Position numbers and translations under genes: made by a program
Virus record (IMG/VR): IMGVR_UViG_3300007523_000002
Location: 1 to 41,849 of that record
Source of the DNA: a virus
Direction: 5' to 3' (one strand)
DNA length: 41,849 nucleotides
Part shown: piece after piece, positions 1 to 41,849 of the stretch
Numbering within the stretch: the first letter of the stretch is position 1
Layout: the number at the start of each line of letters is the position of its first letter
Notes under the pieces: model-generated
The model's input: the letters and a program-made list of their open reading frames with translations, nothing else
Told to the model about the DNA's origin: nothing
Database searches by the model: none

Positions 1-123
1 ACATCACCTGTATTCATAAGAGCCTTAACCGCTGCTTTAATTGTAGGATTAGCTGTGCTGTTGAAAACACTAACAGCTTTATTCCAGTTAGCTTCTGAGC
101 CAGCGGCTGTGTAAGCAGCACTC
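1..123. repeat. Terminal direct repeat, left copy (circular-assembly overlap)
   Basis: These 123 bases are identical to 41727-41849. Joining the copies makes the scaffold gene run in one frame from the ATG at 533 through base 1 into 41726-41477. The repeat therefore most likely marks a circular or terminally redundant assembly of about 41,726 bp, not the physical end of the virion DNA, which T7-like phages place outside the structural genes. Confidence 0.95.
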
Positions 124-533
124 TTAGCATTAGTAGCCGATTCATTTTCTTTAGTAATCTCATTCTGTACAGCAGCTTTAGCTAACTCAATAGCTTGGGC
201 GCTGAATTTACCAAAGCGTTCTTTAAGGAATGCATTGTCAATAAGATCAACATTACCGTACTCAATAGCCTTAGCTACTGCCCGGTCCATATCACCTGAG
301 TGTGCACCCGTTAGGGTTACAAAGGTACTAATCGCAGAATCTAATGCTGTGTTACCTGTTACATCTGAAGGGATAGGCTCACCTGTAATAACAGGCTCTT
401 CCTTATCAGCTACGGGTGCAACTGGCTTTGGAGCTGGCTTTGGGATATTAGGAATATCTTTTTGCACATTAGGGATTACTGTAGTATCAGGCTCTACTGG
501 CGTGGTTACTACTGGTACAAATGGTTCGGACAT
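1..533 (-). CDS. Scaffolding (capsid assembly) protein, N-terminal part; continues at 41726-41477
   Basis: The gene starts at the ATG at 531-533, whose AT overlaps the portal stop (TAATG). It runs off the window start and resumes across the circular join, giving 260 residues in total. The N-terminal 60 residues are rich in Pro, Val and Glu, and the rest is a charged, helix-prone sequence, as in T7 gp9 (about 307 residues). It sits between portal and major capsid, the invariant place of the T7-type scaffold. It would assemble inside the procapsid and leave before packaging. Identification rests on position, size and composition, not on a catalytic motif. No ORF appears here in the linear sequence because the gene is cut by the window edge. 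Confidence 0.85.
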   Translation of the reverse strand, partial: MSEPFVPVVTTPVEPDTTVIPNVQKDIPNIPKPAPKPVAPVADKEEPVITGEPIPSDVTGNTALDSAISTFVTLTGAHSGDMDRAVAKAIEYGNVDLIDNAFLKERFGKFSAQAIELAKAAVQNEITKENESATNAKSAAYTAAGSEANWNKAVSVFNSTANPTIKAAVKALMNTGD

Positions 534-2065
534 TACATGACTCCTTGTGCAGCATCTACGAATTGATTAGGATCACCCATAGCCTGTGCTGCTTGTGCTT
601 GCTCAGCTTGTTGCTGTGCTTTTAGTTTCTCATCGAGTGCTTCAGCACTAAGCATAATATCTTCTAAGTTCAAACCACGTGCTTGTAGTACAAGGTCAGT
701 GATCTTCTCAATATCAAATCGTTGGCTTAGCTGTTGCATCGCGGGGATGATAGCTGCTAGTTCTTGTGTAGCTTGTAGAAGTTGAGTAACAACAGTACTG
801 CGACCTAACGCGGGTAGACCTGTAATAACTTCAAGTGTAAGTTCACCTGCAATTACTGCTGTCATAAAGTCAGGTTCTGCTTCATCACACAACAAATAGC
901 TTAGGGGTAAATGAATACCTTGACTGAGTTGTGAGTACACACCACCAAGCGCAGACTCTGCCTCACGGGCATTCATCTGTAGCTCTTCTGCTGTAACTCG
1001 CTCTGCATCACGTGTGTTACCTTGATACATAAAAGCCATAGCTAAGCGTTGGAATATACTTTGAATCTCACCTGATAGTTGCTGCATCTTAGATGCATCA
1101 CCACCTTCATGCGCACCAATCTGCTGGGGATCACCTTGGACGAACTCTCCACAGTACGCTTCATTAAGACTATCAATGTCTACAGTACTACCCGGCTTAA
1201 CTAGATTGACTACTCGACAAGCGTTAATCTCGTAAACTGCAAGCGCACGGGATAGGTCAGATAGTTTAGCTAAGTCACCTGCGTGATCCTCTACTAACCC
1301 ACGGCCATTACTATCACCATTAACTAGGTTCCATACCACAACATGATAAGGACATAAGTTCAATGGGTATAGACTTGGTACACTAATATCAATACCGTCA
1401 ATCTGTTGGGATATTTCCCGTTGTACCTTACCCTGTACTATTACTGTTTTAATGCGTGTATAAACATCAATAGCCGGGAAGTCTTCTTCAGCACGGGGCC
1501 GCTTAACTAACAGTTGTACTTCCGCAGGTAAGGACTCAAAAGCCCAAGTCTCACGTAAGATAACATCTAAGACGTTACCTTCATTGTCACGCAGTTGCAC
1601 GTAGTTACGTTGGCTATAAACAGTGAGCTTACCATCAATGCGTTTAAACATTGCGTTGCCAGTAATAATCAGATAGCGAAGTAACTGTATCAATTGGGCG
1701 TAGGATGCATTCTTATACAGAGCGGCACTAGCAGCATTTTCAATACTGATTAATCGGTTCTTAACAGAATCATCATCTACACCAAACGTAACCTTAGCAA
1801 GTTCTAACAACTGAGGTGTAGCACTAATCTTAAAGAAGCTCTGTGTAATAGGAAACAACAAACCAGCTAACTTAGCTGCTAAGAAGTTTACCAGTACAGC
1901 ACCGATGCTTTGATAGTCATGCTCAATAGGCATGTTACCTTTCATATCATGATCTTTATCTATTTCAGGAAAAGCACCGGGTACTGTCCATAGAGCATAC
2001 GTTTTCATTTTAAGTAAGCTACGAGTGTCCTCGTACTTCTTATAAAGACTCTCGTGAGTTTGCAT
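533..2065 (-). CDS. Portal protein (head-tail connector)
   Basis: This 510-residue protein matches the T7 gp8 / phiKMV gp30 portal family in length (T7: 536) and position, directly before scaffold and capsid. It would form the dodecameric ring at one capsid vertex through which DNA is packaged and ejected. Visible family features are an N-terminal region opening with QTHESLYKKYEDTRS, a long helical stretch around residues 340-400 containing NTRDAERVTAEELQ (typical of T7-like connectors), and a Gln/Ala-rich C-terminal tail. Its start overlaps the upstream stop (TAATG at 2065) and its stop overlaps the scaffold start, so translation is coupled on both sides. Confidence 0.93.
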   Translation of the reverse strand: MQTHESLYKKYEDTRSLLKMKTYALWTVPGAFPEIDKDHDMKGNMPIEHDYQSIGAVLVNFLAAKLAGLLFPITQSFFKISATPQLLELAKVTFGVDDDSVKNRLISIENAASAALYKNASYAQLIQLLRYLIITGNAMFKRIDGKLTVYSQRNYVQLRDNEGNVLDVILRETWAFESLPAEVQLLVKRPRAEEDFPAIDVYTRIKTVIVQGKVQREISQQIDGIDISVPSLYPLNLCPYHVVVWNLVNGDSNGRGLVEDHAGDLAKLSDLSRALAVYEINACRVVNLVKPGSTVDIDSLNEAYCGEFVQGDPQQIGAHEGGDASKMQQLSGEIQSIFQRLAMAFMYQGNTRDAERVTAEELQMNAREAESALGGVYSQLSQGIHLPLSYLLCDEAEPDFMTAVIAGELTLEVITGLPALGRSTVVTQLLQATQELAAIIPAMQQLSQRFDIEKITDLVLQARGLNLEDIMLSAEALDEKLKAQQQAEQAQAAQAMGDPNQFVDAAQGVM

Positions 2066-2325
2066 TAACTAATCCCGAGTTGGTTACTTAAAGCAGCAGC
2101 CGTTTGACCGTTGTTCTTCTTCTTAGCCAAGAACTCATCATCATTAGCTTGGAGTTTAAGTGTATCATTCAATGCAGAGTTAGCAGTTACAGTAGCTTCA
2201 TTGCGAGCCGCAGCATCAGCCTGTATTTTCTTTAGCCCAGCAGCAGTTGCTTCTGCGTTCTTTTTATTTGCCTTAGTACCGAGCAAGTCCAAAGGGTCAT
2301 ATGATTTCTTTACTAGCTTTCCCAT
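2065..2325 (-). CDS. Small Ala/Lys/Asn-rich protein upstream of portal; gp7.3/gp6.7 positional analogue
   Basis: An 86-residue basic, Ala-rich protein starting MGKLVKKSYDPLDLLG. It lies directly before portal, where T7 carries the small virion proteins gp6.7 and gp7.3 (gp7.3 begins MGKKVKK). It ends SNQLGIS, nearly identical to the end of the preceding gene (SNQLGIT), although the bodies differ. Start and stop both use TAATG overlaps. A small ejected or tail-assembly protein is inferred from position, basic start and shared tail; no domain is recognised. Confidence 0.7.
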   Translation of the reverse strand: MGKLVKKSYDPLDLLGTKANKKNAEATAAGLKKIQADAAARNEATVTANSALNDTLKLQANDDEFLAKKKNNGQTAAALSNQLGIS

Positions 2326-2558
2326 TAGGTAATACCTAGTTGATTACTTGTAGTAGTGGCACCGGGTTTGCGACGACGCATATCATCAAGAATGCTATCA
2401 GGTACATCTTGGCCACCCTGCTGAACATCTACTACTTCATTAGCGGCATTAATATCTGCAAGTGCCCGCTCGTTGCGCATACGTAATTCTTGTGCTGCTT
2501 GTGCTTTAGATGCTGCTTGCTCAGCTTTCTTTGCACTATTATCTTTCTTCTTACCCAT
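2325..2558 (-). CDS. Small Lys/Ala-rich protein with C-terminal SNQLGIT; gp6.7/gp7.3 analogue
   Basis: A 77-residue protein with a basic start (MGKKKDNSAKKAEQAASK), a probable helix over residues 5-45 and the C-terminus SNQLGIT. It overlaps the upstream 137-residue gene by 8 bases and is coupled to the next gene by TAATG. Together with 2065-2325 it forms a pair with the same terminal peptide. Function is inferred only from position next to portal; a virion or ejection protein is likely. Confidence 0.68.
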   Translation of the reverse strand: MGKKKDNSAKKAEQAASKAQAAQELRMRNERALADINAANEVVDVQQGGQDVPDSILDDMRRRKPGATTTSNQLGIT

Positions 2559-2964
2559 GTGACTTCACCTTTAGGATCTTTGATACATAAGTTCCCTTAC
2601 GTACCTTGTGATTAACGGATACCCAGTCACACTGGGATAACACAGCAACACGATTTAAAAACTTAATGAGCCTACGCATTACTGCATGACTGTACTCTGT
2701 ACTAATCATGGCTGTAACTTCAATACCATAACCTTGTATATGTGGTGATCTTACACCAGTACTGTAAACACAGAACATCTCTACATCTTTGTACTCTAGT
2801 TTGATAGCACTACAATCTTCTACAAGACTACAGAACACCTCAATGGCATACTCTTTAGGAACTTGTTGTTGATCTCGGTCTAATCGGTACAGTACATCAA
2901 CTGCTCTGAGTAGCTGAGTATTAAAGTACTCATCACCGTGGTTAGCTACGGTACACTTAATCAT
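2551..2964 (-). CDS. Conserved-looking hypothetical protein downstream of RNA polymerase
   Basis: A 137-residue protein with no family that I recognise. It is soluble in appearance, with several Cys residues and an alternating hydrophobic pattern (for example AIEVFCSLVEDCSAIKLEY) that suggests a compact alpha/beta fold. It starts at the ATG at 2964, overlapping the end of the 57-residue gene (AATGATTAA), and its stop overlaps the next start. Its place between RNA polymerase and portal matches the small gp27-gp29 genes of phiKMV. Confidence 0.7.
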   Translation of the reverse strand: MIKCTVANHGDEYFNTQLLRAVDVLYRLDRDQQQVPKEYAIEVFCSLVEDCSAIKLEYKDVEMFCVYSTGVRSPHIQGYGIEVTAMISTEYSHAVMRRLIKFLNRVAVLSQCDWVSVNHKVRKGTYVSKILKVKSHG

Positions 2965-3130
2965 TTAGACGAGTCTCTTGTGCCTTAAGCCTACCCCTGA
3001 CGTACTGCACAACCTTACGAGCACCGCTCTGATGTAATAGCTCATCTACTACAGGAACAGTAATCTCAGGGAAATTCTTTTCTAACTCATCTAAGTGTTG
3101 CTGCGTCCAACGTACTTTATTAGTACTCAT
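2957..3130 (-). CDS. Small hypothetical protein, 57 residues
   Basis: ATG at 3128-3130, TAA at 2957-2959, found by hand. A ribosome site (GAGGA) lies 7 bases before the start and the stop overlaps the next start. The product is charged and helix-prone (MSTNKVRWTQQHLDELEKNF, then a basic RGRLKAQETRLND end). The first 20 residues (WTQQHLDELEKNFPEI) resemble a small helix-turn-helix opening, but this is weak. It fills the gap between RNA polymerase and the 137-residue gene. Confidence 0.72.
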   Translation of the reverse strand: MSTNKVRWTQQHLDELEKNFPEITVPVVDELLHQSGARKVVQYVRGRLKAQETRLND

Positions 3131-3163
3131 CTAAACATCCTCAGGTTCACTACACATAGCGCA

Positions 3164-5605
3164 CTAGCAAAACATGAAGGGAGATTTAAGCACTTCATTA
3201 AGGTCAAACGAACCTTTTTCGGGTACTTTAATATCTGAACCTTCCTTAATAATCACAGTACTGGCCAGCTTCCCAAGCAAATCATCTTGATTCATCTTGA
3301 CAAATTGCTCACGTAGTACCGTGTGTAAGTGGTCTACATCACATGGGTGGGTAGCAAAAGAATCATGGATTGGTAGGATTTGGCAGTCAGCAGCATCAAT
3401 AACCATACACAAATGCGCGCCATCAGCGCTATGAATAAAGTTAGGGGAGATACCAGATACTGCTGAGCGAGCATCGTATTCACCAGTATAAATGCTACAT
3501 ACAGCGTCTGTACGACCCATACTACGGATCATAATACGCTTCTGTTCCTTCTTCTCAACCCAGTTAACTACAGGCATACCTACAGGAGAAACCCATTTAA
3601 TAGGGTAGTTGGTGCAGCGTACAAGCTGTTGTAGGTACTTCATACCGTCGTATGCAGCAGGCACTGTACAGGCTACACCTGCACGAATTGCTTTACCGAT
3701 ACAACCAACCAGCTTCTTATGTGTGTACAAAGGATTACCTTGGTCATCAGATACAATGGGCATATCCATAGCCATCATGTCGTCAATCAAGTACTCCATG
3801 GTACTCTTCAAAGTACTACCATAAACGTAAGTCATCACGGGCCGCTTAGCCATACCGCGTGTGATTTCCTTATCTCTCCAGTACCGCTGAACTACAACAT
3901 CTGTAGTCTGCTCGTTTTTAATACCATCAGCTACAGCACCTACGTGTTTATAAATATCTGACTTCTGGTCCAGATTGTTATCAATTAGGTTGGTGTGTAA
4001 AGCTCCAATAGGATCACGTAGCATCGCAGAGAAGTGCTGCAAGCCTGAACAAGTAGCATCCATAGCAACAGGAACATGGCATACATACTCATGTGGATTC
4101 TTACTTGAGAGTGCAGCAGTTAACGCCAGCATAGCTTGGTACAAAGTACATGCAGTCTCTGGCTCTGGTGCGTCTACAGTAATAGGATTCTCCATGAAGT
4201 CGGTAAGGAGTTCCATGTTGTCCTCAGTCCACTTAGCTTTAATCTCTGGCAAGTGCTTATCAAAGCCAGCAGAGTTGGCTACATGAACCTTCAGCCAGAA
4301 CAGCCCACGTTCACCAAGGGCTTTACCGTCAGCGAACTCTAAGCAACCTTTTACAGCATCGTTACTCTGGGGATTCAATGCGCTACGGAAGTATAACCGA
4401 CCACGCCAATCGACAAAGGTAGGGAAGTACAGCTCATTGTAATCCTTAAAGCGGCGTAGTTCTTTTAGCTTACTCAAGATACCTGAACTCTGACCAGCAC
4501 GTGTACGCTCCTGAGTGTGCCAAGCGTGCATGCTGTTCTTCCACTCAGCGAAGGCGTTTAGCTCTTCTGGAGTAGCTGCATCTTTAACCCAACCCTCACC
4601 AAAGGGGAACTCAGCCTTCGGTACAGGCGCTGTACGAGGCGTACCAAAGGCACCCTCACCCAAGGCTACGGCAGTGGCTAGCACGCTCATAACCTCCTTG
4701 TTAACCCGGTAAGGCACGGCCTGAGCCTTCGACATAGCGGACTTCAGCACCAGCGCCTTACCTTCCCCAAGGCCAGCGTACACCCAGCGACGGATGCTCT
4801 TAGGGGCACGTAGGCTGCAAAGCTCAGCCCGTACCTGATACCATGATGTGAGGTAGCCACCATCTGTGAGGCCATGCCGGGGCAGTGGGGGTACGATCAT
4901 AGGAGGAAAGCGGACAACACTCTTAGCAGACTCTAGCGCTTTATCTAGGTGTTCTGCAAGGGCATCAGATGGGCGTATAATTTGAGTAGGTTTAATCTGC
5001 TGCTTACCAGTACGGTGATCCACAAACAAGAATAACCCAGTCTCGAACAATGCAGTCATAAGGATACGGCCAACATTCAACTTCTCAACAGCAGACCAAC
5101 CATCCCATTCAATCTTTAAAGATGTAGCTGCTGCATTGAAGGTACGACTACGATGGCGTAGGTTATCAGTGCCAGAGTCTTTCAGGTAAGCTAGTGTCTT
5201 ATCTAGGTACACAGAGTTCCTAGCATCAACAGCAGCAATCAAAGCCTCAGTCTCTACTAGCTGACCAAGGTTACGAAATACGTCTTGTAGGATAGGGGAC
5301 TTCTCTTGAGTACAGAACCCAAGAGCTGCCCGAATACCTGCGACAACAACAACATCAATGTCTACACGTTGAAGTAGCTTGAAGTACTTACCAGCTATAC
5401 CACGACCACCACAACTATTAATACGCCCTTCAAGAGCAGTCTTAGTAGCTGCGTAAGCACGTGTGATAATACGCTTGCCAATGCTGGTATCAGCAATGCG
5501 ACCACCATCAATAGCATCTTGTGTTTGTTTAATACTAGCCAAGATACTTTCATGGCTGTACTGCTTTTCAATGTCAATCTGCTTTTGATATAAGTCAGCG
5601 GTCAT
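3164..5605 (-). CDS. T7-type single-subunit DNA-directed RNA polymerase
   Basis: An 813-residue enzyme of the T7 RNA polymerase family (T7 gp1: 883) that would transcribe the phage late genes from phage promoters. Palm motif A is at about residue 513 (MDATCSGLQHFSAM, catalytic Asp). The O-helix motif B is at about 583 (KRPVMTYVYGST, with the Lys, Arg and Tyr expected). Motif C is at about 745 (LPIHDSFATHP, second catalytic Asp). SPNFIHSADGAHL precedes motif C as in T7. The C-terminus is hydrophobic (SPFMFC), like the FAFA foot of T7. It lies after the DNA-metabolism genes and before the virion genes, as in phiKMV and unlike T7. Confidence 0.98.
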   Translation of the reverse strand: MTADLYQKQIDIEKQYSHESILASIKQTQDAIDGGRIADTSIGKRIITRAYAATKTALEGRINSCGGRGIAGKYFKLLQRVDIDVVVVAGIRAALGFCTQEKSPILQDVFRNLGQLVETEALIAAVDARNSVYLDKTLAYLKDSGTDNLRHRSRTFNAAATSLKIEWDGWSAVEKLNVGRILMTALFETGLFLFVDHRTGKQQIKPTQIIRPSDALAEHLDKALESAKSVVRFPPMIVPPLPRHGLTDGGYLTSWYQVRAELCSLRAPKSIRRWVYAGLGEGKALVLKSAMSKAQAVPYRVNKEVMSVLATAVALGEGAFGTPRTAPVPKAEFPFGEGWVKDAATPEELNAFAEWKNSMHAWHTQERTRAGQSSGILSKLKELRRFKDYNELYFPTFVDWRGRLYFRSALNPQSNDAVKGCLEFADGKALGERGLFWLKVHVANSAGFDKHLPEIKAKWTEDNMELLTDFMENPITVDAPEPETACTLYQAMLALTAALSSKNPHEYVCHVPVAMDATCSGLQHFSAMLRDPIGALHTNLIDNNLDQKSDIYKHVGAVADGIKNEQTTDVVVQRYWRDKEITRGMAKRPVMTYVYGSTLKSTMEYLIDDMMAMDMPIVSDDQGNPLYTHKKLVGCIGKAIRAGVACTVPAAYDGMKYLQQLVRCTNYPIKWVSPVGMPVVNWVEKKEQKRIMIRSMGRTDAVCSIYTGEYDARSAVSGISPNFIHSADGAHLCMVIDAADCQILPIHDSFATHPCDVDHLHTVLREQFVKMNQDDLLGKLASTVIIKEGSDIKVPEKGSFDLNEVLKSPFMFC

Positions 5606-5617
5606 ATTACTTCCTAG

Positions 5618-5878
5618 TTAGATTAAATCTTCAACAAGTTTGGCATCTTTACGCTCAAACTCAATCAGCATGTTGATGCAATGTTTAGCCTTCTCCAAGT
5701 CCTGAATACCACCCTTCTGCCGAAAGCGCGAGATATACTTGATAGCCGTGTGCTGGCAGGCGTCCATCCCATTAGCCATGCTGTACTCCATTGGCTGAAT
5801 CTTCATACCCTTGTAATGTCCACCACCAACCTGAATGTCTAATGGATTAATAGCATCAGTACTAGATGAATTGTTCAT
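5618..5878 (-). CDS. DUF3310 family protein (phage nucleotide-kinase-like)
   Basis: An 86-residue protein with the DUF3310 signature. VGGGHYKGMKIQPMEY is at about residues 17-32, followed by HTAIKYISRFRQKGGIQDLEKAKHCINMLIE. This small family is common in phage genomes and is sometimes annotated as SaV-like nucleotide kinase, with no proven activity. It overlaps the ThyX stop by 17 bases and ends 12 bases before the RNA polymerase start, and an AGGA ribosome site for the polymerase lies in that gap. Its neighbours suggest a role in nucleotide metabolism; this is inference. Confidence 0.85.
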   Translation of the reverse strand: MNNSSSTDAINPLDIQVGGGHYKGMKIQPMEYSMANGMDACQHTAIKYISRFRQKGGIQDLEKAKHCINMLIEFERKDAKLVEDLI

Positions 5879-6515
5879 TCAAAGCACCCCAACAGTTAGG
5901 GTATAATTGATAAATAATAGGCTGTAATAGCTTAGCGAACTCTTGGGCTGCTAATTGAGCATGCGCATCAATACGCTGACTGATTACACGATGCATAAAC
6001 AACAAGGAACCTGTCCACATAAAATTAGTCATAGTGTTCAAAGGTAGTACCATTCGTGCTTCTTCAGGAGCAACTCTATATAAAAGCATATCTTGGTATA
6101 ATTCTAAAGCCGCCATTGAATGATCCCGAATACTATCTAGATATTGTGCTGAGCAATCATGCTCATAACCAGAACCTTGCTTAACACTATCTGGTCTTGT
6201 ATGCAAAACATCTGGAAAATAGAACTCTGGTTCTGTGTCAATGTAGCGTCGAGATTCCTCATTCCAATTACCACCTACTTGGTGCTTTACTAATTGTCGA
6301 GCGATGAACAGTGGTACTTTACAACGAACAGTAATACAAGTATGAGCAAAAGGACTCCAATGATTATGCTTAGCAAGATACCGAAGTAAACCTGTATCTC
6401 CCGTAAGACTAAACTCTTGTACTTCTTTAGCAAAGGATACACGCGCTGCATTGACGACATTAACATCACTACCCATGTGGTCTACGTACTTTACAGCAAT
6501 AGGTGCTTCAATCAT
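5862..6515 (-). CDS. thyX: Flavin-dependent thymidylate synthase ThyX
   Basis: Converts dUMP to dTMP with FAD, NADPH and methylene-tetrahydrofolate. The ThyX core is present in a divergent phage form, FIARQLVKHQVGGNWNEESRRYI. NE-x-S-x-R-Y is intact but the leading RHR is KHQ. Other family marks are NAARVSFAKE near the start, LRYLAKHNHWSPFAHT, and WTGSLLFMHRVISQRIDAHAQ near the end. I prefer the ATG at 6515 (217 residues), which has GGAG 7 bases upstream; an in-frame ATG at 6545 has a poor site. It follows ribonucleotide reductase, fitting a dTTP supply role for phage replication. Confidence 0.93.
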   Translation of the reverse strand: MIEAPIAVKYVDHMGSDVNVVNAARVSFAKEVQEFSLTGDTGLLRYLAKHNHWSPFAHTCITVRCKVPLFIARQLVKHQVGGNWNEESRRYIDTEPEFYFPDVLHTRPDSVKQGSGYEHDCSAQYLDSIRDHSMAALELYQDMLLYRVAPEEARMVLPLNTMTNFMWTGSLLFMHRVISQRIDAHAQLAAQEFAKLLQPIIYQLYPNCWGALNEQFI

Positions 6516-6616
6516 TCCATAACTCCGGGTCTTGTTGACTACCATGATGCAACACGTACTCTTCAGTACGTGGCATTATCCATAGGTTAATAGGTGGGAA
6601 TTGAAACTCTGCCCAC

Positions 6617-7545
6617 TTAGAAGCTGGTGATTTCACACACTCCACCTGAACAGGCACTTTCTCCTGCAAGGTTAATTGCGCTACCATCTTTTTCAAATAC
6701 CTCGTCGATATTGATTAGTTGTAGGAATGGGAGTAACTCTAGGAACTGCTCTTCAGTACAGTCTTCAAATGGGAGTTGAGGATACGCCTCAGCACCAAAG
6801 TAGGGTAACACTGAGATACCATTGTAGTGCTCGCGATTATCCCACATCCATGCTACTAGAGGTTTCCACTCTTCATCTTTAACTGAGATAGTACATGATA
6901 CATTATGTACGTTATCGCCTACACGATGCCCTGTACGAACCCACTCCAAAGATACTTTCTTAACCCGCTCCAACAGATCGAACATACTCTCTGTACGAAC
7001 ACATGCACCTTCTGGGGCACGCTGTGGAAAGCTAAGTACTACCTGATGGGGAACATTAACATCTTGCTCAACTAGCTGAGGTGCTACACGAAGCATATAC
7101 TGTGCAAGTGCCTCATCTTTACCAGCACGCATACGTCGAATGTAGAAGTCGTTATGCCAAGCATGAATACCAGAACTTACGCCTAGTACCAGAGAAGTAG
7201 TACCTGCTGGTTTAACACAGGTGATCCGCTCTGCAATGTTAATACCAATAAGCGCCGCTACTTTAGCATTAATTTTATGGGCGTATCCTACAGCCTCTTC
7301 CAGACTCATATTAGTCACAGTACCACTGGCAATACCAGTCATACTAACACCGAGCAAGGCACCGCGCTCACAAGTCTCACGCCACTTAGGGTTTAAGTAA
7401 TGGAAGCTAGTGTAGCCTGCCTGTAGTGTACCAATAAAGGTAGCATCAGATGTAGCGATGTTGAACTCATCCTGAGTTGAAATAACACCAGCATTAATCT
7501 CTGTGAGGTTACACATTTGATAAGGCTCAAGTGCAATTTCACAAC
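6617..7545 (-). CDS. nrdJ: Class II ribonucleotide reductase NrdJ, exon 2 (C-terminal half)
   Basis: This is the 3' exon, joined to 8291-9224 after removal of a group I intron; the spliced protein is 620 residues. The exon begins with GT, which completes the split Cys codon. It then reads CEIALEPYQMCNLTEINAG, the second active-site Cys falling 11 residues after the first as in Lactobacillus RTPR (C408/C419). The C-terminus ends ACSGGVCEITSF, a Cys pair five apart like C731/C736, which re-reduces the active site. The enzyme reduces ribonucleotides using adenosylcobalamin, without a second subunit. It is shorter than RTPR (739). An ATG at 7514-7516 is only an internal Met. Confidence 0.93.
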
Positions 7546-8290
7546 CGTTATATTCAATATAGTTCGTTAGGCTATACCCGTTCTCTTATGAACTGCTGCA
7601 TATTCCTATGCAGACTAGACTATATCATGACCACAAAGTGATCCGCACCGCTTCGAGCCACTTGGCCCTACTCCATAAAGGATAGTCGTTACACGTTCCG
7701 TGTGATTGTCGTTAATATAAATTAAATATGTGTATAGGTCATACGACTACAAATTTTATGTACTGTCTGGTAAGTGATACCAAATAGTTTACCTAACTCG
7801 TAGTAGTTTTTACCTTGTGCACGTAACTGACGTAACGCAATAACATCTGCATCTATTAGCTTACTATTAGGCCGATTACTTCCACGTGGAACAAGACCTA
7901 TTTCAACTGCATGCTTGTTATTCTCTAGTCCAGTTACCCACTCTAAGTTCCAGTGGTTATTATTAGCTTTATTACCGTCCTTATGATTTACCTCTGGCTT
8001 ATCTTCCGTATTCGGAATGAACAACCCTGCGATCAATCTGTGAACTAAGTAAGTCTTCGCTTTAGTATCAACGTACAATCTAACAAATTGATAGCCTCTT
8101 TTATTAGTATGCACATACAACTGTTTCCCAGTGTAGTTACTAATAATGCTACCTTGTTTAGTGATAATGTAATTCTTATACATTAAAGTCTCCTATGTTT
8201 TAAGAGACAATCACACGGCTTCGCTCGGTATTGGCCGTTCTGGCTATCCACCGAATTCAATGCGTTTTACATCCGCTATTTAGAAATTTA
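7546..8290 (-). ncRNA. Group I self-splicing intron in nrdJ
   Basis: A 745-base intron whose ends I placed from RNA pairing and protein alignment. The 5' exon ends AUCCGU and pairs with GCGGAU about 15 bases into the intron, with U-G at the splice site (P1). The intron ends in G at 7546. The P7 strands GACUAU (complement of 7682-7687) and AUAGUC (complement of 7618-7623) pair exactly, in contexts typical of the R and S elements (AACGACUAUCC; GAUAUAGUC). A perfect 13-base helix (8206-8218 with 7698-7710) closes the loop that carries the HNH gene. Splicing restores NPCCEIAL across the junction. Subgroup is probably IA, by the R element. Confidence 0.92.
7722..8183 (-). CDS. Intron-encoded HNH homing endonuclease
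   Basis: A 153-residue endonuclease. The HNH_3-type core is at about residues 48-92 (HRLIAGLFIPN, then VNHKDGNKANNNHWNLEWV and NNKHA). The N-terminal strand region is NUMOD4-like (the scaffold seen before such HNH domains), and the C-terminus (residues 108-150) is a helix-turn-helix DNA-binding tail (YYELGKLFGITYQTVHKICS). It would cut intronless nrdJ alleles and spread the intron. It has its own ribosome site (TAGGAG, 6 bases from the ATG) inside the intron, so it can be translated from unspliced RNA. It lies in the loop of a 13-bp intron helix, outside the catalytic core. Confidence 0.92.
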   Translation of the reverse strand: MYKNYIITKQGSIISNYTGKQLYVHTNKRGYQFVRLYVDTKAKTYLVHRLIAGLFIPNTEDKPEVNHKDGNKANNNHWNLEWVTGLENNKHAVEIGLVPRGSNRPNSKLIDADVIALRQLRAQGKNYYELGKLFGITYQTVHKICSRMTYTHI

Positions 8291-9224
8291 ACGGATTGGT
8301 TCCCCAATCTAAATGATTAGTCCAGTAAACACCCGGTTCACCACATTGGGAATCTTCTACCCGCTGCATCAAGTCACTGAACTCTTGTTCAGTAACAGCA
8401 CCTCGGAGTAGTACAGCACTGTTGTTAGCACGTGCCCGATAAGGACTGTGTTCCCACCAGTTACCAGCTTTACACGTCAGTAGCTCTTCATCATCACGAT
8501 CAAACAAACTAATCATAGCTGCACGACGGATGCCACCTGCTAGCACTGCATCTGCAATGATACAAGCCATATCGTGTACTTCAATAGGACGTAGATGACG
8601 GCCAGTACTTTGATGCATAAGTGCAGTCAATGCTTCAATACATACTTTAAGTGGTGCTGGTCCCGGTGCTTGACCACCAGTAGTGATAAGGTCTGCACCT
8701 TTCTCACGAATATCCCTATAGTCAAACTCAGGTAAATCCTTACCAAAGAAGAACGCTTTGACTACAACTTTAACAGCATCAGACCAACCAATGATTGAAT
8801 CTTGAATCTGGTACTTAGTGCTACCAGAACTACATGGACCTACTACGTGAGGTAGCTGCTGCACGTGACGCCGTTGTACAGAGTAACCCATACCAGTGCC
8901 ACCGAGAAGAAGAAACATAAGCTCACTAAAAAAGTGATAACTCTCTGCCGGCGCGTAAGCACAGTTGAAAATTCGATTGTTAGCAAGCTCAATAGGCCGC
9001 CCGCCAAACTGAAGACTACGCATACTAGGAAGTACACGCTTAGGGAACACGGCACGATGGTATACATGTTTAATCTCTTCTGCTAGGTTAGGATAACGAC
9101 GCTGGTGCATCTCCATGTTACGCTGCACAATCTCTTGCCAGTTCTCACGACGCTCTAGTGCAGGCACAAACTTAGCGTACTTATTAAAGATAGTAATATC
9201 AGAAAGCGCTAGCTTATCTTGCAT
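8291..9224 (-). CDS. nrdJ: Class II ribonucleotide reductase NrdJ, exon 1 (N-terminal half)
   Basis: The 5' exon encodes residues 1-311 plus the first base of codon 312. Cys88 in RIFNCAYAP corresponds to RTPR C119. LLLGGTGMGYSVQ and ADAVLAGGIRRAAMISLFD are typical reductase segments, and WGTNP at the exon end leads into the catalytic Cys loop. The start ATG overlaps the stop of the MazG-like gene (TAATG). Read unspliced, translation ends three codons into the intron (LNF stop), giving a 314-residue fragment that lacks the thiyl-radical Cys and so should be inactive. Confidence 0.93.
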
Positions 9225-9523
9225 TATGCGGCGTCCTTAATAAAGATACCGTTAACAGTTTTACCAGTGCGCTTACTAATTTTAGCATAAGCACGCTTGT
9301 AGCACTGCTCAATAGTAAGACCTTGTTGGGCAGCGATTACTGTAAGTACAACCAGACAATCCCCCAACTCATCTTCGATACTATCAATATCCTTAGCCAT
9401 AAGCGCCAGCATCAATTCATCTTTTTCTTCCGCGAGTTTAACGTACTGCGCTTCCCACGTACTATCTGTGATTAAACCCTTAGCGTCAGCCCATGCTACT
9501 ACTTGCTCTGATGTACGATTCAT
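9224..9523 (-). CDS. MazG-like nucleotide pyrophosphohydrolase
   Basis: A 99-residue all-alpha NTP pyrophosphohydrolase. The metal-binding pattern is EEKDEL (about residues 32-37) followed by DELGDCLVVL (about 51-60), the EExxE...ExxD arrangement of the MazG/dUTPase-like family. It could cleave (d)NTPs to (d)NMPs, or lower ppGpp as suggested for cyanophage MazG. It starts at 9523, overlapping the endonuclease VII stop by 4 bases, and is coupled to nrdJ. Substrate cannot be read from sequence. Confidence 0.85.
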   Translation of the reverse strand: MNRTSEQVVAWADAKGLITDSTWEAQYVKLAEEKDELMLALMAKDIDSIEDELGDCLVVLTVIAAQQGLTIEQCYKRAYAKISKRTGKTVNGIFIKDAA

Positions 9524-9945
9524 TTAGCTTGCTCTCTTAGTTTTAGTTTTGCTTTACGAACGGCTGCTGCTCTGTCCGCTTTCTGCTTAGTTACCGCAGC
9601 TTTCTCTTCTACTGTTTTATGATCCGGGTACAGTACTCCACAACCCGGTTGCTTCAGATACTCCAGCATACGCTCAAGCCAAGGGATTAGCTCTGAGTAA
9701 GACATACTCTTAGCACCCCAGCGACCAGCAGCGTTTGCTACTTTACCTTCTGCTGCGTTACACGAACGATGTAGTACACCACGAATTTCACCAGTCTCAT
9801 GGCAATGGTCTACTACATAGTCCGACTTGTTACCCATTACTTGAAAACTAATAGGCTTATTACACAAGCTACACAAGCCACCCTGCTTTAGCTTCAAGTG
9901 CCCTGCTGCCCATGCCCTAAGTGAACCCCTAGGTATCTTTCGCAT
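9520..9945 (-). CDS. Endonuclease VII-type (His-Me finger) nuclease
   Basis: A 141-residue Holliday-junction resolvase-like enzyme of the T4 gp49 / phiKMV gp23 family. It debranches replicating DNA before packaging. Zinc Cys pair CSLCNKP is at the N-terminal third, the catalytic core is YVVDHCHETGEIRGVLHRSCN (D-H and the downstream His/Asn), and the tail is Lys/Ala-rich. The ORF is open from an ATG at 9984, but the ATG at 9945 has AGGGG 5 bases upstream and fits the family start better; the extra 13 residues overlap the small gene at 9929-10078. It follows the exonuclease as in phiKMV. Confidence 0.92.
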   Translation of the reverse strand: MRKIPRGSLRAWAAGHLKLKQGGLCSLCNKPISFQVMGNKSDYVVDHCHETGEIRGVLHRSCNAAEGKVANAAGRWGAKSMSYSELIPWLERMLEYLKQPGCGVLYPDHKTVEEKAAVTKQKADRAAAVRKAKLKLREQAK

Positions 9946-10078
9946 AAACACCCCTATACACATCCCAGTGTTGTATCGCTTCATTGGCAGACATTTTATT
10001 GTCGCGTACTTCTCTGAGTAGCTGTACTAAAAATGCAACTGCTTGTGTGTAGTCTTCAGGCTTCATCAGTGTACTCAT
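9929..10078 (-). CDS. Small hypothetical protein, 49 residues
   Basis: ATG at 10076-10078, TAG at 9929-9931. It overlaps the exonuclease end by 23 bases and the endonuclease VII start by 17, filling what would otherwise be a gap. A ribosome site (AGGA) lies about 9 bases upstream. The product is helix-prone (QAVAFLVQLLREVRDNKMSA) and ends in an aromatic stretch (HWDVYRGVYAKDT). No family recognised. The stop/start packing is the main support. Confidence 0.65.
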   Translation of the reverse strand: MSTLMKPEDYTQAVAFLVQLLREVRDNKMSANEAIQHWDVYRGVYAKDT

Positions 10079-10991
10079 CAATAGTCATCCTGTACTTTCT
10101 GTTATAACAATCTTGAATGAACATACGATTATTGTCTGTAAGCTCAGTACTCCATATATAACCAGCAGCAGTATCCCCCGGCATACGTTGCAACCACAAT
10201 GCTTCTGCTTCGGGAAGTGGGTTCTGATTAATAACACGGTAAGCGTTGATTACAAGATTAGCTGCATGGTTCTCACATACAATATCTTTTAGGGCTGTGA
10301 GTGCAGCAACCTCCCCACATAACTTACCGTCGAACTTCAGAATCCCTTTTACATTATCTGCGGTGTCGCCCATCAGCATCTGCAACCAGAAGAACTTAGT
10401 ACCATGTCCATCAGACTTAATCTTACCAGCCTCTGTGCTTCTAGTACCAATCCAACCAAAGCGATCACCCGGATGCAATACAAGAGTGCGCCCAGTTTTA
10501 ATGCAGTACCTAGGGCAAGGTACGATGTTCAAGTCCTTATCCTCAGACCACACAATACTATTAGGGATAGAGTACGCATCATGCATAATTGCATCATCAG
10601 CCTCAATCTCCATGTGTCCATAAACTACAACATTCTCATGGGGTAGGAACAGACTAGGTGCAGTACTTCGTAGGGGTTCAAGTAAAGGTGGCTTAGGTTT
10701 ACCGCCACGGTTAGCTTGATAGGGTTTAGCTCCAAGTAGTAAGTGTCTACCGTTCTTGAAGCATCCTTTAGGTGTAAGGTGAACTCTAGCGAACTCTGCT
10801 TTAGTTAAGAACATTGCTTCGTAGATCCTTGTAGTGAATCTACGTATAGCAGTGTCCATCTTCTTAGCATCGTTAGTTGCCTTGTAACAGGCAGCATCCC
10901 CATCCATTACCAGAGTGCGTCCTATGACACACCCATCGAATGGAGAGTCTAGATCACTTAGCTGTACACCAAAGCGATCTAATACATCCAT
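10056..10991 (-). CDS. 5'-3' exonuclease (T7 gp6 / FEN family)
   Basis: A 311-residue flap/5'-3' exonuclease that would remove RNA primers and degrade host DNA. Acidic metal-binding motifs occur in family order: VMDGDAACYKA (about residue 29), IEADDAIM (about 129), WSEDKDLNIVPC (about 149) and MGDTADNVKG (about 206), the last being the helix-hairpin region that follows GD. Its length equals T7 gp6 (300) and phiKMV gp22. The start is coupled to the upstream gene (TAATG at 10991). Confidence 0.95.
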   Translation of the reverse strand: MDVLDRFGVQLSDLDSPFDGCVIGRTLVMDGDAACYKATNDAKKMDTAIRRFTTRIYEAMFLTKAEFARVHLTPKGCFKNGRHLLLGAKPYQANRGGKPKPPLLEPLRSTAPSLFLPHENVVVYGHMEIEADDAIMHDAYSIPNSIVWSEDKDLNIVPCPRYCIKTGRTLVLHPGDRFGWIGTRSTEAGKIKSDGHGTKFFWLQMLMGDTADNVKGILKFDGKLCGEVAALTALKDIVCENHAANLVINAYRVINQNPLPEAEALWLQRMPGDTAAGYIWSTELTDNNRMFIQDCYNRKYRMTIDEYTDEA

Positions 10992-11896
10992 TACAGTTTA
11001 GGCATTACAGGCATCGCCGGCATGCTTGGTGCTGTAGGGATAGCAGGGATAGCAGGTGCTGTAGGGGCGGTAGGTACTGCGCTAGGCACAGCCGGTACTA
11101 CTGGGGTACTAGGCACAGCGAGCACAGGCGCAGTCTCTACAGGAGCTGCTACAGGCTCAGCACCCACCTCAGGTACAGGCATAGCAGGTACGGCAAGTGT
11201 AGGAATAGCACCAGCACCAACGCCGTGTAGCAGAGCTTCAATGGCAGAGCCGGGGAAGTCTGTGGCCGATTGAATCTGCTCTTGGATAAAGTTTTTCGTC
11301 TTGCCATCATCGAATGCACCCTCAACGAACAGACTATCCCACATAGGCTTAGTCGGCTTACTCCACAGGAACAACTTAAACAAAGACTCTGGAGCCTCTG
11401 GGATAGCGTAAGGCTGCTTAGTCACTGGATCATTAGCTGGCAGGAAGCCTTCAAGATCAATGATACTGCGAGGTTTAGAACCAGCAGTTTTAGAGGTATA
11501 ATGTAGAACTTTCAGCAAGAACACACTGTTAAGAAGCTGTGCAAATGTCTTAGCAACTCCTTTGTAGTTGAGCTTCTTGAATAGCTTAAAGGCTTTAGCC
11601 TTCTCATTACTACTCAAACTAATCTCATAGGTACGCATAATACCCGGTGTACCATCTTCGTTCTGGTATCCTTCACCCCAGATAGCAAAGCCTAGTCGGA
11701 ACATAGGGGATGGGTCTTTAAGCACACCCTGATACTCTTGGCGGTGTGAGCCTAGCTCTACAACCTCAACCAATCGTGCAAAGCAATAACCTTCTGGGTA
11801 CAACACACCACCACCACCTTTAGTGGCAACTGTCATGTCATGTGCTGATACCGCGTCTTCATTTGCTGCTAGTTGTAGCTCATTTAAAATGGACAT
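10991..11896 (-). CDS. phiKMV gp20-like protein, candidate single-stranded DNA-binding protein, with Pro/Ala/Val repeat tail
   Basis: A 301-residue protein between DNA polymerase and exonuclease, the place of phiKMV gp20. Residues 1-220 form a soluble beta-rich domain (YPEGYCFARLVEVVELG and MRTYEISLSSNEKAKAFKLF). From about residue 225 to the end there is a low-complexity tail of repeated short units built from Pro, Ala, Val, Ile and Met (PAIPAIPTAPSMPAMP), encoded by repetitive DNA at 10994-11210. T7-type SSBs (gp2.5) lie in the replication block and have a disordered tail, but theirs is acidic and this one is not. The SSB role is inference from position; the family assignment is uncertain. 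Confidence 0.6.
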   Translation of the reverse strand: MSILNELQLAANEDAVSAHDMTVATKGGGGVLYPEGYCFARLVEVVELGSHRQEYQGVLKDPSPMFRLGFAIWGEGYQNEDGTPGIMRTYEISLSSNEKAKAFKLFKKLNYKGVAKTFAQLLNSVFLLKVLHYTSKTAGSKPRSIIDLEGFLPANDPVTKQPYAIPEAPESLFKLFLWSKPTKPMWDSLFVEGAFDDGKTKNFIQEQIQSATDFPGSAIEALLHGVGAGAIPTLAVPAMPVPEVGAEPVAAPVETAPVLAVPSTPVVPAVPSAVPTAPTAPAIPAIPTAPSMPAMPVMPKL

Positions 11897-11907
11897 AATA
11901 TCTCTCT

Positions 11908-12003
11908 TTAATAATCATAAGGTTTGTAAGGTGTGCAGTTGCTACATAGATCGTTTTCAAATAAGTACATAGTACTACGCTTGCAACGATGACATATAAA
12001 CAC
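11908..12003 (-). CDS. 31-residue zinc-ribbon microprotein
   Basis: GTG start at 12001-12003 sharing its first G with the polymerase TAG stop. AAGGAG lies 8 bases upstream, one of the best ribosome sites in the window, and the stop is TAA at 11908-11910. The product contains ICHRC and, 12 residues later, LCSNC, two CxxC pairs (or CHxC) that would bind one zinc, ending PYKPYDY. Such knuckles occur in small phage regulators and in RNA polymerase or nucleic acid binders. Function is unknown. Confidence 0.7.
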   Translation of the reverse strand: MFICHRCKRSTMYLFENDLCSNCTPYKPYDY

Positions 12004-14354
12004 TAGCAGTGCTCCTTCTCCATCATGTTTTTACCGAACTCAGCAACGGCTGGCCACGGTGTAGTACTGTAATTCCAAGTACTGTAATTAGGCATAACAG
12101 ATTGCATGTACTCGGGTGTAGTTGCCATAAGCTGTGCTACAGCCCAACCAGCGTACCGCGCCCACTCTTCGTTAACACAGTCCAGATAGATAGCATCATG
12201 TACCGTGTTAATACATAGGACATTACCACCAAAGAAATCATTAGCCACCAGCCAACGCATAACCCTACCACATGCAACTTGTACAATGAAGGAGGCTTCA
12301 CCTTGGCACCAATAATTTGCAATTTGTGTGTCCTTGTAGTCCATAGTCTTCTGACCGTCAACACGCTTATCGTATTGGCGGAAGCTGTAACATGTACCAC
12401 CGGGGGCTTTGAAGTAACCTCTACGAAACACAGTCCAGATACCTTCATCTGTACATTCTCGATGCAGGGACTCAGGAAGCAACCCGGTACGTACTACCTC
12501 GTCACGTATTACTTTACGGTACGCAACGCTTTGAGGAAACAGCGCAGTTTCCGTGTCAATAAACAACTGTGCTTCTTCAAGTGAACAACCAGTACCATAC
12601 GAAATACCAGCAGCTGAAGCGCCATATTGGAATTGGAAAGCTTTAGGCTTAATGTCTGTACGTAGTTGCTTGTACTCTTTATAGCTAGGGTTAGCTGAGT
12701 TTGTAGCTTTATCAAGTACATCTGCATAGGGTTCATTCAATGATCCTGATAGTCTAAGACAATGCATGTCTGTGCCAGCGTTCAACTGACTGAGTAAGTT
12801 TTCATCGGAACTAGCAGCGGCTAAGTGTACAACCTCTAGTGCGCTGTAGTCTACTTCTACTATCTTACCTTCTGCGCCGAAGCGAGAGCTGAACATCTCT
12901 TTTACAGTGCTGGTCCCTTCTCTCGGTAAGTTCTGGAGGTTAGGGTTACTACAACTTAAACGACTTGTGATAGTGCTACAATTATTCAAGCTGTGGTGGA
13001 TGATACCATCTGCACCTACAAACTGTAGCATACCCTTCTGCTTCTTAACTGTACCGTCAGTGTTGTACTCCGTAGTAATGTAGTACGTGCTGTTGTCTTT
13101 GTCTAATTGGGCTAGTTCTTTAAGCGGCTTAGCAAACGCGACAAAGTTGGCGAGTACATCAAGGGAGTCCTTACCTGTACTGTATACGGGTGTGACCTCA
13201 TCGCAAAGGAATCTTTTACCTCGGTACTCAGCACGCTTCCCCAGATACAAGTCAGAAACATGGCTAGGAAGATCCGAGAAATCAATGAGTCCTTTGAAGC
13301 GGTAGTATCCATCACCCCACTTCTTTTTCTCTGTAGCGCTGTCAACTTTATGTACCTTTGGTTGGCCTTTATTCTTACCGGAAGCATACGACAGAACATC
13401 CGCACCAGTACCTTGTAAGTCTGCGTACTGCTGCACTGTAACGTAAACATAATTATCGAAGTCAATGAAGTCAGGAGTTATTGGGTAGTTATCGCTATCC
13501 CAGTAGTAGTGATCCACCTTGTAGCAATCTACCTTCTCGTACTTAATAGGATCATAAGATATTTTAGTATCATATCTAATAGGCCCACCAAACATCAGCG
13601 CACTTAGATGGTAGTCACTACCAGTACTAAACTGGAACTCTTCAGGAATATCCTTAGGTAGCATTGCCTCAATATCCTTACGGATACCAGCAGCACGTTC
13701 CAATTGCAAAGCATGGTTCTTGTGAGCAACATCTAAATCTACATACAAGCCATGGAAGGTACTGATTGCATTGAACAACAAGGATTCACAGCGCTCTTGA
13801 AACATCACCAGCATACCTTGATCTAGTAACATCTGGTGCTGGTGCATGAACACTGTGCGTGTATTCTGAATATCACCTTCAGGTCCAGACAGATAACGTA
13901 GTAGAAGCTCACGATCAATGTCCGCTGTTAGGACACCTCGTGCCCACAACAACTTAACTTCGTCAACCTTCTTAGTACCACCGTACTTCAGAGAACAATC
14001 TTCGAGACTAGGGTACTGTTCTGTTTGGTGTGTAAGCAAGTACTCTGCGTACTGTGTACAGAAGATGCGACCACCATCCCTGATCCACTTAATGAACACA
14101 TCGTAGTGTCTACTAAGCAACCACTGAATCTCAAATGTAGCGTTGTGTGCAATTAATACTTTCTGGTCTGCGAGTGCAGCTACTAGCCAGTCGGATACAT
14201 CAGCTTCTTCTGCTGTGTTGAAGTACCGATCTTGTACAGCACCTGAGTCATGTGCCCACCCAGCAGCTACAATGTAATTAGTTTCTAGAAAAGGGGAGGC
14301 CAGTTGGCCCAAGTACCTTTCATTCTGTGTTTCTAAATCAAGTGTACAGTACAT
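12003..14354 (-). CDS. Family A DNA polymerase with 3'-5' exonuclease domain
   Basis: A 783-residue replicative polymerase of the T7 gp5 type. The exonuclease motif LDLETQ is at residues 4-9 and ends with IAHNATFEIQWL at about 67-78. Polymerase motif A is VDYSALEVVHLAA (about 497), motif B RTDIKPKAFQFQYGASAAG (about 565; Arg, Lys, Phe, Tyr in place) and motif C NTVHDAIYLD (about 717). Motif C has HDA where most family A enzymes have HDE; the catalytic Asp remains. The ATG at 14354 overlaps the stop of the 31-residue gene (TAATG). T7 polymerase uses host thioredoxin; no equivalent loop can be judged here. Confidence 0.97.
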   Translation of the reverse strand: MYCTLDLETQNERYLGQLASPFLETNYIVAAGWAHDSGAVQDRYFNTAEEADVSDWLVAALADQKVLIAHNATFEIQWLLSRHYDVFIKWIRDGGRIFCTQYAEYLLTHQTEQYPSLEDCSLKYGGTKKVDEVKLLWARGVLTADIDRELLLRYLSGPEGDIQNTRTVFMHQHQMLLDQGMLVMFQERCESLLFNAISTFHGLYVDLDVAHKNHALQLERAAGIRKDIEAMLPKDIPEEFQFSTGSDYHLSALMFGGPIRYDTKISYDPIKYEKVDCYKVDHYYWDSDNYPITPDFIDFDNYVYVTVQQYADLQGTGADVLSYASGKNKGQPKVHKVDSATEKKKWGDGYYRFKGLIDFSDLPSHVSDLYLGKRAEYRGKRFLCDEVTPVYSTGKDSLDVLANFVAFAKPLKELAQLDKDNSTYYITTEYNTDGTVKKQKGMLQFVGADGIIHHSLNNCSTITSRLSCSNPNLQNLPREGTSTVKEMFSSRFGAEGKIVEVDYSALEVVHLAAASSDENLLSQLNAGTDMHCLRLSGSLNEPYADVLDKATNSANPSYKEYKQLRTDIKPKAFQFQYGASAAGISYGTGCSLEEAQLFIDTETALFPQSVAYRKVIRDEVVRTGLLPESLHRECTDEGIWTVFRRGYFKAPGGTCYSFRQYDKRVDGQKTMDYKDTQIANYWCQGEASFIVQVACGRVMRWLVANDFFGGNVLCINTVHDAIYLDCVNEEWARYAGWAVAQLMATTPEYMQSVMPNYSTWNYSTTPWPAVAEFGKNMMEKEHC

Positions 14355-14449
14355 TACTGCCCCTTGCGTGGGGTTCCACGCTTGCCGGTTACTGGATGTG
14401 CAGTTACAAGGTGTTTGTTCGGATGCGGTTTGCTAGCTACTGATTGCAT
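14354..14449 (-). CDS. 31-residue basic microprotein before DNA polymerase
   Basis: ATG at 14447-14449 one base after the upstream stop, with GAGGA 6 bases before it. The TAA at 14354-14356 overlaps the polymerase ATG. The product has a basic, Gly/Pro-rich end (TGKRGTPRKGQ) resembling a nucleic-acid-binding tail or AT-hook-like segment. No family recognised. Support is the ribosome site and exact packing between two genes. Confidence 0.68.
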   Translation of the reverse strand: MQSVASKPHPNKHLVTAHPVTGKRGTPRKGQ

Positions 14450-14450
14450 G

Positions 14451-14771
14451 TTATTCCTCAGCCTCACGGCATGGTAATTTAATAAATCGGGTGGTGTTAG
14501 GTACTACATCGGTATACGCCTGAGTACATAGTAGTTCTGTACTGAACACACGTTTACTGTGTACACATTCATGTACGAGTAAAGAGCAACTTATTACAAT
14601 AAGTAACCACATACAATTACTCCTTATCTTTCTCCTGCTGCAATTACTGATTAGTTCAATAAGCTCCCAGTTACTCAGCGCGTTTATCTGGTCCTCTGCG
14701 AAGTGCTCACCTAGGTCATGCTTGTGCTGCTGTCGTAGAGGTTCAGCGGTGACATATTCATATAGAGTCAT
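14451..14771 (-). CDS. Hypothetical protein with one membrane segment and a strong internal start
   Basis: A 106-residue ORF. Residues 1-50 are soluble and acidic/helical (DLGEHFAEDQINALSNWELI). Residues 54-70 (MWLLIVISCSLLVHECV) form a membrane segment or signal anchor, followed by a Cys-containing external-looking region. An in-frame ATG at 14612 (Met54) has AAGGAG 7 bases upstream, better than the first start. Either two products are made from one frame, or two neighbouring genes have fused. It overlaps the upstream gene by 4 bases (ATGA). Function unknown. Confidence 0.72.
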   Translation of the reverse strand: MTLYEYVTAEPLRQQHKHDLGEHFAEDQINALSNWELIELISNCSRRKIRSNCMWLLIVISCSLLVHECVHSKRVFSTELLCTQAYTDVVPNTTRFIKLPCREAEE

Positions 14772-15268
14772 TTACTTATACCCGGCTTGCGATAGCCTGC
14801 GTCGTACACGCGAGCCGCGACGATGCGTACAAGGTTAATGTCTCGCATGATCTGGAGCACTGCAACCTCCCGCGCCTCAGCAGCTACCTGTTCAGGTGTG
14901 CGGATAGGGAGGAACTTAACAGCGCCCACATTCCATACTTCTTCAACACCTTTTTTTGCTACTACAACATACTGTGCACCGTAGTACTTAATTTCTACTT
15001 GCTTTAAGTAATTAAATTCAGTTTGTACTTGAATCATACAATTAGTACCAACAGGAGGATTACCTACACCGACCCATACAGATGCCAACGCTGGTCGCTG
15101 GTGGACCGCATATAGTTCCTTACCCACACTCTTTAACCAATAGTCACCGTGCTGGTCTGTATAACGGTCATGTTCTTCTTTGTGCCAGCCGTTTATTGCG
15201 TGCCCATACAGGCTTGCAACCCAGATAGGATAACCTGCTGGTGCATTATCAAAATTAATGTTCTTCAT
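14768..15268 (-). CDS. Conserved phage hypothetical protein
   Basis: A 166-residue soluble protein. The middle is beta-rich (NPPVGTNCMIQVQ). The end carries a stretch widespread in phage hypotheticals, FLPIRTPEQVAAEAREVAVLQ, followed by AARVYDAGYRKPG. No catalytic motif is visible. It starts overlapping the ligase stop (ATGA-type, 4 bases) and overlaps the next gene by 4 bases, so it belongs to the replication operon. Function is unknown; the RTPEQ tail is only a family marker. Confidence 0.75.
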   Translation of the reverse strand: MKNINFDNAPAGYPIWVASLYGHAINGWHKEEHDRYTDQHGDYWLKSVGKELYAVHQRPALASVWVGVGNPPVGTNCMIQVQTEFNYLKQVEIKYYGAQYVVVAKKGVEEVWNVGAVKFLPIRTPEQVAAEAREVAVLQIMRDINLVRIVAARVYDAGYRKPGISK

Positions 15269-16188
15269 ACTGTGTCCTCTGTGTCCTTATCAATACGCAT
15301 CTCCATTACCTTTGGTAGACGGAGTACACCTTTGCTGGATTCTTGTAGCGCTTTGACATGAAACACTTTCCATAATGGATCGAGTTCTGTTTGCTTCTGC
15401 CAAGCTATAGTAAGCGCAATACGTTTATCATCTGTCCAACCAGCACCTAGATCAGCCCAGAACAACTTATTGTTGTACTTGAATTGTAGCTTAGCAATCT
15501 GGCCATACCGCTTACCTTTATTACCCATCTTGACAGCAACACATCGTAAATCAATATGTAGGTCACGCACGATCTTCATTACACGCCAGCCTTTATGACC
15601 TGCTTCATAATCCGCTGCTGGGTTCTTAATACAGATACCCTCACCACCTTTAGCAATTACTTCTGCTGCGTACTTTAGCAGCTCCTCTTCAGAGGTTACT
15701 ACTTTAGAATCAACGGTGTACACATACCAAGGCAAACGTTTAAACCTTACACTTTGAGTTGCAAGTGCAAAGCCTTGGTGTGCCTCTCCTAAGGTAAGTG
15801 CATCATGGAAGATGATATCTGCACTACGCATTAGGTCTGCTTCTTCCTCTGTCCAAGGTTTAACCCGGTTAGGACTAAGTAGACCACTTAGTACTTCAAG
15901 GCTGCAACGCTTATTGATTAACTCCCCAATCCACACGCCATCCTCAGATGGGACCTGCGGATACATAATAGAATTGATAGGGTTAAAGAACAACTTACCT
16001 GTACGGGAAACACAGTAGTGCTTACCCTCACCTACAACAACGGCACAGAAAACACCATCGTACTTAACTTCAACGGTCGTTGGATAAACCTTGTGCTTAC
16101 TGTGTACTTCGTTGCAATGACGCACAAGCTGAAAAGGGGAGCCACATGTATTCAGGTGGCTTAGTACTTGTTGAGCTGTAACTTTCAT
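15265..16188 (-). CDS. ATP-dependent DNA ligase
   Basis: A 307-residue minimal ligase of the T7 gp1.3 / phiKMV type that seals nicks in replicating DNA. Motif I VEVKYDG has the nucleotidyl Lys at 42. Motif III-like GVWIGEL is at about 84-90, motif IV EGICIKNP at 183-190 and motif V GWRVMKIVRD just after, with an OB-fold C-terminal domain (KMGNKGKRYGQIAKLQFKY). The length is slightly below T7 ligase (359). It overlaps neighbours by one to four bases on both sides. Confidence 0.95.
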   Translation of the reverse strand: MKVTAQQVLSHLNTCGSPFQLVRHCNEVHSKHKVYPTTVEVKYDGVFCAVVVGEGKHYCVSRTGKLFFNPINSIMYPQVPSEDGVWIGELINKRCSLEVLSGLLSPNRVKPWTEEEADLMRSADIIFHDALTLGEAHQGFALATQSVRFKRLPWYVYTVDSKVVTSEEELLKYAAEVIAKGGEGICIKNPAADYEAGHKGWRVMKIVRDLHIDLRCVAVKMGNKGKRYGQIAKLQFKYNNKLFWADLGAGWTDDKRIALTIAWQKQTELDPLWKVFHVKALQESSKGVLRLPKVMEMRIDKDTEDTV

Positions 16189-16373
16189 TATTTCAACTCC
16201 TGGGTTAGAAGTGCGGATATAGCGCTAATGGTGCTATAAAGTAATATAGCGGAAATCCGTGCGTCAGCACTCCATTGGCTGGCATCAAATGTCCACCAGT
16301 AGAATGCAAACAAAGGGTACACAAGTGCCATGCTTACTAACAGTATGATTGAAAGAGCTAGTACACGTTTCAT
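16188..16373 (-). CDS. Small membrane protein, 61 residues
   Basis: Two hydrophobic segments, residues 3-27 (VLALSIILLVSMALVYPLF) and about 40-57 (ISAILLYSTISAISALL), with a Trp-rich linker (YWWTFDASQW). A small inner-membrane protein of unknown role, possibly affecting the host envelope or superinfection. Its ATG overlaps the upstream stop, and its stop lies at the ligase start, so it is translated with its neighbours. Confidence 0.7.
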   Translation of the reverse strand: MKRVLALSIILLVSMALVYPLFAFYWWTFDASQWSADARISAILLYSTISAISALLTQELK

Positions 16374-16639
16374 TCAGCACGCCCCGCCATCATCATGGTG
16401 TCTGCATAAGCATAACGCGCTTCTGCTCTACTATGGATGCGCTCTCTAACCACCAATCTACTACGCCGAGAACTAGGAACAATAGGCCCTAACATGAACT
16501 CTCTAATGTCATCTATAGATGCATGGATAGCGATGTAATCCCGGAGACTCATACCGGGAGTACAGTACCCATCCTCATCATAGTTAGCCCGTGTAGCCGG
16601 AAACGCTGGTCCACCATCATCTAAAGTACTCATTGCCAT
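16370..16639 (-). CDS. Phage hypothetical protein, 89 residues
   Basis: Has the pattern of a widespread small phage family: DDGGPAFPATRAN near the start, PGMSLRDYIAIHA in the middle and RAEARYAYADTMMMAGR at the end. No activity is known for that family. It overlaps the helicase end by 10 bases. Met3 is a possible alternative start. It belongs to the replication transcript. Confidence 0.75.
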   Translation of the reverse strand: MAMSTLDDGGPAFPATRANYDEDGYCTPGMSLRDYIAIHASIDDIREFMLGPIVPSSRRSRLVVRERIHSRAEARYAYADTMMMAGRAE

Positions 16640-17886
16640 TGGTTCCTTTCAGGATTGAAATAACACTCTACTTGGTTAGTACTACTCTGCCCCGTTCGAG
16701 CTAGCTTGTTCTTGGGTGTACTAATACCGCGTAAGTCTTGTACCTCTGTGTTATTCAGAGCACCCATCATAATGCACAAGTCCAAGGTAGTTTGAATACC
16801 AACCTTACTATTCTGCATGGCAGTCAATGGAGGAAACAACATATCCATACCTTCCATTGAAACTTGGGTTGTACCCATATGGATGAAGTCCTGCATCGCT
16901 GCAAGCTCACGCATAGTATTCCAAGCCTCTTCTAGCTGAGCCACATCATTAACACCAGAACTGTTGCTACTACTACGGATACGCCCCGTCATGTCTGTAA
17001 TAACCATATAAGGATTATGCGCCTCAATGATGCGTGCTACCTGCCCCGTGTTCATTCCATGGATATTCACCATACGGATGCTATCACGTCGCCCTACAAC
17101 ATCCATATAGGACTGCACTAGCGTACCCTTCCTAGCAGCGGTCAGCAGCTCCTCACGGCTCATTTCTAGCGCTGTTTGGTACACCCTAGGTGTTAGCACC
17201 TCAGCAAGTGATTCGTTCACGCAGCACAGCGCTGGGCGATCAGGGAAAATAGTCTTGGCCTGCTTAGCAAAGTCCACCAGCATACGGAGCATTAAGCTTG
17301 TCTTGCCTTTATCGGTAGGCGCTGATACACATATATTATGCCCGCCACGCAGCCCTTTGATCCGTGTGTGTAAAGCTGGGAAGGTTGTGAGCTGAAGGCC
17401 AGAGTTATCCGCATCGGCCTCAATGTAATCTAGCACATCACCATCTGCCCACTTAGCACCTGAAGATGTATCAATGCGCCGTCGAGATTCAGCGGCCATT
17501 CGATGCAACTCAAATGTTAGGTCTACATCATCACCCTGATTATAGGCTGCGAGTACAGCACCTGCCTTCCCGGCAAATGCTAATTCCTCTAGTGAGTTCT
17601 GTGTCTGCAAGATAACAGCATCCGACACAGGCTCACGTAGTTGATTCAAGATAGCAGATGTGACAGCCATTTGCGCAGTATCTAAGTTAGCCCGTAGCTT
17701 CATCATTGTAAGCAAAGCATCTAGGTTTATTGCATCAGCATCAGGGTACGTTTTAAAGTACACATCAAACCAATCCAACAAGTTACTGGTGTGGCCGTCC
17801 ATCATGTCCTTAGGCACCGCACCTATAAGAGCACGGTACTTATGGCGAGGCATCAATGCAATTAAGATGTGGCGATCAAGACTCAT
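16630..17886 (-). CDS. Replicative DNA helicase (DnaB / T7 gp4 helicase-type, SF4)
   Basis: A 418-residue ring helicase. The N-terminal 110 residues resemble a DnaB N-terminal helical domain. The RecA-like domain opens with LRGGHNICVSAPTDKGKTSL (Walker A, about residues 185-195). Walker B is PYMVITDMTGRI, and DFIHMGTTQVSMEG carries the sensor region. GMDMLFPP and the PKNKLARTGQ loop near the C-terminus match the DNA-binding loop and Arg-finger area of SF4 helicases. Primase is a separate gene (18683-19483), as in phiKMV and unlike T7, where both are fused. Confidence 0.93.
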   Translation of the reverse strand: MSLDRHILIALMPRHKYRALIGAVPKDMMDGHTSNLLDWFDVYFKTYPDADAINLDALLTMMKLRANLDTAQMAVTSAILNQLREPVSDAVILQTQNSLEELAFAGKAGAVLAAYNQGDDVDLTFELHRMAAESRRRIDTSSGAKWADGDVLDYIEADADNSGLQLTTFPALHTRIKGLRGGHNICVSAPTDKGKTSLMLRMLVDFAKQAKTIFPDRPALCCVNESLAEVLTPRVYQTALEMSREELLTAARKGTLVQSYMDVVGRRDSIRMVNIHGMNTGQVARIIEAHNPYMVITDMTGRIRSSSNSSGVNDVAQLEEAWNTMRELAAMQDFIHMGTTQVSMEGMDMLFPPLTAMQNSKVGIQTTLDLCIMMGALNNTEVQDLRGISTPKNKLARTGQSSTNQVECYFNPERNQWQ

Positions 17887-17888
17887 GC

Positions 17889-18686
17889 TTATACCTTATC
17901 GTAAACTACCTTAGGTGCGCCGGGTACAGTGCGCACAACTGTTAGTACTTCTACAACCTTATACGTTTCCTTAGGATTACTAATGGCAAGTAATCGAGCG
18001 CGCTCTATTGCACGATCTAGCACATAGTGCTCTTCTAGTTTAAGTACTGCTTGGTTAGCTGAATTCAATATCAAGTACACATGGCGCTCCTTAGGTGCTT
18101 CCTTCTTAATTAGAGCATACAAGATTTCATCAATCTTCAATGATAGATAGGATGCAACTAAACCTTCAGCGATACATTGATCTAGTAGGTATTGAATAAC
18201 ATGATCTGGATAATCCAATTGTACTGTTAGCTGTTTAAAGGATACTCCACTGGACTGTGTAATAAGTGCATCTAAGATTACTTCTTTCTTATAGCCAGAT
18301 GTAAAGCTACCTAGTCGCCATTCATGTGTAATTAAATCACATACTACTTGGTTCCTTACAACACAATCCTGCAATAACCGGATAGCTTTAACCACTGATG
18401 TATTAAGTGTCTCTGCTATATCTCTTGTTGATAACCCTGCAGGACAATTAGATAGTAATACGAAGAGTTTAGATTTTAATTGAGATTCGTCATTACTTAA
18501 GCGCCAATTGGCGTACCGCATATCAATTGAATCACGGAGTAGTCCATATTTAGCAGCACATGTATATAAGGTTGTAACGGCAATACGTGTTGGTACATTA
18601 AGTGCCTCAGCTATTTGCCGTGCTGTTAAACCTTCTGTGTGATTCGTTAACAAAGTGCAAATACGATCTATTAGTTGAATACTCAC
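17889..18686 (-). CDS. Triple winged-helix-repeat DNA-binding protein between primase and helicase
   Basis: A 265-residue protein with three tandem winged-helix-like repeats at about residues 4-63, 68-125 and 131-184. Each has a helix-turn-helix of similar wording (GLTARQIAEALNVPTRIAVT; GLSTRDIAETLNTSVVKAIR; GVSFKQLTVQLDYPDHVIQY) and the first two end WRLS or WRLG. The last 80 residues form a different domain (ERHVYLILNSANQAVLKLEE). It overlaps primase by 4 bases and stops 2 bases before helicase. A loader, origin-binding or regulatory role in replication is inferred from the position; I do not know a characterised homologue. Confidence 0.75.
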   Translation of the reverse strand: MSIQLIDRICTLLTNHTEGLTARQIAEALNVPTRIAVTTLYTCAAKYGLLRDSIDMRYANWRLSNDESQLKSKLFVLLSNCPAGLSTRDIAETLNTSVVKAIRLLQDCVVRNQVVCDLITHEWRLGSFTSGYKKEVILDALITQSSGVSFKQLTVQLDYPDHVIQYLLDQCIAEGLVASYLSLKIDEILYALIKKEAPKERHVYLILNSANQAVLKLEEHYVLDRAIERARLLAISNPKETYKVVEVLTVVRTVPGAPKVVYDKV

Positions 18687-19483
18687 TGTGCTGCTCCTAC
18701 TGCAGTATTAAAATTAGTCCACCATTCTGGGGACATATCTTTTGGATCACAACCGTTAGGTAAACGTACTACCCTGTGAGGTACACCAATTAAGCGGAGA
18801 GTTCTTGTGATGTGCGTAGTTCCCGCATCACCGGCTGCATCACCATCAAGAAGCATCACTACTTGTTTAACCTTAGTCAGCTGGACTAGCAACTCATCTT
18901 GTATACGAGTGCCAGTAACTGCAATGAACACCACATTCTCAGGGGCAAAGTACTGCCCTTTACAAGCGCTAAATAAATCCTCTGTAAGTACAACAACTTT
19001 GTCTTGTAGAGGTTTATCTGTAGCTAAAACATACGAATAATCGCCACTGTACTTCCACCACTTACTAGGGCTGAAGCCTGTTATATCTCTACCTAGCACT
19101 TGCTGCTTCGTAGTTAGCACAATACGTTTGTCTTGTGCAGACCACTTTGGATCAAGATGCTGGATGTATTGCAGAGACATACCCTTCTTATGAAGGAACA
19201 ACGATATATCTGAGTACGGTATGTTCAGATCAGTTTCAAGGTTTAAACTCCGTAGAAAGCCAGCACCGCTGGCCTTACGCACAACTGGTGCTACCTCTAG
19301 CACCTTCACGAACTCTTTTGCAACGTACCCCTTATCATGACAAGAATGACAGTACGCACTCCACCCTGTATCTGTATTGCGTATTACAAGGTTAGGTCTT
19401 TTCTCAGCACCATGGTAGGTGCGTTTAGTCCGCCCTACAGGTAGCTGCTTTGCTTCCTTCAGCCACTCAGACGGATGCAACAT
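18683..19483 (-). CDS. DNA primase (Toprim; T7 gp4 primase-like, stand-alone)
   Basis: A 266-residue primase that would make RNA primers for the T7-type fork. The zinc-binding N-terminus keeps YCHSCHDKG (Cys45, Cys48), but the first Cys pair is not seen; His24 may contribute. The Toprim fold shows LTEDLFSACKG (catalytic Glu) and VVMLLDGDAAGDAG (Asp-x-Asp). The length equals the primase half of T7 gp4. Start ATG at 19483, 29 bases upstream of which a strong hairpin begins (19513-19536). Confidence 0.92.
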   Translation of the reverse strand: MLHPSEWLKEAKQLPVGRTKRTYHGAEKRPNLVIRNTDTGWSAYCHSCHDKGYVAKEFVKVLEVAPVVRKASGAGFLRSLNLETDLNIPYSDISLFLHKKGMSLQYIQHLDPKWSAQDKRIVLTTKQQVLGRDITGFSPSKWWKYSGDYSYVLATDKPLQDKVVVLTEDLFSACKGQYFAPENVVFIAVTGTRIQDELLVQLTKVKQVVMLLDGDAAGDAGTTHITRTLRLIGVPHRVVRLPNGCDPKDMSPEWWTNFNTAVGAAQ

Positions 19484-19512
19484 AATTAGTACCTCTACAG
19501 TTGGTTCATTGT

Positions 19513-19536
19513 AACGCCCTGCAAGTGCAAGGCGTT
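19513..19536 (-). other. RNA stem-loop upstream of primase
   Basis: On the RNA (minus) strand AACGCC and GGCGTT pair (6 bp), extended inward by TTGCA with TGCAG, giving about 10 pairs in 24 bases. No U-run follows, so it is not a standard intrinsic terminator. It separates the early hypothetical genes from the replication genes and could be a processing or stabilising element; this is inference. Confidence 0.6.
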
Positions 19537-19551
19537 ATATTAACCTACTTA

Positions 19552-19620
19552 TTACTCAGCAGTTTCGTACTGGGTCGGATCGTACTGGGTTTGATCTTCA
19601 AGATCAGGTCCAAAGCTCAT
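19552..19620 (-). CDS. Possible 22-residue peptide after the duplicated-domain protein
   Basis: ATG at 19618-19620 overlaps the end of the 199-residue gene in another frame and reads to a TAA at 19552. The peptide repeats a short unit (QTQYDPTQYE). It fills most of the gap before the primase hairpin, but there is no clear ribosome site of its own and it could be chance. Confidence 0.3.
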   Translation of the reverse strand: MSFGPDLEDQTQYDPTQYETAE

Positions 19621-20203
19621 CACCAGCAGCTTCCAGAACAACACGGCGAGCGCTGCACTTAATGACCTGTGCATTGAAGCCAACACCAGTAAAGAATGCA
19701 AACTCTTGTGAGCCATCTTCACCGTAGCGCTGATCCATCAAGACAGCTTCAACAGTGCCAGCGGTTTCACCCTTACCAGTACGCACGGTGTAAGTCTCAC
19801 CGTTGACCAGATCAATAACACCTTTGATCTTAACATTACCAGACAGCAGATCAGTGATCTTGGTTTCAACACGGCTGATGTTAGCCGCTACCTTAGCAGA
19901 CGACATACCTTCAACATCGGTGATTACCTTACTAAAGGAGGTTTCAAAGAAACGAGCATCAAAGCCTTCACCAACACTGAACTTAAATTCAGCAGCACCG
20001 TTATCTTTAACACGTTGACCCATCAAGGTGCCTTCTACTACACGGGCAGTTTCACCTTTACCAACATGCAGGCTATAGCTTTCACCTACAACTAGGATTT
20101 CCTTTGCAAGTGCAGCTTGCAGTTGTTCCTTGAGTTCAACCAAGGTCAGGTTCAGCAGATCAACACGGGCTTGTACTTTAGGGGATACTTGGACTTCAGA
20201 CAT
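19604..20203 (-). CDS. Hypothetical protein with an internally duplicated beta domain
   Basis: A 199-residue protein made of an N-terminal helix (residues 8-35) and two copies of a domain of about 55 residues (40-95 and 135-190). Each copy has GE(S/T)Y, then GKGETA, then VE, (G/D)QR, EF and GxGF(D/N)A. The repeats are clearly homologous and separated by a helix (about 98-120). Gene type is unknown; the composition suggests a soluble, abundant early or middle protein. A good AAAAGG ribosome site precedes the ATG at 20203. Nucleic acid binding is a guess. Confidence 0.75.
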   Translation of the reverse strand: MSEVQVSPKVQARVDLLNLTLVELKEQLQAALAKEILVVGESYSLHVGKGETARVVEGTLMGQRVKDNGAAEFKFSVGEGFDARFFETSFSKVITDVEGMSSAKVAANISRVETKITDLLSGNVKIKGVIDLVNGETYTVRTGKGETAGTVEAVLMDQRYGEDGSQEFAFFTGVGFNAQVIKCSARRVVLEAAGDELWT

Positions 20204-20226
20204 AACATTACCTTTTAGTTAGACAA

Positions 20227-20670
20227 TTACAGGGATTTAACAGCTTTGATTTTAAATGGAAGTTCTTTGTGTTGCTTTAGAACTTTCTTCTTTAGGACAT
20301 AACGACACGCTACATATACAGCTTCTAGACTTGTGACTGCCGGTGTGATTACACCTTTACAGTTATAGTCTACTACCACTGCGCTTGTAGTACTACCATC
20401 AACATGTAGTCGCATCTTTAACAACGCTTGTACAATGTCACTTGCTTTCACACCTTGGAGTGCACATGCACTATTTACACCTGATGATACCTTCAACTCT
20501 TGGTGTAGAAGATGCCATTCACCGACGTATACTTGAGTGTGCGGGTTTACATCTTGTTTGTGTATAAGGTGCATCTGTTCATTCGGACGGGTTACTTTTT
20601 CAGTGCACCCAACTAGGAATGCTAGTACTGTATTCTCAAGGTGCACATCTAACGCATACGTTCGTTTCAT
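20227..20670 (-). CDS. Hypothetical protein, 147 residues
   Basis: No family recognised. The N-terminus is basic then hydrophobic (MKRTYALDVHLENTVLAFLV), but the hydrophobic part is too short and interrupted for a clear membrane segment. The centre contains alternating strands (SAVVVDYNCKGVITPAV) and the tail is Lys-rich (YVLKKKVLKQHKELPFKIK). It is the first gene after a 316-base stretch without a clear gene, so it may be the first gene of a middle transcript. A 10-bp stem-loop lies 30 bases before its ATG. Confidence 0.68.
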   Translation of the reverse strand: MKRTYALDVHLENTVLAFLVGCTEKVTRPNEQMHLIHKQDVNPHTQVYVGEWHLLHQELKVSSGVNSACALQGVKASDIVQALLKMRLHVDGSTTSAVVVDYNCKGVITPAVTSLEAVYVACRYVLKKKVLKQHKELPFKIKAVKSL

Positions 20671-20699
20671 ATTGTACTCTAGTGGTTTGTGGATACACT

Positions 20700-20724
20700 T
20701 ATAGGTACTACATCAGTACCTATA
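20700..20724 (-). other. Stem-loop upstream of the 147-residue gene
   Basis: Perfect 10-bp inverted repeat TATAGGTACT / AGTACCTATA with a 5-base loop, 30 bases before the ATG at 20670. No U-run. It may be a protein-binding palindrome, a processing site or a 5' stabiliser. Confidence 0.6.
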
Positions 20725-20727
20725 CAT

Positions 20728-20820
20728 CTATACACTACATGGAACTATACTGTAGTACTCTAGATCATCACTTGTACTGTAGTGTAGATACTGGAGGTAC
20801 TCATTCAGATACTGGTACAT
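20728..20820 (-). CDS. Doubtful Tyr-rich 30-residue ORF
   Basis: ATG at 20818-20820, TAG at 20728-20730, lying alone in the intergenic stretch. The product would have eight Tyr residues (MYQYLNEYLQYLHYS...), which partly reflects the GTAC/TAC-rich DNA. The ribosome site is weak. Listed because nothing else explains the open frame; it may not be translated. Confidence 0.25.
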   Translation of the reverse strand: MYQYLNEYLQYLHYSTSDDLEYYSIVPCSV

Positions 20821-20945
20821 ACTCAGTTCTCTTTAGTCTGTTACTGTTCTTAACCATCTCGGGCTTGCAGCTCTCATTGTTTCTATCACAGAAACATCAC
20901 GCTATTGAATCCGCTTAGGTGGGTGCATTAAACATCACTCAATAG

Positions 20946-20977
20946 AAAGCTATTAACACATACCGACTAATAGCTTT
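20946..20977 (-). terminator. Stem-loop after the frameshifted early gene, possible terminator
   Basis: Perfect 10-bp stem AAAGCTATTA / TAATAGCTTT with a 12-base loop, 10 bases after the stop at 20987. The following RNA (CUAUUGAG) has only a weak U content, so termination is uncertain. An RNA processing or 3'-end protection role is equally possible. Confidence 0.4.
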
Positions 20978-20986
20978 TACCTATAG

Positions 20987-21294
20987 CTACAAATCCCGCT
21001 CTTTAAACCACACAATCAAATGCCGCAACAAACGACGACGCTTGTTAGCCATTGCACTAGTGCCCCACTTATTACGCTTAGTAAAGTACTCTTTACGCCC
21101 ACCTATAGGATAAGCTAATAGCATGTGTCCGTACTCATTCCGGGCACATTCTGGCCATGCAGCTATAGCTTCTAGATTCTTGATAACGTGTTATGATTAA
21201 GTAGTGATAAACTAGGACAGATACCTATCTTCTTTTCCACTGTAGTACTAGCTTTACGTTTCAAAAGCTGGAGTAGTTCTTCATGCACTTTCAT
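20987..21294 (-). pseudogene. Early hypothetical gene broken by a frameshift
   Basis: Starts at the ATG at 21294, overlapping the previous stop (ATGA). It reads 40 residues (MKVHEELLQLLKRKASTTVE...) to a TAG at 21172. Just before that stop another frame opens and continues with a coherent protein (NLEAIAAWPECARNEYGHML, then a basic KRRRLLRHLIVWFKERDL) to a TAG at 20987. A shift of -1 (or one missing base pair of steps) near 21178-21195 would give about 102 residues. No standard slippery heptamer is visible. It is either a true lesion, a sequencing or assembly indel, or two separate genes, the second lacking a normal start. Confidence 0.6.
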
Positions 21295-21602
21295 ACAGTC
21301 ACCTTATGGGTTGGGAGTACAGTCCATGAACCATCCCACACTGTACCGTTTAAGTACCACACTCCCTGCTTCTGCACGATACTAACACCCGGTAGGTTGT
21401 TCAACCGATCTTTGGTTGTGTTAGTAAACCACCCAGCATTCGATATATACCACCCATCGAACTCATCAGAAGACATTGCAATGATATTACCATGCAGTGC
21501 TAAATACACACCATTGTGGTCAGTACGAACAGCAGTATTATCCCTTTTAAAAGGAACTCCCTTTATGAATGCAGCGATTGCATCTTTAGTAATTTGGCGC
21601 AT
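21291..21602 (-). CDS. Conserved phage hypothetical protein
   Basis: A 103-residue protein with the pattern of a widespread family of small phage proteins: ITKDAIAAFIKGVPFKRDNT at the start, LHGNIIA in the middle, then GWFTNTTKDRLNNLPGVSI and GVWYLNG. Family function is unknown, and members usually lie in early or host-interaction regions, as here. It ends overlapping the start of the frameshifted gene. Confidence 0.78.
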   Translation of the reverse strand: MRQITKDAIAAFIKGVPFKRDNTAVRTDHNGVYLALHGNIIAMSSDEFDGWYISNAGWFTNTTKDRLNNLPGVSIVQKQGVWYLNGTVWDGSWTVLPTHKVTV

Positions 21603-21609
21603 ACATCAC

Positions 21610-21834
21610 CTAATCAAGTAATAAAACGGTTTGTACTGGAGATACCGCACGGCTTGGGCCGTCAGGTGCTCCCTCCTGTAGCTGGAAGGAGCTGTACCCC
21701 TCCTTCCTTGCGTTATCCCGCGCTACTCTCATAACCGTAGCCACGTCGTCGTGGCGGCTCACAGCGAGCCTCCCATACACGTCCAGCGACGGCACCAGCC
21801 CAGCACGGTCATGGTAGAACTGAAGCCACATCAT
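21610..21834 (-). CDS. GC-rich orphan protein
   Basis: A 74-residue protein from the ATG at 21834 (AGGGG 9 bases upstream); a GTG at 21858 would add 8 residues. The DNA at about 21640-21840 is markedly richer in G and C (roughly 60 percent by eye) than its neighbours and has almost none of the GTAC words seen elsewhere, suggesting recent acquisition. The product is Arg/Asp-rich (SRHDDVATVMRVARDNARKE) and resembles no family I know. Confidence 0.6.
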   Translation of the reverse strand: MMWLQFYHDRAGLVPSLDVYGRLAVSRHDDVATVMRVARDNARKEGYSSFQLQEGAPDGPSRAVSPVQTVLLLD

Positions 21835-21864
21835 ACAGTAAAACCCCTGTGCTAACACTGTCGG

Positions 21865-21957
21865 CTACAGTACAAGAGGGTATTCACACCCATCAGGGTG
21901 ATAGAATTTGCCCAGTAGCATCAAATCGAAAATACATTGGAGTGTTCTAGTCTTCAT
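21865..21957 (-). CDS. 30-residue partial paralogue of the upstream 126-residue protein
   Basis: ATG at 21955-21957 with GGTGG 5 bases upstream, overlapping the end of the 126-residue gene by 11 bases, TAG at 21865. The product MKTRTLQCIFDLMLLGKFYH aligns with the start of its neighbour (MKTRT, then IQEIFSLMLSEGWYYP), sharing the MKTRT start, the IFxLML core and the aromatic-Pro step. It then diverges to CEYPLVL. It looks like a tandem duplication cut down to the N-terminal domain. Confidence 0.6.
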   Translation of the reverse strand: MKTRTLQCIFDLMLLGKFYHPDGCEYPLVL

Positions 21958-22327
21958 GTTTACCACCATCTATAAGTTTAGGACGACCCTTCCAATTGCT
22001 GTATATTTCTAGCAGCGCAGTGGTAGACGCATCTTTATCAAAGTGTCGCAGCACTACACATAAAGGTGCGTTTTTTAAATCTTTCATATACCGAGCAATA
22101 GCGGCCATTGTTCTATTGTACTCAGTACCTGTAATACCTATACCACCGCTATTGTATTTACGGTAGTTACTAGCTCGAAATAAAGCACTACACATAAGCA
22201 TACTTGGGGAATAACCTGCGGAGTTTGTTACAACGCTTTGGTTATTACGTTCTGGATAATACCAACCTTCACTTAGCATTAAGCTGAATATTTCTTGAAT
22301 TGTTCTAGTTCTAGTTCTAGTTTTCAT
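21947..22327 (-). CDS. Hypothetical early protein with MKTRTRTRT start
   Basis: A 126-residue protein beginning with a short Arg-Thr repeat coded by a repeated ACTAGA unit, then IQEIFSLMLSEGWYYP. The middle (GYSPSMLMCSALFRASNYRKYNSGG) and TEYNRTMAAIARYMKDLK suggest a helical protein. It resembles small phage proteins of unknown role. The N-terminal 30 residues recur in the next gene (21865-21957). Confidence 0.68.
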   Translation of the reverse strand: MKTRTRTRTIQEIFSLMLSEGWYYPERNNQSVVTNSAGYSPSMLMCSALFRASNYRKYNSGGIGITGTEYNRTMAAIARYMKDLKNAPLCVVLRHFDKDASTTALLEIYSNWKGRPKLIDGGKHED

Positions 22328-22334
22328 ATAAACC

Positions 22335-22544
22335 TCAAACGAATGCTAAACAAGTCCAGAATGTATACCCACCGATTACCCATAGGCATAGGCAGTACAC
22401 TACCAACATAAACATTTTATGGTACTCCCAAGCGGTTGCACGGAAGTACTTAAGGTTCTTATTGTAAGCTATACCATCCACCACGGCACTGGCAGTAACA
22501 ACCACTGGTACAAGCACAGACAGTACCAAGATAATGTAGATCAT
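22335..22544 (-). CDS. Small membrane protein, 69 residues
   Basis: Two hydrophobic segments, residues 1-24 (MIYIILVLSVLVPVVVTASAV) and about 44-66 (FMLVVYCLCLWVIGGYTFWT), separated by a polar loop. Overlaps the upstream gene by 4 bases. Early small membrane proteins in T7-like phages often act on the host envelope or exclude other phages; no specific role is visible. Confidence 0.68.
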   Translation of the reverse strand: MIYIILVLSVLVPVVVTASAVVDGIAYNKNLKYFRATAWEYHKMFMLVVYCLCLWVIGGYTFWTCLAFV

Positions 22545-22996
22545 TTAGCGTGCACCGACTTCAAGAGGATAGCCAGTGCATCTTTATCAACGCCAAGGTC
22601 GAGGCATTTTTGTAGTGCCTTCTCAGCGGATTTAATAGCACATTCACGCTTCTCAACGTCGGTCTTTTCAACAGTTGGTTTATCAGATACCAAGCAAACT
22701 AGATTACAGAATTCTTCGAAAGTAGTCTTACCAAACACAACACTGTATTTCTCAGCCAAAGCCAGTGCCTTGGTTTTATTGTAAACCCACTGACCACTCT
22801 TCTTTTCAAAGCACGCTGGTACCAACGCCTTGTAATCTTTATGTAGATCACTGGTAATGCCCTTGGCCTCACCGTGAAGTGCGCTAACATCACCACTAAC
22901 CAAGCCGTAGAACGCTAAGGAAAGCGTTACGTCCATTTTCAAGCTGTTGATTGACTTCAAGGATTTGTTCAGGTTTTTGTTCGGAATAAGTTTCAT
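22541..22996 (-). CDS. Early hypothetical protein, 151 residues
   Basis: Lys-rich, mostly helical protein (MKLIPNKNLNKSLKSINSL; KTKALALAEKYSVVFGKTTF; AIKSAEKALQKCLDLGVDKD). It is the first gene after the promoter at 23225-23252 and its long leader, so it should be strongly expressed soon after infection. AGGTG lies 9 bases before the ATG. No family recognised; a host-takeover role is inferred from position only. Confidence 0.72.
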   Translation of the reverse strand: MKLIPNKNLNKSLKSINSLKMDVTLSLAFYGLVSGDVSALHGEAKGITSDLHKDYKALVPACFEKKSGQWVYNKTKALALAEKYSVVFGKTTFEEFCNLVCLVSDKPTVEKTDVEKRECAIKSAEKALQKCLDLGVDKDALAILLKSVHAK

Positions 22997-23112
22997 ACGG
23001 AATGCACCTATGACGTTTCGGCAGACTGTGCCTCATCAGTACCTTAGCTCTAAGGTATACGTCACCATGGTTACAGCTTGTAAGGCTGCATTGCCATGGA
23101 TTCTTCTCAGGT

Positions 23113-23124
23113 TGTTAAAGAGTG
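23113..23124 (-). promoter_or_regulatory. boxA-like antitermination element, copy B
   Basis: RNA-strand sequence CACTCTTTAACA, followed by A. The core CTCTTTAACA equals the enterobacterial and pseudomonad rRNA boxA. It lies about 95 bases after the start expected for promoter 23225-23252. Upstream in the leader is a hairpin built from TAGATC/GATCTA with inner GGC/GCC, in the place of a boxB. Host NusB-S10 binding would help early transcription pass terminators; this is inference. Confidence 0.6.
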
Positions 23125-23224
23125 TGCCAATAAAGGCGATGCTACTAGACGCTGTACTTTAGATTAGATCATTGGCAGTTGCCGATCTAAACACCCGTAG
23201 GCTTTTCCGTTGTCCGTGCCGCTC

Positions 23225-23252
23225 ATTCTACAGAACTCTTTAGCGTTGTCAA
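23225..23252 (-). promoter_or_regulatory. Strong sigma70-type promoter candidate for the 151-residue gene and the early operon
   Basis: Minus strand: TTGACA (complement of 23247-23252), 16-base spacer, TAGAAT (complement of 23225-23230), preceded by TG. It shares the layout of promoter 23529-23556 (GGCTTGACA or CACTTGACA, and TGTAGAAT or TGTAAGAT). It lies just after the 47-residue gene and before a leader of about 220 bases. Confidence 0.8.
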
Positions 23253-23294
23253 GCCCTATTGATTAACCTATCTAAACAAGCATAGGCGAATACT

Positions 23295-23438
23295 TTACCA
23301 GCATTTACCTTTATTAGTGTCTAGTGCGTTAACAGCAGCAAGACGAATAGCGAAGGGCATGGCCGATTGCATGATCCGTTCAATCTTAACCTTGTTAGGT
23401 GTAAGGAAGCGGTAAGCAATGTATTCAGATTTTAACAT
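23295..23438 (-). CDS. First early gene, 47-residue basic protein
   Basis: I choose the ATG at 23438, with AAGG 9 bases upstream; a longer frame to 23501 would run into the leader that holds boxA. The product (MLKSEYIAYRFLTPNKVKIE, then AMPFAIRLAAVNALD) is basic and helical. It is the first gene behind the early promoters, the place of T7 gp0.3-like anti-defence proteins, but it does not resemble any of them in sequence. A 13-bp inverted repeat (23251-23263 / 23463-23475) flanks the gene. Confidence 0.62.
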   Translation of the reverse strand: MLKSEYIAYRFLTPNKVKIERIMQSAMPFAIRLAAVNALDTNKGKCW

Positions 23439-23480
23439 GATAACTACCTTCAGGGATGGGTTATCAATAGGGCTTAGCAA

Positions 23481-23492
23481 TGTTAAAGAGTG
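23481..23492 (-). promoter_or_regulatory. boxA-like antitermination element, copy A
   Basis: Minus strand CACTCTTTAACA, the same 12 bases as at 23113-23124, about 30 bases after the start expected for promoter 23529-23556 and before the 47-residue gene. The core CTCTTTAACA equals rRNA boxA. Two copies, each behind an early promoter, make chance unlikely. Confidence 0.65.
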
Positions 23493-23528
23493 GCGAAGCA
23501 TGCAGCGTTGTTCGTGTTCTTGGTTCGC

Positions 23529-23556
23529 ATCTTACAGTCTTAATTCATCTTGTCAA
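23529..23556 (-). promoter_or_regulatory. Strong sigma70-type early promoter candidate
   Basis: Minus strand: consensus TTGACA (complement of 23551-23556), 16-base spacer, TAAGAT (complement of 23529-23534) with a TG just before it. It points at the first early gene. Host RNA polymerase is expected to use it, as with the T7 A1-A3 promoters. Confidence 0.82.
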
Positions 23557-23673
23557 GTGCTTAGCGCCGTTCCTACTTATCTTAACTGGGTAGCCTTAGC
23601 ATCCAATTCAGTCCTACCTGTAGTACTAACCCGCCTTGCTTATCGTCTAGGCCTTAACCCTTTCGATGAACAG

Positions 23674-23702
23674 ATACTAAATTGATCTATAGATTCTGTA
23701 AA
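23674..23702 (-). promoter_or_regulatory. Possible third early promoter
   Basis: Minus strand: TTTACA (complement of 23697-23702), 17-base spacer, TAGTAT (complement of 23674-23679). The -35 matches 5 of 6 and the -10 4 of 6. It is in the expected row upstream of the other two promoters. No boxA follows it directly. Confidence 0.5.
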
Positions 23703-24356
23703 GCGTTATTTAATGAATTGAGTACGATTAGTTATATCTATTAGGTACTCCAATGGTATTAACAGAATGTATTAGGTTGATACAGATAGATAATTGGTTA
23801 CTTTTTGATCTATTTCTTATAGCGCTAGGTTATCGGAGATAACAAAGAGAAGCGAAGCGGCGAATTGATATATCTGACAACGAACCCTAAGAGACGATAG
23901 AGATGATAGATAGAACAGATAGGTACTATAGATACCAGATAGAAGAACAGAAGTACCCGATAGAGTCGAGAAGCAAAGAGGCAAGTAGTAAGTAGCATCG
24001 AAGCAAAGAGGCAAGCCACCACACCGACGCCACCCAGCAACCGGACCGAGCAAGCCGATAGGCGCACAGGTCCGCACTAAGAGACTACACACACACCTGA
24101 TAGTAGGGACAGACCAACACACAACCCATCGTACAACCCAGTGATATACACATAGAATCCCCAGCGCTTAGAAGAGTCTGATCAAGACTTGTATAAGATA
24201 CACACATGATGTGTCGCGTAAAGGAGGGAACTCACCAGCACAAGAGTCGATGGGGGAAGATACGACTACCTTGGTGGAGAGACACCCTCGCATGAATATA
24301 ATAAAATTATAGTTGTTAGTAGAACTCGCAATAATAACAATATCAACACTGGAACA
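23703..24356. other. Gene-free region between lysis and early genes; probable location of the genome ends
   Basis: About 650 bases without a credible gene; open frames on the minus strand (for example 23817-24122) are low-complexity Cys/Leu/Tyr-rich and lack ribosome sites. The plus strand is purine-rich at 23840-24010 and 24215-24260. It contains repeated 16-base units (23970-24015), a palindrome ACACAT-G-ATGTGT (24202-24214) and a possible weak promoter (TTGTTA-18-TATAAG ending near 23818). In T7 and phiKMV the terminal repeats lie at exactly this junction, so packaging signals and ends are expected here. Confidence 0.6.
23970..24015. repeat. 16-base direct repeat, period 30
   Basis: GAAGCAAAGAGGCAAG occurs at 23970-23985 and again at 24000-24015, with a degenerate third copy (12 of 16) at 849-864 of the 23 kb block, i.e. 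23849-23864. Short direct repeats like these flank the terminal redundancy in T7-group phages and may act in concatemer processing; this is inference. Confidence 0.75.
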
Positions 24357-24701
24357 CTACAGACTCCATGTACTATACAAACGATACATGTACTCTATCG
24401 AACAACACCAGTACTGATGTGTCGCTGTGCACTTCAAGTACGTAGTACCTATAAGCTCAGCACCTACAGGTAAACCTGAAGCTTGCACCTGTAGATCCAA
24501 AGTATCTAAAAGAACCTGTACGTTCACAGCTAGCAATCCTTGCAGAGTTCCTGCCTCAGATGTACCATCAACTCTACCCAAGATGATTAAGTCTTGATCC
24601 TGCGGAGTACACATCTTGATCTTACCGTAACCCCATTGCCAGTACCGCTCTCTAAGGGTTACAGTACCTATATCTACTGCTGGTACATGATACCTAACCA
24701 T
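24357..24701 (-). CDS. Last late gene, hypothetical protein, 114 residues
   Basis: The ATG at 24701 overlaps the endolysin stop (TAATG). A soluble beta-rich protein (VDIGTVTLRERYWQWGYGKI; DLIILGRVDGTSEAGTLQGL) with a Tyr/Cys-rich end. No membrane segment, so it is not an obvious spanin. It resembles nothing I know. Its position after the endolysin, at the end of the late transcript, is all that can be said of its role. Confidence 0.65.
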   Translation of the reverse strand: MVRYHVPAVDIGTVTLRERYWQWGYGKIKMCTPQDQDLIILGRVDGTSEAGTLQGLLAVNVQVLLDTLDLQVQASGLPVGAELIGTTYLKCTATHQYWCCSIEYMYRLYSTWSL

Positions 24702-25051
24702 TACCAACGTGCCTTCTGCGCACGTGTATCGACATGCACAAACGAATTGTACAAACCTATACCGTACTTACCGTTGTACTTCTGATCTAGGTACCTGTAC
24801 ACATCTGCAGGTGCAACACCTCTGAGTTGAATGTCTGCTGCAACTCCTTGTTTATGCATACTCCTAGGACTACCACCTACTTTCTTGTTATGATCTGTAC
24901 AACGAGTACCTGATGTTATAGTACAAACAACACCGAAGTGCTCTCGTACATCATCAAGTACTTCAAGCAACTCATCTGTAACTAGGTTCGTACCGCAACC
25001 GCACTTACAAACGAACTCTCCACGCTTAAAATACTTGGACTTGTATCTCAT
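24701..25051 (-). CDS. Endolysin, M15-type zinc peptidase (D-Ala-D-Ala carboxypeptidase-like)
   Basis: A 116-residue muralytic peptidase of the Peptidase_M15_3 group. The N-terminus has FVCKCGCGTNLVTDEL, typical of the family. Zinc ligands lie in SMHKQGVAADI (His66, Asp73) and FVHVDTR (His106), with SGTRCTDHNKKVGGSP before them. It would cut peptide cross-links of peptidoglycan at lysis. It has no signal peptide or SAR segment, so it needs a holin (candidates at 27802-28236 and 25060-25380). Confidence 0.93.
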   Translation of the reverse strand: MRYKSKYFKRGEFVCKCGCGTNLVTDELLEVLDDVREHFGVVCTITSGTRCTDHNKKVGGSPRSMHKQGVAADIQLRGVAPADVYRYLDQKYNGKYGIGLYNSFVHVDTRAQKARW

Positions 25052-25059
25052 ACTTCCTC

Positions 25060-25380
25060 CTACTGAATAACTTTAAGTAACTCAGCTATTTTACCAACAT
25101 CTGAACCTGCTGTAATAGCCAACCACAAGAAGATGTACTTCCAGTGCTGGGTTACGAAGTCCGCAATGTGGTTCTTATTGGTTAATGTAAGGATAGCGCT
25201 CCTTAAATCCGCTACTAGGAGCTTCAAATCAGTGTCTGCTTCAGATCGGCGCTGTGACTCTGTACTTAGATTAACTTCAACAGCATCTACACGCTTCTCT
25301 AAACCATTTACTCGTTGTTCTACCATTCGGATACTATCCTCGGCCAGACGTTGGCGCTGTTGTGCTAAAGTTTCTGACAC
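25060..25380 (-). CDS. Coiled-coil protein with C-terminal membrane segment, candidate holin/lysis accessory (XhlA-like)
   Basis: The frame is open from 25521 inside the terminase gene, but a GTG at 25380 has AAGGAG 6 bases upstream and lies 11 bases after the terminase stop, giving 106 residues. Residues 5-65 form a charged coiled coil (MVEQRVNGLEKRVDAVEVNL; DLKLLVADLRSAILTL), followed by a short hydrophobic segment (WKYIFLWLAITAG) and a small tail. This layout resembles XhlA-type haemolysin/holin partners. It directly precedes the endolysin, supporting a lysis role. Confidence 0.68.
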   Translation of the reverse strand: MSETLAQQRQRLAEDSIRMVEQRVNGLEKRVDAVEVNLSTESQRRSEADTDLKLLVADLRSAILTLTNKNHIADFVTQHWKYIFLWLAITAGSDVGKIAELLKVIQ

Positions 25381-25390
25381 TGTGTACTCC

Positions 25391-27238
25391 TTAAGACCTA
25401 CGTTTGAATACACTCTGTAGGCGATTGCGTAAACCACGGGGTTTATCTTGTGCATAACCCATGGGATTAAGTATAAATGTACTAGCTGCAGAATCTTTAC
25501 GTTTCTGAGCTTCTTTCTCATCGTCTACAATCAAACCTGCGCTCAAGAACTGAACCATCGCTTGTAAACAATCTAGTCTATCATCATGCACTAGACTACC
25601 GCGATCATACGTTACGTTAACAAGTTGATGCATAACAGATGTTACAGTCCGCTTATCCCTAGCATGTGCTTGACAGTACTTCCAATCATCATCTAGCGCA
25701 CGTCGGTGCATAATCAATTTATGCCTACGTGTTACTGGACTGATAGTGTCAATAATCCTGCGTTCCTTCTGCCCCTTAGCGTAGAAGTCCTCAAACCCCA
25801 GCGCTAAAGATAACTTATGAGCGTGTCCTAGCAACAGAGCCGATACAACACCATGGCCCATGTTAGCTTCTACTTTAATATCAGTGACTCCGAACTCTAC
25901 AGCAATGTTCAATAGAGTACTCATATTATCCTCTGACATACCACCCCGTAAACCACCGATACTCATTGTATGAATATAAGAGTTAGAGCTAGCACCTACA
26001 GCAAATGCAACTTCATCACCACCATTACCAGCAGGGTCAATAATCATAACCTTCTGTTGATACGGCATGTAATCAGTGCTTGAGGATGCCGGACGGTACA
26101 GGGTCATGCCTGAGCAAGTATCCGGTAAGTCCTTCGTATCAATGGCGTACCGAGGCTCCCCAGCCCACCATACCGTCTCAGGGGCACCCTCAGAGGTGTA
26201 GTCCCCCACTACGAGGTCAGAGCAGCGTATGCGCGTTCGTTGGGCGTCTGAGAGGGTGGTATCGAGCATGAACTGTAGGCTGAAGCCCTCAGGGCCAAAG
26301 TCAAGCTCCTTCTCGATTAGTGCATCCTCATCGTAACGCTCACGGTCAGCACAAGCCCCTCTAGAGCCGTCGATACCGAAACCAGTACCTAAGGTAGAGT
26401 CCTGCTCTAAAGCCTCTATAATGCTAGGCGCAAGGACACCGGGAGGGTATCGCAGCAGCTCTTCCTTGTTAGGGTATCTACCCGGCCACACACGTACATG
26501 AAAACCACGTGCTGGAAGTGTCTTGTAGATGCTGTCCTTAGTCTGTGGTGTACCTAGATACAAGGTTTCACCATGCGTATTGATAGCAGCAAAGTCTTTA
26601 GATAGGTGCAACAACTGATCCCGCATGGTTTGTGTAAGACTATTTTTAGTAGTTTCCACGTCATCTGGGATAAGAATATCAGCACGTTTACCCTGAAGGT
26701 TAGCTGTAATACCTACACAACTTACACTAGCAGACTTATCTAGTGGCTTTAAATCACAGTGCACATCATAATTCTCGAAGGAAGTTCTATCCCCACGGGT
26801 ACTATCTGGGCGTAACCAGCACAAGATATGCCAGTTCTCAATGATACGGATGATAAGAATAGCTACATCAGATGCTTGTTTCTCACCACCAGATACTACC
26901 AGTACGCGTGTACTTTGATCTTGTATAAGACACCACACTGCGTACAGAGCAGCAAGAGTACTCTTAGCTTCACCACGTTGAGCTTGCACCATCTTCTTAC
27001 GACCAAAGCTTTTATCAGCCATGTACCGTGCGATATCAAGTTGCATCTCTGTAGTAGTAAAACCAAGTACCCGCATACCTACTACAGCAAATTCAGCGAA
27101 GTCACTGAATGTAGCCTTTACCATCATTGCTAGTTCTTCACGTAATTCTAAAGGCATACCTGATGGTTTGTTATCCCATTCTCTAGTCTTAGGAGCTACG
27201 AGTTTTAATCGTTGTATAGTTTTATTGGACAAAGCCAT
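25391..27238 (-). CDS. Terminase large subunit
   Basis: A 615-residue packaging motor and nuclease of the T7 gp19 family. The ATPase has Walker A QAQRGEAKST (residues 85-94), Walker B ILIPDDVE (188-195) and the coupling motif LGTPQ (about 229). The nuclease domain has MIIDPAGNGGDE (Asp401), VEANMGHG, and HDDRLDCLQ near the C-terminus. It cuts concatemers to give terminal repeats in this family. A 26-base hairpin and a good ribosome site (AGAGGA) precede it. Confidence 0.96.
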   Translation of the reverse strand: MALSNKTIQRLKLVAPKTREWDNKPSGMPLELREELAMMVKATFSDFAEFAVVGMRVLGFTTTEMQLDIARYMADKSFGRKKMVQAQRGEAKSTLAALYAVWCLIQDQSTRVLVVSGGEKQASDVAILIIRIIENWHILCWLRPDSTRGDRTSFENYDVHCDLKPLDKSASVSCVGITANLQGKRADILIPDDVETTKNSLTQTMRDQLLHLSKDFAAINTHGETLYLGTPQTKDSIYKTLPARGFHVRVWPGRYPNKEELLRYPPGVLAPSIIEALEQDSTLGTGFGIDGSRGACADRERYDEDALIEKELDFGPEGFSLQFMLDTTLSDAQRTRIRCSDLVVGDYTSEGAPETVWWAGEPRYAIDTKDLPDTCSGMTLYRPASSSTDYMPYQQKVMIIDPAGNGGDEVAFAVGASSNSYIHTMSIGGLRGGMSEDNMSTLLNIAVEFGVTDIKVEANMGHGVVSALLLGHAHKLSLALGFEDFYAKGQKERRIIDTISPVTRRHKLIMHRRALDDDWKYCQAHARDKRTVTSVMHQLVNVTYDRGSLVHDDRLDCLQAMVQFLSAGLIVDDEKEAQKRKDSAASTFILNPMGYAQDKPRGLRNRLQSVFKRRS

Positions 27239-27263
27239 AGTTAATTCCTCTGTAGTTATCTAG

Positions 27264-27289
27264 TACTGGTACTCGTTAGAATACCAGTA
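27264..27289 (-). other. Stem-loop between small and large terminase genes
   Basis: Inverted repeat TACTGGTA / TACCAGTA, 8 bp with a 10-base loop, about 25 bases before the large terminase ATG at 27238. No U-run. It resembles in size the stem-loops at 33753-33782 and 20700-20724, each just ahead of a gene. Confidence 0.55.
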
Positions 27290-27297
27290 GTACATAC

Positions 27298-27585
27298 TTA
27301 CAAGATACCGTGTAGCTCATCTTGTGCATCTTCTGCATCAAGAATCTTAGTAGCGCGTTCAGCACGTTTAGCAGCAAGCTCATCCTTGAACTCGTCTTGC
27401 AGGGTTTGCATACCAGCAGTGTCAATGTCTGCTGTAATGTTATTGTCCTTCAAGAACTTAACAATCACAGCTTTATCAGATGCACTCATAGGGATGCCCT
27501 CATCCTTACAGATACGAATATCCTCTAGGAAGAGTTCAGCAAGCGCTTCATGCAGTTGATTAAGCGCGGATTGTTTAGCAGCCAT
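27298..27585 (-). CDS. Terminase small subunit
   Basis: A 95-residue DNA-recognition subunit of the T7 gp18 type. LHEALAELFLEDIRICKDEG leads into PMSASDKAVIVKFLKDNNIT, a wording typical of this family (a helix pair followed by FLKDN-I). The tail is acidic and helical (EDAQDELHGIL). It directly precedes the large subunit. It would bind the packaging site in the gene-free region. Confidence 0.92.
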   Translation of the reverse strand: MAAKQSALNQLHEALAELFLEDIRICKDEGIPMSASDKAVIVKFLKDNNITADIDTAGMQTLQDEFKDELAAKRAERATKILDAEDAQDELHGIL

Positions 27586-27593
27586 AGTAGTTC

Positions 27594-27791
27594 CTACACA
27601 GTGTTCAGTGGTACAATTGCAGCAACAGCAGCAACAATAGCAGCATTCACAAACGTGATTTGAGCAGCATTCAACTTAGTATTACTAGGCAGTGGGCCTT
27701 GTGAAACATCTTGCAGAATACGACTCAGTTTAAGAACTGCAACACGTGCAGTTTGTACTTGTGCAGCAGTAGCGGAAATAATACCAGCCAT
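27594..27791 (-). CDS. Small hydrophobic/Ala-rich protein, 65 residues
   Basis: The Ala/Val-rich C-terminal third (FVNAAIVAAVAAIVPLNTV) could form a membrane segment, and residues 5-30 form a helix. It lies between the 3TM holin and the small terminase. It might take part in lysis, or be a small virion protein; no family recognised. Start ATG at 27791, 10 bases after the holin stop. Confidence 0.62.
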   Translation of the reverse strand: MAGIISATAAQVQTARVAVLKLSRILQDVSQGPLPSNTKLNAAQITFVNAAIVAAVAAIVPLNTV

Positions 27792-27801
27792 TTTTAATCA
27801 C

Positions 27802-28236
27802 CTAATTTTTACGATGTACACCATTGATTTTCTCAAGTGTACGCATTGATCCTAGACCTAATAGTCCAAGGAGTACAGGCATCATTTCTGATACGTCAGC
27901 AGGGTTTAAATTGAGTTCCCGTCCATACATAACAAGGCCAGCATTTAGCACACTCAGACCTATCCAGTTCCAAGCACATGCAGTAACACAGACCCAGCCA
28001 ACAGCAGGACGCCAACCACTCACGAATAGCGATGGGTGTTTAGCTTCCTCTGTATTAACCTTAATTTGCTCCAGTGCTAGACCTGCTTGAGCACTAAGAA
28101 CCTGAAGTTCACCAGACTGCTGTAGTTTAAATAACTCAAGTTTAGCAGCCTGTGCCTTCTCAGGATCAGGCCATAAACGATCAATTAGTTTACCTCCAAA
28201 GTCTAAAACAGAACTAATACCAATTAAACTACTCAT
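27802..28236 (-). CDS. Holin of the 3TM type
   Basis: A 144-residue protein. Residues 20-60 are helical and charged (DRLWPDPEKAQAAKLELFKL), then SLFVSGWRPAVGWVCVTACAW, a signature wording of the Holin_3TMs family first seen in gene transfer agents. Hydrophobic segments follow at about 72-100 and 115-130. It would time permeabilisation of the inner membrane so the endolysin can act. The ATG at 28236 overlaps the stop of the 27-residue gene. Confidence 0.82.
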   Translation of the reverse strand: MSSLIGISSVLDFGGKLIDRLWPDPEKAQAAKLELFKLQQSGELQVLSAQAGLALEQIKVNTEEAKHPSLFVSGWRPAVGWVCVTACAWNWIGLSVLNAGLVMYGRELNLNPADVSEMMPVLLGLLGLGSMRTLEKINGVHRKN

Positions 28237-28312
28237 TTAGATTCTCTTTTAACATCACGCTAACAGCCACGTCCTTGCCACCACTTGCGTAGAACTGGTC
28301 AAGGATTGTCAT
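28229..28312 (-). CDS. 27-residue microprotein between tailspike and holin
   Basis: ATG at 28310-28312 two bases after the tailspike stop, TAG at 28229-28231 overlapping the holin start. A possible ribosome site AGGA lies 10 bases upstream. The product begins MTILDQFYASGGKDVAVSVM and ends KENLNE. It fills the only gap between the two genes. No family recognised. Confidence 0.5.
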   Translation of the reverse strand: MTILDQFYASGGKDVAVSVMLKENLNE

Positions 28313-28314
28313 GC

Positions 28315-30492
28315 TCAGATAATCCTAACCTTGCCGCTAAAGCTAGTTATCACACCGAAGCCGCCGAAAGACAACCTTACAAATCCACCACTGTCCGTAG
28401 ATGTAACCGTAAACCCACTCGCATCATCCCTGAAAATAGTATTGTTTGCGCTTACAACTCCAGCGATAACGGCAGTTGACGAGTGGATAACTACCATATC
28501 GAAGCGTACTGAGGATAGGTTTGGGTTCCATTTGATTTTAGTATTAACTGTCAGCGTCCCAGTGCCAACTCCCGTAACTGTGCAATAGGGTACAATTCCG
28601 CCGACATTAAAGCACTCACCTGTAAAGCTTAGTGGAACCACTTGGTTTCCCGATGAATCTGAATTATTCCGGAACCATTGGCTATTTAGGCCAACACCAA
28701 TATTAAAAATGGCATCGTTTCGCACGACTTTACATGAGGCGTTAATTGTCCAGCCTGCTGGATTATTTACCCATGATGCGTGGTTTAAGCTGCTAAGCAT
28801 TTGCTCGGGTAGATAAACCTCACAAGAACATCCTGCGCCAAGATTAACCGTTCCAGCAGCGGGCGAGAAGTAGTTTCCGTTTCCTAGCTTGCCGCCTGCC
28901 CACCCGTTCGCGTTAATTGCCACTGCGCCACTATCAAACCAGCAGTTATCTACTACTAAGTGCAAAAGGTTAGCGCCTGTGCCTACAATATGATTATCGT
29001 TATATTCAAAATATACACTATCTACGTTCATGTTATAGATAAAAGATTCTAGCTTTATGCCGGTTACGCAACCCTCTGCGCTGGCATTTGTAAGCAAGAT
29101 TGCCGCCACCCCACCGGAGAATTTAATGCCTATACCACGCTTTAATCCACCAGCGTCAACGCCACTTACATGTACGTCATTGAAGGTTATGGTATTGCAG
29201 TCAACGTCAAACCAAAGTATCGGAGTGGTCGCCGCCCTAGCGGACTGTAGCGGCCTACCTTGTATGCGAGTCAACCCGAGGTAGAAGCAGCTCTTGGCAT
29301 ATATAAACGTATCAATGGCTGTAGCGTAAAGGTCGGTCAAGGCACAGCCCTGAATAAAATTGAACAGCCTGATGCAGTTGCCAAAACCAGAAAAGACAAA
29401 TCCTTCTATCTTGGAGTTGTAGTGGATTGATTCAACCGACTGTGGAGGCAGGCCGAAGTTAGTTGCACCACCAGTTGATAAAGCGCCTGTGCCTGACTCA
29501 AAGCAAGTGTTTGCGCCCGAACCAATAAGCTTGGTGTGCTTTCCTCGGATAGTGATACCGGGCGAGTTAAATACTCCAGAACGCTGCGGGATAAATACGA
29601 CACTCCCCACCAGATACGGGCCAGAACTTTCAAACTCTACAATACCGCCGCCAGCGGGCACAGCATCTAACGCTCGCCGGATAGCCGGGGCGCAGTCAAC
29701 TATACCACCAGCAACAGCCCCAAAGTCCTCGACAGTAATTACTGCAAGTCCCTTACTTTTAGACGTGCGCTCTACTGCGCCAGTCTCGGAGCGAATCATT
29801 CCTACAACAGACGCGTCAACAAGAAAAGGGGTTGCGTTTTTTAGACCACTGCGCAATAAAGCGTCACCGACGTTTCTGAAAGTTGCAACCTCAACAGCGC
29901 CTACGCCAGTAGTGGTATAAGGTAGCACTGTGTTAGGAGCAGGCGCATAGAAGTTACCCAAATACTTAAATACTTGATCGTAACTTTGGAATACAATATC
30001 TGCGCGATAGTCACCTAAGTAGTAAGCTGTATTAAATGCCCCACTAGCTTGATACTGCCCTAATGATAACAGATCACCGGGTAGTACAGCCAATCCAGCA
30101 TTACCAATTACGTTACCATGTAAGTCTACATCAGCATAGTAATCTGTTGGGCCTTTACCCTCAAGGTACTCTTGTGCTAAGTTCAAAACTTGTGTAAAGT
30201 TCTCATCTACACTTTCTGCTTTAAATACAGCACCTGCATCAAAGTTGTGGTACATCCCTGCTAATGCAGATTGACGACGTACTAATACAACTGAAGCTAG
30301 TGCTACTGCGGGGGTAATACTTAGCAGTGTGTCGGATACCCAGTCCCATAGATAAGGTGTGCTCCCACCTACCCTATCCATCTCTACATCATTAATATAC
30401 AAATGAATGTCTGTACGCTCAATAAACTTAATACTCAGAGTAATGCTATTAAGCGTACCATTTGAAACTTCTTCTTGAATACTAAAACTCAT
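28315..30492 (-). CDS. Tail fibre / tailspike with T7-fibre N-terminus and pectate-lyase-like beta-helix
   Basis: A 725-residue receptor-binding protein. The first about 140 residues match the T7 gp17 N-terminal tail-attachment domain (ERTDIHLYINDVEMDRVGG; VLVRRQSALAGMYHNFDAGA; FTQVLNLAQEYLEG). From about 250 a right-handed beta-helix begins with the pectate-lyase_3 wording AVITVEDFGAVAGGIVDCAP and FESSGPYLVGSVVF. Repeated short strands follow to about 560, and the C-terminal 150 residues form a beta-rich tail. Depolymerase activity on host capsule or O-antigen is plausible. The body DNA (about 28320-29900) has a different base make-up from the 5' end, suggesting domain exchange. Confidence 0.9.
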   Translation of the reverse strand: MSFSIQEEVSNGTLNSITLSIKFIERTDIHLYINDVEMDRVGGSTPYLWDWVSDTLLSITPAVALASVVLVRRQSALAGMYHNFDAGAVFKAESVDENFTQVLNLAQEYLEGKGPTDYYADVDLHGNVIGNAGLAVLPGDLLSLGQYQASGAFNTAYYLGDYRADIVFQSYDQVFKYLGNFYAPAPNTVLPYTTTGVGAVEVATFRNVGDALLRSGLKNATPFLVDASVVGMIRSETGAVERTSKSKGLAVITVEDFGAVAGGIVDCAPAIRRALDAVPAGGGIVEFESSGPYLVGSVVFIPQRSGVFNSPGITIRGKHTKLIGSGANTCFESGTGALSTGGATNFGLPPQSVESIHYNSKIEGFVFSGFGNCIRLFNFIQGCALTDLYATAIDTFIYAKSCFYLGLTRIQGRPLQSARAATTPILWFDVDCNTITFNDVHVSGVDAGGLKRGIGIKFSGGVAAILLTNASAEGCVTGIKLESFIYNMNVDSVYFEYNDNHIVGTGANLLHLVVDNCWFDSGAVAINANGWAGGKLGNGNYFSPAAGTVNLGAGCSCEVYLPEQMLSSLNHASWVNNPAGWTINASCKVVRNDAIFNIGVGLNSQWFRNNSDSSGNQVVPLSFTGECFNVGGIVPYCTVTGVGTGTLTVNTKIKWNPNLSSVRFDMVVIHSSTAVIAGVVSANNTIFRDDASGFTVTSTDSGGFVRLSFGGFGVITSFSGKVRII

Positions 30493-30500
30493 GGAATCTC

Positions 30501-32813
30501 CTATTCTTTATTTAATGCATCCAGCAAAACAACTGGGGCACTGATAGCGGCACCGGGAATTTGTGTCATAGCACCTACAGCATCCCCTTCACTAATAGCT
30601 TTACCTAAAGCACCCACCGCATTTGGCAATGCAAATACATTAGGTGTATTACCTACTTGACCCTGATTTAACATACCAAACATATAACCAGTATAACCCA
30701 TTACAGGTGAAATAAGTACAGCACGTGAAGCGAGGTCTTCATCCCAAGTCTTACCATCCATAACATTAGCAGCAGCAGCTACAACAGTAGCCAGTGAAGC
30801 TTGATACGCCATAGTAATAGCTACACCAGACACACCATCTGCACGATAGCTCTGACGTAGAATCTTCTGATTAGCAGCAGCACTAAAAGAGAAGAATGGG
30901 AATAGAATTTTACCTGTGGTGCTATAACGCATTAATGCTGGAGTTTCCCCGCGTTTAAGCATAAGAGACATATTGTCAACATCGTGAATTAGCACTGAGG
31001 TAAGGTAATCAGATAAATCCTGATCCCATTTGTCAGTATAAAGACCATGTGTATTAATCTCTTTGCTTATCTTATCCTGTACAGCCTTAGGCACGCTTAG
31101 GCTATTCATGTACTCTTCAGAACTCTTAACACCCTTAGCTAAATCATTAAGCATATCAGCTTGAATGTTAGTAATTAGTTTAATGTGGTTACGTCGGAGT
31201 ATTTCAGAACCGTTAATAAAGCGTACAGTCTGCCCAGCCGTTTGTGCCCACTCATGCCCTAAACCAACAGGGGACACAAAGTTATCTTCCATGCGACTAA
31301 TAACACTGTACATTCTACCTGCACCAGTTAACCGACTATTAATAACATCAGTAATAGTACGAGCTGCTGTAACATCCATTGGTGTAGTACTTAGTGCCCC
31401 TTTAAAAGCAGGTATAAAGTTCTTAGCTACAGTCATAAAGCCATGGCGTTGTATTGTACGAGAGTAATCAATAAAGTTGTACAAACCGGAACGCTTCAGA
31501 AACAAAGCATTAGCCGCTACTTGTCCTGTACGCATCCAATCACCAAGGGCTTCACCTGTAGGGCGGTGCAGTAGATCATTCTTGATATTATCCAAGAACT
31601 CTTTTACTTCATTGTACTTAGTAGGATCACCTTCATACTGTTTAGCAATAGCAGCAAACTCCGAAGTCAATTCATCAGATGAAGTAATACCTTTCTTAGC
31701 TAATCCAATACGAGCACTAGCATTAAGGTTATAGGATTCAAGGATACGCTGCATACTTGTGTCTAGTACATCCCCAAGAGAAAACATAGCACCATCATCA
31801 TGCTGGTACTGACGAGCTACATCAAAACTCATACGAGTCTTAGTGTTTGCTTGCTTGCCAACAGACTCCAGCTTAGGTGTTAGTTGCGCGCGTAGTGTTG
31901 CAATCACACTAGGATCAGTAATCTCTGCTTCAAGCATACGCACTACTTCTTGCATACTCACACCCTTTAGAGGTGCACCGGGTTCCATACTAATCTTATC
32001 TCGTTGAGTCTTCAGAAAAGTACGCCCTACTTGCTCGGCATTTAAACCTGCTTTCTGAAGTCCCGGATAGTTCTCTATAATCTGAGCACCAAAGGCACGG
32101 GCATACGATAGATTCATTGCTGGGTTGTTACGCGTCTTAGATACCAGCTTATGGTAATTCCAATTCTGAGGTACATAATTATCAGATGCAGTAATACTAC
32201 CTACATCCTCACCAGCACGTGAACGTCGTTCTAGACTACGCTTAGCAAAGCCAGAGTTACGATAGGAGTCCGCTAACTCTTGTACAGCAGGTACTGGATG
32301 TGGTCCGAGTGTCTCCCCCTTAAGTTCAAGATAGTAGGATTGATTCAAGTACTTCATGGTCTCATCTTCAAGATTACCTCGTTTAGCCATACCCTCTTTA
32401 CGGGAAGGTGGCCACAAGATTTGCTTTAAAGTACTCATACCACTGTGCTTATCTAAAGTGTCATAGAATAAACGTAATTCTTCATCACCAGCAATCTTTG
32501 CAGCATAGGCATATGAGTCAGCACTATCACCAATGTTATCTACTGAGTTAGTGAAGTACTTGTTAGCTACATCCTTACCAGCTATAGATGACAACTCATC
32601 GTGGATACTAAGCTGTTTAGTTATACCACCCTTGAACTCTTCCCATACACCCTTACTTTGATCCATAACACCACGTACACTTAAAGGCTTCTTAGGTAGT
32701 ACAGGAGCTACATATCCGGGAACCAGCGTAGGATTCAAGACAGTAGCAGGTACAAATGGTTTAGGTTTTACTGGGGCAACACCCCGTACTATTGTTTGGA
32801 TTACACTGGCCAT
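30501..32813 (-). CDS. Internal virion protein, T7 gp16-like C-terminal part (ejection protein)
   Basis: A 770-residue protein. The Pro-rich start (residues 10-45) is followed by a long helical body. The end has features of the T7 gp16 C-terminal region: DNMSLMLKRGETPALMRYS, then ILFPFFSFSAAANQKILRQS and small-residue hydrophobic segments. Such proteins are ejected into the cell and help form a channel across the envelope. No lytic transglycosylase domain is visible in this or the previous gene. It overlaps the preceding stop (TAATG). Confidence 0.8.
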   Translation of the reverse strand: MASVIQTIVRGVAPVKPKPFVPATVLNPTLVPGYVAPVLPKKPLSVRGVMDQSKGVWEEFKGGITKQLSIHDELSSIAGKDVANKYFTNSVDNIGDSADSYAYAAKIAGDEELRLFYDTLDKHSGMSTLKQILWPPSRKEGMAKRGNLEDETMKYLNQSYYLELKGETLGPHPVPAVQELADSYRNSGFAKRSLERRSRAGEDVGSITASDNYVPQNWNYHKLVSKTRNNPAMNLSYARAFGAQIIENYPGLQKAGLNAEQVGRTFLKTQRDKISMEPGAPLKGVSMQEVVRMLEAEITDPSVIATLRAQLTPKLESVGKQANTKTRMSFDVARQYQHDDGAMFSLGDVLDTSMQRILESYNLNASARIGLAKKGITSSDELTSEFAAIAKQYEGDPTKYNEVKEFLDNIKNDLLHRPTGEALGDWMRTGQVAANALFLKRSGLYNFIDYSRTIQRHGFMTVAKNFIPAFKGALSTTPMDVTAARTITDVINSRLTGAGRMYSVISRMEDNFVSPVGLGHEWAQTAGQTVRFINGSEILRRNHIKLITNIQADMLNDLAKGVKSSEEYMNSLSVPKAVQDKISKEINTHGLYTDKWDQDLSDYLTSVLIHDVDNMSLMLKRGETPALMRYSTTGKILFPFFSFSAAANQKILRQSYRADGVSGVAITMAYQASLATVVAAAANVMDGKTWDEDLASRAVLISPVMGYTGYMFGMLNQGQVGNTPNVFALPNAVGALGKAISEGDAVGAMTQIPGAAISAPVVLLDALNKE

Positions 32814-33736
32814 TATTTACCCTTCTTTGATTTAGGAGGCACTACAGGCACCTTAGGCGCTACGGAATCGGCACCCCGGTTGATTACCAAGGGTGCTGGC
32901 TCAGCTACCACTATAGGCGGTGCTGGAGCTGCTACAGGCATTTGAACGTCTACCTGTGAGGCTGTAATAAACTCATCCTCTAGGTCGAAGCGGTTGCTGC
33001 TCTGTGGGTTGAACTGGGCAGCCGACGGCCTAGGCGCGTCAGGTAGTTTACCCATCATACCAGCAGCTCCACTTATAAGGGTGTGCAGTACCATCTCTTC
33101 TGTGGTGTACGGTGTACGCCACTCTGCGGCCTTGTATGAGCCGTAAGTGCTACCTGCTACCGCTACACCACCTGACGCCCTAGCGGCCTTAGTACCTGCA
33201 CCTAGTGCTCTAGCACCTGACATAGCTACACCACCTAAAACAATATCGTAGTCTACAACAGCACCCACGATACCTGCACCAATGTTCTGGGCCATAGCAT
33301 TATTACGTTCTTGCTTTTGTTCCAGTTGCCATTTACGGTAACTTAAATCACCTAAGTTGACTGCTCGACTCAAGTACGCTACATCTACTTCTTTAAATTG
33401 ATAGCCGGCTTCACCTTGCATATCTTTAATAGCTTGTTGTATGTTATCACCGGGTTGAAACTCAAAGGTTGGTGTGTCATTAGCTAAGAGCATAATGCCC
33501 CAAGCAGTTGTAGTTAAACCTGCAAACAAACCTTCTGCTTTACTGTACTGCGGTGGACTTGTAGCCTGTGGTGCAGACTTCAAATCTGTAAATTCTGGGC
33601 CGGGTAATAAACCTGTGTTACTACCTATATCAATAGGTGCATCAGGTGGGCCAACGTAACGAGGGGTACTGCTATTTGGTATTACAAAGCTAGGTGCCTC
33701 ACCAGAGGGACTAGCTATACTAATTTCATCTGGCAT
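32813..33736 (-). CDS. Internal virion protein, gp16-like N-terminal part or gp37-type core protein
   Basis: A 307-residue protein from the ATG at 33736, which has AAGGTG 6 bases upstream. The N-terminal 75 residues are Pro/Ser-rich. Small-residue hydrophobic segments lie at about 70-85 (GLTTTAWGIMLL) and 150-205 (IGAGIVGAVVDYDIVLGG, ALGAGTKAARASGG), and the C-terminus is Pro/Val-rich with a basic end (KVPVVPPKSKKGK). The tight coupling to the next gene suggests that together they equal the single T7 gp16, or phiKMV gp36/gp37. Function by position only. Confidence 0.68.
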   Translation of the reverse strand: MPDEISIASPSGEAPSFVIPNSSTPRYVGPPDAPIDIGSNTGLLPGPEFTDLKSAPQATSPPQYSKAEGLFAGLTTTAWGIMLLANDTPTFEFQPGDNIQQAIKDMQGEAGYQFKEVDVAYLSRAVNLGDLSYRKWQLEQKQERNNAMAQNIGAGIVGAVVDYDIVLGGVAMSGARALGAGTKAARASGGVAVAGSTYGSYKAAEWRTPYTTEEMVLHTLISGAAGMMGKLPDAPRPSAAQFNPQSSNRFDLEDEFITASQVDVQMPVAAPAPPIVVAEPAPLVINRGADSVAPKVPVVPPKSKKGK

Positions 33737-33752
33737 ACAGTGCACCTTAAAG

Positions 33753-33782
33753 ATAGTACAGGCACACGAAGTCCTGTACTAT
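33753..33782 (-). other. Stem-loop upstream of the gp16-like genes
   Basis: Perfect 10-bp inverted repeat ATAGTACAGG / CCTGTACTAT with a 10-base loop, 17 bases before the ATG at 33736. No U-run follows. It may be a processing or stabilising hairpin. Confidence 0.65.
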
Positions 33783-33790
33783 TGTCCAAC

Positions 33791-33931
33791 TTAATAGAAG
33801 TCGAGTGACTCCCTTAACATCTGTTTGCGTGATGCTTGTGCCATACTGTAGAACTTTTGTTTTTCTAGCATAGCCATTGCATCGCGTTTACCTGCATCAC
33901 CACCCCTAGCTAATTGCATAATAGTAGTCAT
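33791..33931 (-). CDS. 46-residue basic protein between internal virion genes
   Basis: ATG at 33929-33931, five bases after the upstream stop; TAA at 33791-33793. The product is Met/Lys/Gln-rich and helical (MTTIMQLARGGDAGKRDAMA, then KQKFYSMAQASRKQMLRES). It fills a gap of 190 bases among virion genes and is probably a small structural or ejected protein. There is no strong ribosome site, so translation may be coupled. Confidence 0.62.
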   Translation of the reverse strand: MTTIMQLARGGDAGKRDAMAMLEKQKFYSMAQASRKQMLRESLDFY

Positions 33932-33936
33932 AGTAT

Positions 33937-36621
33937 TTAAACCACCACACCACCATGATACAGAGCATCTGCCATAGCTACGTACTGCTTGGTGTAATCT
34001 CTATAACCAGCACCAGTAAGGTCCATAGACCTTAACTGTACATCGTTGTCTACAGGGAACCCAGCAGCTCGGATAGCTGGCATAAGGGGTGCGTGATACT
34101 TCTCTTGAAACTCATCCCATAGTAGTTGGGTTTCGGCATTAGATGGATCAGAGGCTAATGCAATGTATCGCGCTGCCTTCTCTTCACCCAATGTACCAAC
34201 TAGAGTATTGTACTGTACACTGTTACCAATTAAGTACTCACCCTTAGACCATTCAACCTCACGACCATTGGCATCTTTCTTGATAGCGTTAGGTTTACTT
34301 AGTTGATCGAAGTACCCTTCATATTTAATCATGCTTTCTAGAATGGATTGCTTAACTAAGTTGTTGGGAAAACTACCTTTGTTCTCTTGGATAGTTACTT
34401 CAGTAGTTGCACCCACACGACCATTTAAAGTAACCCCCCGTACCCCTTGCATAATCGTGCGCTCTGGAGTTTCTTGAGGTGCAGCAAATGGAAGCATATC
34501 TGAACGGTCGTACATCATCTGCTGACCTACAGGATTACCGGAGTCATCAAGTGCTTGCATAAGTAAGTTACCACCTACAAATTTAGCATACACATTTTCA
34601 GGCTCAACACCTGTCATATACATACCAAATAACTGAGGATCAATCTTACCTACATCTTGAATGAAACGATCTTTCATGGTATCTACTAAGGTACCTACTT
34701 GTGTACCAGACATGTAAATAGGACGACCTTGACTGTCAGTAGTACTTAGTGTTTTGTACATGTCTTTAGGTACAGCCATAATACCATCACGTGTGCGAAC
34801 TGCAAGATCAGTCTTTAAAGCTGCTCGAATAGCACCATCACCATCCTGATACAAGTGACCTGCACCCATAACACTAGATTGCTCTTGTGCTAACAACACA
34901 TTAATATCATCAAAGTACCGGGTCTGTATACTGTCATGTCGCTGGTGCCTTGCATTAGCACTTGTACTATTACCCTCACGTTGCATACCAAAAACAGATA
35001 TGTTATCTTCAGCATCTTCAATAGTAATCCTAGCTCTATTGAAATCACTAGACTTACCCTTTTTAATGTTATCATACAGTGTCTTGAACTCAGTAGCACT
35101 TTCAGACACACCTAAGGAAGAGTGGTCTTTAAGTAGTACACCAACAGCTAGGCGTTTGTACGGATCAGTTACACTATTCAGGAGCGCATCTTGTTTATGG
35201 GCGGACCCCTCTGCACCAAATTGATACCACAATGATTTAACTGCATCCAAAGAAGAGGATTGAGTACCACTTGCATTTTCAAGTACTTCCACGTCACCAC
35301 TAGATAAAGCACTAACAACTGGGTCCATAGCTAACTTAGCAGCAGCTTCCATCAGTACGTTGTTATTCCGTGCGGTAGCTTCTTGCATTAAGAAAGGTAC
35401 TACTACATTAGGATTTTTACCGTACTTATTGATAGCATCTGAAATTAGAAAAGTACTCTGTTCCTTCAAAGACTTACCGGCATTAGCAACATCCCAACTG
35501 TCACCGTATTGGAACAGGGTGTTCTTACCACCACCTTGGTTGGCAGCAGCAAGCATAGCATAATGCGCTTTCTCTATCTCCCCGAACTGAGCTGGTGTTG
35601 CACGGTGTTCAGCCAATGCCATAGCAGTATTAGTTAAGTTCTTATAGCTTGCATCAGTATTCCATACACCTTGAATATCACCTTGGCTTTTCAAAGCTCT
35701 TGATGTACTCACACGTTGGACATGCATCTGGTCATTGAACTGTACACGTACAGTGTCCAAAGACTTATAGATACTAGCCTTAATGTCAGAAGGCATATTA
35801 TCAGTGTTAGGGCTATGCATAAAAGCAAGGGCACCATTAAGACGCTGGTAATCAAGTTCTGAACCGGGTACAATACGCTGGGACCACTGAGACAAACCAG
35901 CAGCCAAGTTCTTAGCTGCTATCTCAGCACCACCTACTTCATCATAGGATTCACCTTTAGCAACAAGAGAGTTCCAAGCAGCAGCCATAGTTTGAGCAGC
36001 ACCGCCTGTATCCAAAGTGTTAGATAATTGTGTAACCATACCAGCAGAACTATTAGCCATTTCTTTATTGAACAGAGCTTCTGTGCGTTGTTCTAGTTTA
36101 GCTTGATAAGCCTTCTGGGCAACTACAGTGTACTCTACAACTTCATCAAGAGCAGCATCGCGAGCTTTACCCGTTAGGCCGTACTCTGTAATCTTGTTAT
36201 TCAGAGCAGCTAAGTTAGGTTTAACCTTTTGAGTAAACTGTTCAATAGATTCACCCTTATCAATACTTTTAGCTGCTTGTGCGGAAATACCCTGCTGTGT
36301 CTTCAACTGATCTTCCGAGAAGTCGTGGTACTTCACACCTTGACCATAAGAGTCACGTGTTAACCAACTACTCTCTTGGATAAGGCGAGCACTCTCAGTT
36401 ACAGTGTTATCTATGCTAGCTCGATCTGCTTGTCCTTGTAGGAAAGCATTTTCATTAGCTGTTTGCATAATACCATTAACAATCTTAGCTGCTATAGGTA
36501 GGACTTCTTTGGCTACGTTGAAAGTGCTAGCATAACTAGGACTTACTTCCGCGCCGCTGAAGCCACTTGTCTGACCTACTAACGGACCAAGGATATTCTG
36601 TGTTTGTATATTGCGTTCCAT
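33937..36621 (-). CDS. Large internal virion protein (T7 gp15 positional homologue), possible lysozyme-like C-terminal domain
   Basis: An 894-residue helical core protein in the place of T7 gp15 (747 residues). It is rich in helices with few hydrophobic runs (residues 60-600). The last about 130 residues differ: ESMIKYEGYFDQLSKPNAIK, then GEYLIGNSVQYNTLVG and LLWDEFQEKYHAPLMPAIRA. An E-G-Y...G-x-Y-L-I-G pattern is reminiscent of T4-type lysozymes (Glu, then Asp/Thr), and the gp16-like genes appear to lack a wall-cutting domain, so this could be the virion lysozyme. That part is a weak guess; the internal-virion role is firm by synteny. Confidence 0.82.
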   Translation of the reverse strand: MERNIQTQNILGPLVGQTSGFSGAEVSPSYASTFNVAKEVLPIAAKIVNGIMQTANENAFLQGQADRASIDNTVTESARLIQESSWLTRDSYGQGVKYHDFSEDQLKTQQGISAQAAKSIDKGESIEQFTQKVKPNLAALNNKITEYGLTGKARDAALDEVVEYTVVAQKAYQAKLEQRTEALFNKEMANSSAGMVTQLSNTLDTGGAAQTMAAAWNSLVAKGESYDEVGGAEIAAKNLAAGLSQWSQRIVPGSELDYQRLNGALAFMHSPNTDNMPSDIKASIYKSLDTVRVQFNDQMHVQRVSTSRALKSQGDIQGVWNTDASYKNLTNTAMALAEHRATPAQFGEIEKAHYAMLAAANQGGGKNTLFQYGDSWDVANAGKSLKEQSTFLISDAINKYGKNPNVVVPFLMQEATARNNNVLMEAAAKLAMDPVVSALSSGDVEVLENASGTQSSSLDAVKSLWYQFGAEGSAHKQDALLNSVTDPYKRLAVGVLLKDHSSLGVSESATEFKTLYDNIKKGKSSDFNRARITIEDAEDNISVFGMQREGNSTSANARHQRHDSIQTRYFDDINVLLAQEQSSVMGAGHLYQDGDGAIRAALKTDLAVRTRDGIMAVPKDMYKTLSTTDSQGRPIYMSGTQVGTLVDTMKDRFIQDVGKIDPQLFGMYMTGVEPENVYAKFVGGNLLMQALDDSGNPVGQQMMYDRSDMLPFAAPQETPERTIMQGVRGVTLNGRVGATTEVTIQENKGSFPNNLVKQSILESMIKYEGYFDQLSKPNAIKKDANGREVEWSKGEYLIGNSVQYNTLVGTLGEEKAARYIALASDPSNAETQLLWDEFQEKYHAPLMPAIRAAGFPVDNDVQLRSMDLTGAGYRDYTKQYVAMADALYHGGVVV

Positions 36622-36623
36622 AC

Positions 36624-37295
36624 TTATCTCCCCGGACCAATGCCAGACTTATAACCTGTTTTACTGTATGTACCAACCATAGAGCTAGCGTTGTTACCTT
36701 TAGGTGCACCACCTTTAAAAGCACCACTAGACCATAAACTACCACCAGTCTCTGCTAAACCTAGAACACCAGCCCACATATCTTTTTGAGATGTATCCTG
36801 CGATTTAGATTGTTCAATCATAGACCGTGTACTGAGGAAGCTTTTGTTAAATGCACTATCTAACTGTACACCTTGATTATCTAATGTGTACTCTAGATTT
36901 CTAAATGCTTGTGCTTTTGCATTATCTCGTTGTGCATCAGCATCAGTATACGCTGCTAGAGCACTCGCCCCAATAACGTCAGCCGCAGAAGTCTGCACAG
37001 AGATATCAGCTTTGATTTGCCCAGAAGTGCGTTTGATATAGTTGATAGCTTCAGCAGTATTCAGTATCTCCATGGTACGTGCACGGCGAGTTTCACCGTG
37101 TACACGTGCCATTTCCTTACGCATTAATTCTGCTTGTGCTTCAATAGCCTTAGCTCTTTGCTTCTCAACTTTTGCACCTTGAGAGTCACCTATGAAGTAA
37201 CCTGCTACCCCACCAATGGCAGCTCCCCACGGGCCAAACGCCATGCCCATAGATGCGCCAGCAGCAGCACCGCTCATCCCGCCGGAACTTACCAT
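36624..37295 (-). CDS. Internal virion protein (T7 gp14-like)
   Basis: A 223-residue protein in the place of T7 gp14 (196 residues). The N-terminus has a glycine-rich membrane-active stretch (residues 5-35: SGAAAGASMGMAFGPWGAAI and GGVAGYFIG), followed by a long helix (AKAIEAQAELMRKEMARVHG). The C-terminal 40 residues are Gly/Ser-rich and likely flexible. In T7 this protein is ejected into the outer membrane. It starts 9 bases after tail tubular B ends, with AGGAG upstream. Confidence 0.85.
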   Translation of the reverse strand: MVSSGGMSGAAAGASMGMAFGPWGAAIGGVAGYFIGDSQGAKVEKQRAKAIEAQAELMRKEMARVHGETRRARTMEILNTAEAINYIKRTSGQIKADISVQTSAADVIGASALAAYTDADAQRDNAKAQAFRNLEYTLDNQGVQLDSAFNKSFLSTRSMIEQSKSQDTSQKDMWAGVLGLAETGGSLWSSGAFKGGAPKGNNASSMVGTYSKTGYKSGIGPGR

Positions 37296-37304
37296 AATAA
37301 CTCC

Positions 37305-39650
37305 TTAGATGCGTTTGCGTTTCATAACGCCGCGCAATGTGTACTCGATGTTCACAATGTTCATTTCCCTAGTACCATCTGTACTAAAGGTTGTGTCTGT
37401 ATCAAAAGAGAATGCACGTACAGGTACATTAATAGTACCATAAGCTACTGCCTTCTTTTCTCCTAAACCTAACTCTGAGGAACTCCATAACAATGCACTG
37501 GTGTCACTGTTCTCAGCACTATAACCAGTAACCTCTGTAAGGACTTTGAACTCACCGGTATTCTGTACATTCACAAGATACCGCAGTATATTTGTATTTG
37601 CAGTTAAAACAGGTTTGCGATCCTTGTCCCTGATAAGAGCAGTGCTTGGAGTTACCGCGCTGTTAAAAGCCCAACCTATGGATACTACACCTGATGGGAA
37701 TGACCTTACTGTAGTAGCTACCCATGTGCTAGTATTAATGTTATCAATACCGACAGGCTCTCCAGCTAATGCACCCACACTCTGAGCAATACGCAGCTCT
37801 GCTACGCGAGTAATATCCCGCAAATGTACTGGTACAGAAAACGTATTATCCACAACAGTGGCATCTACACGGGCATCAGCAAATGTGGGTATAAACCCTT
37901 GTTGTTGGTAGCTTGCAGTGCGCGTATCTAGGGTACAGATTATAACATTACCTCCTAACTTATAGGTAATAACTAAGCTACCCTTAGCACTATGCATACT
38001 CAAGATAGGTACATTAAATTCCCACTTGTGCCAAGCATTTTGCACACGCTCGTCGCCCGACCATAAGTACTCATTAACAAGCACTTTATTAAGCTCTGTA
38101 CTACTAAGGAAGAAGCCTGAACTAACCCCACTGTTATTAACAATGCTACGACAAGTACCTTGTATGTACCGTGGGATATGTTGGGTCAGGTTATTGGCAC
38201 TGTACTGAGAGTTCGAATACTGCGATGGTAGCATCTCCCCTAAACCAAAGAACTCTTGAGACACCGCTGTACTATACATAAGTGTTCGGCCCATAACTCT
38301 AGGCTCTGCTTCTATACCTACAGTCTCCGTGCTACTAAGGAGTACCAGTGCATTCTTAGGGGTAATACCTGTCTGGCCTGCTGGAATTACAGCTTGATGT
38401 GCTGAGGATATAAGTATCAAATCCTTGTTAAAAGGAACAGCATACCTGAAGCTAGCTGCTTCCAAGGCACCTGCTGAAATTTCAATTGGATCATCATCTT
38501 TCAAGTCTACAACAGTACTACGCATAAAACGTAGTGGTCTGTTACTAGCACTCATGCAACAGTACCCACCGGCCAGAAACACTAATCGACCTTGATAGGA
38601 ACTCATACCCGTAATACCAAATGTTAAGAAAGCAGAGTACGGGTTATTCTCATCATTACCAGATACTCTACCCTCAAACACAGGTGCATCGTAAGTAAAC
38701 ACACCATTCAACTCTTTGAGTCTACGTGGTGTTTGTACAAGCTCACTAATACTATTGTAATCTCCCGACTCTACCCAAGCGCTAAGTGCGTCATCCCAAC
38801 GATAGTACGCATGTGTAGTTGGATTGTTACCTACAGTGCATATAATACCATCTGCTTGTACAGGGAGATTTGCAGGTAAATCAGTAGATAAACTAACTAG
38901 CATAGTATTACTAGCACGTACAAATAATACACCTGTACTTGTGGTTATTTTAAGTGTACCAAACGAACCCATCCAGCTAGGGTTCTTAGTTACATAGACA
39001 TAGGAACCGTCTTTGTAAACATTGAATCTATTGGTAAAAGTAACATCTGCCAGCATAGCATTAACAATTGCTGTAGCAATGTACTCAGGCACCGACAATG
39101 CAACATGGCTTGGGTCTGTACCTGAGGGAGTGTTGTAAGTGTATGTGCTATCAAAACCATCAACAACCACTTTAATACTGTAACCTTTACTGTATGCACC
39201 TGTTAAGATATTGAACCAACCATTCTCCCTAGGATCACGCTTAAACGGGTCAAAGGGAGCTAGTGCAGGTTTCTTTTCAACATTAAGTAACCAAGTATAA
39301 CCACCTTGGGTCACTGTTCGGATACTACCAGCAGAGGATGCCACAAGATAAAGGTCTGTAGTAGTATGTACCAGAACCCAATTAGAGTCATACACTCGTA
39401 GCTTACCATCTAAAGGATTTACATAAATATGATAGCCTATATCACCTAGTTCTAAGTACAAACTATGTAAGCTATCACCTGTGGTTGTTAGTAGTGTTTG
39501 CTTGTACTCTGAACCGGGACGGCGACGTAAACCAGTAACAATATCAGATAGCATATTATTCTGTGCAGTCAACTGCCCTTCTATACGGTTCTGTACAATC
39601 TGCTGACTTACACCTTGCAGCAAAGAAGGATACGCACCATCACCAATCAT
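37305..39650 (-). CDS. Tail tubular protein B (T7 gp12-like nozzle)
   Basis: A 781-residue protein, almost the length of T7 gp12 (794). It opens with the family wording GAYPSLLQGVSQQIVQNRIEG, followed by GLRRRPGSEYKQTL, conserved in this nozzle family. The body is beta-rich. It forms the distal tail nozzle and contacts the tailspike. It follows tail tubular A directly. Confidence 0.95.
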   Translation of the reverse strand: MIGDGAYPSLLQGVSQQIVQNRIEGQLTAQNNMLSDIVTGLRRRPGSEYKQTLLTTTGDSLHSLYLELGDIGYHIYVNPLDGKLRVYDSNWVLVHTTTDLYLVASSAGSIRTVTQGGYTWLLNVEKKPALAPFDPFKRDPRENGWFNILTGAYSKGYSIKVVVDGFDSTYTYNTPSGTDPSHVALSVPEYIATAIVNAMLADVTFTNRFNVYKDGSYVYVTKNPSWMGSFGTLKITTSTGVLFVRASNTMLVSLSTDLPANLPVQADGIICTVGNNPTTHAYYRWDDALSAWVESGDYNSISELVQTPRRLKELNGVFTYDAPVFEGRVSGNDENNPYSAFLTFGITGMSSYQGRLVFLAGGYCCMSASNRPLRFMRSTVVDLKDDDPIEISAGALEAASFRYAVPFNKDLILISSAHQAVIPAGQTGITPKNALVLLSSTETVGIEAEPRVMGRTLMYSTAVSQEFFGLGEMLPSQYSNSQYSANNLTQHIPRYIQGTCRSIVNNSGVSSGFFLSSTELNKVLVNEYLWSGDERVQNAWHKWEFNVPILSMHSAKGSLVITYKLGGNVIICTLDTRTASYQQQGFIPTFADARVDATVVDNTFSVPVHLRDITRVAELRIAQSVGALAGEPVGIDNINTSTWVATTVRSFPSGVVSIGWAFNSAVTPSTALIRDKDRKPVLTANTNILRYLVNVQNTGEFKVLTEVTGYSAENSDTSALLWSSSELGLGEKKAVAYGTINVPVRAFSFDTDTTFSTDGTREMNIVNIEYTLRGVMKRKRI

Positions 39651-39651
39651 A

Positions 39652-40224
39652 TTAAGCCCTCAAACTATTAATAAAGCGATGACCCGGTGGGCTACGCATG
39701 CTGCTAAAATTACGTTTACGTAAGTGTTCTCGCTCAAGCATAGCCATAGCTTCTATTTCTCGGGTACTTAGAATCTGTACTACTTGATCTACTTGGAAGT
39801 CCTGTGTATACGCTTCTACAGCAGCACGCCATTGTACCCACAATGCTGCAAAATGAGGAAGCTCTTCAAAGGTTAAATCCACAGTAATCTGTGCTTCAAA
39901 TGCGGAAGGCAGGATGTATGTGCTGTTGTTCAAATCGTATACGAACTGACCACGCGCTTCATAGTTCAAGCGTTTATCTGTGGTGTACATCGCCAGTAGA
40001 TTAGTGCCTACATTAGCTCTACCATCAGGTGCTAGGTAAAACTGCTTCTTCTCGTTATTAAACCAATAGCGTTTAGTAAGGAGGAACTCGCGAGCGTTAT
40101 CTAGTTTACCCAGTACTAACGCTACTGTAGGGTGTTTGGTGTTTATGTTAGTTACTGTATTCTCTTCCAAGAAAGGAAGGATACTATTAACAGCAGTTAG
40201 TAATTCCACAAAGGGAGTCTCCAA
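39652..40224 (-). CDS. Tail tubular protein A (T7 gp11-like)
   Basis: A 190-residue protein matching T7 gp11 (196) in size and place; it forms the gatekeeper ring under the portal. Family wording includes ELLTAVNSILPFLEE at the start, LDNAREFLLTKRYWFNNEKK, and FAALWVQWRAAVEAYTQDFQ. The start is a TTG at 40224 (no ATG fits), with AAGGGAG 9 bases upstream. That ribosome site lies inside a stem-loop (40232-40260), suggesting translation control. Confidence 0.92.
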   Translation of the reverse strand: METPFVELLTAVNSILPFLEENTVTNINTKHPTVALVLGKLDNAREFLLTKRYWFNNEKKQFYLAPDGRANVGTNLLAMYTTDKRLNYEARGQFVYDLNNSTYILPSAFEAQITVDLTFEELPHFAALWVQWRAAVEAYTQDFQVDQVVQILSTREIEAMAMLEREHLRKRNFSSMRSPPGHRFINSLRA

Positions 40225-40231
40225 GTTACGA

Positions 40232-40260
40232 AACTCCCTTAGTTCAACTACTAGGGAGTT
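40232..40260 (-). promoter_or_regulatory. Stem-loop covering the ribosome site of tail tubular A
   Basis: Stem AACTCCCT / AGGGAGTT (8 bp) plus AGT / ACT (3 bp) across one bulged base, loop 6. The 3' arm contains AAGGGAG, the only ribosome site for the TTG start at 40224. When folded, the site is hidden. A translation brake for the tail gene after the highly expressed capsid region is plausible. Confidence 0.6.
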
Positions 40261-40269
40261 CCTAGTTAT

Positions 40270-40404
40270 TTACAATGCAGGTACAACAACATTGGTTGGT
40301 AGTGCAGGTACAGTAGCACCACTAGCACCAGCTTGTTGTGCAGCAATACGCACTTCGACTAGAGCTTTCTCAGCACTAGCATTTACAGTTCCAATAACAG
40401 CCAT
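40270..40404 (-). CDS. 44-residue Ala/Val-rich protein after the capsid terminator
   Basis: ATG at 40402-40404, TAA at 40270-40272. The product is small, hydrophobic in patches and Ala/Val-rich (MAVIGTVNASAEKALVEVRI, ending LPTNVVVPAL). It lies between the terminator and tail tubular A. It could be a minor capsid or cement protein, as small genes often follow the major capsid gene, but no family is recognised. The ribosome site (GGGA, 8 bases) is moderate. Confidence 0.6.
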   Translation of the reverse strand: MAVIGTVNASAEKALVEVRIAAQQAGASGATVPALPTNVVVPAL

Positions 40405-40419
40405 TTTTATTTTCCCATG

Positions 40420-40456
40420 AAAAAAGCCCCAGACCTCTATGTAAGCAGGCTGGGGC
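40420..40456 (-). terminator. Intrinsic terminator after the major capsid gene
   Basis: RNA strand: GCCCCAG paired with CTGGGGC (7 bp), extended inward by CCT/AGG across a bulge, followed by six U. It lies 13 bases past the capsid stop, like the T7 terminator after gene 10. Partial read-through would set the high capsid to low tail-protein ratio. Confidence 0.9.
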
Positions 40457-40468
40457 GGGGTTGTTTAA

Positions 40469-41467
40469 TTACGCGTAAACGCAACGGATAACTACGGCAG
40501 TGTCAGGACGACGCTGGCCAACAGTGTACATTGCATAGCAATCGAGTACGTTGCAGAACTCAGCTTTATCATCCCAGATACGAGTAGTGAAAGGCTGAGC
40601 CTCTACAGTTACCAGTGTCTTGGATTTGCTGAACACAACGAGTTTGCACTGTGCATCAGCAGCAGATACGTTGAACGCACTACCCAGTACATGAGCAGCA
40701 TTCACAGCGATAGGGAACTCAGTGCTCTCTACGATAGGTAGACCGTTCAGACGAACTACACGACGATCAGCATAGCTGTTCGCTTCAGTACCGTTCCAAT
40801 CAGAACTGACCAGCTTAGGATGCTCTACCAGAGTGCTGTACTCATCAGTGTAAGCAAGGCTAATCATATCAGCCAGTGGAACCTTACGCTTAATTAGGGT
40901 GTTAACTGCGACCTTGTGAGCCTGTGCTAGAGCAACAGCGTTAGCCTCGTATTGAGCTTGTGAGGCAGGGTTTGCAATCAAGTTACAAACAACTTCCGCA
41001 CCGTCAAAGAAGGCAGGCTTCAGGTGTGCAGGGGCTACCCAATCACGGCTCTTGATGATTTGAATCAAGTGAGCCTGATCGAATACTTCTGCGAACTCAG
41101 TACCGTTGTTCATACCCATATCCCGCAGGAAGTCTGGTGAAGTCCAGTCATCTTGGTAATCAATTGGGTTACGAATGTACAGCACAGTGTCAACAGTCAG
41201 CACCAGCTTATCATTGGTTACTTTAGTAGCATCCAAAGCAACACCGGAAGTACGACCTTTAACGGCGCTGGTGTTCAGTCGATCAATACGATAGGTGTTC
41301 GACTTATCTGCGACTGAGCGTTGAGTACTCAAGCCAAGGAAGATAGCGGTGTATTGGAAACGAGTATCCATTTCATTGTCATATACTTCCAGATGAATAT
41401 CAGCATCTGAATCAATGCCACCAAAATGGGGGCGAGTGGTATTACCAGCGTAATCTGTAGCAGCCAT
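40469..41467 (-). CDS. Major capsid protein
   Basis: A 332-residue protein, the same size as the phiKMV gp32 capsid (335). It has the T7-type HK97-fold wording: GNTTRPHFGGIDSDADIHLE at the start, EVYDNEMDTRFQYTAIF, a strand-helix body (LVLTVDTVLYIRNPIDYQDD) and a beta-rich end. It lies after scaffold and before the terminator at 40420-40456. A strong ribosome site (AAGGA, 7 bases) precedes the ATG. This should be the most abundant virion protein. Confidence 0.95.
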   Translation of the reverse strand: MAATDYAGNTTRPHFGGIDSDADIHLEVYDNEMDTRFQYTAIFLGLSTQRSVADKSNTYRIDRLNTSAVKGRTSGVALDATKVTNDKLVLTVDTVLYIRNPIDYQDDWTSPDFLRDMGMNNGTEFAEVFDQAHLIQIIKSRDWVAPAHLKPAFFDGAEVVCNLIANPASQAQYEANAVALAQAHKVAVNTLIKRKVPLADMISLAYTDEYSTLVEHPKLVSSDWNGTEANSYADRRVVRLNGLPIVESTEFPIAVNAAHVLGSAFNVSAADAQCKLVVFSKSKTLVTVEAQPFTTRIWDDKAEFCNVLDCYAMYTVGQRRPDTAVVIRCVYA

Positions 41468-41476
41468 GTTTAATCC

Positions 41477-41849
41477 TTAAAGTCCAAGTTGTTTGCCAGC
41501 CTTGCGGCGGGCGAGAAGTTGATTATATTTACCGGCATTCTTGCCGCTTTCGAGAGATTGATTACCGACTTCTTTACGAAGAGCACTCAATTCAGTTTGG
41601 AACTGCTGGGACGATAAAGCACCTGCTTGACCCGGCGATACACTACCACCATTAAGGGACGGATTTGTTTGGGGAAGCAAACCACTACCATTTACAGTAC
41701 TGATAACTAACTCAGCGCCTGCTTTTACATCACCTGTATTCATAAGAGCCTTAACCGCTGCTTTAATTGTAGGATTAGCTGTGCTGTTGAAAACACTAAC
41801 AGCTTTATTCCAGTTAGCTTCTGAGCCAGCGGCTGTGTAAGCAGCACTC
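41477..41849 (-). CDS. Scaffolding protein, C-terminal part (continues from 1-533)
   Basis: This is the 3' part of the gene that starts at 533 and crosses the circular join. The unique part is 41477-41726 (82 codons plus stop); 41727-41849 duplicates 1-123. An ATG at 41743 is internal, so a stand-alone 88-residue ORF here is an artefact of the cut. The visible end is Gly/Ser/Pro-rich (SLNGGSVSPGQAGALSSQQF), then a helix (ELSALRKEVGNQS) and a basic tail (NQLLARRKAGKQLGL). The basic helix near the end is typical of scaffolds, which use it to bind capsid protein. Confidence 0.85.
   Translation of the reverse strand, partial: SAAYTAAGSEANWNKAVSVFNSTANPTIKAAVKALMNTGDVKAGAELVISTVNGSGLLPQTNPSLNGGSVSPGQAGALSSQQFQTELSALRKEVGNQSLESGKNAGKYNQLLARRKAGKQLGL
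41727..41849. repeat. Terminal direct repeat, right copy (circular-assembly overlap)
   Basis: Exact copy of bases 1-123. See the left copy. Removing one copy gives a circular map of 41,726 bp with an intact 260-residue scaffold gene. Confidence 0.95.

Follow-up and report, generated by a model that had tools for sequence, protein, structure and literature searches.

What becomes of an enzyme when the codon for its catalytic radical cysteine is cut in two? The question is raised by nrdJ, the gene for a class II (B12-dependent) ribonucleotide reductase (RNR), in a podovirus-like phage known from the IMG/VR record IMGVR_UViG_3300007523_000002, the whole of which (41,849 nucleotides) was analysed and is called “the window” below. 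Here a 745-nt group I intron on the minus strand, from 8290 to 7546, interrupts the gene within that very codon. Judging from its sequence, it is almost certainly a td-like phage group I intron, predicted to self-splice so that the radical-cysteine codon is restored, and probably mobile, homing by means of an HNH endonuclease. The architecture of the intron, the reading frame across it and the recurrent use of its insertion site are directly visible. Taken alone, the window intron is a known kind of element; the part for which no earlier report was found in the open-access literature is that the nrdJ radical-cysteine codon is a hot spot for group I introns (subscription papers lay mostly outside the search, and priority is unproven).

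A Split Codon in nrdJ

The gene stands in a podovirus nucleotide-metabolism block, recognizable by its neighbors (a phage RNA polymerase gene at 3164-5605, a thymidylate synthase gene at 5862-6545, and an endonuclease VII-like gene at 9520-9984) together with T7-like structural genes. Open reading frames, spliced translation and protein alignment delimit two exons, both on the minus strand. Exon 1 (9224-8291) encodes residues 1-311 plus the first base, T, of the Cys312 codon, and ends in AAT CCG T (WGTNP plus T). Exon 2 (7545-6617) starts with GT TGT GAA ATT, thus supplying bases 2 and 3 of the same codon, and runs to the stop codon, carrying the C-terminal CSGGVC pair on the way. The original prediction had placed the exon joint exactly here, and the reading frame agrees: the two exons form a single open frame of 620 amino acids that includes NPCCEIAL and contains WGTNPCCEIALEPYQMCNLTE, the predicted junction running across CCGTGTTGTGAA. 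Left unspliced, the message reads NPLNF and then stops, three codons into the intron, again as foreseen.

Which residue is it that the intron divides? The best comparison is with the Lactobacillus enzyme RTPR (PDB 1l1l, E 9e-32), on which the window protein had been expected to match N406, C408, E410, C419 and the C731/C736 pair, and does. GTNPCCEIAL aligns on GTNPCGEISL, the loop of C408, so that Cys312 is the radical cysteine and its codon is split T|GT, between the first and second bases. C419 aligns with MCNL and the pair C731/C736 with ACSGGVC; with N406 and E410 also in register, the protein has the residues of a class II enzyme. The tripeptide FNC at residues 86-88 is a candidate for C119, which lies outside the printed part of the RTPR alignment. 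Many relatives have the codon intact: no insert divides it in any of the 80 closest viral genes for NrdJ (at most 75% identity) or in three isolates, and the intron boundaries follow directly from comparison with these empty sites. An intein was considered for the window insert and rejected, as the insert is not open through the gene and its RNA helices covary.

Architecture of the Intron

The RNA has all the parts of a group I intron (all coordinates on the minus strand). P1 is formed by the internal guide GCGGAU (8276-8271) and the exon end AUCCGU (8296-8291), with a U-G pair at the 5′ splice site. The 5′ strand of P3, CGCAUUG (8264-8258), pairs with CGGUGCG (7650-7644); P4 (8255-8250/8229-8224) encloses P5 (8244-8242/8236-8234), and P6 is extended by 13 base pairs (8218-8206/7710-7698). 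P7 (GACUAU/AUAGUC, 7687-7682/7623-7618) spans a region holding P7.1, P7.2, the 3′ strand of P3, and P8 (7643-7638/7634-7629), while P9, P9.1 and P9.2 occupy 7613-7555 and the intron ends with its omega-G at 7546. The P1, P7 and terminal G named in the original prediction are thus all in place. Once the open reading frame (ORF) in P6 is cut out, minimum-energy folding recovers P1, P3, P4, P5, the P6 extension, P7.1, P7.2, P8, and P9; P7 is a pseudoknotted helix, which this kind of folding cannot display. Given P7.1 and P7.2 between P7 and P3, and a td-like P7 and 3′ domain, we take the intron to belong to subgroup IA2, judging by the known anatomy of that subgroup.

Would a group I covariance model recognize it? 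Only in part: RF00028 of Rfam matches 7596-7791 (E 4.4e-5 in the 1-kb stretch searched), but with 28.6 bits, below the curated cut-off of 50, and at gathering thresholds Rfam found nothing in the whole window. The low score is probably due to the 462-nt ORF in P6, since the related intron of locus L213, which bears an ORF, scores 29.1 bits and the ORF-less one of L214 83.2. With a sub-threshold match and covariation at hand, the lack of a gathering-threshold match was not counted against the intron.

It is covariation that confirms the assignment. When the window intron is aligned with seven homologous phage introns, mostly from polymerase, primase and structural genes, 97.8% of cells are paired and 14 pairs are changed on both sides; the covariation score is 0.416, against 0.127 for shuffled alignments, and slid registers of the helices are all at most 50% paired. 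The helices therefore covary across homologues, and the group I match is more than chance. In locus L088, for instance, P3 is replaced by CAGAUUG/CGGUCUG. Covariation supports the core from P3 to P9 with its P3/P7 pseudoknot, except that P7 itself is invariant but for one cell, and is thus supported by position and conservation rather than by covariation. Comparison with the L213 intron, which lies at the same nrdJ bond and shares ancestry with that of the window so that the two are not mutually independent, shows 18 of 74 pairs differing on both sides, among them compensatory changes in P4 and P5, with only two breaking, both end pairs; the 13 base pairs of P6 are retained with mostly different sequence, and the region from P7 to P9.2 is likewise upheld. 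The pattern used to locate L213 and L214 takes a td-like 3′ end at the C408 site for granted.

The Radical-Cysteine Codon as a Hot Spot

How often is this codon used? The survey comprised 206 loci with nrdJ, followed by pattern scans. About 30 further viral records, some of them near-duplicates, have an intron that splits the C408 codon exactly as T|GY; since the scans presuppose certain intron ends and the records are partly redundant, these numbers do not measure how common such introns are. Among the surveyed loci that had not been chosen by intron pattern, eight viral ones, from about six distinct viruses, carry a C408 intron, and no group I intron was found elsewhere in nrdJ, besides the one in L097/L098. 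Two named isolates are concerned, Pseudaeromonas phage KLEP7 (230 nt) and Roseobacter phage CRP-118 (172 nt); in CRP-403, the sister isolate of CRP-118, the codon is uninterrupted.

By similarity of their cores, the same-bond introns fall into three types, with HNH, LAGLIDADG, GIY-YIG or no endonuclease. Type A, the td-like one, includes the window and L213, both with HNH, and L214/L215, which lack an endonuclease; bacterial genomes, searched for type A introns of this site, returned seven matches, none of them in nrdJ. Type B comprises KLEP7, without an ORF, and L102, L103/L104 and L174, with LAGLIDADG_2 proteins; its pattern is also matched by L259, which carries a 246-aa ORF and places such an intron in a gene that most resembles the window nrdJ. 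Type C includes CRP-118, L133 and others; CRP-118 is among those with no ORF, while L143 and L203 have a GIY-YIG gene. Type C introns have no match in Rfam even at E 0.5. Their P3, P5, P8, and P1 nevertheless covary (13 pairs changed on both sides, none of 500 shuffles scoring as high), and type C is therefore group I as well. The intron at 2426-2597 of L006 and others of this type are compact, 172 nt long, covary well and are missed by Rfam; they may form a family absent from its library.

Did these introns arrive one by one? When 103 NrdJ proteins are placed on a tree, the presence or absence of the C408 intron switches ten times (counted by parsimony on a quickly built tree, losses perhaps included), every intron gene adjoins intronless ones, and type B is spread over the distant CRP-like and KLEP-like clades. 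This scatter fits horizontal movement into a fixed site, and separate arrival of the three types is likely. Rather improbable is that the types descend from one ancient C408 intron and diverged while exchanging endonucleases. They do share the bond, the omega-G and the guide GCGG (GGGG in one virus type), and short core stretches are common to types A and B. However, types A and C give no blastn match at E 1e-3 and differ in layout between P7 and P3. In addition, each has a relative at another nrdJ site: a td-like relative of type A lies after C419 in phages CRP-7 and RHph_N3_13, and one of type C lies 4 nt away in L097, so that cores do move between sites.

The hot spot offers a clean natural example for an old idea, that mobile introns take up positions where the host DNA is least free to vary; that introns and inteins prefer conserved sites is already established (PMC2814812). 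Three intron types, with endonucleases of three families, have entered a catalytic codon at a single bond, 2 nt upstream of the place taken by a split intein.

The HNH Endonuclease and Probable Homing

Within the P6 loop, an ORF on the minus strand (8183-7722) encodes a 153-aa HNH endonuclease (Pfam HNH_3, E 1.1e-9), preceded by AGGAG. It lies entirely in the loop and leaves the core undisturbed, as expected of an HNH homing endonuclease, and a homologue occupies the same intron position in L213. Used as a query against the viral collection, the protein found only three relatives, all distant, and it may be inactive.

For the window intron, splicing activity, endonuclease cleavage and homing are what we infer from these features. 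The RNA would fold and pair its guide with the end of exon 1, external guanosine would drive the cut after the U of that exon, and exon 1 would be joined to exon 2 behind the terminal G, so that the radical cysteine regains its TGT codon. Intronless nrdJ is most likely cut close to the site by the HNH protein, repair then copying the intron in. The C408 site would be favored because the DNA of the active-site loop is almost invariant, hence a dependable target, and because the enzyme would stay working only after exact loss of the intron. That imprecise loss would be lethal, as the original prediction has it, is an assumption, since phage NrdJ may be dispensable in some hosts.

Alternatively, the HNH gene could be a mere passenger in a self-splicing intron that spreads by descent or general recombination rather than by homing. 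This is unlikely: introns without endonuclease genes, of all three types, do persist at the C408 site, but the window and L213 share both intron and HNH gene although their neighbors in the nrdJ tree are intronless, endonuclease genes of three families (HNH, LAGLIDADG, and GIY-YIG) are each found in introns at one bond, and type B introns occur in far-apart nrdJ clades. Least credible of all is that the window intron is decayed or splicing-deficient, with NrdJ a pseudogene or two separate peptides: the early stop of the unspliced frame would suit this, but all core helices and the features of the splice sites are still in place, maintained from homologue to homologue by compensatory change, and both exons are open and retain all catalytic residues checked.

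The intron guide and the end of the exon are matched to each other. Of 190 uninterrupted genes, 26 have CCG as the Pro407 codon, as against all 11 intron genes first examined, and these 11 have a GCGG guide stretch near the intron 5′ end. In L232, L239 and L241 the codon is CCC and the guide GGGG instead of GCGG, which restores P1. Co-conversion during homing and selection on P1 would both give this fit, and such covarying codons and guides make the exon constraint measurable.

Comparison with Known Systems

With the phage IA2 introns of the T4 td/nrdB family that carry HNH genes, and with the DNA polymerase intron of Phormidium phage Pf-WMP3 (PMC3428280), the window intron shares its core, P7.1 and P7.2, the 3′ end motif GAAYAUAACG, and an HNH ORF. 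It differs from them by its host gene, a class II reductase, and by its site inside the radical-cysteine codon. When the window intron was used as a blastn query, homologous introns came up in podovirus DNA and RNA polymerase genes.

RNR is the phage nucleotide gene interrupted most often. Group I introns are found in the large-subunit gene nrdE of Staphylococcus phage Twort, where sites near functionally important residues have been described (PMC3653736), and nrdE of Lactococcus phage LW81 has multiple interruptions and an HNH gene. Might these class I reductases share the hot spot? Measured with E. coli NrdE as the query, the Twort sites are some -141 and +200 codons away from the radical cysteine of the class Ib enzyme, and those of LW81 about +81 and +200, far from its codon; the idea was not supported.

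Closer to our site is NrdJ-1, the split intein of marine phages with native exteins NPC and SEI (PMC13123727). Locus L222 (GTNPC|CLVGSS) confirms that such an intein sits right after the C408 codon. Like the window intron, it belongs to the self-splicing elements and interrupts the same loop in NrdJ of phages; in contrast, it splices at the protein level, 2 nt downstream of the intron bond, and from two separate gene halves. The introns of CRP-118 and KLEP7 are group I and use the bond of the window intron, but belong to other types and encode no endonuclease. Both nrdJ genes were deposited only as two reductase ORFs, and the CRP-118 paper mentions no intron. A 2013 survey (PMC3653736) names phiYS40 and P60 as phages with split nrdJ, without describing either gene as intron-interrupted, and lists inteins in two nrdJ genes from metagenomes. 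A consequence of introns at this codon is that some marine viral reductases stand in the records as two fragments and may escape surveys that insist on an unbroken active site.

Other Insertions around the Active-Site Loop

The C419 codon is also followed by introns. Roseobacter phage CRP-7 (L007, 2455-3213) and Rhizobium phage RHph_N3_13 (L221, 1221-1923) have td-like group I introns directly after it; each carries a related ORF of no confident Pfam family, annotated in RHph_N3_13 as a sigma factor decoy. In L238 and L243 both positions of nrdJ are occupied by group I introns, and all that is left between them is a micro-exon of 35 nt, whose first bases belong to the C408 codon and whose last codon is that of C419. 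With both introns removed, the frame of L238 reads GTNPCSEIILRPYQFCNLSE, and in L226 the two-intron arrangement is visible from the 3′ side only. Just the tail of an endonuclease-like gene is left in the second intron of L238 and L243.

Could splicing then control the enzyme? A bold proposal would be that the viral class II radical-cysteine codon is a general landing site, reached independently by unrelated splicing elements, and that in some phages splicing acts as a switch holding the reductase inactive until growth state, temperature, oxygen or cobalamin allow exact joining. We regard it as distinctly improbable. Were it true, the viruses of L238, L243 and L226, in which the C408-C419 loop is a 35-nt micro-exon, would need two splicing events for activity.

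In L097/L098, a type C-like intron lies in codon 409, 4 nt downstream of the C408 bond, with its own matching P1, which suggests a local shift of site. An insert in L112 (1901-2808), which directly precedes the C119-like codon and was first taken for an intron at the third active-site cysteine, turned out to be an intein in frame with NrdJ. L211 was left out of the near-site introns, since its insert is placed 7-11 codons upstream and contains an HNH ORF whose arrangement is unclear; this ORF (136-659), HNH or endonuclease VII-like, is within nrdJ just upstream of GTNPC. L235 and L075, finally, contain pieces of the nrdJ C-terminal part, either rearranged or a second partial copy, within the gene or downstream of it.
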